Part shown: in pieces, positions 1 to 64,000 of the stretch
How the letters are laid out: the number at the start of each line of letters is the position of its first letter
How positions within the stretch are numbered: position 1 is the stretch's first letter
Assembly (NCBI GenBank): GCA_025057155.1
Contig: JANWYD010000002.1
Coordinates: 186,001 to 250,000, forward strand
DNA: 64,000 bases
Source of the DNA: Chloroflexaceae bacterium
GTDB taxonomy: Bacteria; Chloroflexota; Chloroflexia; Chloroflexales; Chloroflexaceae
Direction: 5' to 3'
Position numbers and translations under genes: made by a program
Notes under the pieces: generated by a model
What the model was told of the DNA's origin: nothing
What the model saw: only the letters and a program-made list of their open reading frames with translations
Databases searched by the model: none

Positions 1-2
1 TC

Positions 3-884
3 TGGGAGATCGGCAATGAGCCTGATGCTTTCATCTTTGCCTCGGATTCTCCTTACGGCTGCTGGGGGCGAGTTGATGAACCACTCTACGGCGGACAGGC
101 CTTCGGAGCTTTGCTGAACGCGGTCTATCCGGCCATCAAGGGCGTCAATCCGGAGTTGCAGGTCATTCACGGCGGACTGCTGCTCGACCGGCCCTACAAT
201 TCGAGCACTGACCAGGGCCGTTCCGCCCGCTTCCTGGAAGGGGTGCTTGAGGCCGGTGGCGGACGGTCCTTCGATATCCTGGCTTTCCATAGCTACAGTT
301 ACTACAATGGCACGCCCGATGGCACGGCAGGACCCGAGGATTGGAAGCCCGCCTATCTGCGCGGCCTGCTGGCGCGCTATGGTCTCACGAAACCGTTGAT
401 CAAGACCGAAAGCGCCCTGCTCTGCCTGGCAGCCAGTCCAGAGTGCGCGCAGGCTCAGGCAGACGCCATCCCTCGCCTCGCGGTGCGCGCGCTCCGCGAC
501 GATCTGCTGAGCTCCGTCTGGTACATCTACGACTCGGATAGTTTCCACCGCACGGCCCTGCTGGAGCCAACCAGCCCGGACGTGCTGCGGCCAGCTTATA
601 CCGCCTTTGCCTACGCGGCGCGGGCGCTGGGCGGGTATCGCTACGACGCGCCGGTCCCCGATCTGGCGCTGGCTGAAGGTCACCGTCTGAGACGGGGACG
701 GGAGGCGCTCATCGTAGTCTGGGCAAACGCGCCCCGGCAGGTGAGCCTGCTCCTGGGCCAGGCAACCAGTCTGCACTGCGCCGAGGCCGATGGCAGGCTG
801 TTTCCCTGTGTCGCCGAGCGGGGGCGCCTCATGCTTATGGCTGCGCCGGCGCCGCGCTATATCTCATTTTTGGCCTCGAACTAA
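3..884 (+). CDS. Clan-A glycoside hydrolase, C-terminal part (5' end outside window)
   Basis: The reading frame is open from the left edge, so this is the 3' part (about 293 residues) of a longer gene. The internal TTG at 111 is not a credible start because the frame upstream encodes WEIGNEP, the acid/base motif of clan-A (beta/alpha)8 hydrolases (Glu codon at 18-20). Further on, LAFHSYSYYNG and LIKTES (Glu codon 408-410, likely nucleophile) complete the retaining GH5/GH39-like pattern. A small C-terminal beta region follows, as in GH39-type enzymes. Substrate cannot be read from the sequence. A second protein of the same clan lies at 11119-13107. A strong hairpin terminator follows at 1097-1140. 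The hydrolase class is fairly sure; the family number is not. Confidence 0.7.
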   Translation, partial: WEIGNEPDAFIFASDSPYGCWGRVDEPLYGGQAFGALLNAVYPAIKGVNPELQVIHGGLLLDRPYNSSTDQGRSARFLEGVLEAGGGRSFDILAFHSYSYYNGTPDGTAGPEDWKPAYLRGLLARYGLTKPLIKTESALLCLAASPECAQAQADAIPRLAVRALRDDLLSSVWYIYDSDSFHRTALLEPTSPDVLRPAYTAFAYAARALGGYRYDAPVPDLALAEGHRLRRGREALIVVWANAPRQVSLLLGQATSLHCAEADGRLFPCVAERGRLMLMAAPAPRYISFLASN

Positions 885-888
885 TGTA

Positions 889-935
889 GAGTAAGTTTCC
901 TGGCCTTTCCGCCCCCCTCCCAGCCTCCCCCTGCC
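889..935. repeat. Dispersed repeat segment shared with the 22.8-kb MITE
   Basis: About 45 bases, beginning AGTAAGTTTCCTGGCC and running through a C-rich stretch, are nearly identical to 22795-22840, which is the left part of a MITE-like element inserted in the integrase pseudogene. Here the right end of the element is not recognisable, so this is probably a partial or diverged copy. It starts directly behind the stop codon of the glycoside hydrolase. Confidence 0.6.
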
Positions 936-1096
936 AGGGGAAGGCGGCAGACGCCCTCCTCCCTACTCCGGGGGTATGTATAAACCAAGGCCTGAGTTGT
1001 GCGATTGCTCTACTGATGGTATAACAGAACAGCAGCGATACACCCGTAGCCCATGAGCAGCCAAGGCTGTCCTGGGCAGAGAAAAGCCTCGATGGC

Positions 1097-1140
1097 GGGC
1101 GGAAGGGACGCACTGGCAGCCGTCCTTTCCGCCCCTTTTT
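1097..1140 (+). terminator. Rho-independent terminator of the glycoside hydrolase gene
   Basis: A 14-bp stem (1097-1110 pairing with 1121-1134, one G-T wobble), a 10-nt loop, then C and five T. It lies about 210 nt after the hydrolase stop and before the GT4 gene. The other bases of 885-1376 hold repeat copies (889-935, 1165-1236) but no gene I can support. Confidence 0.75.
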
Positions 1141-1164
1141 GCGCCGCTCCGGCCTTATGTGATG

Positions 1165-1236
1165 GCGGATTGTGGATTTTGGATTTGCGATTGCGATCCA
1201 GCTAGTCCCGGTGATCAGACCGGGCGATGATGCAGA
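1165..1236 (+). repeat. Dispersed 3'-end element, copy 1
   Basis: Contains GATTGTGGATTTTGGATT followed about 35 nt later by CAGACCGGGCGATGATGC. The same two-box arrangement recurs at 5182-5254 (minus), 10939-11006, 13110-13172 and 54204-54270, in all those cases next to a stop codon. This copy follows the terminator of the glycoside hydrolase on the same strand. Confidence 0.55.
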
Positions 1237-1376
1237 TCACAGTCTTCAACAGGAATTGGCATAAATCTCGGCGGACGCGACGGGAGGGGACGTGGGAGGA
1301 TGCCAGACCTCTCCTGTCACAAGCAGAGCGTCGAGACACAAGCAGGCAAGGGCTTGTATCACCAAGGAGAGCACTG

Positions 1377-2648
1377 GTGCGCATTGCAATGATCAGCGTG
1401 CACAGCAGCCCGCTGGCGCGCCTGGGGAGCAAGGAAGCCGGTGGCATGAACGTCTATGTGCGCGAACTGGCCCGCGAGCTGGGCAGTCGCGGCATTCCAG
1501 TAGATATTTTCACCCGCAGTCAGGAAGCGGCTTGCCCAACGGTGGAGGCGCTAAGTTGCGGGGTGCGGGTGATCAACCTGCACACCGGTCCAGCGGCGCC
1601 GTATGACAAAAATTGGGTGCTCACCTATCTGCCTGAGTTCGTCAGCCGGATGCGCTGCTTCGCCGAGGGCGAGGATCTGACCTATGATCTGATCCACAGC
1701 CACTACTGGCTTTCAGGTGAGGCGGCGCTGCGGTTGCGCTGTAGCTGGGGTGTGCCAGTCGTGCACATGTTTCACACCCTCGGAGCCATGAAAAACCAGG
1801 TGGCCCGAAGCAGCGACGAGAGCGAAAGCGGGCAGCGCATCGCCATCGAGCGGCGCCTGCTGCACGAGGTTGATGCGGTGGTCGCCGCGACGCCCCTCGA
1901 CCGGGCGCAGATGGTCTGGCACTACGGCGCCGACCCGCGGCGCATCCACGTCGTCCCCTGCGGCGTGGATCTGCGGCGTTTTCGGCCCCGGCCACAGGCC
2001 GAAGCGCGGGCTGAACTGGGCCTGCCCGCAGAGGAGCGGCTGCTGGTGTGCGTGGGGCGCATGGAGCCGTTGAAAGGCATGGACGGGCTCATCCGCGCCC
2101 TGCCGCTGATTCTGGCCCGGGGCATCGGGGCGCGCGTCTTGCTGATCGGCGGCGACGATGAGCGCCACCCGGCGCGCTGGAACGCCGAACAGCGCCGACT
2201 CGCCGCCTTGCGCCGCGAACTGGGCGTTGCTGAACGGGTGCGCTTCCTCGGCGCGCAGCCCCAGGAACGGCTGCCGGCATACTTTGCCGCCGCTGATGTA
2301 GTAGTGGCGCCTTCGCATTACGAATCCTTCGGTCTGGCGGCTCTGGAGGCAATGGCCAGCGGCGCCGCGGTGGTCGCCAGTCGCGCCGGGGGCCTGGCGC
2401 TGACGATTGAAGATGGGCGCAGTGGATTGCTTGCGCCGCCTGACGACCATCATGCCCTGGCAGCGCAGATCCTGCGCGTGCTGGAAGATCCCGCCCTGGC
2501 CAGGGCATTACGAGCCGGAGCGCGCCGACGGGCTGAGGAGTATGGCTGGGACGCGGTTGCCCGGCGCATCGGCGCCCTCTACGAGCAGGCTATTGCCGAG
2601 CGGCTGGCGGCCTGGGCGGCCCGGCGCCCACTGGCTCAGGTATCGTAG
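1377..2648 (+). CDS. GT4 glycosyltransferase, sucrose-phosphate-synthase/MshA-like
   Basis: A 423-residue GT-B retaining glycosyltransferase. The start is the GTG at 1377, chosen because AAGGAGA (1364-1370) sits 6 nt upstream; an in-frame start 150 bases earlier has no such site and would add an unrelated Arg-rich leader. The N-terminal domain opens with AMISVHSSP and GGMNVYVRELARELG, the acceptor-side signature of the MshA/sucrose-phosphate-synthase group. MFHTLGAMKN follows. The C-terminal nucleotide-sugar domain has VGRMEPLKG and YESFGLAALEAMASG (the E-x7-E motif). There is no signal peptide or membrane helix, so it acts in the cytoplasm. Donor and acceptor are not decided by sequence. It stands alone between a terminator and the puf promoter. 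Confidence 0.8.
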   Translation: MRIAMISVHSSPLARLGSKEAGGMNVYVRELARELGSRGIPVDIFTRSQEAACPTVEALSCGVRVINLHTGPAAPYDKNWVLTYLPEFVSRMRCFAEGEDLTYDLIHSHYWLSGEAALRLRCSWGVPVVHMFHTLGAMKNQVARSSDESESGQRIAIERRLLHEVDAVVAATPLDRAQMVWHYGADPRRIHVVPCGVDLRRFRPRPQAEARAELGLPAEERLLVCVGRMEPLKGMDGLIRALPLILARGIGARVLLIGGDDERHPARWNAEQRRLAALRRELGVAERVRFLGAQPQERLPAYFAAADVVVAPSHYESFGLAALEAMASGAAVVASRAGGLALTIEDGRSGLLAPPDDHHALAAQILRVLEDPALARALRAGARRRAEEYGWDAVARRIGALYEQAIAERLAAWAARRPLAQVS

Positions 2649-2738
2649 GGACCCGCCGCCTTCCCGACGCGCCACCTGAACAACGCTAACGCGAACCCCT
2701 TGCCCAATGGTTATCTATATGCAATCTACGGTGAAGAA

Positions 2739-2767
2739 GTTCCGGCGGCCCAGCGGGCCGCCGGAAC
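2739..2767. other. Perfect 13-bp palindrome behind the GT4 gene
   Basis: GTTCCGGCGGCCC (2739-2751), a 3-nt loop and its exact complement (2755-2767). There is no T run, so it is not a classical terminator, but it may stop transcription or protect the GT4 mRNA end. It lies 45 bases upstream of the puf -35 box, where it could also insulate or bind a regulator. Confidence 0.6.
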
Positions 2768-2812
2768 GATTCCGGCGCGTTCTGATGCTAAGAAAGAGTT
2801 GCGCTTCGTTGC

Positions 2813-2841
2813 TTGACAAGCCCATAGCGGCGTATTATACT
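2813..2841 (+). promoter_or_regulatory. Sigma70-type promoter of pufLM
   Basis: TTGACA (2813-2818), a 17-bp spacer and TATACT (2836-2841), followed by a leader of about 140 nt before pufL. The -35 is a perfect consensus match, so basal expression should be strong; control by light or oxygen, if any, would need an extra site that I cannot identify. Confidence 0.8.
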
Positions 2842-2988
2842 TTGTCTGAACGCTTGGCTTTTTGCATTTTCTGCAATTATCATGCCCTCGTGCATATCGA
2901 ACCTGGCGGCGCAGGGAGCAGGCTGACCCCGCCCTGGTCGCGGCGATCCACCCCTTCGCGACTGAGCCTTCTGGAAAGGTAGCCGGCT

Positions 2989-3924
2989 ATGAGTAGAGCC
3001 AAGGCCAAAGACCCTCGCTTCCCCGACTTTTCGTACACTGTTGAGGAGGGCGCCCGCGCCACGCGGGTGCCTGGCGGGCGAACGATTGAGGAATTGGAGC
3101 CCGAGTACAAGATCAAAGGCCGGACCACCTTCAGCGCCCTGTTCAAGACTGACCCCTTTGATTTCTGGGTCGGGCCGTTCTACGTTGGCTTCTGGGGGTT
3201 AGTATCGGTCCTGGGGATCATCTTCGGAACCTATTTCTACATTGACGCAACCATTCTGCGCGGGCCGTACTCTTATCCTCAGAACTTCTTCGCCGGGCGC
3301 ATTGATCCGCCCCCCGCCGAGGTGGGCCTGGCCCTCGTCGGCCCCGGGCAACCGGGCTTTGCCTGGCAGATGACGGTGTTCTTCGCCACCCTGGCCTTCT
3401 TCGGCTGGCTGATGCGCCAGGTTGACATCAGCATGAAGCTGCGGATGGGCTATCACATCGCAGTGGCCTACGGCGTGGTCTTCTCCTCCTGGCTGACGTT
3501 GCAGATCATCCGCCCGATCCTGCTGGGGCAGTGGCACGAAGGCTTCGTGCTGGGCATTATGCCCCATCTGGACTGGGTCTCGAACTTCGGCTACCGCTAT
3601 AACAACTTCTTCTATAATCCCTTCCACGCTCTGGGGATCACCGGGCTCTTTGGCTCCACATGGCTGCTGGCCTGCCACGGCTCGCTGATTCTGAGCGCGG
3701 CGCAGTATCGCGGCCCAGAAGGCGGGGATATCGAGAATATGTTCTTCCGCGATACGATTATTTACTCCATCGGCGAGTCGGGCATCCATCGCCTTGGCTT
3801 CATCTTCGCCTGTGGCGGCGTGCTCTCGGCCAATCTCTGCATCTTGTTCTCGGGCTGGCCGGTGCAGGACTGGGTGAGCTTCTGGAACTTCTGGAATACG
3901 TTGCCCTGGTGGAGTGGAGTGTAG
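2989..3924 (+). CDS. pufL: Photosynthetic reaction centre L subunit
   Basis: A 311-residue integral membrane protein that, with PufM, holds the pigments and quinones of the type-2 reaction centre. The N-terminus has about 45 extra residues before the region aligning with purple-bacterial L. Five membrane segments are visible. Ligand histidines in order: His193 (PHLDWVSN, accessory bacteriochlorophyll), His213 (NPFHALG, special pair), His230 (LACHGSL, iron) and His267 (GIHRLG, iron). Spacings match purple L subunits except for three residues missing between the two iron ligands. GGAAAGG (2973-2979) precedes the ATG. It has its own consensus promoter, and pufM follows after 65 nt. The length fits Chloroflexus PufL. 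No antenna (pufBA) or cytochrome (pufC) genes are adjacent, as in Chloroflexus, where they lie elsewhere. Confidence 0.97.
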   Translation: MSRAKAKDPRFPDFSYTVEEGARATRVPGGRTIEELEPEYKIKGRTTFSALFKTDPFDFWVGPFYVGFWGLVSVLGIIFGTYFYIDATILRGPYSYPQNFFAGRIDPPPAEVGLALVGPGQPGFAWQMTVFFATLAFFGWLMRQVDISMKLRMGYHIAVAYGVVFSSWLTLQIIRPILLGQWHEGFVLGIMPHLDWVSNFGYRYNNFFYNPFHALGITGLFGSTWLLACHGSLILSAAQYRGPEGGDIENMFFRDTIIYSIGESGIHRLGFIFACGGVLSANLCILFSGWPVQDWVSFWNFWNTLPWWSGV

Positions 3925-3940
3925 GGCCGGCCGGAAGCTG

Positions 3941-3968
3941 CAGGCTGAAGGCTACAGGCTGAAGGCTG
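3941..3968 (+). repeat. Two 14-bp tandem repeats between pufL and pufM
   Basis: CAGGCTGAAGGCTA (3941-3954) is followed directly by CAGGCTGAAGGCTG (3955-3968). They fill half of the short pufL-pufM gap, so the spacing of the two genes could change by slippage. Confidence 0.8.
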
Positions 3969-3989
3969 TACACCCTAGAGGGAATGACT

Positions 3990-4910
3990 ATGGCTACGGT
4001 GAATACCACACCCGGCGATCTGGAACTGGGGCCGCGAGATAAGGGGCGCATCGGCAGGCCTATCGAGTTGCCCATCCTGGAGAACTTCGGTCTTGACAGC
4101 CAGATCGGCCCGACCTACATCGGTTTCTGGAACCTGACCGCGTATATTACCGGCGGCCTGTTCTTCTTCATCTGGCTGGTCGTGATGGCTTCCCAGGTGG
4201 GCTGGAACCCGCTCGCCTTCGCCAAGTATTTCTTCGTGCTCCAGATTGACCCGCCGCCGGCTGGATACGGGCTGGGCTGGGCGCCGCTGGAACAGGGCGG
4301 CTGGTGGTTGATTTCCACCTTCTTCCTCACCATTTCCATCTTCGCCTGGTTGATGCACCTGTACACCCGCGCGGTGCGCCTGGGCCTGAAACCCTACCTG
4401 GCCTACGGCTTCACCGGGGCGATTATTCTCTACCTGGTGATCTACATCATCCGCCCGATGTGGATGGGCACCTGGGCCGAGGCCCCGCCCCACGGCCTCA
4501 AGGCGCTGCTTGACTGGACCAATAACGTCAGCGTGCGCTACGGCAACTTCTACTACAACCCGTTCCACATGCTCTCGATCTTCTTCCTGCTCGGTTCGAC
4601 GGTGCTCCTGGCGATGCACGCCGGCACGATATGGGCCCTCGAAAAATACGCCGCCCACGAGGAGTGGCAGGAGATCCAGTCCCCCGGCACGGGCACCGAG
4701 CGCGCGCAACTGTTCTGGCGCTGGTGCATGGGCTTTAATGCCAATGCCTACTCCATCCATCTGTGGGCCTTCTGGTTCGCCTGGTTGTGCGGCGTTACCG
4801 GCGCGATCGGGGTGTTCCTCTCGATGCCCGATTTTGTGAATAACTGGTACCAGTGGGGCGTCGAGGCCGGCATCAACTATCCGGATACGCTGCCGCCGAC
4901 GTTGCCCTGA
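3990..4910 (+). CDS. pufM: Photosynthetic reaction centre M subunit
   Basis: A 306-residue partner of PufL. The start is the ATG at 3990 (MATVNTTPGDLE), 7 nt after AGAGGG; the ATG at 3984 lies too close to that site. His193 (NPFHML) ligates the special pair; AMHAGT and YSIHLW supply iron-ligand histidines, and the Glu of ERAQLF is the usual iron carboxylate. Twenty residues before His193, where purple bacteria have the His of the M-side accessory bacteriochlorophyll, this protein has Leu173 (ALLDWTNN). The same substitution is known in Chloroflexus, whose centre has three bacteriochlorophylls and three bacteriopheophytins. It is cotranscribed with pufL and ends at a strong terminator. Confidence 0.97.
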   Translation: MATVNTTPGDLELGPRDKGRIGRPIELPILENFGLDSQIGPTYIGFWNLTAYITGGLFFFIWLVVMASQVGWNPLAFAKYFFVLQIDPPPAGYGLGWAPLEQGGWWLISTFFLTISIFAWLMHLYTRAVRLGLKPYLAYGFTGAIILYLVIYIIRPMWMGTWAEAPPHGLKALLDWTNNVSVRYGNFYYNPFHMLSIFFLLGSTVLLAMHAGTIWALEKYAAHEEWQEIQSPGTGTERAQLFWRWCMGFNANAYSIHLWAFWFAWLCGVTGAIGVFLSMPDFVNNWYQWGVEAGINYPDTLPPTLP

Positions 4911-4956
4911 TCGCTGTTCTCGTTACTGAACCTTCTCCACCTCCCCCCCCCACCCC

Positions 4957-4991
4957 CGCGACACCTCTCCCGCCAGAGGTGTCGCGGTGTT
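4957..4991 (+). terminator. Rho-independent terminator of pufLM
   Basis: A perfect 12-bp stem, CGCGACACCTCT (4957-4968) with 4975-4986, a 6-nt loop, then GTGTTTT. It lies 46 nt behind the pufM stop and ends the operon, so no third gene belongs to it. The rest of 4911-5259 has no gene. Confidence 0.9.
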
Positions 4992-5181
4992 TTCCGGCTC
5001 TCGCCACCGGGAGAAGGGTCGGGAAACCAGGTTTCCTCATGCCTCCGCCCGATGCGCCAGGGGCGCCTGCGCCAGCGCCGTGCGCGCCAGAGCGGGGCGA
5101 CCTGGTCTCCCCGGGCCGCCGCCCAGGGAGAGGGACCGGGAGGGCTCCGTCCTCCCGGCCTCATACTAATTCCTGTTTGTG

Positions 5182-5254
5182 CATGGGCAACATTGCCCGG
5201 TCTGATTGGAACGACGTATACGGCAATCCAACATCCACAATCCAAAATCCGAAA
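5182..5254 (-). repeat. Dispersed 3'-end element, copy 2
   Basis: Read on the minus strand: GGATTTTGGATTGTGG, then about 35 nt later CAGACCGGGCAATG. It begins 5 nt after the stop codon of the minus-strand gene 5260-5892 and has the same orientation as that gene, like the other copies. Confidence 0.6.
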
Positions 5255-5259
5255 TGATA

Positions 5260-5892
5260 TTACATCGCGTCCGGCACGGCTCCCGTATCGAACTCTCGCC
5301 CCAACGCCTCGGCTACGGCCACGGCCACCTCTTCCAGATCGGCCGCGTCGGCGGCGCTGTCAACGATCCACACCTGGGAGCCGACGATGAGTTCCAGCGC
5401 CACAATCGGGCGCACGCGGCGCAACATGCCCGTCGCCAGCGGGCGCCGGCGCAGGCGCAGGCCGCTGACCCGGTTGAAGGGAATGCGCTGCTCGCGAACC
5501 TTGCCCACCCGGCTGCTCTGGGTAAAGGTGATCGCCTCCTCCCCGGCGTCAATCACAATGCAGTTACGCGTGGTGAGCACAGCATAGCCGCCCACCAGAC
5601 GCTGGTACCCGAACCCGCCCAGCAGCCCCCCCAGCACCGCCGCCAGCGCCGCCGCGGCAAAGCCCGCGCCCGCCCCGGCGCTGATCAGCCCGCTCAGGGC
5701 GATCAGCGCTCCTACGACCAGGAGCGCCACCCCGCCGCCGATGATGCCAAAGGCTGCTGGCCGGTTCAACTCTGGACGCGACTCCAGCGCCAGCCGGCCC
5801 GGCGCCCGCTCAGCGATGCGATAATACGGGCTTTCGCCCAACCGACGGCCCAGGCGCTGCTGCGTGCCCTCAATCAGGATTGTTCTGGCCAT
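5260..5892 (-). CDS. Membrane protein with two helices and a PH-like C-terminal domain
   Basis: A 210-residue protein starting at ATG 5892 (MARTILIEGTQQ); the frame upstream runs through a dispersed repeat and is not coding. After an N-terminal part of about 50 residues come two close hydrophobic helices (about 50-105) rich in Gly and Ala. A C-terminal part follows whose pattern (YAVLTTRNCIVIDAG, then RIPFNRVSGLRLRRRP) resembles bacterial PH-like domains of small membrane proteins, which I infer only from the pattern. No catalytic motif is seen. It is a single gene, convergent with pufLM. Confidence 0.6.
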   Translation of the reverse strand: MARTILIEGTQQRLGRRLGESPYYRIAERAPGRLALESRPELNRPAAFGIIGGGVALLVVGALIALSGLISAGAGAGFAAAALAAVLGGLLGGFGYQRLVGGYAVLTTRNCIVIDAGEEAITFTQSSRVGKVREQRIPFNRVSGLRLRRRPLATGMLRRVRPIVALELIVGSQVWIVDSAADAADLEEVAVAVAEALGREFDTGAVPDAM

Positions 5893-5910
5893 GCCATTGA
5901 TCCCTGAAAA

Positions 5911-6020
5911 TGGGGAACCCGGGGTTACCCACGCCCCTGCCGCGGGCAGGCCGCAGCAATCCCTCCACCGGCTGGCGGAAGGTGGGGAACCCGGCGTTCC
6001 CCACGCCCCTGCCCGATTAG
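5911..6020. repeat. Two copies of a GGGGAACCC..CCCCTGCCCGATT repeat
   Basis: TGGGGAACCCGG.GTT.CCC followed by ACGCCCCTGCC occurs at 5911-5941 and 5983-6020; the second copy contains the palindrome GGGGAACCCGGCGTTCCCC. Related copies lie at 36161-36191 and 38796-38840. The region lies upstream of the gene 5260-5892. Confidence 0.65.
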
Positions 6021-6081
6021 AAGCGCTGTGAAGCAACCCTGGGGATTGCACCACAGGCGGCAAGCTCTATTTTTACCGGAT

Positions 6082-6110
6082 TTGCATTTTTGCTCAAGCT
6101 GTGGTATACT
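6082..6110 (+). promoter_or_regulatory. Promoter of the tRNA-Gly gene
   Basis: TTGCAT (6082-6087), 17 bp, TATACT (6105-6110). Transcription should begin about 5 nt before the tRNA. Confidence 0.8.
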
Positions 6111-6121
6111 CTTCAGCGTCA

Positions 6122-6197
6122 GCGGGAGTGGCTCAGTTGGTAGAGCGACACCTTGCCAAGGTGTAGGTCGCGGGTTCGAATCCCGTCTCCCGCTCCA
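6122..6197 (+). tRNA. tRNA-Gly (anticodon GCC)
   Basis: A full cloverleaf of 76 nt. The acceptor stem GCGGGAG (6122-6128) pairs with CTCCCGC (6187-6193). Discriminator T is followed by a genomically encoded CCA. The anticodon loop TTGCCAA gives GCC, and the T-loop GGTTCGAATCC is canonical. It is a single gene with its own promoter (6082-6110) and terminator (6204-6241). Confidence 0.97.
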
Positions 6198-6203
6198 GTA
6201 TCA

Positions 6204-6241
6204 ACCGTCTGCGTTCAATGGTGAACGCAGGCGGTTTTTTT
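6204..6241 (+). terminator. Terminator of the tRNA-Gly gene
   Basis: A 14-bp stem (6204-6217 with 6222-6235, one wobble), loop ATGG, then seven T. It starts 7 nt after the CCA end. Confidence 0.92.
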
Positions 6242-6360
6242 GCGCCACGCGATTTACCGCAGAGCACGCAGAGAAGCGCAGAGTCCGCCCTTGTGAAACC
6301 CTCTACACCCCTCCGCGGCCTCTGCGGCGAGCAGGTGTGCGGGAGATGCGTACCCTCTAA

Positions 6361-6455
6361 CGTTTCTCGACAAGATTGCCCCGCAGCGATGGCGGCGCGA
6401 AAGCAGCCAGCCTCACGGCTCAGGGTCCTCGGTGGATCAAGCCATTCCAGTCAAT
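6361..6455. repeat. Dispersed TTCTCGA..CACGGCTCAGGGTCCTC repeat, copy A
   Basis: About 95 bases with the blocks TTTCTCGACAAGATTG and CACGGCTCAGGGTCCTC. Related copies: 13240-13320 and 42350-42455. It fills most of the gap between the tRNA and the UspA gene; no gene is seen in 6242-6479. Confidence 0.65.
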
Positions 6456-6479
6456 GCTCCCGGTGCATCACTCTGCCCG

Positions 6480-6902
6480 CTATTTGACCACCAGCACCGG
6501 GCACGGGGCCCCCTGGGTGACGGCCATGCTGACACTGCCCAAGGTAAGCCCGACCCAGGGGCTGCGCCCGCGCGCGCCGATCACCAGCAAGTCCGGGCGA
6601 TACACCTCTACACACCTCAGAATTGCGTCGGCTGCCGTTCCGGCTACGACGTCCGTGGCCACCTCGACGACCCCCAGATCGCGCATGCGGCGCGCGGTAT
6701 CTTGCACCAGAGCGCTGGCCTCTTCCCAGCGCTCGTCCAGCACGTCATCCAGACGCAACCCTGTCGCCTCATCGGGCGGGGGGCCGCAGGCATGCACCAC
6801 AATCACCCGCGCCGCGTAACGGCGCGCCAGAGAGATTGCCAGAGCGGCTGCCCGTTCGGCAGGGGCTGAGCCGTCCGTCGCGAGCATAATGGTCTGGAAC
6901 AT
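6480..6902 (-). CDS. Universal stress protein (UspA family), ATP-binding type
   Basis: A 140-residue single-domain Usp. The start ATG 6902 (MFQTIMLATDGS) is preceded by CGGAG 9 nt upstream. The C-terminal half has GARGRSPWVGLTLGS, an exact G-2X-G-9X-G-S nucleotide-binding motif, so it belongs to the ATP-binding subgroup. It is a cytoplasmic protein, expected to act in stress or energy sensing. A close paralogue lies upstream on the same strand (7030-7452); the 127-bp gap has a 9-bp hairpin (6966-6988), so the two may be separate transcripts or one processed transcript. Confidence 0.9.
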   Translation of the reverse strand: MFQTIMLATDGSAPAERAAALAISLARRYAARVIVVHACGPPPDEATGLRLDDVLDERWEEASALVQDTARRMRDLGVVEVATDVVAGTAADAILRCVEVYRPDLLVIGARGRSPWVGLTLGSVSMAVTQGAPCPVLVVK

Positions 6903-7029
6903 GGCTGTTCTCCGCACTGATGTGAACACAATTGGGCGCGTCCAGTGTGGGCGGAACAAGGTAGTGCGGGGAGGCTCAGCCTCCCCGCGCTCCTTCAGAT
7001 GGCAACGCAGCCCATCTGGAATGATTTTT

Positions 7030-7452
7030 TTATTTCACCACCAGCACTGGGCAGCTCGCCCGCTGCGTAACCGCCAGGCTGACGCTGCCAAGCACCAGAC
7101 CTTTCCAGGGGCTTTGCCCGCGGGCGCCAATAACCAGCAAATCGGGCGCGCGTGTTTCTACGACTGCGAGGATCACCTCACTGGCCGGCCCTTCGATCAC
7201 ATCGGTTTCGACCTCGGCGACACCCATCTCACGCAGCCGTTTGGCCACATCTTCCACCAGGCCGCGCGACTCTTCCAGCACCGCGTGCAGCGCCTGGCTA
7301 TAGTTCGGCTCGCCGAGAATGTCCGGCAGAGACGCCATCGCGTGCAGCACCAGCACCCGCGCCCCGTAGTGCCGGGCCAGCGACGCGACGTAGTCAACGG
7401 CCCGCTCGGCCGCAGCGGACCCATCGGTGGCCAGAATAATGTTGCGAAACAC
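7030..7452 (-). CDS. Universal stress protein (UspA family), paralogue
   Basis: A 140-residue Usp very similar in layout to its neighbour. The start is GTG 7452 (VFRNIILATDGS), with GGAGG 7 nt upstream; longer frames begin with unrelated sequence. The ATP motif GARGQSPWKGLVLGS is intact. It arose with 6480-6902 by duplication. It is divergent from the glycosyltransferase 7624-8886 across about 170 bp in which I recognise no clear promoter. Confidence 0.9.
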   Translation of the reverse strand: MFRNIILATDGSAAAERAVDYVASLARHYGARVLVLHAMASLPDILGEPNYSQALHAVLEESRGLVEDVAKRLREMGVAEVETDVIEGPASEVILAVVETRAPDLLVIGARGQSPWKGLVLGSVSLAVTQRASCPVLVVK

Positions 7453-7623
7453 GGTGAACCTCCATTGGTTCTGGCTGTGCTCCAGAGCACAGCAACCTAC
7501 CCCACCCTCGCGGGTGATCATGGTTATGGTACCATTAAGCGGCGTCGCGATGCGTTATCATCGTGTCACGGGCAGTTCAGGCACATCTACGCACGCCGTT
7601 GCGGATCAGAAAGTGAGTGATGT

Positions 7624-8886
7624 ATGCATCCCCCTCAGGCGCGGATCGGTTTCATCTCCACCCGGCTCGCCGGCACTGACGGTGTTTCCCTCGAAGCGGC
7701 AAAATGGGCCGCGCTTCTAACCGGAATGGGGCATCACTGTTTCGCCTTTGCCGGGGAGTGCGACTGGCCCGCCGATCACGCCTATGTCGTCGCCGAGGCC
7801 CATTTCAACCACCCGGATGTCCAGGCGGTGCAGCGCGATCTGTTTGACGACTATCGCCGCTCGCTTGAAACCTCGGCCCGGGTGCACCGGCTCAAGGAGC
7901 ATCTGAAGACCCATCTGCGCACCTTCCTCAACCTCCACCGTCTCAATCTGCTGATCGCGGAAAATGTGCTCTCGCTGCCGATGCACGTGCCGCTCGGGCT
8001 GGCCCTGACCGAACTGATCGCCGAGACCGGCATTCCGGTCATCGCCCACCATCACGATTTTGCCTGGGAGCGCGAGCGCTTCAACGTGCACGCCGCAAGC
8101 GACTACCTGCGCGCGGCCTTTCCGCCGGCGCTGCCGTCAATCCGCCACGTGGTGATCAACTCATTTGCCGCCCGCCAGATGGCCATGCGGATCGGCGAAC
8201 GCTCGACGCTGATCCCCAACGTGATGGACTTCGACACGCCGCCCCCTCCGCCAGCGCACACGACCGGCGAGCTGCGCGCGGCGCTGGGGGTAGGCGCCGA
8301 CGAGCACCTGCTGCTGCAACCCACGCGCATCGTGCCCCGCAAGCGCATCGAGCACGCCATTGAACTGGCGCGCCGTCTGGAGCGGCCCTGCGCCCTGGTC
8401 ATCTCGCACGCCGCGGGCGACGAGGGCCAGAGTTACGCCGAGTATTTGCGCGAGTACGCCCGGATCCTGGGTGTGCGCGTCATTTTTGCCGCCGAGACGA
8501 TTAATTATCAAGCGCGGCTGACGCCTGCCGGTCGGCGCGTGTATGCTCTGGCCGATGTCTACCGCGCCGCCGACCTGGTGACTTACCCGTCTGCTATCGA
8601 GGGCTTTGGCAATGCCTTCCTGGAGGCGATCTACTACCGTCGCCCCCTGATCATGCGCGACTACGAAATCTTCCAGGTGGACATCAAACCCAAAGGCTTC
8701 CGCGTACTGGTGTTTCAGGATTTTATCCCCGCAGAGATTGTGGAAGCCACCCGCAGGCTGCTCGACGATCCGGCCCTGCAGTCCGAAATCGTTGAACTGA
8801 ACTATGCTATAGCTCGCCGCTACTATTCGTATCGGGTGCTGGAACGGCACCTTGCCGTGCTGATGAATGCCTGTCTGGGCACGTAA
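7624..8886 (+). CDS. GT4 glycosyltransferase, MggA-like
   Basis: A 420-residue GT-B glycosyltransferase. The N-terminus (RIGFISTRLAGTDGVSLEAAKW) resembles the mannosylglucosylglycerate synthase group, enzymes that add a sugar to a glucosylglycerate-type compatible solute; that assignment is from the motif only. The donor domain has PTRIVPRKRIEHAIELARRL and SAIEGFGNAFLEAIYYRRP (E-x7-E-type motif). No membrane helix is present. The ribosome site before ATG 7624 is weak. It stands alone; no glucosylglycerate synthase neighbour is present to support the pathway. Confidence 0.75.
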   Translation: MHPPQARIGFISTRLAGTDGVSLEAAKWAALLTGMGHHCFAFAGECDWPADHAYVVAEAHFNHPDVQAVQRDLFDDYRRSLETSARVHRLKEHLKTHLRTFLNLHRLNLLIAENVLSLPMHVPLGLALTELIAETGIPVIAHHHDFAWERERFNVHAASDYLRAAFPPALPSIRHVVINSFAARQMAMRIGERSTLIPNVMDFDTPPPPPAHTTGELRAALGVGADEHLLLQPTRIVPRKRIEHAIELARRLERPCALVISHAAGDEGQSYAEYLREYARILGVRVIFAAETINYQARLTPAGRRVYALADVYRAADLVTYPSAIEGFGNAFLEAIYYRRPLIMRDYEIFQVDIKPKGFRVLVFQDFIPAEIVEATRRLLDDPALQSEIVELNYAIARRYYSYRVLERHLAVLMNACLGT

Positions 8887-9104
8887 TTGCGCCTGTTCCT
8901 GTGCTGACACGCAGCAATCGGCTCGCGGGTTCGAGAGGGCGCGCCCCTTCCAGAGGAGCCTTTCCTGCATCCCCTCTCGCGCAACCCTGCTCCACGCGCG
9001 GTCGTCTATGCAATAATATGAGAAAGGGCGTGTTTCACCATTGGCGGCCGCCTGGATGGGCATCGCCCGCTTACACCGTTATTCACCCTGGATAGGAAAA
9101 AGCT

Positions 9105-10046
9105 ATGTCTCAGTCTTTTTCGAGCGGACCCGGGCAGGGATTGCGGGGGCCACGAGGGCTGCCCTACGGGACGCTGACGTTGATCGCCGTCGTAGGCGCC
9201 ATCGCCATTTTTGCGCTGTTCAATGCCACCACCGTGGTTGATGCCGGCACCCGCGGCGTGGTCAAGACCTTCGGCGAGGTGACCGGGGTTTTCGACGAGG
9301 GGTTGCACTTTCGGGCGCCCTTCATCACCGAAGTTGTCCCGGTAGACGTCAAGACCCAGCGGCTCACCTCCGAGTCGTCGGCGGCGTCGCGGGATCTGCA
9401 GATCGTGACCACCCAGGTGGTGCTCAACTACCGTGTGGATCCCGACTCGGTCGCCACGCTGGTGCGCGAGATCGGGGTTGACTACGAGGCGAAGATCATT
9501 GACCCCGCCATCCAGGAGTCGGTCAAGGCCGCGACGGCCCAGTTCACCGCCGAGAATCTGATCACTCAGCGGCCGTTAGTCTCAGATTCGATCCGTCAGG
9601 TGCTCAACGAACGCCTGACCCCTCGCGGCATCATCGTGGAGGAGGTGTCGATCACCGAGTTCAACTTTAGCGAGGAGTTCAGCCGGGCGATTGAGGCCAA
9701 GCAGGTAGCCGAGCAGGATGCCCTGCGGGCGGAGCGCGAGTTGCGCCGGGCGCAGATCGAAGCCCAGCAACAGGTGGCCCGCGCCGAGGCTGAAGCCGAG
9801 GCCCGCCTGCAGATCGCCCGGGCCGAGGCCGAGGCGCTGCGCCTCCAGCGTGAAGTGATTTCGCCCGAATTGCTGCAACTGCGCTTTATCGAACGCTGGA
9901 ACGGGGTTCTGCCACGTTTTATGAGTGGAGATACGGGGTTGATGCCGCTGATCAACATTCCGGCCAGCGAGCTGGAAGAGACGCCCGCGGCGACCAACTC
10001 GCCCGCGCCGACCACGGCCCCTGCCGGCGAACCGGTCAATCCGTAG
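9105..10046 (+). CDS. SPFH/band-7 (prohibitin-type) membrane protein
   Basis: A 313-residue protein starting at ATG 9105 behind AGGAAAAAG. One N-terminal membrane helix (about 24-42) is followed by the SPFH domain (about 45-215: GVVKTFGEVTGVFDEGLHF, then RGIIVEEVSITEFNF). A charged Ala/Glu/Arg coiled coil (about 215-260) follows, and a Thr/Pro/Ala-rich tail. This is the order of prohibitin/HflK-HflC-like scaffold proteins, which oligomerise at the membrane and often control FtsH-type proteases; no protease gene is adjacent. It is a monocistronic gene. The 218-bp gap upstream has no gene. Confidence 0.9.
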   Translation: MSQSFSSGPGQGLRGPRGLPYGTLTLIAVVGAIAIFALFNATTVVDAGTRGVVKTFGEVTGVFDEGLHFRAPFITEVVPVDVKTQRLTSESSAASRDLQIVTTQVVLNYRVDPDSVATLVREIGVDYEAKIIDPAIQESVKAATAQFTAENLITQRPLVSDSIRQVLNERLTPRGIIVEEVSITEFNFSEEFSRAIEAKQVAEQDALRAERELRRAQIEAQQQVARAEAEAEARLQIARAEAEALRLQREVISPELLQLRFIERWNGVLPRFMSGDTGLMPLINIPASELEETPAATNSPAPTTAPAGEPVNP

Positions 10047-10232
10047 AAGCAACGCGTTGTACAGCCGTGGACCGGGTAATAGTAATAGAGGGACGAAGCA
10101 CCCTCAGGCAGCCCCGGCGGTGGTCTCGTTATAGTGATTCTGGGGTCTCCCTGATCTCCCCGCGTGGCGGGAGCGTCTGGGATGGCAAAGCCCTCCCTCA
10201 TCTTCGATATGCTGAGTCAGAAAAGTCCCTGT

Positions 10233-10937
10233 ATGTCGCACCTGAGCTTTAGCGTCATCATTCCCACCCTGAACGAAGCGCGCAATATCGCCGGTTGTGT
10301 GGCCGCCGTGCGGGCCCTCGATCCGAACGTTGAGATTATCGTCGCCGATGGGGGCAGCACCGACGGCACCCCGGAACTGGCCGCCGCTGCGGGGGCGCTC
10401 GTTATCGCCGCGCCGCGGGGCCGTGGTTCCCAGTGCAACGCTGGCGCAGCCCGCGCTGGCGGCGATGTGCTGGTGTTCCTGCACGCCGATACGACCCTGC
10501 CAACAGATGCTTTTGTGCTCTTGCGGGACATCCTTGCCGATCCGGAGGTGCGGATCGCCAAGTTTCGCCTGAGCTTCGATGTCCAGCACTGGCTGCTGGA
10601 TATCGCTGCCCGTCTGATGTGGTTCGACTCCCTGCTGACCAGTTTTGGCGATCAGGGGATCGTCATCAGGCGCGACTTTTTCGCTGAACTGGGCGGCTTC
10701 CCCGACTGGCCGCTCTTCGAGGACGTGCGCCTGTTCGAACTGGCGCGGGCGCGGGCCGAGGTCTATGTCGTGCCTGCCAAAGTGGTCACCTCGGCGCGCC
10801 GCTTTCTGGAAAACGGCGTGCTCTGGCAACTCCTGCACGACCTCTGGCTGTGGCTGCAGTATCTGTTCGGCGTCTCACCGTATGAACTGTCGCAACGCTA
10901 CGAGCGAGGCCGCGCGGAACTCCGCGGGATGGTCTAG
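10233..10937 (+). CDS. GT2 glycosyltransferase, arsenosugar-biosynthesis (TIGR04283) type
   Basis: About 234 residues from ATG 10233 (MSHLSFSVIIPTLNEARNI). Earlier in-frame ATGs at 10182 and 10209 are possible; none has a good ribosome site. The GT-A fold shows SVIIPTLNE, VADGGSTDGT and FLHADTTLP (the DxD-like metal site), then FGDQGIVIRRDFF and FPDWPLFEDVRLFELAR, which are typical of the small TIGR04283 family found beside arsenosugar genes. No radical-SAM or ArsM partner is next to it, so the pathway is not supported by context. It is cytoplasmic and ends 2 bp before a copy of the 3'-end repeat. Confidence 0.8.
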   Translation: MSHLSFSVIIPTLNEARNIAGCVAAVRALDPNVEIIVADGGSTDGTPELAAAAGALVIAAPRGRGSQCNAGAARAGGDVLVFLHADTTLPTDAFVLLRDILADPEVRIAKFRLSFDVQHWLLDIAARLMWFDSLLTSFGDQGIVIRRDFFAELGGFPDWPLFEDVRLFELARARAEVYVVPAKVVTSARRFLENGVLWQLLHDLWLWLQYLFGVSPYELSQRYERGRAELRGMV

Positions 10938-10938
10938 C

Positions 10939-11076
10939 GCCATTTTGGATTTTGGATTACCGTAAATAGCGTTCTGATGAGACGAGGGACGACGGGTATG
11001 TAGCCATATTAACGGGAACGAGTATCAGTTGATGCTATTTTGGGAGGGCTTTGCTCTTACATACGCCCTCCCATCC
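10939..11076 (+). repeat. Composite dispersed element (copy 3), left of the hydrolase gene
   Basis: CATTTTGGATTTTGGATT, then TGATGAGACGAGGGACGACGGG, then GGGAGGGC..GCCCTCCC (11042-11073, a hairpin). The same three blocks in the same order occur at 13110-13230, so the glycoside hydrolase gene between them is flanked by direct repeats. Confidence 0.65.
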
Positions 11077-11118
11077 CGCCTCAGCAGCTTCTTCTCTGAC
11101 TCGAGGATCACGCGCCCC

Positions 11119-13107
11119 ATGCACGCTCGCCCACTACGCTGGATCGTTCCTCTGCTCCTGTTTGTGTTCATTGCCCAGATCGGCCCGCGTCGCCCCGTTA
11201 TGGCCCAGGAACTGCCCTGGCAAAACAAAGGCAGCCCCTTCGGCGTGGTTGCCGCGCTGGGCAACCGCGTGCGCGCCGATGAGATCCCCGCCGCCGTGGC
11301 CCTGATGCGCGAGGCTGGCGTCCAGTGGCAGCGCGAAGAGATCTTCTGGGACCGGGTGCAGCAGCAGCCGGGTGGCCCTTACGATTGGGACGGAGATGAG
11401 CGCGGCTTCTACAACTACGATCTGGCGATCGCCGCTCAGGCCCGCGCTGGCATCAAGGTGCTCGGACTGCTTGACTACAATCCCGCCTGGTTCAAAGGCA
11501 AGAACCCTCACCCCGATGAGTGGATCGCCGACTGGGGCGACTTTGTGTACAACGCGGTGGCGCGCTATGGCCGTGACCGGGGGCAGATCAAGCACTGGGA
11601 GCTGTGGAACGAGCCGAACCTGGCCGCCTCAGGCTACGAAAGCGGGCTGTACTCGGTCGCAGATTTCGTGCGTATTCTGGAGGTGGGTCGCGCCGCCGCC
11701 CTTGCCGCCGATCCCGAGGCAAAGATCGTGATGGGCGGCCTGGCAAGCATCTGGAGCGAACCGCCCTCGCCGCATCACTACGACTACTTCGATTATCTTG
11801 ACCAGGTAGGCCGGCTGGGTGGCTGGAACTATGTGGACATCATAGCCATCCACCCTTACCGCCCCGACACGCCGGAGGGCGATGTCTGGCGGCGCGACCA
11901 GTCGCTTACCTTCCACCAGGAAATGGCCCGGCTTGATGATATTCTGCGCACCTACGGCCCCAAGCCGATCTGGCTCACCGAACTGGGCTGGTCCACCTAT
12001 CGTGGCGTCTATGGCGTGGATGAGGACACCCAGGCCCACTTTCTGGTGCGCGCTTATCTGATGGCGATTGCCCATCCAAGCATCGAGAAGGTGTTCTGGT
12101 ACGGCTTTCGCGACGATACTGCGCCCACGGCGCACTACGAGCGGCCAATCTACGATGATGACGAAGTGGAGTTCCACTATGGCCTGCTGCGGCGAACCTA
12201 CCCCCTCGATCCCAGGCGCGGCGATCTGCGGAAGCCGGCCTTTCTGGCTTACCGGACGATGACCGAGATGCTCGGCGGGTTGACCTTGCGGGAGGTGGGA
12301 CGCAACGGGGCCGACGGAGTCTACTGGTACCGCTTCGAGGGTCTGGGCCGGCGGGTGGACGTGCTCTGGCGCACGGGGGCGGCGGCGCCGATGATCGAAG
12401 TGGCCTGCGGCTGCCGCGAGGCGCTGGTGCGCGCCTGGAACGGCGAGGCGCAGCACGTGCTGGCCAGTGTTGACGGGCGCCTCACGCTGCGACCGGTGGC
12501 CATTGGCGCGCCGCTGTACATCGAGTATGACCCTCCGCCGCGCAACCGCCAGATATTCGCTGCCACCGGGCACAGTCTCGGGGGCGCATTTCGTCGCTTC
12601 TGGGAAACGCGGGGCGGTCTCGAGCGCTTTGGCTACCCCCTCACCGAGGAGATTATCGAACCAGAGCCGGGCAGCGGGCGCCCCCGCACGGTGCAGTACT
12701 TCGAGCGGGCTCGCTTCGAGCACTTTCCCGAACTCAGCGGCACTCCCTATGAGGTCCAGTTATCGCGCCTTGGCGAAACGGCGCTGCAACAGGCGGGCAT
12801 TGACTGGCGAACCCTGCCTGCCCCCGGCGAGATCCCGCCGGAGTGCCGCTTTTTCCCGGAGACCAGCCGCAGCCTGTGTCCGCCATTCCTGCAGGCCTGG
12901 GAAGGGGCCGGCGGGCTGGACCTGGCGGGCCTTCCGTTGACCGAGCCGTTCGAAGTTGAGGATAGCGTGTCGGGCGCCAGATACACCGTCCAGTACTTCG
13001 AGCGGGTGCGGATCGAGCGCCATCCAGCGCGGGCAAGCGGCGCCGCCGAAATCCAGTTCGGGCTGCTGGGGCGCGAACGGCTGGTGCGCTGGGGAGGGAT
13101 GCCGTAG
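11119..13107 (+). CDS. Secreted clan-A glycoside hydrolase with two C-terminal repeat modules
   Basis: A 662-residue exported protein. Start ATG 11119 gives a signal peptide (MHARPLRWIVPLLLFVFI.., cleavage near VMA-QE); the frame upstream is repeat sequence. The catalytic part (about 35-440) carries WELWNEPN (Glu165, acid/base) and IWLTELGWST (Glu288, nucleophile), a retaining (beta/alpha)8 pattern close to GH5/GH39. Residues about 480-660 hold two related modules of about 75 residues (GGLERFGYPLTEE..TVQYFERARFEHFPE and GGLDLAGLPLTEP..TVQYFERVRIERHPA), probably a carbohydrate or cell-wall attachment module. It is flanked by direct copies of a dispersed element. The substrate is unknown. Confidence 0.8.
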   Translation: MHARPLRWIVPLLLFVFIAQIGPRRPVMAQELPWQNKGSPFGVVAALGNRVRADEIPAAVALMREAGVQWQREEIFWDRVQQQPGGPYDWDGDERGFYNYDLAIAAQARAGIKVLGLLDYNPAWFKGKNPHPDEWIADWGDFVYNAVARYGRDRGQIKHWELWNEPNLAASGYESGLYSVADFVRILEVGRAAALAADPEAKIVMGGLASIWSEPPSPHHYDYFDYLDQVGRLGGWNYVDIIAIHPYRPDTPEGDVWRRDQSLTFHQEMARLDDILRTYGPKPIWLTELGWSTYRGVYGVDEDTQAHFLVRAYLMAIAHPSIEKVFWYGFRDDTAPTAHYERPIYDDDEVEFHYGLLRRTYPLDPRRGDLRKPAFLAYRTMTEMLGGLTLREVGRNGADGVYWYRFEGLGRRVDVLWRTGAAAPMIEVACGCREALVRAWNGEAQHVLASVDGRLTLRPVAIGAPLYIEYDPPPRNRQIFAATGHSLGGAFRRFWETRGGLERFGYPLTEEIIEPEPGSGRPRTVQYFERARFEHFPELSGTPYEVQLSRLGETALQQAGIDWRTLPAPGEIPPECRFFPETSRSLCPPFLQAWEGAGGLDLAGLPLTEPFEVEDSVSGARYTVQYFERVRIERHPARASGAAEIQFGLLGRERLVRWGGMP

Positions 13108-13109
13108 TG

Positions 13110-13230
13110 CCGTTTTGGATTTTGGATTGCTACATATTCTAGTGAGACCTGGCCGGCATGCGCCGTATGTGGCGGGAAGCAGTATAACAAAGGGTCTGAA
13201 AGGGCTTTGCACTCCCAGACCCTCCCTTAC
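13110..13230 (+). repeat. Composite dispersed element (copy 4), right of the hydrolase gene
   Basis: CGTTTTGGATTTTGGATT, TAGTGAGACCTGGCCGGCATGCGCC and the hairpin GGGTCTGAAAGGGC..CTCCCAGACCC. The first block starts 2 bp behind the stop at 13107. Same order as 10939-11076. Confidence 0.65.
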
Positions 13231-13239
13231 CGCCTTACA

Positions 13240-13320
13240 GCGTGTCTCGAAAGGATTGACCCCGCGGCGCGAGCGTAGTGAGCTACAGCGCTCAGCGTCC
13301 TCAGTCCGGTCAGTGCTCTA
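13240..13320. repeat. Dispersed TCTCGA..GCTCAGCGTCCTC repeat, copy B
   Basis: GTGTCTCGAAAGGATTGACC and GCTCAGCGTCCTCAG match copies at 6361-6455 and 42350-42455. The last bases overlap the stop codon of the HlyD-like gene on the other strand, so the repeat marks that gene's 3' edge. Confidence 0.6.
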
Positions 13321-14814
13321 GTCATTGGCGATACGCACGTTGGCGGTCATATTCCAGCGCAGGCGCTCATCCCAGCGGTCGGGGACAACGACCACGGTGT
13401 ATACAACCTCCCCCTGACGATTCTGTCCTCGCGGCTTGATTTGAGTGACCTTGCCAGGGAGTTCGAAGCCGGGCAGCGCGTCGAAGGTGAGGGTGACCGG
13501 ATCGCCCTCGCGAATGCGGACGATGCTTATTTCGGTCAGATCTTCGGTTTCGATCTTCCAGTTGCTCATATCGGCCACAACAATGGCCGGCAGGGTCGGC
13601 ACGGGAACCTCGCCGACTTTGAGGTTCACTTCGGCAACCACGCCGCTGATGGGCGCGGTGAGGGTGGCGCGCTCGAAAGCCAGTTGGGCCTGCTTGAGGC
13701 CGACTTCAGCGTTGCGGATACGGGCGGCAAAGGTGCTGATAGTCGCATCGGTAGGGGTTGCCTGCAATTCGGCCAGGCGGGCCTGGGCGTTGTCAACCGC
13801 TGCCTGAGCTGCATCAATATCGCCAGCGCGGCGATTGCCCGCGAGGCTGTCGAGGCGGGCCTGGGCCGCGGCCACCGCCGCGCGGGCGGCGGCGATGGCG
13901 TCGGCGTTGGCGGGGTTGACGAGCTGGTCGTAGCGCGCCTCGGCGTTACGTAGCTGGGCCTCGGCGATCTCGATGCCGCTCTGCTCAGCCAGCTTCGCCT
14001 GCTCATAGGCCAGGCGCGCCTGCTCAAGGGCCGTTTCGGCATCGGCGACGGCGCGGGCGGCGGCGGCCTCTTCCTCGCGGAAGCCGGCGGCCAGTTCAGT
14101 GGCCCGATCCAGTTCCAGCCCGCGGTTGCGCCAGTAGATGCGGCTGTAGGTGTCCTGGGCGTTGCGCAGGGCGTTCGCCGCTATTTCGACGCGCAGCTCG
14201 GCATCGGTCTTGGCCTGCGAGAGCCGGTCGCGCTGCAACTGCAAGTTGGCGCGGGCCTCGTCAACTGCGGCCTGAGCGGCACGCACCTCGGCGGGCCGGG
14301 GGCCCGCTTCAAGTTGCCTGAGGCGCTCCCGGGCGCTCTCGAGTTCGGCACGGGCGGCAGCGATGTCGGACTCGCTCACCGCGGCCTGCACCGCGCGCAA
14401 CTGCCCCTGCATGCGAGCGAGTTCAGCGCGGGCGGCGGCGATCTGTTCGGGAGTGGCGCCCTCAAGCAGACGCTCATATTCCGCCTGGGCCTGTTCGAGG
14501 GTGGCCTGGGCCTGTTCAACGCGCAGCGCCAGCTCGCGGGCATCCAGGCGCGCCAGGGGCTGACCGGCAACCACCCGGTCACCCTCCTTGACCAGCACCT
14601 CGGCCACCGTGCCGCTTATTTCAAACAGCAGATTGACCGTTGTCGCCGGAAGCACCCGTCCTTCCGCCAGCACCCCGATCCCTCCGCTCAGGGCGGGGAG
14701 AGGCGTAGGGACCGTCTGTACAGGTTCCTCGGCCTGGGGTTGGCTGGTCAGGGTGCAGGCCCCCAGCCCCCCCAGCACGACTAGCAGCATCAGGATTGCT
14801 ACAGCCCGGCGCAT
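13318..14814 (-). CDS. HlyD/MFP-type adaptor lipoprotein
   Basis: A 498-residue protein with a lipoprotein signal (MRRAVAILMLLVVLGGLGAC, lipobox Cys20). The start ATG 14814 has AAGGAG 8 nt upstream. A first half of the lipoyl/barrel-sandwich domain is at about 65-105 (VAEVLVKEGDRVVAGQPLARLD). A very long Ala/Glu/Arg/Gln coiled-coil hairpin follows (about 105-385), then the second lipoyl half (ISGVVAEVNLKVGEVP) and a beta-barrel. This is the plan of membrane-fusion adaptors of ABC or RND exporters (MacA/HlyD group). No transporter gene is adjacent, so the partner is unknown. The coil of about 280 residues is longer than usual in the MacA group. Confidence 0.85.
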   Translation of the reverse strand: MRRAVAILMLLVVLGGLGACTLTSQPQAEEPVQTVPTPLPALSGGIGVLAEGRVLPATTVNLLFEISGTVAEVLVKEGDRVVAGQPLARLDARELALRVEQAQATLEQAQAEYERLLEGATPEQIAAARAELARMQGQLRAVQAAVSESDIAAARAELESARERLRQLEAGPRPAEVRAAQAAVDEARANLQLQRDRLSQAKTDAELRVEIAANALRNAQDTYSRIYWRNRGLELDRATELAAGFREEEAAAARAVADAETALEQARLAYEQAKLAEQSGIEIAEAQLRNAEARYDQLVNPANADAIAAARAAVAAAQARLDSLAGNRRAGDIDAAQAAVDNAQARLAELQATPTDATISTFAARIRNAEVGLKQAQLAFERATLTAPISGVVAEVNLKVGEVPVPTLPAIVVADMSNWKIETEDLTEISIVRIREGDPVTLTFDALPGFELPGKVTQIKPRGQNRQGEVVYTVVVVPDRWDERLRWNMTANVRIAND

Positions 14815-15365
14815 TGCTTGTGCTCCTTGCCATTTGTGTCAATGCCAATTAAGGACCTCTGCGGCGAAGCCGCACAACAAGAGTAACTAAAGCGTTTTCC
14901 CGGGAGGACTTGCCATTTCGGATTGCTTTGAGTTCTTTTTGCGGCGCTACGCCCTCCCCAACCTTCCTGCCGCCGGCTTTCCTGCCCCTCGGTGTCACAG
15001 AGGGTTCATCTGATCCAATACCACCTTCGGTGGGGTTGATGCTGGCGCGTCTCGACGGATCGCACAAATTGTAGCAAAAGAACGCGGCGATCTGAATACC
15101 TCTGCAAATAGCTTACAAGATCGTAAACTCAGATGCGCATCTTCAGGTAGTTGGGAAGGTGAAGCCTTCCTGCCTCTCCCCCCTCTGGCGCGCCCGCCAG
15201 ACTATAATGAATAGATAATGAACGACAAAGCGTCGCAGACTGCAATTCTGACAGGTCTCGCGGCGATGGACGTGCGCATGATCGTTACCAATACCTGGTT
15301 GTGGAGGCGGACCGACCGCAGACGATGGTCTGCCAGGTTCCAGGCAGCGGTGCTACAATAGGGAT
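14815..15365. other. 551-bp intergenic region, divergent genes
   Basis: Lies between the HlyD-like gene (minus) and the GH1 gene (plus). A TATAAT at 15203-15208 is a possible -10 box, but I see no -35 at the right spacing. TACAAT at 15354-15359, just before the GH1 start, could be another. No coding sequence or RNA gene is recognised. Confidence 0.5.
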
Positions 15366-16763
15366 ATGTCGCTTTCACGCTCAGACTCGCCAGCCATGCC
15401 GCGCGGCGCGCCTGCGCCAGCGGAGGCGCTCACCTTCCCTCCGGGATTTCTATGGGGCGCGGCAACGTCGGCCTTTCAGATCGAGGGCAATACCGAGGCC
15501 GACGGGCGCGGTGAGAGCATCTGGGATCGCTTCTGCCGGTTGCCGGGACGGGTGGCCGGCGGCGGCACGGGTGAGCCGGCCTGCGACCACTACCGGCGCT
15601 GGCCTGAAGACGTGGCGCTAATGGCGCATCTGGGGCTGGGCGCATATCGCTTCAGCGTGGCCTGGCCGCGGATCTTCCCCGCCGGCGGCCCGCCGCTCAA
15701 CCAGAAGGGGCTCGACTTCTACCGGCGGCTGGTGGCGGCTCTGCGCGAGCACGGCATCACGCCGATGATCACCCTCTACCACTGGGATCTGCCGCAGGCC
15801 CTTCAGGATCGGGGCGGATGGGCGGCGCGCGATACGGCGCTACGCTTCGCCGACTACGCTGCGCTGCTCTTCGACCGGCTCGGCGGCGAGGTTCCTCTCT
15901 GGGCCACCATTAACGAGCCGATGCTGATCACCTACGCCGGCTATGCCGGGCGCTCCAAGGCGCCGGGCGTGGGGCGACCCTGGCAGACCCTCGCCGTGGC
16001 CCATCACCTGCTGCTGGCCCACGGCCTGGCGGTGCGGGCCTTCCGGCAGATCATCGGCCGGAGCGCGGGCATCGGCATGGTGCTCAACCTGCGTCCCTGC
16101 CACCCCGCCTCGCCCCGCCCGCGCGACATTCGCGCCGCGCAGCTCCTCGATACGCTCACCAACCGGCTGTTTCTGGCGCCGCTGTTTCAGGGGCGCTATC
16201 CCGATCTGGCGCTGCGCTTCTTCCGCCGGCGCTTCGTGCCGCTCCCCGCCGCACCCGGCGATATGGCGATCATCGCCGAACCGGCGGACTTCCTGGGGAT
16301 CAACGTGTACGTGCGGGTGCTGGCGGCGGCGGGCAATCCGCTTCTGGGCGCGCGGCAGGTTCCGGGGCCAGGTCCAACGACGGCTATGGGCTGGGAGATT
16401 TACCCGGCGTGCGTTCGCGAGGCGCTGGCCCTGGCCCGCGAGTACACCTCGCTGCCCCTCTACCTGACCGAGAACGGGGCGGCCTTCGCCGACCATCCCG
16501 GCCCCGATGGCGCGATTGATGACCAGGAGCGGATCGCCTACCTGCGGGCGCATCTCATCGAGGCGCACCGGGCCATCGCCGCCGGGGCCGACCTGCGAGG
16601 CTACTTCGTCTGGTCGCTGCTCGACAATTTCGAGTGGGAGGATGGCTATGGCCCGCGCTTCGGCCTGATCCACGTAGATTACGCGACCCAGGCGCGGCGT
16701 CCCAAGGCTTCGGCGCAGTGGTACGCCGAGGTGATTGCCCGGCACGGCGTGCCCGTGGAGTGA
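15366..16763 (+). CDS. GH1 beta-glucosidase
   Basis: A 465-residue, full-length family-1 enzyme. FPPGFLWGAATSAFQIEG near the N-terminus is the GH1 signature. WATINEPM (Glu184) is the acid/base and LYLTENGAAF (Glu369) the nucleophile; both are intact. YHWDLPQAL and WSLLDNFEWEDGY are further GH1 landmarks. No signal peptide is seen, so it should hydrolyse beta-glucosides or related disaccharides in the cytoplasm. The next gene begins 7 nt after the stop, suggesting cotranscription. Confidence 0.95.
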   Translation: MSLSRSDSPAMPRGAPAPAEALTFPPGFLWGAATSAFQIEGNTEADGRGESIWDRFCRLPGRVAGGGTGEPACDHYRRWPEDVALMAHLGLGAYRFSVAWPRIFPAGGPPLNQKGLDFYRRLVAALREHGITPMITLYHWDLPQALQDRGGWAARDTALRFADYAALLFDRLGGEVPLWATINEPMLITYAGYAGRSKAPGVGRPWQTLAVAHHLLLAHGLAVRAFRQIIGRSAGIGMVLNLRPCHPASPRPRDIRAAQLLDTLTNRLFLAPLFQGRYPDLALRFFRRRFVPLPAAPGDMAIIAEPADFLGINVYVRVLAAAGNPLLGARQVPGPGPTTAMGWEIYPACVREALALAREYTSLPLYLTENGAAFADHPGPDGAIDDQERIAYLRAHLIEAHRAIAAGADLRGYFVWSLLDNFEWEDGYGPRFGLIHVDYATQARRPKASAQWYAEVIARHGVPVE

Positions 16764-16770
16764 GCGAGCT

Positions 16771-17733
16771 ATGCCGATCGTTTTCGTGCACGGGGCGGGA
16801 ACCCGCGAATACTACCAGAAGTACCATGCTGACCACGAGCACGTGCGCTCGCATCTGCGGCACTACGTCGCGCCGGCAATCGCGCCCGACCCGGAGCGGG
16901 TGGCGATTATTACCGCCTACTGGGGCGACATCGGAGCCGAGTTGCGCTGGGAAGGCGAGAGTATGCCGCCGACCCCCCCTCCACTATTCTGGCGCGACCA
17001 CCCCTTGCAGAAGCTGCTGGTGGTCGGGCGCAAGCGCCACATCGCCCGCGAGGTGTTGCTGCGCTTCTCGGCCACCCTGGGCTACTACAGCGGGCGCGTG
17101 CTGGCCATGCTGGGCCGGCCCCAGGCCCGTCTGAGCGCGATGTTCATGGGCGACGCGCTGTACTACTTCGCCCACCGGGGCCGGGCGCCCAACCCCGGCG
17201 TCATCCCCGCGCGGGTGCTGGAGGCGCTGCGCCGGGCCCGCGCCGAGCAACTGGCCCGCGGCGGCGAGCCGCTGATCGCCTTCACCCACAGCCTGGGGGG
17301 GACGATCTTCTACGATGTGCTCACGCACTTTCTTCCCGCCATGCCGGGCTACGAAGACATCCATGTGGACTTCTGGGCCTCGCTCTCCTCGCAGATCGGC
17401 ATGTTCGAGGAGATGAAGCTGTTTCTGGCCAGCGATCCGATCTACGGCAAGGGCAAAGCCGCCCCGTTTCCCGACCGGCGCTTTCTCGGCTACTGGTGGA
17501 ACGTATGGGACCCGCACGACTTTTTGAGCTTCAGCGTGCGGGGGGTGATTGACGGAGTGGACGACGAGTTCTTCGATAGCGGCCTGTCGGTCACGGCGGC
17601 GCACCTGGCCTGCCTGCGCATCTCCTCGTTCTACGCCGTGTTCGGCCAGAAGGTGGCGACGGTGCTGGGCACCTCGATTGCGCCGCGCCGCACGTTCACC
17701 TTTGCCCGCCGGAGACCGCTGCCAGGGACGTAG
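16771..17733 (+). CDS. Alpha/beta-hydrolase-like protein
   Basis: About 320 residues. The start ATG 16771 (MPIVFVHGAGTREYY) is preceded by GGAG; the frame before it overlaps GH1. HG at the oxyanion strand and FTHSLGGTIFYD (the G/T-x-S-x-G nucleophile elbow, serine hydrolase fold) are visible. The substrate is unknown. It is probably in an operon with the GH1 gene. Its last 38 bp overlap the 3' end of the convergent glycosyltransferase gene 17696-18859. Confidence 0.7.
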   Translation: MPIVFVHGAGTREYYQKYHADHEHVRSHLRHYVAPAIAPDPERVAIITAYWGDIGAELRWEGESMPPTPPPLFWRDHPLQKLLVVGRKRHIAREVLLRFSATLGYYSGRVLAMLGRPQARLSAMFMGDALYYFAHRGRAPNPGVIPARVLEALRRARAEQLARGGEPLIAFTHSLGGTIFYDVLTHFLPAMPGYEDIHVDFWASLSSQIGMFEEMKLFLASDPIYGKGKAAPFPDRRFLGYWWNVWDPHDFLSFSVRGVIDGVDDEFFDSGLSVTAAHLACLRISSFYAVFGQKVATVLGTSIAPRRTFTFARRRPLPGT

Positions 17734-18859
17734 CCCGCGCCTCCAGATCGGCCAGGACGCGCGCGGCGATGTCGTAGGCCGCCCGGGGGCGCCCGATCTC
17801 GCGGGCCTGAGCGCGCATGAGTTCGAGCCAGGCCGGGCGCGCCAGCAAGGTCTGCACTGCCCGCGGCACCAGCTCCGGTACGCGGATCTGAATGCCGGCG
17901 CCCGAGCCGGATACGACGTCGGCGTTCCACTCTTCCTGTCCGGGAATGGGATCAATCACGATCATCGGCGTGCCCCGCGCCAGCACTTCGCTGGTGATCA
18001 GGCCGCCCGGTTTGGAGATCACCAGGTCGCTGGCGGCGACGAGATCGTCCAGATAGTCAATGAAGCCGAGCTTGCGGAGTTCTACCAGCGGGCCGCGTTC
18101 GAGGTCGCCGAGGGCCTCGTCGAGGTAGTGGTTGCGTCCGGCCACGGTGACCACCGTCGCCGGTTGATCGCCCTTGAGCAACTGGGTGACCATGTGGCGC
18201 ACCCGCTCCGGCGCGACGCCACTGCCGATGACGGTGATCAGCGGCGCTTCCAGGGGCAGGTTATGGCGCCGGCGCATCTCCGCGCGGTCTTTCGGCTCCG
18301 CCAGTTCCAGCTTCACCGGGATGCCGGTGACGTGGACCCGCTCCGGTTCAATGCCGCGGGCCAGAAGGACGTCGCGGGTCAGTTCGCTGGCCACGAAGTA
18401 GGCCGCCACCCCCTCGCGCAGCCAGCTACTCTGGACGGAGAAATCGGTGATCACGGCATATTCGGGCACGCCGGTACGTTCGCCGTAGTCTTGCAGCACG
18501 TGGAGGGGCCACTGCATCGTGCAGATGATCGCGTCGGGCCGGAGCTCCTCGACCCGCCGCTCGAAGCGTTTGAGAAAGGGCTGGCCCATGGTCTTGAGCA
18601 CCGCATTGGCCCGCAGGGCATCCTCGGTGTCCTGGAAGTGCAGCCGCGAGTGGACCATGGTGTACAGCGGCTGAAGGCGGGTGGAGAGTTCGTTGTAGGC
18701 CGAGGTGATCACCTTCCGGGCCATGTCGTTGACGTGATCGAAGACGTCCTCAACTACGACGGTCACGCCGGGATGGAGGCGCAAAGCGGCGCCGATGGAC
18801 TGAGCGGCGCTGGTGTGCCCGATACCGGCGGACACGTGAAACACAGCGATGGTTGGCAT
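17696..18859 (-). CDS. GT28 glycosyltransferase, MGDG-synthase-like
   Basis: A 387-residue GT-B enzyme starting at ATG 18859 (MPTIAVFHVSAGIGHTSAAQSI), with AGGAG 5 nt upstream. The N-terminal motif SAGIGHTSAA, the FDHVNDMARK segment and the C-terminal donor site (VISKPGGLITSEVLARGTPMIVIDPIPGQEEWNADV) are those of monogalactosyl/monoglucosyl-diacylglycerol synthases, peripheral membrane enzymes acting on diacylglycerol. Glycolipids are main membrane and chlorosome-envelope lipids in green phototrophs, so the role fits, but this is inference. Its stop lies inside the convergent hydrolase gene. Confidence 0.85.
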   Translation of the reverse strand: MPTIAVFHVSAGIGHTSAAQSIGAALRLHPGVTVVVEDVFDHVNDMARKVITSAYNELSTRLQPLYTMVHSRLHFQDTEDALRANAVLKTMGQPFLKRFERRVEELRPDAIICTMQWPLHVLQDYGERTGVPEYAVITDFSVQSSWLREGVAAYFVASELTRDVLLARGIEPERVHVTGIPVKLELAEPKDRAEMRRRHNLPLEAPLITVIGSGVAPERVRHMVTQLLKGDQPATVVTVAGRNHYLDEALGDLERGPLVELRKLGFIDYLDDLVAASDLVISKPGGLITSEVLARGTPMIVIDPIPGQEEWNADVVSGSGAGIQIRVPELVPRAVQTLLARPAWLELMRAQAREIGRPRAAYDIAARVLADLEARATSLAAVSGGQR

Positions 18860-19040
18860 ACTTGCTCCTGTATCGCCGCCGCGGGCGGCGGGAAGGGGGA
18901 CTATTCTTGTATTGTACCGCTGAATGGTCTGTTGACGTATTGGCGCATCTGGCAAATCCCCTGACACAAATGGTCGGGGGAGAGTACGGCGCCCCCACGA
19001 CCAGATGGAAGGGTGAAACCTCATTTCGCCCTACCCTCGC

Positions 19041-19120
19041 CAAAAGGGAGGGTCTGGGAGGGCTTCGCCCTCCCAGGAAAACTCTTCCACCCCGTGGTGC
19101 GCGGCTGCGCCGCGCGTGTC
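19041..19120. repeat. GC-rich palindromic repeat with GGGAGGGCTTCGCCCTCCC
   Basis: A perfect hairpin at 19056-19074, followed by GAAAACTCTTCCACCCC and a second inverted repeat (GCGCGGCTGCGCCGCGC). A related arrangement lies at 20095-20160. It lies in the 293-bp region between two divergent genes. Confidence 0.65.
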
Positions 19121-19152
19121 CGGCGTGAACCCACCGCGATGAGGAGATAGTC

Positions 19153-20067
19153 ATGACCATCGTCGTATTCGGCAGCATCAATATGGACCTGGTTGCCCGC
19201 GCGCCGCGGCTGCCCACTACCGGGGAGACGGTGCCCGGACACACCTTTTTCACCGCGCCGGGCGGCAAGGGCGCCAACCAGGCCGTGGCCTGCGCGCGCC
19301 TGGGCGCGCCGACGCGCATGGTGGGCCGGGTGGGCGACGACGCGCTCGGCGCGGAACTGCGGGCAGGGCTGCGCGCCGCCGGGGTTGACGAGCGCGACGT
19401 GCTGACCACTCCCGGACCTTCCGGTGTGGCGCTGATCGCCGTGGACGACGCGGGGCGCAACACGATCATCGTGGTGCCGGGCGCCAATGGGGCGATTGGC
19501 CCCGCCGACGTGACCCGGCTGGAGACAGCCCTGATCGGGGCGCGGGCGCTGCTGTTGCAACTCGAAATCCCCCTCGAAGCAGTGGTCGCCGCGGCCAACG
19601 CGGCACGGCGCGCGGGCGTGCCGGTCATCCTCGACCCGGCCCCGGCGCGCGAGCTGCCCGCCGAGCTGTACCGCCTGGCCGACATTATCACGCCCAACGA
19701 AAGCGAAGCGGCGACGCTGGTCGGTTTCGACCTGAGCGACGAGGCGGCGCGCATTGCGGCGGCGCGCGCGCTGCACGCGCGCACCGGCGGCGCCGTGGCG
19801 TTGAAGCTGGGCGAACACGGTGCGCTGCTGTTCGCCAGTGACCAGTTCCTGCGCTTGCCGGCCCTGCCCGTGCGCGCGGTTGATACCGTCGCCGCTGGCG
19901 ACGCCTTCAACGCCGGGCTGGCAGCGGCCCTGGTTGAAGGGCAACCTCTGGCGGCGGCCGTGCGCTGGGCCGTCGCCGCCGGGGCTGTAGCCGTGACCCG
20001 CCCGGGGGCGCAGGCGGCCATGCCCTCGCGCGCCGAGGTGCTGGCGATGCTGGATTTTGGATTTTAG
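19153..20067 (+). CDS. rbsK: Ribokinase
   Basis: A 304-residue PfkB-family kinase. It has all ribokinase marks: FGSINMDLV, the GGKGANQAVA substrate motif, PNESEA in the middle, and AAGDAFNAGLA with the catalytic Asp near the C-terminus. It phosphorylates D-ribose to ribose 5-phosphate with ATP in the cytoplasm. GAGGAG precedes the ATG. The last codons (DFGF-stop) are written by GATTTTGGATTTTAG, the first box of the dispersed 3'-end element, so the repeat seems to supply the end of the protein. The next gene is an ADP-ribosylglycohydrolase-family protein, which could release the ribose. Confidence 0.92.
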   Translation: MTIVVFGSINMDLVARAPRLPTTGETVPGHTFFTAPGGKGANQAVACARLGAPTRMVGRVGDDALGAELRAGLRAAGVDERDVLTTPGPSGVALIAVDDAGRNTIIVVPGANGAIGPADVTRLETALIGARALLLQLEIPLEAVVAAANAARRAGVPVILDPAPARELPAELYRLADIITPNESEAATLVGFDLSDEAARIAAARALHARTGGAVALKLGEHGALLFASDQFLRLPALPVRAVDTVAAGDAFNAGLAAALVEGQPLAAAVRWAVAAGAVAVTRPGAQAAMPSRAEVLAMLDFGF

Positions 20068-20160
20068 AACCACAACGAGACTTCCCCTGAGAGGAGGTTC
20101 GGAGGGGCGAAGCCCCTCCGAAAACCTCTTTCCAGTGGGGCGCGGCGGCGCCGCGCTCCG
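20053..20160 (+). repeat. Dispersed element overlapping the rbsK stop, plus GC palindrome
   Basis: GGATTTTGGATTTT (20051-20064) overlaps the rbsK stop. It is followed by the hairpin GGAGGGGCGAAGCCCCTCC (20101-20119), AAAACCTCTTTCCAGTGGGG and a GC-rich inverted repeat, the same order as at 19041-19120. Confidence 0.6.
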
Positions 20161-20271
20161 CCGGAAAGGGGAATCCTGCGGGGGCCTGCGGTCCCTGCAA
20201 CCCCCGCGGCCGTTCAAGGGAGTCGCAGGAGACGCCGCCTCCCCGCGCCTCGCCAGAAAGGAGCACGGATC

Positions 20272-22359
20272 ATGGCCCTCGCGCATGACTACCTGGAGCG
20301 CGTCTACGCTGGCGTGCTCGGCAAGTGCATCGGCGTCTACCTCGGGCGGCCGGTGGAGCAGTGGACCCACGAGCGCATCAGCGCCGAGGTGGGGGAGATT
20401 GGCGGGTATGTGCATGCGCGCTTCGGGCTGCCCCTGGTGGTCACCGACGACGATATCACCGGGACCTTCACCTTTCTGCGGGCCTTGCCCGACCATGGCA
20501 ACGACCCGGCGCTCACCCCGGCGCAGATCGGCGCCGCCTGGCTGAACTACCTGATCGAGGGGCGCACGGGCATCTGGTGGGGCGGCCTGGGCGTGTCCAC
20601 CGAGCACACCGCCTACCTGCGCCTCAAGAGCGGCATTCCCGCGCCGGCCAGCGGCTCCGCCGCGCTCAACGGGCGGATTGTCGCCGAGCAGATCGGCGGA
20701 CGGATCTTCGCGGATGGCTGGGCCATGGTCGCGCCGGGCGATCCCGACCTGGCCGCCGACCTGGCCGGGCGCGCCGCATCGGTGAGCCACGACGGCGAGG
20801 CGGTGCACGCGGCGCGGGCGCTGGCGGCGATGGAGGCCCTGGCCTTCGTCGAGGGGAGCATCCCCCAGTTGCTCGACGCGGCGATCGCCCGCATCCCCGC
20901 CGATTGCGCCACCGCCCGGCTGATCATCGAACTGCGCGCCCTGCGCGCCCGCGAAGCCGACTGGCGCGCGGCGCGGCGCCTGATCGCCGAACGCTACGCC
21001 TACGACCGCTACCGGGGCGGCTGCCACGTGGTTCCCAACCAGGCCCTCCTGCTCCTGGGCCTGCTGTGGGGCGACGGAGACTTCGGGCGTTCGCTGGGCA
21101 TCGTGGTGAGCGCCGGGCTCGACACCGACTGCAACGCCGGCAACCTCGGATGCCTGCTGGGGATCCGCGGCGGCCTGGCCGCCCTCGACGCCGGCCCCTA
21201 CGACTGGCGCAGCCCCATCGCCGACCGGCTCTTCCTGCCCGGCGCCGACGGGGGGCGGGCCATCAGCGACGCCCTGACCGAGGCCGTGCGCGTCGCGAAC
21301 ATTGGCCGCGCCCTGCACGGCCTGCCGCCGCTGGCGCCAAAGGGCGGGGCGCAGTTCCACTTCACGCTGCCGGGGTCGGTGCAGGGCTTTCGTGGCGCGG
21401 GGGCCGAGGTGCGCAACCTTGTCGGCCCGGAGGGAGCGCGGCAACTCGCTGTCAGCGCGACCCTCCCGGCGGGAGGGACGGCCCGCGCGGCGACCCCCGT
21501 GTTCATCCTGCCCGAGGAACTGGCGATGCCCGGCTACCCCCTGGTGGCCTCGCCCCGGCTCTACCCCGGCCAGGAGGTGTACGCCCGGCTCATCGCCGAC
21601 GCGACGAACGCCGGGCCGGTCGTCACGCGTCTGAGCGCCCGCGTCTACGGCCCGCAGGATGCCCTGGAGGCGCTGAGCGGCCCGCCCGTGTCCCTGGCCC
21701 CCGGCGCGGAGGTCGAACTCCACTGGCGGGTGCCCGACACCGCCGGGGCGCCGCTGGCCGACATCGGGGTCGAGGTGCAGGCGACGGTCTCGGGCCCTGC
21801 CGGCCTGCGCCTCGACCGGCTCGGCTGGCGGGGCGCGCCGGAGGTGACCTTCACCCGCCCGCCCTTTGCGGGCAGCGCCTGGCGGCGGGCCTGGGTCAAC
21901 GCGGTGGACCAGTGGGACGATGAGCGGCCCGAAGCCTTCTGGCTGACGCAGAACGCCGGGCGGGGCCTGCTCATCCAGGGCGCCGAGGAGTGGCGGGACT
22001 ACGAGGTGCAGGCGGTGATCACCCCGTCGCTCTGCGCGGCGGCGGGCATCGCCGCGCGGGTGGGCGGCCTGCGGCGCTTCTACGCCCTGCTGCTGCGGGC
22101 GGGAGGGCGCATCGCCCTGCTGCGGGCCCTCGACGCCGACACGCTGCTGGCCGAGGCGCCATTCGTCTGGCAGCAGCACCGGAGCTACGCCCTGCGCCTG
22201 GCGGTCGAAGGGCCGTGGCTGCGGGCCTTCGTGGACGATGCGCCCATCTTCGCGATGCGTGACCCCGGCGCCCCGCTGAGGGGCGGGGCGGCGGCCCTGG
22301 TGGTGGAGGAGGGGCACATGCACTGCGCGGCGGTACGGGTGGAGGCGGGCGGGGCGTAG
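20272..22359 (+). CDS. ADP-ribosylglycohydrolase-family protein with C-terminal beta domains
   Basis: A 695-residue protein; AAAGGAG precedes the ATG. Residues 1 to about 350 form an ADP-ribosylglycohydrolase-type all-alpha domain: GVLGKCIGVYLGRPVE at the N-terminus, TDDDITGTFT (first metal-binding aspartates), and GLDTDCNAGNLGCLLG (the second D-x-D pair). Both metal sites are intact. Residues about 370-500 look like an immunoglobulin-like beta module, and about 500-695 like a LamG/concanavalin-type beta-sandwich. That extension is unusual for this family, whose members are mostly about 300-350 residues. With rbsK next door, release and phosphorylation of ribose from a ribosyl compound is a reasonable inference. 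No signal peptide is present. Confidence 0.8.
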   Translation: MALAHDYLERVYAGVLGKCIGVYLGRPVEQWTHERISAEVGEIGGYVHARFGLPLVVTDDDITGTFTFLRALPDHGNDPALTPAQIGAAWLNYLIEGRTGIWWGGLGVSTEHTAYLRLKSGIPAPASGSAALNGRIVAEQIGGRIFADGWAMVAPGDPDLAADLAGRAASVSHDGEAVHAARALAAMEALAFVEGSIPQLLDAAIARIPADCATARLIIELRALRAREADWRAARRLIAERYAYDRYRGGCHVVPNQALLLLGLLWGDGDFGRSLGIVVSAGLDTDCNAGNLGCLLGIRGGLAALDAGPYDWRSPIADRLFLPGADGGRAISDALTEAVRVANIGRALHGLPPLAPKGGAQFHFTLPGSVQGFRGAGAEVRNLVGPEGARQLAVSATLPAGGTARAATPVFILPEELAMPGYPLVASPRLYPGQEVYARLIADATNAGPVVTRLSARVYGPQDALEALSGPPVSLAPGAEVELHWRVPDTAGAPLADIGVEVQATVSGPAGLRLDRLGWRGAPEVTFTRPPFAGSAWRRAWVNAVDQWDDERPEAFWLTQNAGRGLLIQGAEEWRDYEVQAVITPSLCAAAGIAARVGGLRRFYALLLRAGGRIALLRALDADTLLAEAPFVWQQHRSYALRLAVEGPWLRAFVDDAPIFAMRDPGAPLRGGAAALVVEEGHMHCAAVRVEAGGA

Positions 22360-22372
22360 GGAGACCCGACAG

Positions 22373-22689
22373 GCAACTGTTCACACTTCTCCCGGGAGCG
22401 AGGGCTTCCAGCCCTCGTTGTGGCTTCGAGGGCGAGACGCCCGCGTCCCAGGCTCTCCTGTTACCCCAGGTGTGAACAGTATTCCCGACAGGTCTCATGC
22501 ATCATCGAGGGGGCTGCGCACCGCGCCGGGGCAACTGTTCACACTTCTCCTGGGAGCGAGGGCTTCCAGCCCTCGTTGTGGCTTCGAGGGCAAGACGCCC
22601 GCGCTCCCAGGCTCTCCTGTTACCCCAGGTGTGAACAGTATTCCCGACAGGTCTCATTCGTCATCGAGGGGGCTACGCACCGCGCCGGG
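22373..22689. repeat. Tandem duplication (158/159 bp) of a 105-bp element with 11-bp terminal inverted repeats
   Basis: Unit 1 is 22373-22530 and unit 2 is 22531-22689, nearly identical. Each contains a segment bounded by ACTGTTCACAC and GTGTGAACAGT (22376-22480 and 22534-22639), a perfect 11-bp inverted repeat, so the core looks like a small non-autonomous element. Each unit also includes about 35 bp of the 3' end of the integrase pseudogene, showing that the duplication happened after the integrase was present. Confidence 0.85.
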
Positions 22690-23158
22690 CCCACGGCACA
22701 GGACGTGAGTGTAGATCATCGTGGTCTGCACATCCTTGTGGCCCAGAAGCTCCTGCACGGTGCGAATAGCATAGCCGGCCTCAATGGTCTGTAAAGTAAG
22801 TTTCCTGGCCTTTCCGCCCCCCTCCCAGCCTCCCCCCGTTGGGGGGAGGGGCCGGACTCCCTCCCCCGGCGGGGGAGGGTTGGGGAGGGGGTGGGGGTGT
22901 AGCGAAAGACTTTGTTTACAGACTACTCAAGCAAATGCGTGGCGAAGCTATGGCGAAACGTGTGGCAGGTGACGCGCTTCTGGATGCCGACCTGCTTTCG
23001 CCTGATCCCATCTCGCGCGGATGGCGCAGGGTATGAAAGCGGATAAACCGGCGCACCCATCCGATGTACGCCTCTTCGGTGCGAAGCGAGTAGTGTTTGC
23101 GACGCAGCGCGCCGCGCACCTGATCGAGCAGTCCGGGCGGATGGCCGGAAGAGGACAT
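22654..23158 (-). pseudogene. Integron-type tyrosine recombinase, deleted and MITE-disrupted
   Basis: Read on the minus strand from ATG 23158: about 50 N-terminal residues ([20 protein letters not shown], then [19 protein letters not shown]) of an IntI/XerC-like recombinase. Then comes a jump and frame change to [16 protein letters not shown] (box II H-x-x-R). A 141-bp insertion follows, then [16 protein letters not shown] and [20 protein letters not shown] to a TGA at 22654-22656. About 200 residues, including the first catalytic Arg region, are missing. The HLLE/AGYA joint is restored exactly if the insertion and one 5-bp duplication are removed. The layout (integrase facing away from the cassettes) is that of an integron. 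It cannot be active; cassettes would be frozen unless another integrase acts. Confidence 0.88.
22785..22925. mobile_element. 141-bp MITE inserted in the integrase gene
   Basis: Ends TGGTCTGTAAA (22785-22795) and TTTACAGACTA (22915-22925) are inverted repeats with one mismatch. It is flanked by a 5-bp target duplication CTCAA (22780-22784 and 22926-22930). The body is C- and G-rich with internal hairpins and has no ORF. Removing it and one CTCAA rejoins the integrase reading frame. A segment of it recurs at 889-935. Confidence 0.88.
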
Positions 23159-23268
23159 TTGGAACCCCTTTACATCGGATATAGAGTGACCTATACTCAT
23201 CACAACTCATGTACCGCGCAACGCACACAAACGATGCGGCTTCGTCGTACGTGAGTTTCAGGAGAGAA

Positions 23269-23495
23269 GGTTATCCGTCTATCGGGGCATGTGCGGGAAT
23301 AGGCGGACGAAGAGCGGTCGAACACCGTACAGGGCGGGATTAGGCGGACGGTTGTCCACCTAATATGGCGCAGGCCGGCATAGGCGGACGAAGGGCAGCC
23401 GAACACCGTACAGGGCGGGATTAGGCGGAAAGTTGTCCGTCTAATGTAGTACAGGCTGGAATAGGTGGAGGCGGTCGGTCTACTTCATGTTATGC
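23269..23495. repeat. 81-bp tandem repeats, putative attI region
   Basis: Between the integrase and the first cassette lie two full copies (23301-23381, 23382-23462) and partial copies on both sides of an 81-bp unit. Each unit contains a hairpin (TTAGGCGGAC..GTCCACCTAA and variants). At 23489-23495 GTTATGC is the core sequence expected at an attI/cassette junction, since the attC of cassette 1 ends with the same GTTATGC (25803-25809). Repeated integrase-binding sites are known near attI; that these are such sites is inference. Confidence 0.6.
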
Positions 23496-23574
23496 CGCCT
23501 AATATCGTGGCATAAGCATCCTTTCTGGCAGCGCACAGTTCAGTGAATGCTCCATCTCAAAGGAGAAACTGTCT

Positions 23575-25725
23575 ATGAGTGAAATAATCCATGCTGACCT
23601 GTTTCTCGTCATTCCTCAAGCATTACCAACCTTATTCGCTCACATGATTAAAACAGTGAGTGACGATGCTTCTGCGATAGGCGGAAAATTAGCATATCGC
23701 TTGCGGAACACATTCGGCGGGAATTGGGTATGGTGTGGTGGTCAGATTATTACGGATAAGCGCCTTCAAGATGACAAAATTAAAGAATTTCTAAAACAAC
23801 TATGGACAGAAGAACCATTCAAGGATGTACAGAGCATTACTTTTAATACAACCTGGGAACCATCGGCCTGGGAACTAGGTGAATTTGCGGCTCGTGGTTT
23901 ACTTGCAAACTACCAAACAGAGATTCGGAGAGTGCTTGAACCCAAAAAACAGCATTTCGGCAAAATCCGAGTTGACCGCGATTATGCTTTGCGCGGTTGG
24001 GCTGTCAACAATCAACCAGCGGTTTCTATAACTGTGTCGTCCAATATTTTTCATACTCAGTTGCTTCACGAGTTTGCTGCTACCTTGAAAAGCCCGCAAG
24101 AACTTATCGGGATGATGGTAGCTGTGACAGCAAAGGACTTAAAAGGAACAATTGTCGAGATTACTGGCAATGTTCGAGAAATGCGTGAATGGCTTCTCAG
24201 CAAATCAAGCGATGAGACAACACGTAATCTGATTAGCCGCGCCCCTGATGATGAACTGACCGTCAAAATTGAAACGCGTACAAGTCAGTATATTTATATC
24301 GCTAGCATGTTACGCCCGATCGTACGAATGGGCGATCTCAAGAAATTTGGAGTGGATCCGCGCCAAGTTTCCAAAGCCTTACGGCTTGACCCTCTCACCA
24401 GGTACAATCTTGTACGTGAAATTGCTGCTATTGGCAAAAAGCACGGAATTCTGGGGGACGGTTTTGAGTCGAGAGCAAGACCGCAATTATTTTTGAGAGC
24501 AAATGATGTAGCCTTTGTACCCGAATTGCGTGTTGGTTGCAACCAAACTCACCGCGAAGGGCAACGCATTTATCGAAGTCTAGAACAACATGGTGTATTT
24601 AGACGTTCAAGCGCGTTTCCTGACAAAGAACACCCTATAAGAATTGGGATAGTGAACGCATCGTCACAAGTTGCACAGCAAGCATTGATGACCTTTCTAC
24701 AAAAACTTAAGGCGGCACTGGAGAGATTGAATTTTTCTATTCAATCGGTTGAAGTCAATGGGCAACGCCAACAAAAGGTCGAAAGACTTTCAAGAGCAGA
24801 CTTGGAAAATGCAATAAATCGCCTAGAAATGGCAAAACCTGATATTATCCTTGCCCTGTTTCCTGGAAGCGCACATCATGATGATGAATGGGGAGACGAC
24901 GAAGAAGATAGTATGTATCATGTTTTCAAATCATTGACAATGCGATGTGGCATCCCAAGCCAAGTTGTTTATGAAGATACATTCTCTGAACAATATGCGA
25001 TGGACAATATTGTGCTGGGGATATTGGCAAAGACAAAGAATATACCATTTGTTTTGGCGAAACCTCTGCCTTACGCTGATATTGTCGTTGGGATTGATAT
25101 TGCTCGTAGAGCGAAACAACGGCTGTCGGGAACGGTGAATGCAACCGCTATTGCAAGAATATATTTTAGCGACGGCCAATTTCTAAGATATATCATCCAT
25201 GATGCGCCGATCGAAGGGGAAACAATACCAGGTGGTATTCTGCGTAGCCTTTTTCCTCTTAAAGAATTTCAAGGTAAACGCGTTGTGATTCATCGCGATG
25301 GCTATTTTCGTGGGGGAGAAAAGTCTGCGTTGAAAGAGTGGGCGAAACAAATTGGAACAGAGTTTCATTTAGTCGAAGTAATCAAATCTGGGACACCCCG
25401 TCTTTATCAAAGTACAGTAACTTCCACCCTTGATAGACCGTCAAAGGGAACTGCATTGAAAATAAGCGATACGGAAGTATTTCTGGTTTCTTCACTACCT
25501 CCTTTCAAAGGTAGCACGCCGCGTCCACTTCAAATCAGGACAGAACCGACTTTCCCAATTGAAAACGCTATTCATTCTGTACTGTCACTAACGCTCTTAC
25601 ATTATGGTTCTGTTAGAGAGCCGCGTTTGCCAGTGACGATTCATTACAGCGACAAAATTGCAGAGTTGTCATTACTCGGCATCAAACCCAAAGATCTGGA
25701 AGGAGACGTACCTTTCTGGTTGTAA
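23575..25725 (+). CDS. Prokaryotic Argonaute (long type, catalytic residues present), integron cassette 1
   Basis: A 716-residue protein with AAAGGAG 9 nt before the ATG. The length fits long pAgo with N, PAZ-like, MID and PIWI regions. MID: GIPSQVVYEDTF (Gln463) and NIVLGILAKTKN (Lys486) match the guide 5'-end pocket. PIWI: IVVGIDIARR (Asp508), IEGETIPGG (Glu549, least certain), RVVIHRDGYFRGGE (Asp575) and LPVTIHYSDKIAEL (Asp693) give a D-E-D-D tetrad, so nuclease activity is expected. Such proteins use small DNA or RNA guides against plasmids and phages. The gene fills cassette 1 and is followed 8 bases later by an attC site. It is much AT-richer than its surroundings, a sign of transfer. 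No separate partner gene is in the same cassette. Confidence 0.93.
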   Translation: MSEIIHADLFLVIPQALPTLFAHMIKTVSDDASAIGGKLAYRLRNTFGGNWVWCGGQIITDKRLQDDKIKEFLKQLWTEEPFKDVQSITFNTTWEPSAWELGEFAARGLLANYQTEIRRVLEPKKQHFGKIRVDRDYALRGWAVNNQPAVSITVSSNIFHTQLLHEFAATLKSPQELIGMMVAVTAKDLKGTIVEITGNVREMREWLLSKSSDETTRNLISRAPDDELTVKIETRTSQYIYIASMLRPIVRMGDLKKFGVDPRQVSKALRLDPLTRYNLVREIAAIGKKHGILGDGFESRARPQLFLRANDVAFVPELRVGCNQTHREGQRIYRSLEQHGVFRRSSAFPDKEHPIRIGIVNASSQVAQQALMTFLQKLKAALERLNFSIQSVEVNGQRQQKVERLSRADLENAINRLEMAKPDIILALFPGSAHHDDEWGDDEEDSMYHVFKSLTMRCGIPSQVVYEDTFSEQYAMDNIVLGILAKTKNIPFVLAKPLPYADIVVGIDIARRAKQRLSGTVNATAIARIYFSDGQFLRYIIHDAPIEGETIPGGILRSLFPLKEFQGKRVVIHRDGYFRGGEKSALKEWAKQIGTEFHLVEVIKSGTPRLYQSTVTSTLDRPSKGTALKISDTEVFLVSSLPPFKGSTPRPLQIRTEPTFPIENAIHSVLSLTLLHYGSVREPRLPVTIHYSDKIAELSLLGIKPKDLEGDVPFWL

Positions 25726-25733
25726 AAGGAATA

Positions 25734-25813
25734 GGCGGCATAACATGCGTTTCCAGCCGACAGCGCTCCGCTTCGCTCCGCGCTGCGGCTGAAACGCCAG
25801 CCGTTATGCGGCC
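25734..25813 (+). other. attC site of cassette 1
   Basis: GGCGGCATAAC at the left and GTTATGCGGCC at the right are the simple core sites (GCATAAC/GTTATGC fully complementary). Inside, GCGTTTCCAGCCGACAGCGC pairs with GCGCTGCGGCTGAAACGC except for two extra bases on one arm. Such extrahelical bases are what integron integrases use to recognise the folded strand. Length about 80 bp. Confidence 0.88.
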
Positions 25814-25863
25814 TACGTTTCAAAAATACCAATGTACACTTAAGAGCATCAGAGAGGGAGAGG

Positions 25864-26661
25864 ATGAGTAGACCGAGCAACGGTTATCTAGATCTGTTAA
25901 GTAAAATAGCTGCTTTTCTGGGAACTATTACTCTGTTTGTAGGATTCATTGGCACAGTCCTTGAATGGGGCAGTGAGCCTCAAAGTCTGTTAATCGCCTC
26001 TGTGGTGGGATATGTAGTCCTCGCAGGTGGGGTTTTTTGATTTGCCTTCAAGTCTTCAGATAGCAGTCCCAAGTGGCGGTGGGGAAGCTTAGCTGCTTTG
26101 TACGTAATCACGATTTCCTTCTTTTTCTGGCTAGGCACCCAGATTATAGTTCTGCCGGCCAGCAGTTGGCCCTCGAACTTGATGACCTATTACGATTTTG
26201 AGACTGATGCCGACTTGAACGGGTGGCCTGAAGGAGCGCAGAGATCAACTGAGCATGCCTTTAGTGGTCAGTACGCGCTGAAAGCTATACTGCCTGTCCA
26301 GGCAGGAGGACAGACATTCTTCTCCTTCCGCTGGACTCAGGAGTTCACAGCGGACGTGGTTGTGGGACAAGTTTACTGGCCCGAGAATGAAGAGGTGGAC
26401 GTTGTCTGGGCACAGGTTTGTGTTCCAATGGGGGAGAACTGGAACTGTCAAGGTATTAGGGGATACCGTGGTGGCTGGAATACATTTGTCTTGGATTTGT
26501 GTGCATTGTCAGTAGGGACTCCTCCACAACCTTTGTGCCAACTTGTGTTATCTAATGGATTTCTGTTCCAAGGAGGACTGTCTGGAGCCCCGGGCACCAG
26601 TGTTACAACTATGCCTATGTATATAGATGCAATTCAGATTTATCGCGATGGCGAGGAATAG
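25864..26661 (+). pseudogene. Cassette 2: membrane protein with one in-frame TGA
   Basis: ATG 25864, behind GGGAGAGG, opens a 58-codon frame (MSRPSNGYLDLLSKIAAF..) that stops at TGA 26038-26040. The same frame then continues without a shift to 26661, giving 265 positions in total. The TGA interrupts a hydrophobic stretch (GGVF-stop-FAFKSS). Membrane helices are at about 13-34, 44-62 and 80-98. The remaining 165 residues look like an exported beta-rich domain (YYDFETDADLNGWPEGAQRS.., a carbohydrate-binding-like pattern). Either one nonsense mutation (TGG to TGA fits) or a cassette from a donor that reads TGA as an amino acid. Function unknown. GTG/ATG restarts after the stop have no ribosome site. 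Confidence 0.7.
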
Positions 26662-26683
26662 CCAAAAGAGTTCAAGTTGAGAG

Positions 26684-26819
26684 AGGCCGCATAACAAGCG
26701 CATCCACCCGACCGCGCTACCGCGCACACAAATCGGCGGCCTCACGCGCTTGCAATCGGTCTTGTAGAGGCAGTGGTTTCACGCACTCGCGCGGCGGGTG
26801 ATGCGCAGGGCGTTAGGCG
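26684..26819 (+). other. attC site of cassette 2
   Basis: Left core GGCCGCATAAC (ends 26694) and right core GTTAGGC (26812-26818). Inside, GCGCATCCACCCGACCGCGC pairs with GCGCGGCGGGTGATGCGC except for two extra bases, the same extrahelical pattern as in cassette 1. About 135 bp, with a long variable loop. Confidence 0.85.
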
Positions 26820-26867
26820 CAATTCTCGCCTGAACGGACTTGGCGGTTTCGTTTCGGAGTCTTACTA

Positions 26868-27635
26868 ATGGTTGCTACCGCGACGATGACGTTTGCAGAA
26901 TACAAGAACATCGAGCATCCAGCGCCTTATATTTTGCAACTGCCAAGCGAAAGCGCCGAGTTCCTTTACTACGGTGCAAACCACATTTATGATCCTGCTG
27001 ACCCGATGTTTGATGATATCGAGTTGCGATTCAAAGGATTCCATCCCGACTTTGCCCTGGTAGAAGGCGGTGTCATCGAGACATTGCTGCCGCGAGACGA
27101 AATCATCAGACAAGAAGGCGAGCGCGGATTCTTGTGTCGCCTTTGCAGCCTGCATAGCGTTCCAGTTGCCAATTTAGAACCCTCTTTTGATGAAGAAGTG
27201 CAATATCTACTTAAGACTTTTACCGGAGAACAATTATTGCTCTTCTACTGTGTGCGGCAGATTGTGCAGTATCGCTATATGGAAGCGAAACGCCTTACAA
27301 AGAATACATGAGCAATTTTTGCAAGGTGGATTGCCGGTAAACTACTTCTTGAATTGCCGCTCGCTCCGTTGGAATGTCTCTCCGCTCAATATAGACAAGC
27401 ATTCGGCTGAGATTTGGATTGGCAGACGCTTAGCGACGATGTTGGAAGCCCTCTGATTCAAGGTGGATTGACGAACGAGATTTCGCGTCAGACCGGTTAT
27501 TTCCGTGACGCATCGCACGTGTCCAATGTAATCCGTGCTGTAAAGAAGCATCGAAGAGTTTTTGCCATTGCAGGTGCAAGTCATGTGGTTATGCAGGAAA
27601 GAGCGTTGCGTGCGGCGCTTAAAAACTGCGCCTAA
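26868..27635 (+). pseudogene. Cassette 3: TraB/GumN-like protein with two in-frame TGA codons
   Basis: ATG 26868 runs 147 codons to TGA 27309-27311. The same frame goes on through a second TGA (27408-27410) to TAA 27633-27635, 255 positions in all and the usual length for a TraB/GumN-like protein. N-terminal FLYYGANHIYDPADPMFDDIE and DFALVEGG, and C-terminal SHVSNVIRAVKKHRRVFAIAGASHV, match the two conserved ends of that family, so both halves belong to one protein. No frameshift is needed. The segments around the stops (KNT-stop-AIFARW and AFG-stop-DLDWQ) would be plausible with Trp or Gly. As annotated with the standard code it is broken. Families of this type are linked to peptide or haem handling, but the role here is unknown. 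Confidence 0.65.
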
Positions 27636-27703
27636 CACGTGTTTCCACCTGACGCCGCTCCGCTGCGCTTCGCGGACGGCTGAAACGCAGGCCGTTGGGC
27701 GGC
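27628..27703 (+). other. attC site of cassette 3
   Basis: Left core GCGCCTAAC, overlapping the TAA stop of the TraB-like frame, and right core GTTGGGCGG (27694-27702). GTGTTTCCACCTGACGCCGC faces GCGGACGGCTGAAACGC as the folded arms. About 76 bp. The right core with its flank (CGTTGGGCGGCTCTGTCAACC) is repeated 70 bp further on. Confidence 0.82.
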
Positions 27704-27739
27704 TCTGTCAACCATGGTGCGAGTGCGTGCGGCGGGCGC

Positions 27740-27783
27740 GAGTCTGGCGCGGCTGACGCTCCCGTTGGGCGGCTCTGTCAACC
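27740..27783 (+). other. Extra right half of an attC site
   Basis: GGCTGACGCTCCCGTTGGGC followed by GGCTCTGTCAACC duplicates the right end of the previous attC (27692-27712 and 27762-27782). No gene lies between the two right ends, so this is a relic of a deleted cassette. 27784-27902 holds no gene that I can support. Confidence 0.55.
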
Positions 27784-27902
27784 GCTGGCTACTCCCTTGA
27801 AACCCTTCACTCACGTGGTCGTTCTACCATCACGTCCTAACGTGTTTGATATTCCGAGCGTTCTGTTATAACTGCGTATCTTCATCTTCCATCAAAAAAC
27901 AA

Positions 27903-28908
27903 TAGACTTTATCGAGATTTACGTAGCGTATGTCCAAGGAACATGGCGGAGCCGCAGATTGTGTGAGCTGCACGCGATTGCCGTCACCGTATCGCGGATA
28001 TGGTCCGCCCGGAGCCGGAGGTCTTCTTTCAGGATGACGCACCGTTTGACGGCGCTGATGATGTGCGCGATCCGCACGCGCTGGCGCGTAATCTGGCGAT
28101 TATCGCTTTTTTGTGCGTGGTCAATCGCTGTCCTTTGGCTTTCTTGTGCGGCATCGTGATCGTGACGCCAGCGAGCGCGAAGCCGAGCTAGCCCAACTCC
28201 CGCAGCAGTTCGCTGCCCGGCGGCAACGGATACGGCGTGGCGTCGGCAATGGGTTTTTCGCGATAGGCGCCTTCATACGTATCCCTGAGAAACCACATGC
28301 GCGCCGTCCGGTCGGCCAGGAGCACGTTCGTTACCGGGCGGTCGTGCGTCTTGCCGCTCCAGTAGTCTTTCTGTTCACCTGGGTCTTGGGGGCGCAGGAT
28401 GGGTCGCTCGGCGCCGTCGTGAAAAAGGGGACTCCGGCGCGGTCGCGTCGGTAAGACCAATCCGCGCTTTCAGCTCCTCGAGCGCGCGACCGGGCGCGAG
28501 GTCGGCGACGCACAACGCGGTTTGGAGCACCGGGATCAGCATATTCGGCCAGGTGCTGACGCTCGACCGGATCAGGCCAAAGGTCGCGCCGTGATAGGCT
28601 TGGCGCGGTGCATGTTTGAGATAACTCAGCACGAACAGCGAGCGATCTGCGGGCGTTGGCAGCGGACAATTGGTATAGACGCTGAAGCTGCGAGTCGTGC
28701 GCCGCCGGCCGGTCATGGTCTATTGCTGCATATGCTCCTGGAATGCCGTTTCAAAGGGCGCCATGAGTGCGGTAAACTCGGTGTCCGACAGACTGGTCAA
28801 CTCGCACACGCGGGCGTCCTGTCCAGCAATGGTGTGATAACGTAGCATGGGTTCGCTCCTCTTCGGTGTCGCAGGAGCGAATCACACCACAAATCTCGAT
28901 AAGGTCTA
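27903..28908. mobile_element. IS5-family insertion sequence (inactive)
   Basis: Terminal inverted repeats TAGACTTTATCGAGATTT (27903-27920) and AAATCTCGATAAGGTCTA (28891-28908) match with one difference. A TA dinucleotide is present at both outer ends and may be the target duplication. The element is 1006 bp and is filled by one minus-strand transposase pseudogene. It sits inside the cassette array behind cassette 3. Confidence 0.85.
27919..28848 (-). pseudogene. IS5-family (HARBI1-like DDE) transposase, degenerate
   Basis: Read on the minus strand from ATG 28848 (MLRYHTIAGQDARVCELTSL). A TAG at 28730-28732 interrupts it after 39 codons. Then come FVLSYLKHAPRQAYHGATFG and PNMLIPVLQTALCV. After a frameshift: LFHDGAERPILRPQDPGEQ (first Asp of the DDE triad) and DYWSGKTHDRPVTNVLLADR. 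Another stop and frame changes follow, then GVTITMPHKKAKGQ and ARQRVRIAHIISAVKRCVIL up to TAA at 27919-27921. This order is that of the IS5 ISL2/IS1031-like transposases. With at least two stops and two frameshifts it cannot be active. Confidence 0.85.
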
Positions 28909-29032
28909 CTAATCTCTGTTGGCGCCAATAATACCACAATCATCGTTCTTGATGAGGGCAAGTTCCGCCAGCTAGCTTGCTTTATTGCTTGGCTACGCAG
29001 AAATCACTTAAACGACGAAAGGAGAATAGAGC

Positions 29033-29515
29033 ATGAGTGTGCCAGAATTGATCGTTGGTTTTGTTTTAGGCATCATAGTAAATCTTATAACAGATCCTGT
29101 CAAAAGAACTATTCAGTTACGCAGAGAGAGACTTTCGCGAAGTTTCGCCAATAAAAATCTGAAATATCTTCAAGCAGAATACGAACGCATTAAAAGGTTG
29201 CGAAATGAGCCGTATTTTTTCTATGCAACATTTGCTGGCCAAACACTACATGCGCTTAGCAGTCTTTTTCTAATCGTTCTCATCTTATCGTTGTCATTTG
29301 TTCTGGCGATATTAGTTTCAGTTCAACTAAATCTTGGACTTTATCTCTACGCCTTCGTCGCTGCAATTGGTGTCCTGTTCGGATATGCCGGATTTCGTAC
29401 AGTCTCTGAAAGCACACTCGATATCTACCGAGTAACTAATTTTGACACCTACGAGCCAGAGATTCGCAAAAGAATCGAAGAACTGAAAAAGCAGCTAGGG
29501 ATTGGTCAACCATAA
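29033..29515 (+). CDS. Small membrane protein, last cassette gene
   Basis: A 160-residue protein with AAAGGAG 9 nt before ATG 29033. One N-terminal hydrophobic segment (about 4-21), then a basic amphipathic region (KRTIQLRRERLSRSFANKN) with a coiled-coil tendency, then two strong membrane helices (about 76-97 and 102-122) and a charged C-terminal helix (EIRKRIEELKKQLG). AT-rich like the other cassette genes and followed by half an attC site. I do not recognise the family. Membrane proteins of this kind are common in cassettes and some serve as abortive-infection effectors, which here is only a possibility. Confidence 0.75.
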   Translation: MSVPELIVGFVLGIIVNLITDPVKRTIQLRRERLSRSFANKNLKYLQAEYERIKRLRNEPYFFYATFAGQTLHALSSLFLIVLILSLSFVLAILVSVQLNLGLYLYAFVAAIGVLFGYAGFRTVSESTLDIYRVTNFDTYEPEIRKRIEELKKQLGIGQP

Positions 29516-29585
29516 TCAGACTCTGATGTTCTTGGTTATGATGCCACCTTCCTCTGCCCGAAATGTCATCTTGCACCTCTCCCAT

Positions 29586-29611
29586 CAGTCTAACAAAGCG
29601 TGCAGCCGACG
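29586..29611 (+). other. Left half of an attC site (array end)
   Basis: GTCTAACAAAGCGTGCAGCCG has the left core (TCTAAC) and start of the left arm of a typical attC. The matching right arm and GTTRRRY core are absent, so the array is cut off here. Confidence 0.6.
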
Positions 29612-29666
29612 GCTCATCTGAAGCTAGTGTCAAAGGTATGGTAGACTTCCTTCCAGCAGGGTTGGC

Positions 29667-30123
29667 ATGGCGCACTGGAGGGATAGGATGATCGCCCTTC
29701 CGATTGGCGAGTTGATGGACGAGGCGGCCAGTCTGGACTGGCAGGAGCGCCGCATGTATCCAGCAGGTCTGTGTTGTCCTCACTGCAGGAGTCGTAGCTG
29801 CCGCCTCTTTCGGCGCAGGCAAGCCTTTCCGGGCTATCGCTGCCGCGCGTGCGACAGTGCGTTTACCATCCTGACGGGCGCCGCCTTTGAAAAGAGCCGC
29901 CAGAAGCCTTCTCCCACGGTTCTGTTCCTGCGCGGGGTCGCCCAGGGTGAAACAACGGCCCGCTTGTCCCCCGAGTTGAACCGCTCCTCCAAGCAAGCCC
30001 TGACCCTGCGCCACCGGCTGTAAAACAATGTGAACGAAACGGCGCCGCTGAACCTGATGGCAGGCGCGCAGTGTGAGGCCGACGAAGGCTACCGACGGGC
30101 GGGGGAAAAGTGGAGAAACTGAT
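29667..30123 (+). pseudogene. IS1595-like transposase, N-terminal remnant
   Basis: A zinc-ribbon start (CCPHCRSRSC, 18 residues, then YRCRACDSAFTILTGAAFEKS) and SPELNRSSKQALTLRHRL are those of IS1595-family transposases. TAA at 30021-30023 replaces a likely Gln codon, and the frame goes on with NNVNETAPLNLMAGAQCEADE, where the Asp of EADE would be the first catalytic residue. It then breaks off near 30123, where a YdeI-like fragment starts. The rest of the transposase is absent. Confidence 0.75.
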
Positions 30124-30418
30124 TGCCGCCGGCCTGATGACGCCAGCCGGGCTTGCCAGGGTCGAATCCGCCAGGCGCGACGGTTCCTGGTCGCGACTCG
30201 ACGCTGTGGAGGCGCTTAAGATTCCTCAGGACCTTGAACAGGCTCTCGCGGCTTATCCCAACGCGAGACGACACTTCGACACGTTTCCCCGATCAGTCAA
30301 GCGAGGCATCCTGGAGTGGATCGTGAATGCAAAGAAGCCGGAGACGCGGGCGAAGCGCGTTGCCGAGACCGCGCAACGGGCTGAGAAGAACCAGCGTGCC
30401 GACCAGTGGCGGCAGTAG
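30110..30418 (+). pseudogene. YdeI/OmpD-associated-family protein, 5'-truncated
   Basis: About 102 residues with the family's C-terminal half: KLIAAGLMTPAGLARVESA, ALKIPQDLEQAL, FPRSVKRGILEWIVNAKKPE and TRAKRVAETAQRAEKNQRA. The N-terminal 90 or so residues usual for the family are missing, and the frame emerges directly from the IS1595-like remnant, so an insertion or deletion has removed the start. No ribosome site is seen before GTG 30110. Up to 30675 nothing else coding is recognised. Confidence 0.7.
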
Positions 30419-30675
30419 GTGCGGGCGGCTGAACAAGCGGCTGAACTCGAACAGCGCGGGCCGGTGATGCACGCCGAGTACACCGTTGAAACCGTTGCCG
30501 CTCCTGCCGAACCAGGCGCAGCAGCAGATGCCGGGGCATGATCCGTTATCTTGAGCGTGGCTCCGGGTTGCCCTACCGCTGCGCCCGACCCCGGCCTGAT
30601 CCCCGGTCGCCGGGGTCCGTCCATCCGGGCCGAAGGACAGGCTGTGGACGCTTTGCGCGCGCTCGCAGGGGGCAA

Positions 30676-31248
30676 TCACGTATTGAACACTTGCAGGTAG
30701 ACGCGCGCCAGGCCCTCCGCCGCTTCGATGACCGCCAGGTTGTAGTGCTTTGACCCTACTTGCTGATAGAGGCCGCTGAAGTTGCCCGCTGCGTTGCCGG
30801 CCACAGGCGGCGCCCACCAGGACGCCGCGCCGGCCAGGGGGGGATCGGGCGAAAGGAACGGGGAGTAGTTCCGTTCCAGCGGCGCGGTAACGCCCAGGCT
30901 GGCAAGATAGGCCGCCACGTCCTGCCGCGGGACATCGAAGCGGGCGATCACCTGCGTATCCAGCGCCGCCTCGCCGAGCAGATGGATGTTGCTGGCGCTG
31001 GCGGGGAAGGGCTGGCCGATAAAGGCGAGCGCTTGCTCCTGGTTGAGGGGTTGGGATAGCTCTTGCAGGGGAGAACGATCCGAATGAACGGGAGTGTTCA
31101 TCATCGAAGTATTCTCACAAGCCGTGACAAGCAACAGGCTCAGCAGCAACACTATGAAGCCGGCCTGGGCGCCTGGCGTAGGTCTTGCCAGCCGGGCAGG
31201 CGCGCTGGAGCTTCGATGAGCCTGCTGCGACGCTCTGGAATGGATCAT
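30676..31248 (-). CDS. Hypothetical lipoprotein
   Basis: A 190-residue protein starting at ATG 31248 with AGGAGG 6 nt upstream. A long N-region is followed by a hydrophobic stretch and the lipobox LVTAC (Cys44), so it should be anchored on the outside of the membrane. The mature part has no motif I recognise; it is rich in Pro, Ala and aromatic residues (PPLAGAASWWAPPVAGN). No neighbour suggests a role. It borders the integron scar, but its base composition is like the chromosome. Confidence 0.7.
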   Translation of the reverse strand: MIHSRASQQAHRSSSAPARLARPTPGAQAGFIVLLLSLLLVTACENTSMMNTPVHSDRSPLQELSQPLNQEQALAFIGQPFPASASNIHLLGEAALDTQVIARFDVPRQDVAAYLASLGVTAPLERNYSPFLSPDPPLAGAASWWAPPVAGNAAGNFSGLYQQVGSKHYNLAVIEAAEGLARVYLQVFNT

Positions 31249-31564
31249 CGTCTGCCTCCTGGCCCCGGGGCAGGAGCGTCAGCCGGGCCTGCCGACGGGT
31301 CGTAGCGGTGGAGCGTTGCAAGCGAAAAGCAACCATAGGGACGCGATCGGGTCTGAGCCTCGCCGTGACCGCGGCCGTCTGGCGATAGCCCGGCCCGCCG
31401 ACGTCATCATACCAGTTTGGGAGCCTCTCCTGGCCGGGATAGCGGTCGAAGCGCCAGCCAGACTGCAACTGGAACTGATGAGTCTGTGAACCGGGTTTTT
31501 TGCTAAACCTTCCCCCTCCCCAACCCTACATCCTGCCTCTTAGATTACAAAATATACAAATATA

Positions 31565-31594
31565 TTTACAGTGATGGCAAGGTTGAATTATACT
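31565..31594 (+). promoter_or_regulatory. Promoter of the CAP-domain gene
   Basis: TTTACA (31565-31570), 18 bp, TATACT (31589-31594) in a locally AT-rich stretch, about 70 nt before the start codon at 31665. Confidence 0.7.
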
Positions 31595-31664
31595 TCGCCA
31601 GAACCACGTGATGCGCGATGCTTTCAAGATCTTGATTTTTATTACACTCAAAGGAGCGCACCTG

Positions 31665-33434
31665 ATGAGGGGCTTTGGAAAGATTCGCTTTTTGATCCTT
31701 TTCCTGATCTCCTCTGCTGTTCTGGCGCAGGGCGGTTACGATCCCTCGGTTCAAACCGCAACGCTCCTGCTTGACGAAGCCCGCACAGTTTATCTGGCTA
31801 ATCTGGCTCGCCGCGATAACGGCCTGCCGCCCCTGCGCTGGAACCGCCAGTTGACCCATGCGGCGCGCTGGTTCTCGTGGGATTCGACCGAGAACCGCCC
31901 GGCAGGGTTCTGCGATCACCGGGATACCAACGGAAACTGGCCCGATTACCGGGCGCGAGCCTTTGGTTACCGGGGGCTTGCCGGGGCCGAGAACGCCTTT
32001 TGCAGCTATGCAACTCCTGAAAATGCCATTCAGGGCTGGATGAACAGCCCCGGTCACCGAGCCAATCTGCTCGATCCCAACTCGCGCGAGATTGGCCTGG
32101 GCTACTACCGGCGCGACCGCGATGGGCGCGGCTATGTTACCCAGAAATTTGGCAATGATCCCGTGTATGCCCCTATTATCATCGAAAACGAAGCCGTCTC
32201 CACGACGAACCCGTCCGTAACTCTGTATATCTACAACCGGACGCCCGGCGGGGGCTTCGCAGGGGCAGGCGCAGCGACGCAGATGATGGTGGGCAACGAT
32301 AGTTGCTTTGGAGGCGCGTCGTGGGAGCCATTTGCCTCCAGCAGGAACTGGACCCTCAACAGCGGGCAGGGGTGGCGATCGGTGTTCGTTAAGACGCGCG
32401 ATGTTTTCGGCCGCACCCTGACGGTCAGCGACACCATTTACCTCGGCGCGAATGTCCCTCTCAACGAGCTTGGCCCCGCGCAGTTGAGCACAACTCGATC
32501 GCACGTGACGCTCTACAACCTGGATGGGAATGGATTGCCGCAGGTGCAGTTCAGCCCCGGCTGGCTCGCCGATGACACCTTTGAGACCTTCAACCGAGCG
32601 TGGGGCAATGGCGAGCGGGTTAGCGACGAAGCGGCGTGGGGCGGCACCGCCTATCGCCTCTATCCCGGCGACGGCGAGTCTTTCGCCTGGGTGTGGGACA
32701 CAACGTTCATCAAGGACACGCCGATGGTGGCCTACTTCAGGCTGAAGGTCAACAACACATCGAACAGTGAAGTGGCGCGCATCTCGGTCAGGGGCGGCGG
32801 CAGAGAGTACGGGCCGATCAGTCTTCGAGGAACCGACTTTACCGCTCCCAATCAGTACCAGGAATTTCCCCTGAGCTTTACCTTCCACTCCAACCCCAAC
32901 GACGCCTTCTTGAGTTTCCGGTTCTGGCGCAGCGGCAGCGCCGACGTCTATGTAGACGCAGTCTCCATCTTTAGCGCTCCACAGCCGGTCGCCTCACCGC
33001 TGACGTGGCCGGTTCCGGGCGGCAACTATCGCGGGCAGGGCGTATGGGTGCGCTACACCGATGGCGTCCGGTTCTCGCCCATCACCGAAGCCGTCACGAC
33101 CCCGCCCGCATTGCGCGTCTCCCCGACAGCGTTGACGTTCCTGGCGGTCCGGGACGGCAGCCCGCCTCCCGGCGCGACGCTGGACGTGACGTTGCCTTGC
33201 TCGGCATCTACCTGGCAGGTTGCCAGCGACGCGCCCTGGCTGCAAACCCGCATGAGCGGCAGTACCGTCAGGGTTGAGGTGAATCAAGCCGGTCTGAGCA
33301 ATGGCCTGTATTCCGGCGCCGTGACGATTTCAGCGACAGACGTTACCGGTGTGCCGCCCGTCCGCGTACAAGTTCGATTAATAGTGGTTGATGCGTTGAC
33401 CGCAATCTATGTGCCACTGGTGCAGAGAAATTAG
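31665..33434 (+). CDS. Secreted CAP/SCP-domain protein with BACON-like C-terminus
   Basis: A 589-residue protein from ATG 31665, with AAAGGAG 8 nt upstream; the 19 codons before it are not needed. Signal peptide MRGFGKIRFLILFLISSAVLA. Residues about 35-175 form a CAP/SCP domain (LNLARRDNGLPPLRWNRQLT-like start, then GAENAFCSY, GWMNSPGHRANLLDPN, EIGLGYY). The middle has beta-rich modules, among them a jelly-roll-like part (about 310-450). The C-terminal 85 residues resemble a BACON module (RVSPTALTFLAVRDG, then WLQTRMSGSTVRV). It is expected outside the cell; the CAP role (wall or lipid binding, or protease-like) is not defined. Confidence 0.82.
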   Translation: MRGFGKIRFLILFLISSAVLAQGGYDPSVQTATLLLDEARTVYLANLARRDNGLPPLRWNRQLTHAARWFSWDSTENRPAGFCDHRDTNGNWPDYRARAFGYRGLAGAENAFCSYATPENAIQGWMNSPGHRANLLDPNSREIGLGYYRRDRDGRGYVTQKFGNDPVYAPIIIENEAVSTTNPSVTLYIYNRTPGGGFAGAGAATQMMVGNDSCFGGASWEPFASSRNWTLNSGQGWRSVFVKTRDVFGRTLTVSDTIYLGANVPLNELGPAQLSTTRSHVTLYNLDGNGLPQVQFSPGWLADDTFETFNRAWGNGERVSDEAAWGGTAYRLYPGDGESFAWVWDTTFIKDTPMVAYFRLKVNNTSNSEVARISVRGGGREYGPISLRGTDFTAPNQYQEFPLSFTFHSNPNDAFLSFRFWRSGSADVYVDAVSIFSAPQPVASPLTWPVPGGNYRGQGVWVRYTDGVRFSPITEAVTTPPALRVSPTALTFLAVRDGSPPPGATLDVTLPCSASTWQVASDAPWLQTRMSGSTVRVEVNQAGLSNGLYSGAVTISATDVTGVPPVRVQVRLIVVDALTAIYVPLVQRN

Positions 33435-33445
33435 ATGGGATTGAT

Positions 33446-33751
33446 GCCATTTCGGATTTCGGTTTCATTTACGGATGGGACGGCCACAGGTGGCAGCGGG
33501 CCGACTATGACGCGCAGGACGGTTTCGAGGAGGTGGGCCTGCTCAAGGCCTGTATTGGCATCGAATTGTTGAGAGAGTACGCCGCTGACGCGCCTGGCTT
33601 GCAGGGGGCGCCGCCTGACGATGAGGCCCTGCGCGCATTAGTGGAAGCTGACGCGCGCATCACCCCTGAGATGCTGCAACGGGCTATTCCGGGCTGGAAT
33701 GTCGAGGCCGGCGCCGCCGCCGCGCGAAGGTTCCTGGAAATGCCTCTCTGA
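33446..33751 (+). pseudogene. Unidentified gene fragment
   Basis: A frame open from about 33440 encodes IYGWDGHRWQRADYD, then VGLLKACIGIELLREYAADA and ITPEMLQRAIPGWNVEAGAA up to a stop at 33751. Codon use looks coding, but there is no start with a ribosome site: GTG 33533 lies inside the conserved-looking part, and the upstream end coincides with a relic of the GGATTTCGGTTT repeat. It is probably the 3' remnant of a gene. The remaining 33752-33890 holds nothing recognised. Confidence 0.4.
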
Positions 33752-33890
33752 GGGGTCGGGCTTGATGTCTGCCGTCTCGTCCAGGATCGCGCCGCGGCGA
33801 GCCTGTCGGGACGCCTGGTTGTCCATTGATGAACCAGAGGGAGGAGCAACCCGGTTTCCCCTCCCCCTGTATGTACCGCCGGCAACCTCC

Positions 33891-35084
33891 TTAGCGCCGG
33901 TGCAGCAAGCTGGCGGTATGGCGGGCGATCATCTGCTCCTCGTCAGTGGGAATGACCCACACCGACACCTGGCTGTCGGAGGTGGAGATGCGCGGCCCGC
34001 GGCGCTCGTTGGCTGCGGGGTCCAGTTTCACGCCCAGCCAGGCCAGGCCCCGGCAGACCCGTTCACGAATCGGAGCGCTGTTCTCGCCGATGCCGGCCGT
34101 AAACACCACGGCATCCAGGCCGCCCAGGGCTGAGGCCAGGGCGCCGGTCTCGCGGACGATGCGGTAGATGAAGTAGTCAACCGCCAGCGCCGCGCGCGGG
34201 TCGTTGCTGGCGAGGAGGGTGCGCATATCGTTGCTGATCCCCGATAGACCGAGGAGCCCGGAGCGCTTGTAGAGCAGGTCCTCGATCTGTTTGGCGCCCA
34301 TGCCCTTTTCCTGCATCAGGTAGAGCAACACCCCCGGATCGATCTGCCCGCAGCGGGTGCCCATCGGCAGCCCGTCGAGAGCCGTGAAGCCCATGGTGCT
34401 CTCGACGCTGCGACCCTGGTGGATGGCGCACATGCTGGCGCCGTTGCCCAGGTGGGCCACGATGACGCGCCCATCGGCGATCTCCGGCGCGACGATGCGG
34501 AGGGCCTGGACGATGTACTCGTAGGACAGGCCGTGAAAGCCGTAACGCCGCACTCCTTCGGCATAGAACTCCTCGGGAATGGCGAAGCGCTCCACCACCG
34601 GCGCGTGCGTGCGATGGAAGGCGGTATCAAAACAGGCCACATTCGGCACGCCGGGCAGGAAATCCATCGTCGCGCTGATGCCGGCCAGATTGGCGGGTTG
34701 GTGCAGGGGGGCCAGCGGCACGAAGGTTTCGAGGGTCGCCAGTACCGACTCGTCAACCACCACGGGGGCGCTGTAGAGCGTGCCGCCGTGCACCACGCGG
34801 TGGCCGATGCCCAGCAGACCCTCCTCGGGCAACTGTGGATCAAGGTACGCCGCCAGCCGTTCCAGGGCATAGGCATGCCCGCGACCGACCGGGCGCGGCG
34901 CCCAGGAATCCTCGTGCACCGTCGCGCCGGCGCCGTCCTCGACCTTGAAGCGAGGCTGGGTGCCGATGCCTTCGATCTGTCCCTTGAAGCGAACTGTGAA
35001 ACTGGCGTTATCGGCGGCGTAGGTGTACACCGTGAACTTGATGCTCGATGACCCGGCGTTCAGCACCAGAATATCTTTGGTCAC
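33891..35084 (-). CDS. ackA: Acetate kinase
   Basis: A 397-residue enzyme starting at GTG 35084 with AGGAGG 6 nt upstream. It shows [12 protein letters not shown] at the N-terminus, [36 protein letters not shown] and [12 protein letters not shown], all usual motifs of the ASKHA acetate kinase family. It converts acetyl phosphate and ADP to acetate and ATP (reversible) in the cytoplasm. It follows the phosphate acyltransferase gene after 38 bp, so both form the acyl-CoA to acid ATP-yielding pathway. The length is normal. Confidence 0.96.
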
Positions 35085-35122
35085 GTGACCCCTCCTCTCC
35101 TGGCTCGCAGCCAATGCTCCAG

Positions 35123-36100
35123 TTACGTCGCCGCGGCGGCCTGGGCGGTCTTGCGGGCGTGGACCAGCACCACGGCGAGTGCGCACGAGGCCAATCGGGC
35201 GCGCACGCTGTCGGCGCGGCTGGTGAGGATGATCGGCACGCGCGCCCCGAGCACGATCCCCGCTGCCTCGGCCCGCGCGAGGAACGTCAGTTGCTTGGCC
35301 AGGATGTTGCCCGCTTCCAGATCGGGCACCACCAGAATGTCGGCCTGCCCGGCCACCGGCGAACGGATGCCCTTGGTCTGCGCCGCCTCCGGGCTGATGG
35401 CGTTATCGAAGGCCAGCGGGCCATCGAGAATGCCGCCGGTGATCTGCCCGCGATCGGCCATTTTGCACAGCGCGGCGGCGTCAATGGTGGACTGCATAGC
35501 CGGGTTGACCGTTTCGACCGCGGCGAGAATAGCAACCTTCGGCTCGGGAATCTTGAGGGCCAGGGCGAGATCGATCGCGTTCTGCACGATGTCGCGCTTC
35601 GCCATCAGATCCGGGGCCACGTTCACCGCTCCGTCGGTGACGATCAGCGGTTTGGGGTAGGTGGGCACATCCATCACGAAGCAGTGGCTGATGCGCCGCC
35701 CGGTACGCAGCCCGGTGGTGCTGTTAACCACCTCGGCCAGCAGTTCATCAGTGTGGAGGCTGCCCTTCATCAGCGCCTCGGCCTCGCCGGCCCGCACCAG
35801 GGCCACGGCCTTGGCTGCCGCTTCATGGCTATGGGCGGCGTCCACGATCGGGAACGGCGTCAGATCTAGCCCCTCGCGCTCGGCCACGGCGCGGATCTTC
35901 GCCTGCGGACCGACCAGGATCGGCTTGATCAGCCCTTCGCGCGCCGCGTCCACCGCGGCGGTCAGCGAGGTGTCATCGCAGGGGTGGGCCACCGCCACGA
36001 TGATCGGCTCGGCCTCCCTGGCCGCATCCATCAGCATTTTGTAGCCGTCGAACTCGTTGTCGCCCAGGACCGTAGACCGGTTGGTGTTCTCGCCAGACAT
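35123..36100 (-). CDS. Phosphate acetyl/butyryltransferase
   Basis: A 325-residue enzyme of the Pta/Ptb family. The start ATG 36100 is preceded by [46 protein letters not shown] and [18 protein letters not shown] are motifs of the short phosphotransacetylase/phosphotransbutyrylase group. It exchanges CoA for phosphate on an acyl-CoA and hands the acyl phosphate to AckA, encoded next in the operon. Acetyl versus butyryl preference cannot be told by eye, so no symbol is given. The promoter is at 36194-36222. Confidence 0.9.
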
Positions 36101-36160
36101 TGCTCCTCTCCTCTCCTCTGTTCTCCGGGGAGGGCGCATTCCCTGCCATCAAGTCCAGGG

Positions 36161-36191
36161 GGTTGGGGAAACGCCGTTCCTCACACCCCTT
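36161..36191. repeat. GGGGAAAC..CACACCCCT dispersed repeat, third site
   Basis: GGTTGGGGAAACGCCGTTCC followed by TCACACCCCTTG is related to the copies at 5911-6020 and 38796-38840. It overlaps the leader of the pta-ackA operon. Confidence 0.5.
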
Positions 36192-36193
36192 GT

Positions 36194-36222
36194 ATCATGG
36201 ACATATTGCCGCAGCATGTCAA
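36194..36222 (-). promoter_or_regulatory. Promoter of the phosphotransacylase-ackA operon
   Basis: On the minus strand TTGACA (36222-36217), 17 bp, CATGAT (36199-36194). The leader to ATG 36100 would be about 85 nt. Confidence 0.65.
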
Positions 36223-36356
36223 ACGACGAAGCGAAATAGCTCCAGGTCACCGGGGCCGCCAGATCTCCCGCGCCCAATCCCAAATCCCAAATCCACCCTT
36301 GTGGTACCATACAGGGCGCTCGTTTACCCATAGCACCAGCGCCGCAGGAGCTTGCG

Positions 36357-37553
36357 ATGAGCCATGTTCGCGCCGCCGCTCGCATCAGCAGCTTTGGCAC
36401 CTCGATCTTCGCTGAGATCAGCGCCCTGGCCCTGGAGTGCGGGGCGGTCAACCTGGGCCAGGGGTTCCCCGACTTCGCCGGGCCGGCCTGGGTGAAGCAG
36501 GCCGCCGCCGAGGCCATTGCCGCGGATATGAACCAGTACGCTCCCTACCAGGGCCTTCCGCGATTGCGCGAGGCTATTGCCGCAACCTGGCGCGCCCAGG
36601 GCTGGCGCGACCTTGACCCGGCCCACGAGGTGACGGTCACGAGTGGCGCGACCGAGGCCCTGTTCGCGGCGATGCAGGCGCTGATCGATCCCGGCGACGA
36701 GGTTATCGTCTTCGAGCCGTTCTACGATGCCTACGTGCCCGATATTACGATGGCCGGAGGTGTGCCGCGCCTGGTGCGTCTGCACCCCCCCGCGCCGGGC
36801 GAGCGCGCCTGGCGCTTCGACCCCGACGCGCTGCGCGCCGCCTTCGGCCCCCGCACGCGCCTGCTGCTGCTCAACACGCCCCATAACCCGACCGGAAAGG
36901 TCTTCAGCCGCGGCGAACTGGAGTTGATTGCCGCCCTGTGCCTCGAACACGACACCCTGGTGGTCACCGACGAGGTGTACGATCAACTGGTCTTTGAAGG
37001 CGCCTCGCACCTGCCGATCGCCACCCTGCCCGGCATGTGGGAGCGCACGCTGACGATCAACTCCACGGGCAAGACCTTCAGTCTCACGGGATGGAAGATC
37101 GGCTATGCTGTAGGGCCGGCCTGGCTCATCCGGGCCCTGCGCGCCGTCCACCAGTGGGTGACCTTCGCCACAGCCACGCCGCTGCAAGTTGCTGCCGCAG
37201 CGGCCCTGGAGGGCGCCCTTGCCAACGGCTACTACGCAGAGTTCCGCGCCGAGTACGCCCGGCGCTACCAGATGTTGCGCGCAATCCTGGAGGGCGCAGG
37301 CCTGCCTGCGCTGCCAACCGAGGGCAGTTACTTCATTATGGTGGATATCAGCCGAACGGGGTTTGGGAACGATGCTGACTTCTGCCGCTGGCTCACCCGT
37401 GAGGTGGGGGTGGCGGCTATTCCGCCTTCAGCCTTCTACGCCGACCGGGCCTCGGCGCCGCTGCTGGCGCGTTTCTGCTTCGCCAAGCGTCTGGAGACGT
37501 TGCAGGCCGCGGAGGAACGCCTGGGACGCCTGGGGAAGGGGGAGATGCGGTAA
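36357..37553 (+). CDS. Class-I/II PLP aminotransferase, kynurenine/methionine type
   Basis: A 398-residue fold-type I enzyme. AGGAG lies 6 nt before the ATG. VNLGQGFPDFAGP at the N-terminus marks the kynurenine-aminotransferase/methionine-aminotransferase (YbdL, DapC-like) group. NTPHNPTGKVFS and VVTDEVYDQLVF (PLP-ring Asp) are present, and INSTGKTFSLTGWKIGYAVG contains the Schiff-base Lys. RFCFAK at the C-terminus holds the substrate carboxylate Arg. It transfers amino groups from a hydrophobic or sulfur amino acid in the cytoplasm; the exact substrate is open. It is divergent from the pta-ackA operon. Confidence 0.9.
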   Translation: MSHVRAAARISSFGTSIFAEISALALECGAVNLGQGFPDFAGPAWVKQAAAEAIAADMNQYAPYQGLPRLREAIAATWRAQGWRDLDPAHEVTVTSGATEALFAAMQALIDPGDEVIVFEPFYDAYVPDITMAGGVPRLVRLHPPAPGERAWRFDPDALRAAFGPRTRLLLLNTPHNPTGKVFSRGELELIAALCLEHDTLVVTDEVYDQLVFEGASHLPIATLPGMWERTLTINSTGKTFSLTGWKIGYAVGPAWLIRALRAVHQWVTFATATPLQVAAAAALEGALANGYYAEFRAEYARRYQMLRAILEGAGLPALPTEGSYFIMVDISRTGFGNDADFCRWLTREVGVAAIPPSAFYADRASAPLLARFCFAKRLETLQAAEERLGRLGKGEMR

Positions 37554-37579
37554 CGGAGGGCCCGCTCATCAATGTGTCA

Positions 37580-37640
37580 ACACCTCCAAGAACGGGCTTG
37601 TGGAGGTGTGGAGGTGTGGAGGTGTAGAGGTGTGGAGGGG
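37580..37640. repeat. GTGGAGGT 8-bp tandem repeat with inverted partner
   Basis: ACACCTCCA (37580-37588) pairs with TGGAGGTGT (37601-37609), then four or five further 8-bp units run to about 37640. It lies between the convergent genes ending at 37553 and 37695. The same unit is found at 63081-63135, also between convergent genes; it may act as a two-way terminator. Confidence 0.65.
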
Positions 37641-37694
37641 GCGTCGGGTCGAGTGTTGCCGCCGATCATCTCCGTAGCTAGCTCCACACATCAG

Positions 37695-38738
37695 TCACCG
37701 CGCCGTCTGTGAGGAGACCTGGCTCATTTCGGCGAGCTGGCGGGCCTGACCGGCGAGGGTGGCCTGGGCGCGTTCGATGTAGGCGCGGGCCTCCTGGAAG
37801 CGCTGGGCAGCGCGGTTGGCATTGGCGACATCGTAACCGCTGTAGAACTCCAGCAACGCATCGAGGCCGGCGAGTTGCAACTCCAGGCCCCGGCGATAGT
37901 CGTCGTGGGCCTGCTGGAGTGTGCCGGGCGGGCGCAACTGGCCCATGGCGGCCATAGCCGTCTCGACCGCGGCGCGCAGCCGCTGCGTGGCGGCCACGTG
38001 CCCTACCGAGGCGCCGCCGGGCCGGCTGGTTGCTTCGCGATAGGCTGCGGTGGCGGCGCGCAGATCGGCCCGCACGGACTCAAAGGCGGCCAGGTAGCTC
38101 ACCGTCAGTCCCTCGACGACGGCGAGCGGTTCGGCTTCGAGGATGGGCGCGATGGTAGGCGTAGCCGGAACGGGCGTGGTCAGGGCCACGCTGAAGACGG
38201 CCTCGTCGGCGACCGGCGACGTGGCCCAGGCGCGTTGCATGGTCATGATCAGGCTCTGATGCAGCGCCAGGGCCACGAGCAGCAAGGCGATGGGGAAGGC
38301 CCAGAGCAACAGCCGCGCCCGGCGCGTCTCGCGGCGCGAATGGCGCCAGGCGATCCACCAGGCAGGGTCGGTCACGTCGCGCCGGTTGGCGGCGGCTGAG
38401 GAGGGAGCAATCGCCTCGGCCAGCCCGGGCGCCGGACGAGCCGCGCCGGTATAACCCCTGCGTTCGCGAAGCAAGCGCAACCCGCGCCGGGCATACTCGT
38501 TGTTGGGGTTCAGCTTGAGCACCGCTTCGAGGCAAAAGGCCTGCTCGTGGGGGTCGTCAAGCACGCCGCTGAGCCAGAGCCAGGCCAGTTCACAGCTCGG
38601 GTCGAGTTGCAGCGAACGGGTCAGTAAACCGGCGGCGATGCGCTTCTGGCCGCTGCGGGCAGCAGCCACGCCTCGCTGGTACAGGCTCTGGGCCTCGCCG
38701 ATGTTCACTTTGACTGCCGTTTCGGTGCTGCTGGCCAT
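37695..38738 (-). CDS. TPR-containing membrane protein
   Basis: 347 residues. The N-terminal 95 contain two TPR-like repeats (QSLYQRGVAAARSGQKRIAA.. and AWLWLSGVLDDPHEQAFCLE..). One membrane helix follows (about 143-162, LLLWAFPIALLLVALALHQS). The remaining 180 residues are helical, Ala/Arg/Gln-rich and end in a coiled-coil-like stretch (FQEARAYIERAQATLAGQAR). The TPR part faces the cytoplasm if the positive-inside rule holds (RRETRRAR before the helix). No enzymatic motif. The role is unknown, perhaps assembly of a membrane complex. Confidence 0.7.
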   Translation of the reverse strand: MASSTETAVKVNIGEAQSLYQRGVAAARSGQKRIAAGLLTRSLQLDPSCELAWLWLSGVLDDPHEQAFCLEAVLKLNPNNEYARRGLRLLRERRGYTGAARPAPGLAEAIAPSSAAANRRDVTDPAWWIAWRHSRRETRRARLLLWAFPIALLLVALALHQSLIMTMQRAWATSPVADEAVFSVALTTPVPATPTIAPILEAEPLAVVEGLTVSYLAAFESVRADLRAATAAYREATSRPGGASVGHVAATQRLRAAVETAMAAMGQLRPPGTLQQAHDDYRRGLELQLAGLDALLEFYSGYDVANANRAAQRFQEARAYIERAQATLAGQARQLAEMSQVSSQTAR

Positions 38739-38795
38739 AGTGGGATTTAGATTTGGCGCGGCGTATCATATACGGGCGTTCACCGCCTGGAGGAG

Positions 38796-38840
38796 GTTGG
38801 GAAAAGTCGACTTCCCCACACCTCTGCCCGATTGTAGCGC
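38796..38840. repeat. TTGGGAAAA..TTCCCCACACCTCTGCCCGATT repeat
   Basis: Shares CCCCACACCTCTGCCCGATT and TAGCGC with 5983-6020 (CCCCACGCCCCTGCCCGATTAG). It lies between the GH18 gene end and the TPR gene start on the minus strand. Confidence 0.55.
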
Positions 38841-38894
38841 GCATCCCCGTGCGCAACCCGGGGGGTTGCGCATATGGTCCGGGCGGACAGACGC

Positions 38895-40157
38895 CTAATG
38901 GTCCGGCAACAGCGGATTAATCGCCCGTTGCACCAGGGTGGCGTCTTCAACCAGGCTGGCGCGAATGGCGCGCCAGTACTCAGGTTGTTCGTAGCCGAGC
39001 TGCCAGATGGCGATGCCGGCGAGATCCTGGGTCTGGACGGTCTTAATTTTATCGGCCAGGCCCACCTCGGTCATGAACCAGACTTCGCGCCAGCCCTGAG
39101 GCGAGCGGTAAGAAAAGGTGCTTTCCCCGACTCGACCACGGGCGTCCCGTTCGCGGAAGTTCACGGTCACGCCCTGGGTGGCGATAATCTCTTCGAGGGT
39201 TTTCCAGGGGCGGGCGGTTGCCGGGCCGCCGGGCGGCCAGTCATAGCCGTAGAAGTGCACGCCGATGAGCACTTTAGAGGGATCGACCACCGAGCGGGCG
39301 TACTCGGCGACTGATTCGATCCAGTAGGCCGGAGCCACCGGGCCGGGGCCGCTCCCGCGCCAGTGGTAATCGTAGGTCATGATCCGCAGCTGGTCAACGT
39401 GTTTCCCCAGTTCCGCCCAGTCCTGAAAGCCGCCCAGACCGCCCCAATCACTGTCCTTAGCGTGCACCGCCACGGTGAGCACACGCTCGTGGCGGTGCAG
39501 GGCTGCGGCCAGTTCGGCGATGAAGGCCGAGAAATCTCTGCGCAGGGCAGGATCGAGACCCTCGTAATCAATATCAATCCCGTCGTAGCCGCGGGCCAGC
39601 ACCTCATCCAGAATGTTCTGCACGTGGCGGGCGCGAAGCTGCGGGTTACGCAGCACCGTGACGACGGCGTTCGGATTGGCGGTCACATTGTGGATCGATG
39701 GAATGATGCGGACGTTATGCTCGTGGGCGATGCGTACCAGATCGTCGTTGCGGGTTCCGTAGATCCGCCCGCTGGCGTCGGTGGAGTACCAGAAGGGGCT
39801 GATGTCGTCAATAATGTCGGCATTAGCGAAAAACGACTCACGCGCGCCGCCCTCAAACAGCGGCGGCAACCAGACCACAATGTAACGCCCGCTCTTAGGA
39901 TGGTAACTGACCGGGCCGGCACGAGGATCGGCGGCGGTAGGGACCGGTGTGGGCGGCACGGGAGTTGGCAATACGATACGCAGGGGCGGCGCGGGCATGC
40001 TGGTCGGGGCGACCTGCGCGGTAGCCGCGGCAGCCTGCACCTCGGGCAGCCGCCGGGCGAGGTTAAGCGTCTCAGCGAACAGGAAGCCGGCAACCAGCAG
40101 CGCGAGAATGTATAGCGCGCCGAGGAGGAGAGCGCCGAAGGGGGGCGGGCGTCGCAT
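38895..40157 (-). CDS. GH18-family glycosidase, membrane-anchored
   Basis: A 420-residue protein. One N-terminal membrane helix or uncleaved signal (LLLGALYILALLVAGFLF) is followed by a Pro/Thr/Ala linker and a GH18 (beta/alpha)8 domain. GYDGIDIDYEG carries the D-x-x-D-x-D-x-E pattern with catalytic Glu; MTYDYHWRGSGPG and the late IAIWQLGYEQPEYW fit the spore-cortex/YaaH-like subgroup. It probably acts on peptidoglycan or other N-acetylglucosamine polymers outside the membrane. Its ATG lies 2 bp after the stop of the zincin gene, so translation is likely coupled. Confidence 0.88.
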   Translation of the reverse strand: MRRPPPFGALLLGALYILALLVAGFLFAETLNLARRLPEVQAAAATAQVAPTSMPAPPLRIVLPTPVPPTPVPTAADPRAGPVSYHPKSGRYIVVWLPPLFEGGARESFFANADIIDDISPFWYSTDASGRIYGTRNDDLVRIAHEHNVRIIPSIHNVTANPNAVVTVLRNPQLRARHVQNILDEVLARGYDGIDIDYEGLDPALRRDFSAFIAELAAALHRHERVLTVAVHAKDSDWGGLGGFQDWAELGKHVDQLRIMTYDYHWRGSGPGPVAPAYWIESVAEYARSVVDPSKVLIGVHFYGYDWPPGGPATARPWKTLEEIIATQGVTVNFRERDARGRVGESTFSYRSPQGWREVWFMTEVGLADKIKTVQTQDLAGIAIWQLGYEQPEYWRAIRASLVEDATLVQRAINPLLPDH

Positions 40158-40159
40158 AT

Positions 40160-40525
40160 TCAGTAAGCCCCGAGCTCACGCAGGCGATCATCGCTGATGC
40201 CAAAGACGTGGGCGATCTCGTGAAGCACGGTGCGCCGCACCTGGGCGCGCAGCGCCTCGATGGTGCGGAAATCGCGTTCGAGCGGTTCTTGAAAGATCAC
40301 GATCGTGTCGGGCATCACCAGGGAATTGCCCGCCCGTTCGGTGAGTGGAACGCCGTGGTACATTCCATACACCGACTGCCAGGGTTTCAACCCCAACATG
40401 CGGCGCTGTTCGCGGGTGGGCCGGCGCGCCACGATGATCTCAACGTTTTCCAGATAGGCGGAAAACTCATCGGGCAGGCTGTCCAGAGCCTCGATGACGA
40501 GCTGTTCAAACCTGGCGCTGTCCAT
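40160..40525 (-). CDS. Small zinc metallopeptidase (zincin) family protein
   Basis: A 121-residue protein starting at ATG 40525 (MDSARFEQLVIEALDSL); longer frames upstream are not supported. The C-terminal RRTVLHEIAHVFGISDDRLRELG has the H-E-x-x-H-x-x-G zinc-binding motif with the trailing L-x-E-L-G of the short PF06262-type zincins. IVARRPTREQRRMLG and VYGMYHGVPLTER are also family-typical. Cytoplasmic; substrate unknown. First gene of a two-gene unit with the GH18 protein. Confidence 0.88.
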   Translation of the reverse strand: MDSARFEQLVIEALDSLPDEFSAYLENVEIIVARRPTREQRRMLGLKPWQSVYGMYHGVPLTERAGNSLVMPDTIVIFQEPLERDFRTIEALRAQVRRTVLHEIAHVFGISDDRLRELGAY

Positions 40526-40741
40526 AGGGGCATTATACGCTTCGACGTGAACGGGTGTCAAGCATTTTACCTGACGAACGCGCATGGGCGTCGCTCACTC
40601 AGACGGTGGAAGGGCTACAATCGCGCCACGTATGAGGCGCGCGAAATCGTGGTAGACTCGAAGCGCGCGCCATGACGGGCCGCGCACGCGCCGGGCGCGA
40701 TGGGGCGCCGGAGGAACCGGTGAACCATCCATACAGGAAGC

Positions 40742-41872
40742 ATGATCTGGCGAGTCTTGTTCACGTTCTGCCTGCTCCTCAGCCTGCTTCGCGCCGCGGC
40801 GCACGGACGTCTCGCGACCGCTCTGGCGCGAGAGACGCCGTCGGCGGCGCAGGTGGACCAGGAAAGCGTCAGCGGGCAATTGCATCCGTCTGGTCAGCCT
40901 GAACCGGCTATCGAGCCCTTCGTGCGCCCTGATCTGGCCCGGCGCCTGGAACGGCTTCGCCCCGTGATCCTGGCGGCGGCGAAGCGTCACAATCACCCCG
41001 AACTCTCAGGTATGGACGACGAGAGCTTTGCGGTGGTGATCGCGTTGATTATTTACAACGAGAACTTCGGCTGGCTGGAGGACGATGTGCCGCCACTGCG
41101 GCTCGTTACCCCGCTGTACCAGCGGTTGCAACAGGTGGTCAACCAGCGCCTGCCCGGCAGCAACTTCAGCGTCTGGCCAGTCAACCTGCGACCCTCGGTG
41201 GCCCTGGAAATCCTCCAGCAGCAATTGCCCCTGGCCGATGGGCGGATGATCCATATGCCGGTGCGTGTCGAGGGCAGCGAAATCAACCTGGCGGCGTATG
41301 CGCATCCGGCTGAGCTGCTGGCGGCGATCAATGCCGAAATCAGCCGCGATGAGTTGGCGGTCGCCTATCTGGCGGCCAACCTGGAACGGGGACTCTATCG
41401 CGCGGTCCTGGAGGGTGCGCCGGTCACCTGGCAAACCCTGGCGGCCTGGCACAACCAGGGGATCGTGGACCCGCAGGCCATTCGAGCCAATCCTACCGCC
41501 CGCGACTACGTGCGCCGGGCCGCGGCCTTTTTGCCCCTCGCCCGGGCCTTGATTGCCGGCTCTGGAGAGGAGGCGGCGCCGATACACCCTTACCAGGCGT
41601 GCCAGAACCTCATGCTCGATCCCGTCACGTTCTGTCAGGCGGCAAGACGAGACCGGGCGCCGGGCGATTGGATGCGAGCATCCCGGCGCCGGTTCAGAGA
41701 GAGACCGCGAGAAAAGGCCAGATGGGCTGGCGACTGGGCAGGGTGCGCGCCTGACGCCAGGCGGCGCGCACCCGGGCGGGTCATCGTGGAATCCCGGCGT
41801 ACTAGTCGCGCGTCACGCCTTGCAGGGCGCGCAGGCGCTCCAACACTTGCTGCTCGAACTCGCGAGGATTAA
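40742..41872 (+). CDS. Exported protein of unknown family
   Basis: 376 residues with a signal peptide (MIWRVLFTFCLLLSLLRAAAHG). Residues about 60-300 look like a real folded, helix-rich domain (LRPVILAAAKRHNHPELSGM, VVIALIIYNENFGWLEDD), a pattern like transglycosylase-type lysozyme folds but without a motif I would call catalytic. From about residue 305 the sequence turns into Arg-rich low complexity and runs over the convergent gene 41802-42050 by 71 bp. The natural stop may have been lost by a frameshift near 41640. Function unknown. Confidence 0.55.
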   Translation: MIWRVLFTFCLLLSLLRAAAHGRLATALARETPSAAQVDQESVSGQLHPSGQPEPAIEPFVRPDLARRLERLRPVILAAAKRHNHPELSGMDDESFAVVIALIIYNENFGWLEDDVPPLRLVTPLYQRLQQVVNQRLPGSNFSVWPVNLRPSVALEILQQQLPLADGRMIHMPVRVEGSEINLAAYAHPAELLAAINAEISRDELAVAYLAANLERGLYRAVLEGAPVTWQTLAAWHNQGIVDPQAIRANPTARDYVRRAAAFLPLARALIAGSGEEAAPIHPYQACQNLMLDPVTFCQAARRDRAPGDWMRASRRRFRERPREKARWAGDWAGCAPDARRRAPGRVIVESRRTSRASRLAGRAGAPTLAARTRED

Positions 41873-42050
41873 CCCTGGGGAAGTACTCGGTATCGATCAT
41901 CGCCGCCGGTACATCGTCGCAGGCGGCCATGCAGTCAAGCTCGACCAGTTGGATGTCCTGAGGATGCGCAGCGGCGAGGCGCTTGACCATCGCCAGGAAG
42001 TTGGGGCGACTGATCGCGCAGTGGCGGCAAAAAATCAGGTCGAGGGGCAT
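41802..42050 (-). CDS. Small Cys4 thioredoxin-like [2Fe-2S] type protein
   Basis: 82 residues; AAAGG lies 8 nt before ATG 42050. Four cysteines in two pairs, IFCRHCAISRP (C8, C11) and LDCMAACDDVPA (C40, C44), in a short alpha/beta frame suggest a thioredoxin-like ferredoxin or metal-binding protein. Longer relatives are found in hydrogenase and NADH-dehydrogenase systems. No redox enzyme gene is adjacent. Convergent overlap with 40742-41872. Confidence 0.65.
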   Translation of the reverse strand: MPLDLIFCRHCAISRPNFLAMVKRLAAAHPQDIQLVELDCMAACDDVPAAMIDTEYFPRVNPREFEQQVLERLRALQGVTRD

Positions 42051-42349
42051 GAACGCAAACCTTTCAAGACGCTGAAGGCGCTGCCGGTATCCATGGAGCG
42101 TAGCATATCGTATAGGTTCGACGACACGACACTGGTGGCGGGATGACAGCCCCTCCGTAGTGTAAACGGTCTGGCAGCGGTTTGTAAAGTATGTACTAGC
42201 GAAATCTCAGGCGATGATGCGGAAATGTCACGCACTGACGCCTGGCCCTGGAGCAGGAAACCCAGGAGTGCCCACTGTGCAACATGGAGGGTTGCGCTGC
42301 AGGCTTTCCATCTGAAGAGGGCCATAGGGCAAACCGGCGTTTCTCCCTG

Positions 42350-42455
42350 TAGCGGTTCTCGAAACGAATGACTCCCAACGATGGCTGCACAGGCGCCGTG
42401 AGCCACACGGCTCAGGGTCCTCAGGAGATCAAGCACTCCGGTCGGCGCTCTAACG
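42350..42455. repeat. Dispersed TTCTCGA..CACGGCTCAGGGTCCTC repeat, copy C
   Basis: GGTTCTCGAAACGAATGACTCC, CACGGCTCAGGGTCCTCAGG, then GTCGGCGCTCTAACG. It resembles copies at 6361-6455 and 13240-13320. The 439-bp gap 42051-42489 has no gene; it holds this repeat and the TATAAT before the next gene. Confidence 0.65.
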
Positions 42456-42476
42456 CGCCTCGCCAATATGGTGAAG

Positions 42477-42482
42477 TATAAT
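42477..42482 (+). promoter_or_regulatory. -10 box directly before a start codon
   Basis: TATAAT ends 7 bases before ATG 42490, so the mRNA would start at or next to that ATG (leaderless) or just before the ATG at 42505. No good -35 is seen at 17 bp. Confidence 0.5.
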
Positions 42483-42489
42483 ACAAGAA

Positions 42490-44466
42490 ATGAGATTTGT
42501 GGCGATGAATCCATCGGGTGTGCAAGCAACAGCCTGGGCGAACATTACTACGCGGCATCTTGCCACGCTCGACATCGCCTACCTCCAGGCAGGTGAGCGC
42601 GGACCGGCTGTGGTGATGCTCCACGGCTGGGGGGCCTTCAAAGAGTTGTGGTGGAACACCCTCCGCGGCCTGGGCCGTGACTATCGCTGTTACGCCCTCG
42701 ATCTCCCCGGCCATGGAGACTCGCCGCTCCACCGCCGCGACAGCATTCGCGAACTGGCCGACGCCGTCGGCGCGTTCTGCGACAGCCTCGATCTCCGCGA
42801 GATTGTGCTGATCGGCCACTCCATGGGCGGCGCCGTAGCCATTGCTCTGGTCCTGCGCCGCCCGGACCTCGTGCGCCGCCTGGTGCTGGTGGACGCGGCG
42901 GTAGATGCCTTCCGGATGCCCCGCTTCGCCCGAACCTACCTGTTCCCTACCTTCGGCTGGGCGATCTTTCGCCTGGTACTGTTCGTCGCGCGCCTCTTCA
43001 GCCCCCTGGGCGCGCAGGTGCCCCATGCTCACCGCGGCGGCTGGGTGCGGCCCTGGCTGCGACGCGGCGCCTACATGGCCCGCGCCGATCCCGACGCGCT
43101 GTACCGGACCTACCGCGCCCTCTTCCGCGCCCGCGCCGGTCGCCGGCTCGCGCGTATTCACGTGCCCACGCTAGTGATCAGCGGGCAGTTCGACGCGCTG
43201 GTGCCCCGCGAGCACTCCCGTCGTCTGGCCCGGAGCATTCCGCAGGCGCGCTTCGTGGAGATTCCCGGGGCGCTGCACAATCCGATGGATGAGCGCCCCC
43301 AGGCCTTTGAGCAAGCCGTGCGCGCCTTTCTTGCCGATGGATGGGAGACCGTGGCGGATGCGCACCTTTTCGAGCACACGCCTACGTTTTCAACAAGACA
43401 GGTAACGCTGATGCGTCTGCAACGGTTCCTCAGTCGCGCCGCCATGGACACGGAAACTTTGCTCGAACGGCTACGGCGCCGCAGGCGGCGGGCCGGTCCA
43501 GCGCTGATCGTTCCCTATCGGGGGATGGGCACGCCGGCGATGCTGCACCTCAGCGGGCGCGTGCTCGAAGATCGGGGCATCAAGCCTGCTGACGATGCGG
43601 ATTCTCGCTGGACCAACCTGCGCGCCAACTGGCGCCGCTTCGGCTCGCGCGAATTGCCCTACGTGCGTGTGCGCGCCAGGTTTCAGGAGGCGGTGGCTGA
43701 AACCATGACCGACGTGGAGGGCTATTTTCACCTCAGCCTGCAACCGAGCGCCCCCCTTCATGATGCGCCCGTGCAAATCGTAGACCTGGAGTTGCCAGAC
43801 CTGGGAGTGCGCGCTGCTGGCGAGGTCTTCGTTCCGCCAGCAGGCGCCCGGTGCGCCATCGTGAGCGACATTGACGATACGGTGCTGCAGACCTACGCCA
43901 CGGACGCGCTCAAGATGCTTGCGTTGACCTTTCTGCACAACGCGCGCACGCGCCTGCCCTTCGAAGGCGTGGCGGCGCTTTACCGGGCGCTCGTCGCCGG
44001 ACCGGACGGTTCGAGCCAGAATCCCATTTTCTATGTATCGAGCAGCCCGTGGAACCTGTACGACTTTCTGGTTGATTTTCTGGCCTATCACGGCCTGCCT
44101 CCGGGGCCGTTGTTTCTCACTGACTATGGTCTTGACCGCGACCGTCTGGTCCGTAAGGGTCATCGGCGGCACAAACTGGCGGCTATCGCACGTATCGCCA
44201 CGACCTATCCGCATCTGCGGCTGGTGCTGATTGGCGACAGCGGCCAGCACGACCCGGAGATCTACCTGGAAGTTGCGCGCACCTATCCCGGGCGCGTGGT
44301 GGCTATCTACATTCGCCATGTGAGCCACGAACGCCGCGCTGAGGAAGTGCGCGCCCTGAGCGCCGAAGCCCGGCGCCTCAATGTGCCAATGGTGCTGGCC
44401 CCCACGACAGATGCCCTGGCTGCCGATGCCGCCAGCCGCGGGTTGATTGCCGGCCCGGCGGGGTAG
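42490..44466 (+). CDS. Alpha/beta hydrolase fused to App1-like phosphatidate phosphatase domain
   Basis: A 658-residue two-enzyme fusion. Residues about 20-285: alpha/beta hydrolase with VVMLHGWGAFKE, LDLPGHGDS, the nucleophile elbow LIGHSMGGAVA and the late His in GALHNPMDE. Residues about 315-640: App1/DUF2183-like HAD phosphatase with the catalytic D-x-D-x-T in VSDIDDTVLQTY, FYVSSSPWNLYDFL and LRLVLIGDSGQHDPEIY. App1 acts on phosphatidate or diacylglycerol pyrophosphate, so a lipid-linked role for the hydrolase half is a fair inference. No membrane helix is obvious. The start is ATG 42490 or 42505; both lack a ribosome site (see the -10 box). Confidence 0.82.
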   Translation: MRFVAMNPSGVQATAWANITTRHLATLDIAYLQAGERGPAVVMLHGWGAFKELWWNTLRGLGRDYRCYALDLPGHGDSPLHRRDSIRELADAVGAFCDSLDLREIVLIGHSMGGAVAIALVLRRPDLVRRLVLVDAAVDAFRMPRFARTYLFPTFGWAIFRLVLFVARLFSPLGAQVPHAHRGGWVRPWLRRGAYMARADPDALYRTYRALFRARAGRRLARIHVPTLVISGQFDALVPREHSRRLARSIPQARFVEIPGALHNPMDERPQAFEQAVRAFLADGWETVADAHLFEHTPTFSTRQVTLMRLQRFLSRAAMDTETLLERLRRRRRRAGPALIVPYRGMGTPAMLHLSGRVLEDRGIKPADDADSRWTNLRANWRRFGSRELPYVRVRARFQEAVAETMTDVEGYFHLSLQPSAPLHDAPVQIVDLELPDLGVRAAGEVFVPPAGARCAIVSDIDDTVLQTYATDALKMLALTFLHNARTRLPFEGVAALYRALVAGPDGSSQNPIFYVSSSPWNLYDFLVDFLAYHGLPPGPLFLTDYGLDRDRLVRKGHRRHKLAAIARIATTYPHLRLVLIGDSGQHDPEIYLEVARTYPGRVVAIYIRHVSHERRAEEVRALSAEARRLNVPMVLAPTTDALAADAASRGLIAGPAG

Positions 44467-44502
44467 AGCCGGCCCGCCGGGCCTCGCAAGAGGCAAGGAG
44501 GT

Positions 44503-45576
44503 ATGGATAACAACCCTGATCTTTCCAGGCAGGTTGAAAACCTGCACGTGCGTGAACTGACCCCGCTCCAGCCGCCGCTGGAGTTGAAACACGAGTTGCC
44601 TCTCACTCCGACCGCCGCCCGCACGGTGACTACCGCCCGCGAGGTGATCCGGCGCGTGCTGCGTGGCGAGGATCGGCGACTCCTCGTGGTCATTGGCCCG
44701 TGTTCCATCCATGATCCCGAAGCCGCCCTGGAGTACGCCCGCCGCCTGCGCCGCATCCAGGATGATCTCAGCACGCAACTGGTGCTCATTATGCGCGCCT
44801 ACCTGGAGAAGCCCCGCACCACCGTCGGCTGGCGCGGTCTAATCAATGACCCGCATCTGGACGGTTCGTTTGATATGCAATCCGGACTGCACATCGCTCG
44901 CCGCTTGCTGATGGAGATCAATGAACTCGGCATCCCGGTGGCTACCGAGATGCTCGACCCGATCAGCCCGCAGTACCTGGACGACCAGATCAGCCTGGCC
45001 ACCATCGGCGCGCGCACCAGCGAGGCCCAGACCCACCGGGCGCTGGCCAGCGGCGTCTCGATGCCGGTAGGCTTCAAGAACGGCACCGACGGCGGCATCG
45101 AGGCGGCGGTCAACGCCTGCGTCTCCGCCGCTGCATCCCATAGCTTCCTGGGCATTGATGATCGCGGGCGCAGCGCGGTGGTGAAGACCACCGGCAACCC
45201 TGATAGCTTTGTCATTCTGCGCGGGGGGCGCCACGGCCCCAATTACTACCCCGAATATGTTGTGCGGGCCGCGCGCCTGATGCGTGAAGCGTCGCTCCGT
45301 CCCGCCGTGATGATTGATTGTAGCCACGGCAACGCTGGTGGAGACTACCGGCGCCAGGAGACGGTCTGGTACAACGTCGTCGAGCAGGTAATTCACGGGC
45401 CAACCCCGATCATCGGGATGATGGTCGAGAGCAATCTGGAGGAGGGCAAACAGCCATTTGTGGCCGATCGGTCGAAATTGCGCTACGGCGTCTCCGTGAC
45501 CGATGGCTGCGTGGGCTGGGCCGCCACGGAGTTGATGCTCCACGAGGCGCGCCTGGCGCTGGAACGGGCGCGGTAG
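44503..45576 (+). CDS. DAHP synthase, class I (3-deoxy-7-phosphoheptulonate synthase)
   Basis: A 357-residue AroF/AroG/AroH-type enzyme with GGAGG next to the ATG. VIGPCSIHDPEAALEYARRL, MRAYLEKPRTTVGWRGLIND, KNGTDGGIEAAVNA, IDCSHGNAGGDYRRQ and a final Asp-containing GVSVTDGCVGW are all conserved class-I motifs, including the Cys and His metal ligands. It condenses phosphoenolpyruvate and erythrose 4-phosphate, the first step of the shikimate pathway. It is an aromatic-feedback type by length, but which amino acid inhibits cannot be told, so no isozyme symbol is given. It follows the fusion gene by 36 bp and may be cotranscribed. Confidence 0.95.
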   Translation: MDNNPDLSRQVENLHVRELTPLQPPLELKHELPLTPTAARTVTTAREVIRRVLRGEDRRLLVVIGPCSIHDPEAALEYARRLRRIQDDLSTQLVLIMRAYLEKPRTTVGWRGLINDPHLDGSFDMQSGLHIARRLLMEINELGIPVATEMLDPISPQYLDDQISLATIGARTSEAQTHRALASGVSMPVGFKNGTDGGIEAAVNACVSAAASHSFLGIDDRGRSAVVKTTGNPDSFVILRGGRHGPNYYPEYVVRAARLMREASLRPAVMIDCSHGNAGGDYRRQETVWYNVVEQVIHGPTPIIGMMVESNLEEGKQPFVADRSKLRYGVSVTDGCVGWAATELMLHEARLALERAR

Positions 45577-45822
45577 CGGCCATCAGGCGGCGGAGGCGGT
45601 CGCCCCTGCCTGATCCGGCCCTGGACCACGGGTCGCGGCAAGACAGAAGGCTGCCCGGCATAACTATGTTTTGACATAACGCGCAATCATGTAACTGTCA
45701 GGGGTATACTGGAGAGGAATGCAGCACGCAACCGGCAAGTCTGGTTGCACATTTTTTGTTGGAAGAGATTCTCCCAGTACAATCGCAACTTGCAGCGATA
45801 AACCATTTGCTTAGAATATGCT

Positions 45823-46107
45823 ATGACCGACGAGCCACGATCGAACAAGCCGCCGGAGAGCAACGCCCTGGCCTACTGGGCGATTATCGGCACCTCGGCG
45901 TTGCTCTGCTTCGCCTGGCTGCTTACCGGCAGTCTGATGTTGACCCTGGCGATCATCGCGCTGGGCCTGTTGCACCTGGCGCGCCACTTCCCCGAAGCCG
46001 AGCAGTTTGTGCAGTCCGATCCCGTCCTGATATGGTTGCGTCGCATGTCGCCGCTCATCGTGATCGGGATCGCCACCCTGGTGCTGGCAACGCGCTATCT
46101 GCGCTAG
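45823..46107 (+). CDS. Small membrane protein, two helices
   Basis: 94 residues. A charged N-terminus (MTDEPRSNKPPES), then a long hydrophobic stretch (about 17-51) that probably forms two short or one long hairpin-like helix. A polar piece (HFPEAEQFVQSDPV) and a last helix (about 74-90) follow. I do not recognise the family. The ribosome site is weak. Between aroF-type DAHP synthase and the polysaccharide cluster; the 246-bp gap before it holds no other gene. Confidence 0.55.
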   Translation: MTDEPRSNKPPESNALAYWAIIGTSALLCFAWLLTGSLMLTLAIIALGLLHLARHFPEAEQFVQSDPVLIWLRRMSPLIVIGIATLVLATRYLR

Positions 46108-46311
46108 CCGGCTTCGCTGCGCTGTCGGGAGCAGAAACGAGCGTTCCTGAGAAACGCAGCCCTTGCCGAATCTCCCAGCGGACATCATCCCTTCTTCACC
46201 TCGCCCTCAGCCGGGCGTCGTCCGGCGACGCGCTGATCCGTGCTAGAATTGGGCGTTTACGCGAACGGCCCATGGCTGTTCGCGCCTTGAGCACCGATGG
46301 CGGCTGATGCC

Positions 46312-48201
46312 ATGGTTTCACGACGACTGCTTCTCGGCGCGACGATGGTCAGTCTGCTGGTTGGCGTCCTGGGCGCGCTGATCTACGTGCAACAACGGGT
46401 CGCCCGGTGCGCCTTCGTGCCTATTGTTGCCGCCGAGTTGCTGCCTAATGCCGGCCTGGTCCCCGCTGAGGCCACAGGTATGCCCGCTGGCTGGCAGCGC
46501 CGCTCCGGGGGGGTGGAACTGCGCGGCCCCGCGGTTGACGGGCAGGGCTTTGACCTCGACGGCGACGGGCGGGCCCTGCAGTTGCTCGGCATCGCCAATT
46601 ACGTGCAGACTCCGCCCATTCCGGTGCAGCCCGGCGAACGCTACTGTTTCAGCGGCTTCTCTCTCACCGACTCCGAGCAGCGATCCCCTACCCGCGCGCG
46701 CCTGGTCTTCGACTGGCGCGATGCTTCCGGGGCAACCGTCGGCGAGGCGGCGACTCTCTGGCAGCCCGTGACCCTCTGGACGCCGGAGGCGCCACCCCGC
46801 GACTGGTCGCGGCTGCAGGGCAGTTTCGTCGCCCCGCCCGAGGCGCGTTCCCTCGTGGTGCGCATCGAGCCGGCTTCGGATGACCGGATCTACCTCGATG
46901 CAATGCGCGCCCGCCGTGGGGGCGCCGCCCTCGCCGGTCTGGCCGCGCCCGCGCCCGCGATCGCTGCCGAGCCGCCCCGCGTGGCGGCCTGGCCCCTGGG
47001 CCGTCAGGCCGCTGTGGCCTTCACCTTTGACTGGGAAACCGCCATGGGCGGTCTGATCCACTCGCGCTCGGTCGGCGACCCCAACTACGATAAGGACCCC
47101 GAGGCGCGCGGGCTAAGGATGCGCGAGGGGGTCACCACCACGCTGCAACTCTTCCGGCCCTACGGCGTGCGCGCCACCTACTACGCTACTGGCTATAACT
47201 TCCTCACCGGCAATCTCGAGCGCCGCCGTTTCATGGGTGACCCGGTGTTCGCCTGGGCCAGTCCGGCCAATGGCTGGGTCACCGATCGCTGGACGTATAC
47301 GCCCTGGTTCGCTGATGATCCCTTCGGCACCTATCGCAGCCATCCGGCCTGGTACTTCGGCGACCTGATCCAGTCCCTGCGCGATGCCGGCCATGAGATC
47401 CAGAGCCATACCTTCAGCCACCTCTATGGCGGTCTGGCCGACGCGGCCACCTGGGCGGCCGACCTGCAAGCCTGGAACCAGGCGGCCGCCGAACGTGGCG
47501 TCGCCCCGGCCACCTCCCTTGCCTTCCCCTGGAGCGGCAGCGCTGGCATGAGCGACGCTAACTGGGACGTGCTCGAACGGGGCGGAATCCGCAGCGTTAC
47601 CCGGCTGAGTAACCAGATGCAGTACAATCTGTTTCCGACCGATGCCGACGGCGTGACGCTCGAGCCGCGCTGCCGCTGGCTGCCGGGCCGTGAGGAACGC
47701 ATCCTGGCCTGTCCCGACTTCTACCTGACCCCTGAGCGCGTTGGCCTGGCCCTGCGACAGATCGAACGCGCCGTCGCCGCCGGGGGCGCGATTGACCTCT
47801 GGGCGCACACCGAGGAGGTCACCTCGCCCGAGCAGATCCGGGCATGGGAAGAGGTGGTAGGGCGCGTTGCGCGCGACCGGCGCCTCTGGGTGGCGCCCCT
47901 TGGCGAAATCGCCGCCTGGCAGGCCGCCCTCGCCGCCGTGAGGGTCGAACCGGTCGCCGCGCAGCCGGACGAGGAAGGCGTCATTACCGTGCGTCTCATC
48001 AATCCTGGCGCCGCCGATCTCGCCAATCTCGCCCTGCAACTGCCCGCGAACACACGGCGCGTGACGGTCAATGGCGATGAGTTGGTCCGCTACGAACAGG
48101 GGCTTCCCGCCGGACGGGGATGGTGGCTCGCTGCTGGCCTTGCCGCCTTCGATCTGCCCGCCGGACAGACGGCGGAGGTACGGATATGGGTGACGCCGTG
48201 A
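46312..48201 (+). CDS. Polysaccharide deacetylase (NodB-like), membrane-anchored
   Basis: About 629 residues. ATG 46312 (MVSRRLLLGATMVSLL) is preferred over 46297, which adds five residues. An N-terminal anchor helix (about 4-25) is followed by a beta-sandwich, carbohydrate-binding-like module (about 40-205). The NodB deacetylase domain (about 225-520) shows AVAFTFDWETAMGG (first Asp), HEIQSHTFSHLYGG (H-x-x-x-H metal ligands) and TSLAFPWSGSAG. A small C-terminal beta domain follows. The metal-site Asp-His-His triad appears intact. It should remove N-acetyl groups from a surface polysaccharide outside the cell. First gene of the polysaccharide cluster. Confidence 0.85.
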   Translation: MVSRRLLLGATMVSLLVGVLGALIYVQQRVARCAFVPIVAAELLPNAGLVPAEATGMPAGWQRRSGGVELRGPAVDGQGFDLDGDGRALQLLGIANYVQTPPIPVQPGERYCFSGFSLTDSEQRSPTRARLVFDWRDASGATVGEAATLWQPVTLWTPEAPPRDWSRLQGSFVAPPEARSLVVRIEPASDDRIYLDAMRARRGGAALAGLAAPAPAIAAEPPRVAAWPLGRQAAVAFTFDWETAMGGLIHSRSVGDPNYDKDPEARGLRMREGVTTTLQLFRPYGVRATYYATGYNFLTGNLERRRFMGDPVFAWASPANGWVTDRWTYTPWFADDPFGTYRSHPAWYFGDLIQSLRDAGHEIQSHTFSHLYGGLADAATWAADLQAWNQAAAERGVAPATSLAFPWSGSAGMSDANWDVLERGGIRSVTRLSNQMQYNLFPTDADGVTLEPRCRWLPGREERILACPDFYLTPERVGLALRQIERAVAAGGAIDLWAHTEEVTSPEQIRAWEEVVGRVARDRRLWVAPLGEIAAWQAALAAVRVEPVAAQPDEEGVITVRLINPGAADLANLALQLPANTRRVTVNGDELVRYEQGLPAGRGWWLAAGLAAFDLPAGQTAEVRIWVTP

Positions 48202-48228
48202 GTTCGTGTCATCAGCGTGAGGCTCGCC

Positions 48229-50130
48229 ATGGCCAGGACGTTTGAGCAAGGCGCGGGTCCCCTGGCGCGTCTGCGCGCGAGTTTCGGGTTGCTTGGCGCG
48301 CCGCTGCTGGGCATGAAGCTGTACCACTGGCTATGGCTCCTGCTGGCAATCACCGGCACCCTCGCCGTCGCCGCGCCACGGGCGCTCTCCCAGCCGGTGA
48401 TCTACGTCGCCCAGGCCGAGACGCGCTTTGACCTGCAGCGCTATGGCCCGATCTACGAGCCGGTGGCCCCGGGAGTCACGGGGTTGGACATCGCCATCAA
48501 CGACGCCACCGAGTCCATGCGCCAGGACCGGCTGGCGCGGGCCGATGTGCGCTTCGGGCGCCCGGACTTCCGCGTTATCTTCACGCCGCGCGAACCAGGC
48601 GTGGTGGAGGTGCGTGGCCTCGGCCCCACTGCTGCCGAGGCCCAGGACCTGGCCAATGCCGGGGCCGAGGCCCTGGCGCGGCATGTGCGCGCTGCCGGCG
48701 GGCGCGAGATCCTGCGCAACATGCTCGGCTGGGAACTCTGGCTGGCCCTGGAACCCGAAGGCCGCCCCGCGCCCGCGCCCTTCGATGCGCTCCTGCGTGA
48801 CATCCTGCGCCTGAACGCCTTCCCCATGTCGCGCGACCTGGAACCGGTATCTACCCCGCGGCTGATCGCCGACTTGCCCCGCGAAGAACTCAGCGACCTG
48901 GCCCGCGCCCTGGAGGCGCGCTACGACCTGTGGCGCTTCGCCATCAATACGCGCAATGCCACCCTCGACGCCCTGTGCGGCACGAGCGGGGCGAGTGGCA
49001 CCGCGGCGCGCGAGCAGGCCCTCGACATCTGCGCCCAGGCCGATGCCAGGGCGCGTGTCGAACTGATTGAGCGGAACCGCGAAATCGCCCGTCTGCGGGC
49101 TATTCAGGCCGCCCTGGATTACGTCCTTGTCACCTACGGGGCGCGCTTCGACCCCGACCAGCCTTCGGCGGCCCACCGCGTCGCTGCGACCCTGCCTGCG
49201 GCGCCCGAACCACGTTACGTGCCCCACCTCCTGGCCCTGGCGGCCCTCTTTGGCCTGGCCATCGGCGTGGCCGGCGTGGCGATGGACCGTAGCGCCGGCA
49301 TCGCTGCCCGCGTCAGCGAGATCCTGGGCTACCGTGAACTGATCCGCAACCTCGTCCTGCGCGACCTGCGCGCGCGCTACAAGGGCAGCGCCCTCGGCTA
49401 TCTCTGGACGCAACTGGCGCCGCTGGGAATGATGCTGGTGTATGTGCTGGTCTTCAGCCTGCTGCTGCCGGGCAGCATCGCCATGTTTCCGATCTTCCTC
49501 ATCGTTGCTCTGCTGCCGTGGAACTTCACCGCCGAGGCGGTGACGGCCGGCGCCCGCAGCGTGATTGATAACGCCGCCCTGATCAAGAAGGTCTACTTTC
49601 CCCGCGAGGTGCTGCCTCTGACGGCGGTCTTTTCGAGCATGGTCAACTATCTGCTCTCCCTGCCGATGATGCTGCTGCTGATGATCGTGGTGCAACTCCT
49701 GACCATCGGCCGGCTCAACTTCGCCTGGACCTTCGCCTACCTGCCGGTGCTGCTCATCATCCAGGTGATCATGCTCTCCGGCATGGCCCTCTTCCTGGGC
49801 GCCGTGGCGGTCTTCTTTCGCGACGTGGTGCATCTGGTGGGCATTCTGGTAAGCATCTGGTTCTTTCTGACGCCCGTGATCTACCCGCTGGGCGTCTTCG
49901 GCGACGGCCTGGCCGCTCGCCTGGTGCGCTGGCTGAACCCCATGGCTTCGCTGATCGAGTTCTACCGCGAAATCCTCTACGGCAACCCGGTTCCCACAGG
50001 CCAGATCCCCACGCCGGGCCTGCCGGCCCTCGATAGCGTACTGCGCGTGAGCATCACCGCGGGCCTGTTCCTGGTGATCGGCATGTGGGTCTTCCAGCGC
50101 GCTGCGCGCAACTTCGGAGAGGCGCTGTGA
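48229..50130 (+). CDS. Chain-length-regulator-like domain fused to ABC-2 polysaccharide export permease
   Basis: About 633 residues. The start ATG 48229 has GAGG upstream; GTG 48217 is an alternative. Residues about 28-345 have a Wzz-like plan: a membrane helix ([15 protein letters not shown]), a long extracytoplasmic part with a coiled-coil tendency, and a second helix ([18 protein letters not shown]). Residues about 360-633 are a complete ABC-2/Wzm permease ([56 protein letters not shown]) with six helices. Wzm permeases are usually about 260-290 residues without such an extension. The 3' end overlaps the ATPase gene by 4 bp (GTGA), so both form one exporter. Confidence 0.82.
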
Positions 50131-51359
50131 GTCCGGTGATCGAGTTCGAGCAGGTGAGCAAGTACTTCGTTCGCCACCGGATTGAGCGCCGGACGGTGCA
50201 GGAGTGGGCCATCGGGCTGTTTCAGCGGCGCCCGCCGGGCGCCGATGCCTTCTGGGCGTTGCGCGATGTCAGCTTCTGTGTCGAGCAGGGGCAGAGTTTC
50301 GGCCTGATAGGTCACAACGGCGCCGGCAAGAGCACGGCCCTGAAGCTGATCATGCGCATTCTCGAGCCGAACAGCGGCGCAGTGCGCACGCGGGGTCGCA
50401 TTGCCGCGCTGCTCGAACTGGGGAGCGGCTTCCACCCGGAGTTGACCGGCCTGGAAAACGTGTTCCTCTACGGTTCGCTGATGGGCCTGAGCCGGCGCGA
50501 GATGGAACGCCGGCTGCCAGAGATTGTCGCGTTTGCCGACATCGGCGATTTTCTCGAGACTCCGATCAAGCACTACTCGTCGGGGATGTACACGCGCCTG
50601 GCCTTCTCCGTAGCCACCGCGGTTGACCCCGATGTGCTGATCACCGATGAGGTGCTGGCAGTGGGCGATGAGGCCTTTCAGCGCAAGTGCCTGGAGCGCA
50701 TCTATAACTTCCGTCGCGCAGGCAAAACGATCATTTTCGTCTCGCACGCCCTGGAAGTGGTGCGCTCGCTGTGCGATGTGGCCCTCTGGCTCGATCACGG
50801 CGAGGCTCGCGCCTGTGGCCCCGCCGGGAAGGTGATCGACGCCTATCTGGCCGACGTGAACCGCAAGGAGCAGGAAAGTCTTGCAGCGGAGCATCCCGAC
50901 CTGCGCGCGCCTGCAACGGAGGAGGAGGTCTTCCGGCGCGGCAGCCGCGAGGTGGAGATTGTCCGCGTCCAGCTCCTCGATGCTGCGGGGGAAGAGCGCA
51001 GCGTTTTTCACACGGGCGATTCCATGACTATACGGATGTATTATCAGGCCCATGAACGGATCAACGAACCGGTGTTCGGCGTGGGCATCTTTCACGAAAA
51101 TGGCACCTGGCTCAGCGGACCCAACACTGGCTTCGACGAGGTGCCAATCCCTGCCATCGAAGGGTGCGGGCAGATTGACTACCATCTGCCATCATTGCCA
51201 CTGAACACGGGGCGCTTTCAGATCAGCGTCGCCGTGGTTGACCGGACCCAGACGCACGTCTACGACTTTCACGATCGCCTCTATCCGTTCGTTGTGCATG
51301 GTTCGGGCCGCGATCGCTATGGGATGGTCGCCATTCCGGGGGAATGGCGTGTGCATTAA
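50127..51359 (+). CDS. Wzt-type ABC transporter ATP-binding protein
   Basis: A 410-residue ATPase starting at GTG 50127, inside the stop of the permease gene. Walker [11 protein letters not shown]-loop region [14 protein letters not shown], signature [13 protein letters not shown], Walker [14 protein letters not shown] and the switch His in [10 protein letters not shown] are all present. Residues about 265-410 form a C-terminal beta-sandwich as in Wzt proteins that bind the modified polysaccharide end before export. The methyltransferase and glycosyltransferases downstream fit a chain-terminating modification. It works with the fused permease. Confidence 0.93.
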
Positions 51360-51479
51360 ACGATCGGCAGCCGGACGATGTAGCGCAACCCTCCGGGTTG
51401 AGCCCACGGAAAGCCTATGGAAACCGGGTGCCCCTTCACCGGATTTTGAGCGAGCTTCAACCAGGGGAAAAGGCCAGAA

Positions 51480-52376
51480 GTGAACCTTCTTGACTACGGG
51501 CGCCTGTTTGACGCGCATTACTTCGCCACCGGCCTGGGCGCGCCTTACCGGCGCGACGAGCACTGGATGAGCTTCTTTGCCGGCATCGCCGAGCGCATCG
51601 TCGCCGAGATCGGCCCGGCCTCGGCCCTCGATGCCGGGTGTGCGATGGGGTTGCTCGTCGAGCAGTTGCGCCTCCGCGGGGTGGCGGCTGAAGGGGTGGA
51701 CATCTCCGCCTATGCCATTGCCAATGCTCCTGAGGCGGTGCGCGAGCATGTGCGCGTCGCGTCGGTGGTTGAGCCATTTGGTCGGAGCTACGACCTGATC
51801 ATCTGCATCGAGGTGCTGGAGCATCTGCCCCGCGCCGAGGCCGAGCGGGCCGTGGTCAATCTGTGCCGCCATAGCGACGACGTGCTGTTCTCCTCCTCGC
51901 CGCTCGACTACAAGGAGGCCACCCACTTCAACGTCAATCCGCCCGAGTACTGGGCCGATCTGTTCGCCCGCCAGGGCTTTTTCCGCGACCTTGACTTCGA
52001 TGCCGCCTTCATTACGCCCTGGGCGGCGCGCTTTCGCCGCCGCGCCGACCCGTCCCACCGGATTATCCGCGACTACGAGCGCCATCTGTGGGAACTGCGC
52101 CGCGAGAATGCCGACCTGCGCCGGTTGGCCCTCGAACAGCGCGAACAGCTTGCCGTGGCGCATGAGCGGGCCACCGAGGCGACCCGGCAGCTCCAGCGGT
52201 TCGAGCAGTCTACCGGCGACCTGGCGGCCTACGCCGCGCGTCTGGAAGCTGAACTGGCCCGCAAGAACGCCCACATTGCCCATCTGGAGCGCCTGATTGA
52301 GAGGATCGAAAACGGACGGGTCCTCCGCCTGCTGCGGGCGCTGACCGGGGCGCGTGGCGGACGCCGGCAGGGATAG
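51480..52376 (+). CDS. SAM-dependent methyltransferase with C-terminal coiled coil
   Basis: 298 residues from GTG 51480 (MNLLDYGRLFDAHYFATGLG). Class I fold: motif I ALDAGCAMGLLVEQL, then VDISAYAIANA and YDLIICIEVLEHLPR. Residues about 195-280 form a coiled coil (LRRLALEQREQLAVAHERA.., AYAARLEAELARKNAHIAH). It may methylate a sugar of the growing polysaccharide, as in chain-terminating enzymes of ABC-exported O-antigens whose coiled coil measures length; that role is inference from context. The glycosyltransferase gene follows after 18 bp. Confidence 0.82.
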   Translation: MNLLDYGRLFDAHYFATGLGAPYRRDEHWMSFFAGIAERIVAEIGPASALDAGCAMGLLVEQLRLRGVAAEGVDISAYAIANAPEAVREHVRVASVVEPFGRSYDLIICIEVLEHLPRAEAERAVVNLCRHSDDVLFSSSPLDYKEATHFNVNPPEYWADLFARQGFFRDLDFDAAFITPWAARFRRRADPSHRIIRDYERHLWELRRENADLRRLALEQREQLAVAHERATEATRQLQRFEQSTGDLAAYAARLEAELARKNAHIAHLERLIERIENGRVLRLLRALTGARGGRRQG

Positions 52377-52394
52377 CGAGGGAGCAAAGGCTCG

Positions 52395-54203
52395 ATGCGT
52401 CTGTTGCTTGTCAGTCACGATGTCGTCGGCGCGCGCATGGCCGGTCCGGGCATCCGCTACTGGGAACTGGCCCGCGCTCTGGCTGCCCACCACGAGGTGC
52501 GCCTGATCGCGCCGCAGCCGGTTGACCTGCAGCATCCGGGAGTCGCCACCGGCGCCTATCGCTGGGGCGAGGCGGCTTCACTGGCCGCCCATACCGCTCA
52601 GGCCGAGGCGGTGCTGGCTAACGGCTACGTGCTGGAGGCTCACCCCGAGCTGGCTGATGTTTCCGCCCGGCTGATCCTCGACCTTTACGATCCCACGCTG
52701 CTGGAGAACCTGGAACTGCTGCGCGACCGGCCCGAGAGCGAACGGCTGGCGCGACACCAGCGCGATGTGGCTCTGTTGCAGCGTCAACTGGCCGCTGGCG
52801 ACCTGCTGCTCTGCGCCACCGAGCGCCAGCGCGATCTGTACCTCGGCGCGCTGATGGCTGCCGGGCGCATCACGCCGGCCCTGACCGACCGCGATCCTCT
52901 CGCGCGGACCGTGATTGACGTCTTGCCCTTCGGCCTGCCCGCCGAGCCACCTGCGCGCGGCGGGGAGGCGCTGCGCGGCGTAGTCGCCGGCATCGGGCCT
53001 GATGACCCGCTTATCCTCTGGAGCGGCGGCCTGTGGGACTGGATGGACCCCCTGACCTTGCTGCGGGCGATGCCCGCCGTGGTGGAGCGGCACCCCCGGG
53101 CCCGGCTGGTCTTCCTGGCCGGACGGCATCCCGGCGTCACGGACCATCCGCGGGCGGGGGCGCAGGCGCGGGCCCTCGCCGCTGAACTGGGACTGCTTGA
53201 CCGTCACGTGTTCTTCTATGAGGAATGGGTCCCCTACTTCCGGCGGGCCGACTTTCTCTTCGAGGCCACGGTGGTGGCATCACTGCACCGCCAGCACCTC
53301 GAGACCGCGTATGCCGCGCTGCGTTCGCGCTTCCTCGATTGTCTCTGGGTGGGTGTGCCGGTGGTGTGGAGCGACGGAGATGCTGCCGCCGCCCTGGTGC
53401 GCGAACATGACTGCGGCCTGGTCGTTCCTCCTGAGGACCCGACTGCCGTGGCCGCGGCGCTGGAAACGTTGTTGTCCGACGACGCTTTGCGGACTGGCAA
53501 GGCCATGCATGCTCGCGCGCTCGCTCCGCGTTTCGCCTGGCCGGAGCTGATCCGTCCGCTGTTGGAGTGGCTTGCGGCGCCGCCCCCGCGCGCTGCAACG
53601 AGGACGCCCCCACTCGCGACTGCGCCGCCCGAAGCGGCCCCGCCGCCCACCGATGTCACCCTGGTCGAGCGCGGCAACCTGATCCTGGCAACCCGTAACG
53701 CCGCGCTCCAGGCCCTCGATGCCACCTGGCGCCTCGATGGGCTGAGCGACTCGCTCGCCGGGCGCTTCGCCGCCCTGCGCCGCCGGTTGCTGGATCAGGT
53801 GGTCTGGCCCATGCTCTACCCGCTGCTCGCCCGCCAGCAGGAACAGAACGCCGCTGTAATCCGCGCGCTGTACGCCAGCGCCGAACACGGCGACTATCTG
53901 GCCCAGAGCATCGCCCAGCTCAAAGGTCAGTTGGATCTCACCGCCCGGCGCCTGGATCACCTCGATCTTCTCGATCTCCGTATCGATCATCTACGAGAAG
54001 GGTTGTCCGAATTGAGCGAGCACGTGCGCGAAGTTGTGACGAAACTGAGCGAACAGACGGTTCGTGAGCGCCACTTGCTGAGCCAGCAGGTGCGCGATTT
54101 TGCTGAGCAACTGGCGGGCCTGGAAGAGTCCGAGATGCAGTTGCGGGCCCTGCTCCGCGGCGATACGCCTCCCGCTCCCAGAGACGAGGAAGCCCGGCGA
54201 TAG
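52395..54203 (+). CDS. GT4-like glycosyltransferase with long coiled-coil tail
   Basis: 602 residues; a GGGAG/AAAGG stretch precedes ATG 52395. Residues 1 to about 390 form a GT-B fold: LLVSHDVVGARMAGPGIRYW at the start, ILWSGGLWDWMDPLTLLRAMP, FYEEWVPYFRRADF and DCLWVGVPVVWSDGDAAA. After a Pro/Ala linker (about 395-420), a helical region (about 430-600) ends in heptad-like stretches (LDLTARRLDHLDLLDLRIDH, LSELSEHVREVVTKLSEQ). The tail probably mediates assembly with the neighbouring polysaccharide enzymes. The donor is unknown. Confidence 0.82.
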   Translation: MRLLLVSHDVVGARMAGPGIRYWELARALAAHHEVRLIAPQPVDLQHPGVATGAYRWGEAASLAAHTAQAEAVLANGYVLEAHPELADVSARLILDLYDPTLLENLELLRDRPESERLARHQRDVALLQRQLAAGDLLLCATERQRDLYLGALMAAGRITPALTDRDPLARTVIDVLPFGLPAEPPARGGEALRGVVAGIGPDDPLILWSGGLWDWMDPLTLLRAMPAVVERHPRARLVFLAGRHPGVTDHPRAGAQARALAAELGLLDRHVFFYEEWVPYFRRADFLFEATVVASLHRQHLETAYAALRSRFLDCLWVGVPVVWSDGDAAAALVREHDCGLVVPPEDPTAVAAALETLLSDDALRTGKAMHARALAPRFAWPELIRPLLEWLAAPPPRAATRTPPLATAPPEAAPPPTDVTLVERGNLILATRNAALQALDATWRLDGLSDSLAGRFAALRRRLLDQVVWPMLYPLLARQQEQNAAVIRALYASAEHGDYLAQSIAQLKGQLDLTARRLDHLDLLDLRIDHLREGLSELSEHVREVVTKLSEQTVRERHLLSQQVRDFAEQLAGLEESEMQLRALLRGDTPPAPRDEEARR

Positions 54204-54270
54204 GATTTTGGATTTTAGATTGGTAGAGCGTACTGATGAGACCTGGGGATGATGCGCGTGGACGGTGGAC
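54204..54270 (+). repeat. Dispersed 3'-end element, copy 5
   Basis: GGATTTTGGATTTTAGATT starts at the stop codon of the previous gene; TGATGAGACCTGGGGATGAT follows about 20 bases later. Same boxes and same position relative to a stop as the other copies. It interrupts an otherwise tight operon. Confidence 0.65.
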
Positions 54271-54283
54271 AACGGGAACTGGT

Positions 54284-55294
54284 ATGAGCAGCGCGGTGCT
54301 GGTGCTAACCTGGAACGGCGGCGAGGCGGCAATGCGCTGCCTGGAGGCCGTGGCTGCCCTCGACCCGCCGCCGGCGCGCGTGCTAGTGGTTGACAACGCC
54401 TCGTCCGACGGCACCGCCGCGCGGGTGGCGGCGCGCTTTCCCGCCTTCGATCTGATCCGCAACCCGCGCAACCTGGGCTTCGCCGCGGGCATGAATGTCG
54501 GGATCAAGGCGCTGTTGAGCCTTGATCGGCCTCCTGAGAGCATCGCGCTCCTGAATCAGGATACGCTGGTTGATCCCGGCTGGCTGGGGGCCATCACCGC
54601 GCCGCTGGCCGAAGACGCGCGCGTCGCCGCGGTGGGCTGCAAGATCCGCTATGCCGACGGGAGCATCCAGCACGCGGGGGTGCGGCTCGACTGGCCGCGG
54701 GCGGTTGTACACCACATCGGCTGGCGCGAGGCCGACACTGGCCAGTACGATGCTCCCTGCGACGCGGAGTACCTCACTGCCGCGGCCATTGCCCTGCGCG
54801 CTGCCGCCCTCGCTGCGGTCGGGCTGTTCGACGAGGGCTTCTGGCCGGCCTATTTCGAGGATGTTGACCTCTGCTGGCGCCTGCGTCGGGCGGGCTACCT
54901 GCTTCGCTACGAACCGCGCGCGACGCTGGTGCACGCCGAGTCGCTCTCGCTGCGCGACCCGCTGACCCGTAGCGCCTACTACAATCGCGGGCGGCTGCGC
55001 TTCGTGTTGAAAAGTTATGCCCTGGACGATCTGGAAGGGCCGTTCGTCGCCGCCGAGCGCGCCTTCCTGGCCGAGCACGGCCACAACCCTGAGGGCCGCG
55101 CTTTGCGCTACGCCTACAACGAGGGTCTCGCCGCACTGCCCGACATCGTTGCCGCGCGCCGCGCGCTGGAGCCGGATCTGCCTCCCGAGGCCGCCGAGCG
55201 CCTGCGCGACATGCTGCTTTCCCTGCGCCGCGAACTGGCCGGCGTGCTCTACCGGCGCGCTGCCGCCTGCGCCGCCGAACTCTACAGTTTATGA
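54284..55294 (+). CDS. GT2 glycosyltransferase (rhamnosyltransferase-like)
   Basis: 336 residues from ATG 54284 (MSSAVLVLTWNGGEAAMRC); the frame upstream lies in a repeat. GT-A signs: VLVVDNASSDGTAAR, NLGFAAGMNVGI, LLNQDTLVDPGWL (the D-x-D counterpart), then GLFDEGFWPAYFEDVDLCWRL, the acceptor-side motif of the WbbL/rhamnosyl-type GT2 proteins. A cytoplasmic enzyme of polysaccharide synthesis. Its stop overlaps the start of the next gene (ATGA), so translation is coupled. Confidence 0.9.
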   Translation: MSSAVLVLTWNGGEAAMRCLEAVAALDPPPARVLVVDNASSDGTAARVAARFPAFDLIRNPRNLGFAAGMNVGIKALLSLDRPPESIALLNQDTLVDPGWLGAITAPLAEDARVAAVGCKIRYADGSIQHAGVRLDWPRAVVHHIGWREADTGQYDAPCDAEYLTAAAIALRAAALAAVGLFDEGFWPAYFEDVDLCWRLRRAGYLLRYEPRATLVHAESLSLRDPLTRSAYYNRGRLRFVLKSYALDDLEGPFVAAERAFLAEHGHNPEGRALRYAYNEGLAALPDIVAARRALEPDLPPEAAERLRDMLLSLRRELAGVLYRRAAACAAELYSL

Positions 55295-58200
55295 CCGCTC
55301 TGGTTGATCCTCCGTTGCTTGACGCTGCGTATCATCTGGACGCGCCGCTGCCCGCCGGGCTGTACGCTGGCGAGGCGCTGATCGTCGAAGTGACCCTGCG
55401 AAACACCGGGCGCGCCCCCTGGCTGACCGGCGGGGCGCATCCTGTGCGCCTGGGCTACCGCTGGCTGAACGAGCTTGGCGCGCCGGTGGTGGCCGACGGG
55501 GGCCGCGCCCTGCTCCCGGCCCCCGTGCCGCCGGGCATGGTCGCGCGCGCCGAGATCCGCGTCGAGTCGCCACCCGCAGCAGGCCGCTACGTGCTGGAGG
55601 TTGAACTGGTCGAAGAAGGCGTCGCCTGGTTCAGCCAGCGCGGCGTGGCGCCGTTGCGTCTGGAGGTGGCGTTCGCTCCTCCCGCTGCGCCCCGCGTGGC
55701 CATTATCAACGGCAACGTCGTCGCCCGCGACGCGGTCGGCGGCCACATCATCGCCCAGCTCCAGACCCTGCGCGCCGCCGGGTACCACACGCTGGTGCTG
55801 ACCGGCTTCGTTGATAGTCGTCTGCCCGCCGATTTGCGCCGCAGCATGGCCATGGTCAGCCTCGAACACCTGCGCGATCCGGCGAGCGCCTCGCCAGCCG
55901 CCGCTCACTTTCGCCAGGCTGACCTGGTGATAGTGAACTATTCCAACTACTACGACCTGGTCGAACTCATCCGCGAGGTGCGCCGCGGCATAGTTATCTT
56001 CGATTATCACGGCGTCACCCCGCCCGAACTGTGGGGGCCGGAGTGGCCTGGCTACCAGGATGTGGTGCGCGGGCGCGACAATCTGAACCTGGTGCGCTAT
56101 GCCGATTACGCCATCGGCCATAGTCGCTTCACCTGCGATGAGCTGATCGCCACCGGATGCATCGCCGCCAGCCGCGTGCGCCTGATGCCCTACGCCGTGG
56201 TCGAGAACAGTGGCTATGCCGGGGCGCCCGACCCGGTGGTGGTTGAGCGTTTCGGCCTGGCCGGACGGCACGTGCTGCTCTACGTGGGCCGCATCGCGCG
56301 GAACAAGCGCGTGAGCGACCTGGTCGAGGCGCTGCCGGCGATTCTCGAGCGCCACCCTGCGACTGTCCTGCTGATCGTCGGCGACGACCGGGCGCCCGCC
56401 TACCGCGCCTACGCCGACGAGGTGCACGCCCGCGCCGCCGCCCTGGGCGTCGCCGAGCACGTGCGCTTCACCGGCCAGGTTGACGACGCGACGCTGGAAG
56501 AGTTGTACCGCGCCTGCGCGATCTTCGTCAGCGCCAGCATCCACGAGGGCTTCGGCATGCCCCTGGTCGAGGCCATGGCCCGCGGTCGTCCGGTAGTGGC
56601 CGCCGACAGCACCGCCGTGCCGCACACCCTTGATGGCGCCGGATTGCTCTTCCCGCCCGGCGATTGCAAAGCGCTGGCCGCCCAGGTCTGCCGCCTGCTC
56701 GATGATCTGCCGCCACCTGACGAGCACCGCGATCCCCTGGCACTGCACCGCCTGGCCCCCGCTGGCGCGACCGAGCTGGCGGCGCTGCGCCGGGGCAAGA
56801 TTGCCGTCGTGACGCCGCGCTATGGCCCTCAGGTGCTGGGAGGGGCTGAAACAGGCCTGCGAAGCTGGGCCGAGCAACTGGCCGCCCGCGGCTATCAGGT
56901 CGAAGCCCTGACCACCTGCACTGTGGATATGGCCGACTGGAGCAATCACCTCGCCCCAGGCGTCGAACAACTCAATGGCGTTACGGTGCGGCGCTTCGCC
57001 ACGATGCCGGTCGAGGCGTCTGTCTTCCATCGCCTGTTGCAGAAGGCAAACCGTGGCGAACGCCTGCGTTACGCCGAGGAGCAGCGTTTCATCGTCAATA
57101 GCCTGCGCAGCGCCGACCTCGAACGCTACATCGCCGAGCATGCCGAGGAGTATGTCTGTTTTATCGCCGCGCCGTACCTCTTCGGCACTTCGTACTGGCC
57201 GGCGCTCAACGGCGCCGCGCCGTGGCTGCTGGTTCCCTGCCTGCACGACGAGCCGGTGGCCCACCTGACGATCTTCCGCGAGTTGCTGGAGCGCAGCGCC
57301 GCGTTGCTCTTCAATACGCCCGCCGAGAGCGACCTGGCCTCGCGCGGGCTGGGGGTCGCCAATCCCTATCGGGACTGCCTGGGCTTCGGGTTCGCCGACG
57401 ACCCGCCCGTGGGCGATGCGGCGGGCTTTCGCGCCCGCACAGGCCTTTCCGGGCCGTTCATTCTCTACAGCGGGCGGCTGGAGCCGGCGAAAAACGTGCC
57501 CCTGCTGCTGGAGTGGTTTGCGGCCTACAAGACTGAACGCCCCGGTCCCCTCACTCTGGTGCTTACCGGCACGGGCAGCGTGACGCTGCCGGAACGTCCT
57601 GATGTGCTGAGCGTCGGCCATCTCGACGACGGCGACCTCCACGCCGCCTACGCCGCAGCTACGGCCCTCTGCCAGCTTTCGTTGAATGAAAGCTTCTCAA
57701 TCGTTCTGATGGAAGCCTGGCTTCAGGGCTGTCCGGCGATTGTCCACGCCGGCTGCCCGGTCACTCGCGAGCACGTCGAGCGTAGCGGCGGCGGCTATGC
57801 CGTGGACGCCTACCCTGCCTTTCGCGCCGCCCTGGACGCGCTGCTCTCCGACCTCGAGCGGCGCGCCGCGCTGGGCGCCCGTGGACGGGCCTACGTGCGC
57901 GCCGAGTATAGCTGGAGCGTGCTCCTGCCGCGCATCGAAGAGGCCCTGGCGCGCTTTAGCCGTCCCCGTGGGCTGTACGCGCGCCTGGCCCAGCGCGGCG
58001 TGGCTCGCGCGCTCGCCTTTACCCGGCGGCGCTTCGCCGACGAATTGCTGACCCTCGTGGAACAGGCGCTGGCGGAATGGCCCGCCTCGTTCATCGCCGT
58101 GCGCCAGGAGACCCTGCGCCACGTGGCCCGCGTCGCGCGCCCGGATTACCAGGTGCGCTCGCGTGTGCCCGTCGTCGGCCCGCTCATTGTCTGGGCGCGT

Positions 58201-58392
58201 CGCCAGCTTACCGCGCATCTCAAGGAGCCGTACCTCGACCCGGTGATCGCCAGCCAGGAACGGTTTAATCGCGACCTGCTGGAGACCTTGCTGCCCCTGC
58301 TGGACGCCAGCCTGCGTGAACAGCGCCTCCTGCGCGCTGAGGTCGAGCGATTACGTGAACGGTTGAATGACCATCAGCGAGAAGAGATGTGA
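55291..58392 (+). CDS. Tandem double GT4 glycosyltransferase
   Basis: 1033 residues. An N-terminal beta-sandwich (about 20-125, IVEVTLRNTGRAPWLTGG..) is followed by a first GT-B unit (about 130-480; VGRIARNKRVSDLVEAL, SIHEGFGMPLVEAMARG). A second GT-B unit (about 505-870) opens with VTPRYGPQVLGGAETGLRSW and has SGRLEPAKNVPLLLEW and LNESFSIVLMEAWLQG. The C-terminal 150 residues are helical with a final coiled coil (LLRAEVERLRERLNDHQREE). Both E-x7-E-type motifs are intact, so the protein can probably add two sugars in sequence. It starts inside the stop of the GT2 gene. Confidence 0.9.
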   Translation: MTALVDPPLLDAAYHLDAPLPAGLYAGEALIVEVTLRNTGRAPWLTGGAHPVRLGYRWLNELGAPVVADGGRALLPAPVPPGMVARAEIRVESPPAAGRYVLEVELVEEGVAWFSQRGVAPLRLEVAFAPPAAPRVAIINGNVVARDAVGGHIIAQLQTLRAAGYHTLVLTGFVDSRLPADLRRSMAMVSLEHLRDPASASPAAAHFRQADLVIVNYSNYYDLVELIREVRRGIVIFDYHGVTPPELWGPEWPGYQDVVRGRDNLNLVRYADYAIGHSRFTCDELIATGCIAASRVRLMPYAVVENSGYAGAPDPVVVERFGLAGRHVLLYVGRIARNKRVSDLVEALPAILERHPATVLLIVGDDRAPAYRAYADEVHARAAALGVAEHVRFTGQVDDATLEELYRACAIFVSASIHEGFGMPLVEAMARGRPVVAADSTAVPHTLDGAGLLFPPGDCKALAAQVCRLLDDLPPPDEHRDPLALHRLAPAGATELAALRRGKIAVVTPRYGPQVLGGAETGLRSWAEQLAARGYQVEALTTCTVDMADWSNHLAPGVEQLNGVTVRRFATMPVEASVFHRLLQKANRGERLRYAEEQRFIVNSLRSADLERYIAEHAEEYVCFIAAPYLFGTSYWPALNGAAPWLLVPCLHDEPVAHLTIFRELLERSAALLFNTPAESDLASRGLGVANPYRDCLGFGFADDPPVGDAAGFRARTGLSGPFILYSGRLEPAKNVPLLLEWFAAYKTERPGPLTLVLTGTGSVTLPERPDVLSVGHLDDGDLHAAYAAATALCQLSLNESFSIVLMEAWLQGCPAIVHAGCPVTREHVERSGGGYAVDAYPAFRAALDALLSDLERRAALGARGRAYVRAEYSWSVLLPRIEEALARFSRPRGLYARLAQRGVARALAFTRRRFADELLTLVEQALAEWPASFIAVRQETLRHVARVARPDYQVRSRVPVVGPLIVWARRQLTAHLKEPYLDPVIASQERFNRDLLETLLPLLDASLREQRLLRAEVERLRERLNDHQREEM

Positions 58393-58452
58393 CACATCCG
58401 CGCCCTTACAAAGGTGTCCAGGAGGGGGCGGCCCTTCCAGGAAAACGTTGCT

Positions 58453-60945
58453 ATGACCACCCGCTCTGCAACACGCCAGGCCATCTTCTGGCAGGACATC
58501 GTCTCCTGGCGGCGTCGGCTGGCCGCGCCTCTGGCGGTGCTGCTGGTAGTCGCGACGTGCTGCGGCTGGTACCTGAGCACGTCGCCACTGGCCAGCCGCG
58601 AAATCCTGCGACTGGGGGGCATATCATCACTGCGTCTGAGCGGCTTCTTTTCGGCAGAGACCAGCGCCGAGGGCCGCGGCTTTCGCTGGACCGACGGGCA
58701 GGGGACGATCACCCTCGATGCGCGGGGATCGGGGCCGCATCTGCTGGCGGTGACCCTGAGCGCACCGCGGCCCGAGGGGCCGCAAACGGTGCCGGTTACC
58801 ATCGCGATGAATGGGACGGCCCTGGTGCAGGTAACCCAGGACGGCGCTCCGCGCCGCCATCATCTGCTGGTCGCCGCCGATCAGGTGCGCTGGCGCGACA
58901 ACCGTCTGACCCTCGCCAGTCCCACCTTTGTCCCCGCGTCCGTCGCCGGACCAGCGGATCGCCGTAGCCGGCTGGGCCTGGCGGTCTTCGAGGTGCGCTG
59001 GGAAAGCATTGCGACGCCGCGCTGGCTGGCGCCCCTGCAGGCGCTGGCGATCGGTCTCGCGGCGATGCTGCTGACGCTGCTGCTCCGGCGGGCCGGAATA
59101 CCGCTTCTGGCCGGCCTGATCGCCGTCTTCCTGTTCGTAGCGATCCAGGTGGCGATGCGCCACAGTGATCCACGCTTCAGTTACCGTATCACTGCGTTGC
59201 TCCTCACGGGCGGCCTGGCGGCGCTGGCGGCCCTCGCGGCGGCGCTGGCGCGCCCGCAGCCCGCCGATGGGCCGCTTCCTTGGCGTGAGTGGTGGCGGGC
59301 GCACCGGGCGGCCCTTGCCAGCTTTGTGGCCCTGACCGCGCTGATGCACCTGCCGCTGCTGCTGCGGTTCTCGACCCATATTCCCGGCCATCCCGGCGAC
59401 GCATTTGAGTATCTTTGGAAGTTAGAGATCTTCAGCGACTACCTGGTTGATCGACGCCAATCACCAACGTTCCTTCCTGAATTGATGCACCCTGAGGGAT
59501 TCGAACTGGCCCTGAGCGAAATCACCCCGGCCAATACGCTGCTGGGCCTGCCGATCACGCGCGTGTTCGGGCCGATTGTGAGCTTCAACAGCCTGAACTT
59601 ACTCTCCTACGTCCTGTCAGGCTTCTTTACGTACCTGCTGGCCCGGCGCCTGGGCGCGCGGCCCCTGGCCGCCTGGGTGGCCGGCATCATCTTTGCCTTT
59701 GCCCTGCGCCGCTTCTTTCAGATGAGCGCGGGCCATCTGCCGCTCATGCCCACCCAGTACCTGCCCCTCGCGCTCTACGGCCTGCACGGGCTACTGACCC
59801 GCCAGCGCAACTGGGACGCCTTCGTGGCCGCCGCCGGTCTGGCTCTGGCGACGTGGGCCTCGCTCTACTACGGCACAACCTTCGCCCTGTTCATGGCCGG
59901 GTATGCCCTGCTCCTCATCGGCCCGCGCAGATTGCTCGGTTTCATACGAGCGACGTGGCGCCCGCTCACCACCGGCGCAGTGGTCCTGCTCGCCCTGGTT
60001 GTTCCCTTTGCTCAGCCATATCTGGAGGTGCGCGCCCAGGGAATGGAGATGACCCACAGTATCGTTCACCTGTACGTGCACGCGGCGCGCCCGGGCGATT
60101 TTCTGCTTCCCAATCCCTACCATCCTCTCTGGGGCGCCTGGGCGGGACCGTTCCAACGCCGCGATGGGGGAGAGCATATAGTTTTCCTCGGCTACACGGT
60201 CATCCTGCTGATGCTGATGAGCATCTGGGCGTTGCGTCGCCAGCGCCTGACACATACCCTGGTCGTGCTCAGCGCGATTGCCTTCGTGCTTGCCCTTGGT
60301 CCTGAGTTACGGCTGCCTGGAGGGGCCGCGCTGCCGCTGCCGACGCTGTTCATCTACGAGCACGTGCCGGTTCTGAACGGGATCAGGATCTGGAACCGCG
60401 TCATGCTCTACATCGTGCTCGCTGCAGCCCTGCTGACCGGCCTGGGACTGAGCACCCTGGCCCCCCGCCGCCGGTTCTACCGCGCGGCGACCCTCGGCGC
60501 CGCGTTACTGCTGATCGGCGAACTGGCCGCAGTGTCGCGCTTTACCACGGCTGAACCGCGAGCGGTCGATCTGTGGTTGGCCGCGCAGCCCGGACAGGGC
60601 GCGGTGATCGAACTGCCCATCGGCACGCCCGATTACCCGCTGCCAGGCGGCAGCAGCCTCTACTACTCGCTCTTTTATCGCAAGCCAAGCAACATGTGGT
60701 ACGGCACTTTCAACCCGCCCCTGTACGCCGAACACGTCCACGCCCTGCGCGAGTTTCCCGCGCCCGATGCCGTGCGGGCGCTGCAGCGCCTCGAAACCGA
60801 ATACCTGATCGTCCATGCGCCCGCCCTGACGGCGATCTGGTCCGATTGGAAGCAAGCAGTTGCTGCCACGCCCGAACTGGAGCAGGTGTATGACGATGGA
60901 TATTACACGGTTTTCCACTTGCGTCAGCGATTTCGTCCATGGTAA
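58453..60945 (+). CDS. Polytopic membrane protein, GT-C glycosyltransferase-like
   Basis: About 830 residues from ATG 58453 (MTTRSATRQAIFWQDIVSWR). One N-terminal helix, an extracytoplasmic beta-type domain (about 45-180), then about eleven membrane helices between 190 and 680. The loop HIPGHPGDAFEYLWKLEIFSD after an early helix carries the acidic residues expected of a GT-C catalytic loop. The last 140 residues are soluble (GAVIELPIGTPDYPLPGG). Such proteins use polyprenyl-phosphate sugars outside the membrane. Part of the polysaccharide cluster. Confidence 0.72.
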   Translation: MTTRSATRQAIFWQDIVSWRRRLAAPLAVLLVVATCCGWYLSTSPLASREILRLGGISSLRLSGFFSAETSAEGRGFRWTDGQGTITLDARGSGPHLLAVTLSAPRPEGPQTVPVTIAMNGTALVQVTQDGAPRRHHLLVAADQVRWRDNRLTLASPTFVPASVAGPADRRSRLGLAVFEVRWESIATPRWLAPLQALAIGLAAMLLTLLLRRAGIPLLAGLIAVFLFVAIQVAMRHSDPRFSYRITALLLTGGLAALAALAAALARPQPADGPLPWREWWRAHRAALASFVALTALMHLPLLLRFSTHIPGHPGDAFEYLWKLEIFSDYLVDRRQSPTFLPELMHPEGFELALSEITPANTLLGLPITRVFGPIVSFNSLNLLSYVLSGFFTYLLARRLGARPLAAWVAGIIFAFALRRFFQMSAGHLPLMPTQYLPLALYGLHGLLTRQRNWDAFVAAAGLALATWASLYYGTTFALFMAGYALLLIGPRRLLGFIRATWRPLTTGAVVLLALVVPFAQPYLEVRAQGMEMTHSIVHLYVHAARPGDFLLPNPYHPLWGAWAGPFQRRDGGEHIVFLGYTVILLMLMSIWALRRQRLTHTLVVLSAIAFVLALGPELRLPGGAALPLPTLFIYEHVPVLNGIRIWNRVMLYIVLAAALLTGLGLSTLAPRRRFYRAATLGAALLLIGELAAVSRFTTAEPRAVDLWLAAQPGQGAVIELPIGTPDYPLPGGSSLYYSLFYRKPSNMWYGTFNPPLYAEHVHALREFPAPDAVRALQRLETEYLIVHAPALTAIWSDWKQAVAATPELEQVYDDGYYTVFHLRQRFRPW

Positions 60946-61060
60946 TTCGCCCATGGTAAGATGTCAAAGCTTCTGATGCCATCCATTAAGGTGTTTCGTC
61001 ACAGTCTCGAAGGTCCTACATCTGAGCAACCATGCACCAGTACACCAACAGGGCAGCTTT

Positions 61061-63016
61061 ATGCGAACAATCAGCCTCCTGTTCCTTCTGCTCATCTGCT
61101 GCGTGCTGATCGCCCCACCTGTGAGCGCCACCATCCGCGACCCCTTCCCGGCTCTCCCGGGCTGGACGCGCGCGACCCCTTACCAGGACGACTCGCCGGA
61201 TCGCAATGGCATCTTGCTGTCGGGCCGGCCGATTGGTCGTGGCTCGCCGGTAATCGCCGATCTTGACGGCAACCCGGCCAATGGCAACGAAGTGGTCGTC
61301 GGCGGCGAGGATGGTCGGGTCTACGCCTACCGGGCCAATGGAACGCTGCTCTGGGAACGGGATGTGCCGGCCGCCGGCTGCCATCCCTCGGCCCTGATCA
61401 ACGGCAGGGCGTCCGTGGGCGATCTCTTCGGCAACGGCGTGCCCCATGTCGTGATCGGTTACGGCTCGATAGAGAATGTCGGGCGGGCCTGCGACGGCGG
61501 GGTCATCGTGTATCGCGGCCCCGACGGCCAGCCGGTCTGGAACTTTAGCCAGCGCGACTTCGATGCCAGGACCGTGGAAGGCCCCGAGAACATCTACGGC
61601 GTGATCACTGTTCCGGCCCTGGCCGACGCCGATGGCGACGGGCGCCTGGAGATCGCCTTCGGCGGTCTGGATCGCAATGTCTACCTGCTGAATGCCGACG
61701 GGTCGTTGCGCTGGTACTACCACGCCGCTGACACAGTCTGGTCCACCCCGTTATTTCTAAACATTGACGCCGATCCGGCGCTCGAACTGATCGTTCCCAC
61801 GGATGTCACCGCCAACCGTAACCTCGTGCCACCGACGCAGGATGGAGGATTCCTTCACGCCTTTAAGACAGCGCCGGTCCCCGGCGGGCGTATTCCGTTC
61901 CAGACCGGCTTCATCTGGCGCGTTTTCTTTGATCAGGTGCTGCACTCTTCGCCGCTGGCCGCCGATCTGCTGCCCGACAACCCCGGCCCGGAGATCGCTA
62001 TTGGCTCGGGCTGCTTCTTCCCCGTCGGCAGCGCCGACAAGCGCGGGCGCTGGATCAAAATCGTCCGCCCCAGCGATGGCGCGGTTCTCCAGACCCTCAA
62101 CGCGCCGGCCTGCGTCCAGTCATCGCCCGCGGTTGGCGATATAGACAACGACGGGCAACTCGAGATCGTCGCGACAGTGAACGGCGCGAGCGCGATCGGC
62201 GGTGACGGACAAAGCCGCATCGTCGCCTGGGATCCCGCCAACCCGCAGCCAAAGTGGTCCACGGTCCCCCGTGACCCGAACTCCGGCTCGAACGACCCCT
62301 ACGGCGGCGATGTGCAATCTGCGGTGATCGCCGACCTCGACGGCAACGGCTCGCTGGAGGTCATCGCGGCGAACTTCTGGTCGGTCCACGTGCTGGATGG
62401 TGCAACCGGCGCGCCGTTGACCTGCCAGAACCCGCAGTGCGGCCCGCTGCCGACTATGTTCGCCTGGTTTACCTTGAAATCAACCCCCGCCATTGGTGAT
62501 ATCAACGGCGACGGCCAGCTCGACCTGGTGATCGGCGGGAGCCATGTGTATAATCCCTCCCGCGGCCATCTCTACGCCTGGACGGGCTTTGCCGGGAGGT
62601 TGAACAGCCCCGCGGGCCCGCAGCCTCCCTTCAGGGCCCCCTGGCCGCAGTTCCGCCGTGATGCTCGCGGCAGCGGCGTTATCGTAGCGCCCGGCATCCT
62701 GACCTCCACGCGCGACCTTACGGCTATGATCAGTTGTCATCAGTCGCGCAGCGTCATGATCGGAATAAGATCTCAAGACGGCCAGCCGCTCGATTGGCGC
62801 GTGGCGTCAATAACCGGTGCGGCAAGCCAGCTCCTCTCGGTTCGAACCGAACGTGACACCCTGCTGGTCAGCTTCAACGGCTGCGGCGCTAATCCGGGAA
62901 GCTACACCGGCAGCCTCGAACTTCAGGCCCAGGGCGTGCCCCCGGTCACCATCCAGGTGACAGCCATTGTTGTGGACAGAGTGTTTGAGGTCGCGGCGCC
63001 GTTGATCAGGCGCTGA
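61061..63016 (+). CDS. Exported FG-GAP/VCBS repeat protein
   Basis: 651 residues. Signal peptide MRTISLLFLLLICCVLIAPPVSA. Several FG-GAP-type blades with Ca-binding-like acidic loops: VIADLDGNPANGNEVVVGGE, LADADGDGRLEIAFGGLD, VGDIDNDGQLEIVATV, VIADLDGNGSLEVIAAN, IGDINGDGQLDLVIGG, forming a beta-propeller (about 60-540). The C-terminal 110 residues (TSTRDLTAMISCHQSRSVMI.., PGSYTGSLELQAQGVPPVTI) look like a BACON module, similar to the end of the CAP protein at 31665-33434. Probably binds surface carbohydrate outside the cell. Confidence 0.85.
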   Translation: MRTISLLFLLLICCVLIAPPVSATIRDPFPALPGWTRATPYQDDSPDRNGILLSGRPIGRGSPVIADLDGNPANGNEVVVGGEDGRVYAYRANGTLLWERDVPAAGCHPSALINGRASVGDLFGNGVPHVVIGYGSIENVGRACDGGVIVYRGPDGQPVWNFSQRDFDARTVEGPENIYGVITVPALADADGDGRLEIAFGGLDRNVYLLNADGSLRWYYHAADTVWSTPLFLNIDADPALELIVPTDVTANRNLVPPTQDGGFLHAFKTAPVPGGRIPFQTGFIWRVFFDQVLHSSPLAADLLPDNPGPEIAIGSGCFFPVGSADKRGRWIKIVRPSDGAVLQTLNAPACVQSSPAVGDIDNDGQLEIVATVNGASAIGGDGQSRIVAWDPANPQPKWSTVPRDPNSGSNDPYGGDVQSAVIADLDGNGSLEVIAANFWSVHVLDGATGAPLTCQNPQCGPLPTMFAWFTLKSTPAIGDINGDGQLDLVIGGSHVYNPSRGHLYAWTGFAGRLNSPAGPQPPFRAPWPQFRRDARGSGVIVAPGILTSTRDLTAMISCHQSRSVMIGIRSQDGQPLDWRVASITGAASQLLSVRTERDTLLVSFNGCGANPGSYTGSLELQAQGVPPVTIQVTAIVVDRVFEVAAPLIRR

Positions 63017-63080
63017 GGCCGGGTTCGGACCTGGATGTCCCGCCCTGGCTATTCCCCCACGGGGTCTCACGTCACCAGTA

Positions 63081-63135
63081 TGTGGAGGTGTAGAGGTGTG
63101 GAGGTGTGGAGATGTGGAAAAACACCTCCACACCT
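63081..63135. terminator. Two-way hairpin made of GTGGAGGT repeats
   Basis: 8-bp units GTGGAGGT/GTAGAGGT from 63081; AGGTGTGGAGATGT (63102-63115) pairs with ACACCTCCACACCT (63122-63135), one mismatch, loop of 6 with four A. It lies between convergent genes ending at 63016 and 63149. No long T tract follows on the plus strand, while the A-rich loop side gives a weak one. Confidence 0.5.
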
Positions 63136-63148
63136 CCACGCGAGCCGG

Positions 63149-63994
63149 TCACCTATCGAGAAACTCCCGTAGCAGGCGATGGTACTCCTCGGGCTTCTCA
63201 ACCATGGGCAGGTGACCGCACTGTTCGATCCACACCAGCCGGCTGTTGGGCGCCAGACGGGCCACCTCCGGAGTGCCGGGAGGGGGCATTATTTTATCCT
63301 GGCGCGCGCCGATCACCAGCGTGGGGCAGCGCACGGCCTGGAGGGCCTGATTGATGTGCGGATCGCCCGCATTGGCCGCGGTCTCCAGGGCCGTGCGGCG
63401 ATCCATCTTCAGAAAATCCTCGAAACTCTCGCGCAGGATGGCGTCGTCGGCAGGGAGGCGATGAAAGAAACGCGAGGCAATCGCCCGATAGATGAAGCGC
63501 CGCCGGGCCATCCAGGGGCGCCGCAGGGCCATCCACAGGGCCAGCACGTTGTGGATCTGTTCGACCACCCGCCGCTCGAACTCGCTGCGAAAGGTGCTCA
63601 TGCAGGTCAGCACCAGCCGGCGCACCCGCTGCGGGTAGCGTTCGGTGACATAGACGGCCACGCTGGCGCAGAATGAATGGCCGTTGAGGTCGAACTGCTC
63701 CAGGCCCATGGCATCGGCAAAGGCGATGACCAGTTCGGCCAGGCGGTCGGCGCTGGCAGGGCCGCGCAGCGGCGGTGACGCGCCGAAACCGGGCAGATCA
63801 GGGGCCAGCACGCGGCGATCAGATCCCAGGGCCGCCAGGGTGGCCCGCCAGTAGCGTGATGAACCGCCCCAGCCGTGGAGCAGCAACAGGGGCGGGCGCG
63901 GCCCCGAATTCGCTTCCCGGTAGAAGACCGGCCCATCCCAGATGGTCACCGGCCCTTGCAGCGCGAAGTTCTCGAATGTGGTGGCTGTATTCAT
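63149..63994 (-). CDS. Alpha/beta-fold hydrolase
   Basis: 281 residues, complete within the window; AAGGCA precedes ATG 63994. LLLLHGWGGSSRYW (oxyanion His-Gly), APDLPGFGASP, nucleophile elbow LNGHSFCASVAVYV (Ser), a late Asp region VRCPTLVIGARQDKIMP and catalytic His in IEQCGHLPMVEKPEEY complete the triad. A typical small-molecule esterase or lipase-like enzyme; substrate unknown. Cytoplasmic, no signal peptide. Convergent with the FG-GAP gene. Confidence 0.9.
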   Translation of the reverse strand: MNTATTFENFALQGPVTIWDGPVFYREANSGPRPPLLLLHGWGGSSRYWRATLAALGSDRRVLAPDLPGFGASPPLRGPASADRLAELVIAFADAMGLEQFDLNGHSFCASVAVYVTERYPQRVRRLVLTCMSTFRSEFERRVVEQIHNVLALWMALRRPWMARRRFIYRAIASRFFHRLPADDAILRESFEDFLKMDRRTALETAANAGDPHINQALQAVRCPTLVIGARQDKIMPPPGTPEVARLAPNSRLVWIEQCGHLPMVEKPEEYHRLLREFLDR

Positions 63995-64000
63995 TGCCTT

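Follow-up and report, generated by a model that had tools for sequence, protein, structure and literature searches.

The window, the whole stretch of 64,000 nucleotides analysed here, contains a complete long prokaryotic Argonaute gene that, with a probability of about 0.86, occupies the first cassette position of an old integron in the chromosome; its movement, expression and cutting activity are presumed. The gene, the attC site that belongs to it, the attI crossover and the other genes that occupy the same crossover in sister genomes can be read directly from the assemblies. Comparisons with other assemblies showed related Argonaute cassettes in other arrays, both in other Chloroflexota and, apparently decayed, in an assembly of Acidobacteriota.

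The Argonaute gene and its cassette

The 716-codon open reading frame at 23575-25725 (plus strand), which the first-pass annotation had taken for an Argonaute, was assigned by Pfam, PADLOC, solved relatives and alignments, and its product ends in the C-terminal L716. It matches Pfam PF02171 (PIWI) with an E of 2e-18 (67 bits, cut-off 28.9) and the PADLOC pAgo model PDLC02396 with 917.8 bits over residues 5-716. The best solved sequence relatives are CtAgo (9iad_A, E 1.7e-96) and then the Aquifex Argonaute (AaAgo, 1yvu, E 3.8e-39). Residues D508, E549, D575 and D693 align with the conserved acidic residues of solved Argonautes, including the tetrads of CtAgo and AaAgo, and are invariant in all five rows of alignment A1 and all nine of A2; from the Argonaute family we take them to be the catalytic tetrad, as had been proposed. 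The refuting outcome named beforehand, a lack of PIWI match at these residues, was thus not borne out. Y448, K452, Q463 and K486, which presumably form a MID pocket of the YK type for a 5'-phosphorylated guide and bear out the motifs noticed earlier, are likewise invariant in 9/9 rows of A2, together with the last residue L716.

A structure predicted from nine sequences has a mean pLDDT of 74, with residues 674-716, D693 among them, below 50. Its best fold match is 9iad (Chroococcidiopsis thermalis Argonaute, E 1.5e-49), followed by other long Argonautes. The predicted structure and CtAgo share 742 aligned columns with a TM of 0.63 (for a model of pLDDT 74) and 28% identity, and Pfam PAZ has no match at E 1. 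By its sequence the 716-residue protein is a long prokaryotic Argonaute, probably of the long-A type, with all four predicted catalytic residues intact. By analogy it may be a guide-dependent defence nuclease: like its relatives it would load short 5'-phosphorylated guides and cut complementary invading DNA of plasmids and phages.

The whole Argonaute cassette (23490-25803, plus strand, 2314 bp) starts one base past the attI crossover G and ends on the crossover G of its own attC. This site (attC1, 25736-25811, plus strand), previously placed at 25734-25813 and called complete, matches the attC covariance model R1 with an E of 8.6e-23 as a member of the training set, and folded alone it beats 200 of 200 shuffles (z -4.85 for the bottom strand, -5.03 for the top strand). 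Two further cassettes follow on the plus strand. Cassette 2 (25804-26812), with ends complementary at 12/12 positions, holds the ORF 26098-26661 and attC2 (26687-26820, plus strand; R1 E 1.8e-12, outside the training set); cassette 3 (26813-27694), with ends complementary at 11/12, holds the ORF 26868-27311 and attC3 (27628-27702, plus strand; R1 E 1e-17, a training member). Neither ORF has a match in Pfam, NCBIfam or PADLOC. Folded alone, attC2 and attC3 are unremarkable (z -1.81 and -1.92, with 9 and 10 of 200 shuffles equal or better). R1 was built from 11 attC sites, attC1 and attC3 among them, and was preferred over pattern finders, of which the strict one misses sites with a GTTAGCC core and the looser one gave likely false matches in control loci while also overlooking genuine sites. 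The model also yields chance-level matches, three of them in the window (E 0.28-0.40), far from the array. A 22-bp attC end is duplicated at 27692 and 27762, and a degraded IS-like stretch (27889-28922), about 1 kb between 32-nt inverted arms, lies just past attC3.

Free cassettes are circular and are opened at attC between G and TT, and the first bases of an inserted cassette derive from its own attC. The 5' end of a cassette is therefore expected to pair better with the outer attC arm of that same cassette than with those of others. The 5' end of the Argonaute cassette is complementary to the end of its own attC, perfectly over 13 nt, and scores 12/12 in a table of 24 cassettes. This table covers seven stretches (the window, L016, L017, L018, L100, L101 and L051), with uniform model coordinates and poor cassettes kept. 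Its mean own-end match is 10.1 of 12 bases, compared with 7.6 for other pairings, and none of 20000 permutations reaches the sum observed. In three of these cassettes, one in L018 and two in L100, the own ends match at only 6-7 of 12 positions. The GC content of the Argonaute cassette is 44.4%, compared with 65.9% for the window outside 22300-31600, in agreement with the earlier description of an AT-rich gene in a GC-rich chromosome.

The integration platform in sister genomes

The attI region (23266-23489, plus strand) contains diverged 81-bp repeats and ends at the crossover G at 23489; it is common to two sister genomes, G222 and G403, up to 23498-23500. The GTTATGC at 23489, formerly described as attI-like, is the attI crossover: sister homology stops at 23498 (G403) and 23500 (G222), right after CATG/TTA. 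The repeats before attI (23266-23460), common to both sisters, contain palindromic stretches.

The conserved chromosomal neighbour of the platform is a gene of 695 codons (20272-22359, plus strand), whose product we guess by eye to be ADP-ribosylglycohydrolase-like. Its homologues are 98, 91 and 86% identical in three of four other genomes of the genus. An integrase adjoins this gene in G222 (485 bits, intact) and in G403 (399 bits, with a stop), both over the TIGR02249 cut-off of 265, and none was seen by eye beside it in G094. Past the crossover, G222 carries a restriction-modification pair, an AccI-family endonuclease and an Eco57I-like methyltransferase. No attC is seen after these genes, since the contig stops within the methyltransferase gene, and the whole genome has one weak match (E 0.005). 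In G403, the crossover is followed by a 374-residue protein without a family match, then an attC and then an HNH protein. None of the four other genus genomes examined has the Argonaute. One attI is followed by three different first inserts in the window, G222 and G403, at least two of them of defence type, and the sister genomes amount to a natural experiment. A further genus mate (L101, G370:C114) has an array of nine attC sites, in which an 884-residue BsuBI/PstI restriction-modification protein is encoded between two attC sites.

The integrase gene that the first-pass annotation had placed upstream in the opposite orientation proved to be a broken relic. The remnant (22663-23158, minus strand), recognized from TIGR02249 pieces and a three-frame reading and compared with the intact 324-residue IntI of L049, comprises the first ~50 residues, a large internal deletion and the last ~64 residues, which are broken by an insertion. 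About 620 bp of the middle are missing compared with both sisters. The insertion is an element of ~140 bp (22785-22925, no strand assigned) with inverted ends and a 5-bp target duplication (CTCAA), identified by repeat analysis and comparison, that interrupts the end of the integrase relic. It is present in G403 and absent in G222, which indicates that the insertion of the element preceded the deletion in the integrase. An intact integrase in the window is ruled out by the loss of ~620 bp, the insertion and the TIGR02249 pieces, all of which are under the cut-off. Nor was an integron integrase found in the window genome at E 1e-25, where the other tyrosine recombinase frames (C25, C14) score at most 63 bits with TIGR02249. 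At E 1e-3 this model has matches in every one of 14 control genomes, all below the cut-off, and at E 1e-25 in one of the 14; because weak matches occur in all control genomes, only those over the cut-off were counted as integrases. Two copies of a direct repeat of ~160 bp lie between the 695-codon gene and the relic (22372-22694); by eye, about one copy is present in G403 and most of the repeat is missing in G222.

Given a functional IntI in the cell, the cassette would have left its array in circular form by way of its folded single-stranded attC and entered at attI. The Argonaute gene at position 1 could be transcribed from a candidate cassette promoter, TTTACA-17-TATACT (23169-23197, plus strand), found by consensus match; the search returned one hit compared with 0.5 expected in shuffles, and by eye similar hexamers are present in G403 and G222. 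Since the window integrase is broken, its decay has probably locked the cassette in first position, and the Argonaute cassette is probably immobile at present as a fixed first gene.

Related Argonaute cassettes, transfer and neighbours

A scan of a species collection for relatives of the window Argonaute gave 12 loci out of 209 pattern stretches. The closest, in Candidatus Roseilinea NK_OTU-006 (L016), is 87.3-88% identical and has attC on both sides (E 3.1e-21 and 1.6e-17, both in the training set). It is followed by a groundwater Chloroflexi MAG (L017, 70% identity; attC on both sides, E 9.9e-9 and 2e-5, outside training) and a Blastocatellia MAG of the Acidobacteriota (L018, 61%; attC on both sides, weak, E 0.0022 and 0.0017, outside training). 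The attC pair of L018 adjoins the gene ends in a locus with no other attC match, and its cassette ends match at only 6/12; the pair is weak, its call rests partly on its position by the gene ends, and the locus appears to be a decayed form of the Argonaute cassette. Altogether attI or attC flanks both sides in four of the four Argonaute genes that are at least 60% identical (window, L016, L017 and L018). The three closest homologues are found at other places, each between attC sites (weak in L018), and not always at one chromosomal place without attC, the outcome set beforehand as refuting. L017 and L018 are labelled MAGs, the L016 gene lies 1.7 kb from a contig end, and the window genome is in 189 contigs.

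Comparison of the window with Roseilinea showed 87.3% identity for the Argonaute and 58.7% for rpoB, indicating that the Argonaute moved horizontally. Roseilinea is placed with L017 and L023 by rpoB (100/100) but with the window by the Argonaute (98/96); both trees have 12 rows, a midpoint root and some long branches. This conflict answers the suggested comparison of Argonaute and host phylogenies. Similarity between the window and L016 leaders begins at the crossover base (z 6.0), and the preceding 85 nt show none (z -1.1). The leaders of L016 and L018 are also alike (z 6.7), and the window leader is weakly similar to those of L017 and L018 (z 2.3 and 2.2). The identity values and the leader similarity that begins at the crossover support the earlier idea of a pAgo spreading as a single-gene cassette. 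Reaction-centre genes are present in both hosts, the window organism and Roseilinea; those in the window agree with the phototrophic host assumed before. The window has two such genes of the L/M family (3178-4874), ~18 kb from the integron.

The dN/dS of the window Argonaute is 0.07 compared with L016 (synonymous distance 0.93) and 0.21 compared with L018, with synonymous sites saturated in the comparison with L017; these values indicate that both close lineages kept the Argonaute under constraint. They bear on the unlikely alternative of an ancient acquisition, after which the integron died and the Argonaute gene fell silent or began to decay. The integrase remnant, the ~140-bp insertion shared with G403, the short ORFs without family match as the only content of cassettes 2 and 3 and the degraded IS-like stretch past attC3 fit such a fossil. 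However, the Argonaute ORF is full-length, all the catalytic and guide-pocket residues examined are present, promoter hexamers precede the gene, and the value of 0.07 against Roseilinea, though mostly informative on the past, points to a maintained protein.

The neighbours of the related genes also bear on function. Upstream of the Argonaute in L016 are an EcoRV-family nuclease (PF09233, 2e-93; its start is off the contig) and a D12 methyltransferase, and further downstream is a GyrI-like/Cass2 cassette. In L018 an ORF named methyltransferase-like by eye ends at the attC preceding the Argonaute. The Roseilinea integrase contig has an intact IntI (476 bits, cut-off 265) adjoined by a NotI-family nuclease and a D12 methyltransferase, after which comes an attC. 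The distribution is patchy: an Argonaute relative occurs in six of 400 genomes of the phylum (E 1e-10) and in 13 of 396 of the class (E 1e-60). Some long Argonautes act in replication, chromosome separation or gene control, and such a role for the window protein, with integron carriage incidental, would have this precedent. It is nevertheless quite improbable, considering the restriction-modification neighbours in L016, G222 and the Roseilinea integrase contig, the methyltransferase-like ORF in L018 and the patchy distribution.

The covariance model found no attC at 21 more distant Argonaute loci (at most 47% identity): L019-L027 (nine), a Nostoc plasmid stretch (L043) and L088-L098 (11, with 30-47% identity and flanks of at most 1.5 kb). 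The attC link is therefore limited to the close clade of four members. Among the loci of the scans, L099 is the same place as L023, L017 equals L008, and L009-L013 repeat L024-L027. Three attC-model matches in L009 and L011 (E 0.33-0.91), two of them inside the Argonaute gene of L011, were treated as chance, and three in the genome of L019 (E 2e-4 to 0.0016) are at coordinates that could not be linked to its Argonaute. Viral contigs gave no confirmed Argonaute relative from 173 pattern stretches, and the 37 records from the plasmid collection are all of distant Argonautes, at most 32% identical. The distant Argonautes without detected attC, found in cyanobacteria, Thermogemmatispora and others, with one on a Nostoc plasmid, would suit an ordinary chromosomal Argonaute that arrived by plasmid or island and merely lies near an integron, its flanking hairpins being chance, but the attI or attC on both sides of all four genes at 60% identity or more, the own-end complementarity and the loss of sister homology at the attI crossover make this very improbable, with the comparison opposing it for the window, L016 and L017 and in part for L018.

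Precedents and a short-Argonaute cassette

IntI genes were listed in Chloroflexi in 2008 (PMC2426708). Anti-phage systems, type II restriction among them, have been described between attC sites in chromosomal and mobile integrons (Darracq 2025, Kieffer 2025 and Getz 2025, according to the parts consulted of PMC12409362 and PMC12444791). The window cassette resembles these in having a putative defence gene between integron sites, whereas no Argonaute is named in an integron in those parts; it also differs in carrying a single predicted guided nuclease on 2.3 kb from Chloroflexota with relatives in other classes. The 2018 Argonaute census, which gives the MID motif types (the YK type among them), lacks the word integron in its main text (PMC6299218). 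An Argonaute described as an integron cassette appeared neither among the matches listed nor in the parts consulted of PMC12409362, PMC12444791, PMC12259885, PMC10924106 and PMC6299218. Within these sources, integron carriage of anti-phage genes is known and an Argonaute cassette was not found described. With the window cassette, the storage of phage defence in integrons, as found in 2025, would extend to guided nucleases, in photosynthetic Chloroflexota. Argonautes are patchy in prokaryotes; a single gene bounded by attC is a concrete candidate vehicle for their spread, and the related cassette copies in distantly related bacteria show a route for the spread of Argonaute-type immunity.

The assembly of the window contains another Argonaute between attC sites. 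At L100:138-2905 (G000:C36), a cassette bounded by attC sites (E 2.1e-8 and 2.9e-17; ends 11/12) encodes a MID-PIWI protein and, next to it, an HNH nuclease with a fused APAZ-like region. The contig was assigned to the window organism by assembly membership, the contamination of the assembly being 0.8%. The pair matches both chains of PDB 9om4 (E 1.2e-66 for the HNH protein, 3.2e-80 for the MID-PIWI protein), a short Argonaute with an HNH-APAZ partner that we take to be SPARHA. The pair differs from that system in its flanking attC sites and in its Argonaute, for which there is no single intact frame: the MID-PIWI protein is read from two overlapping ORFs (1477-2100 and 2078-2827), as would be the case for a pseudogene, for a recoded gene or after an error in sequencing. 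Homologues of the second MID-PIWI piece occur in six other genomes among 400 Chloroflexota (E 1e-25), and attC was found near none of these six loci.

It is conceivable, as a tentative extension, that integrons are the native vehicle of this long-Argonaute lineage, which, carried as a cassette, would have diversified across classes and phyla. The arrays might then serve as exchangeable immune libraries that also include a second, distant class of Argonaute, the short type joined with an HNH protein in a single cassette. The long-Argonaute nuclease itself may be adapted to single-stranded DNA, the form in which both cassettes and foreign DNA enter. The array with the short Argonaute also contains restriction-modification genes (L100:4047-5962), an N6/N4 methyltransferase and a NotI-like nuclease in two frames.
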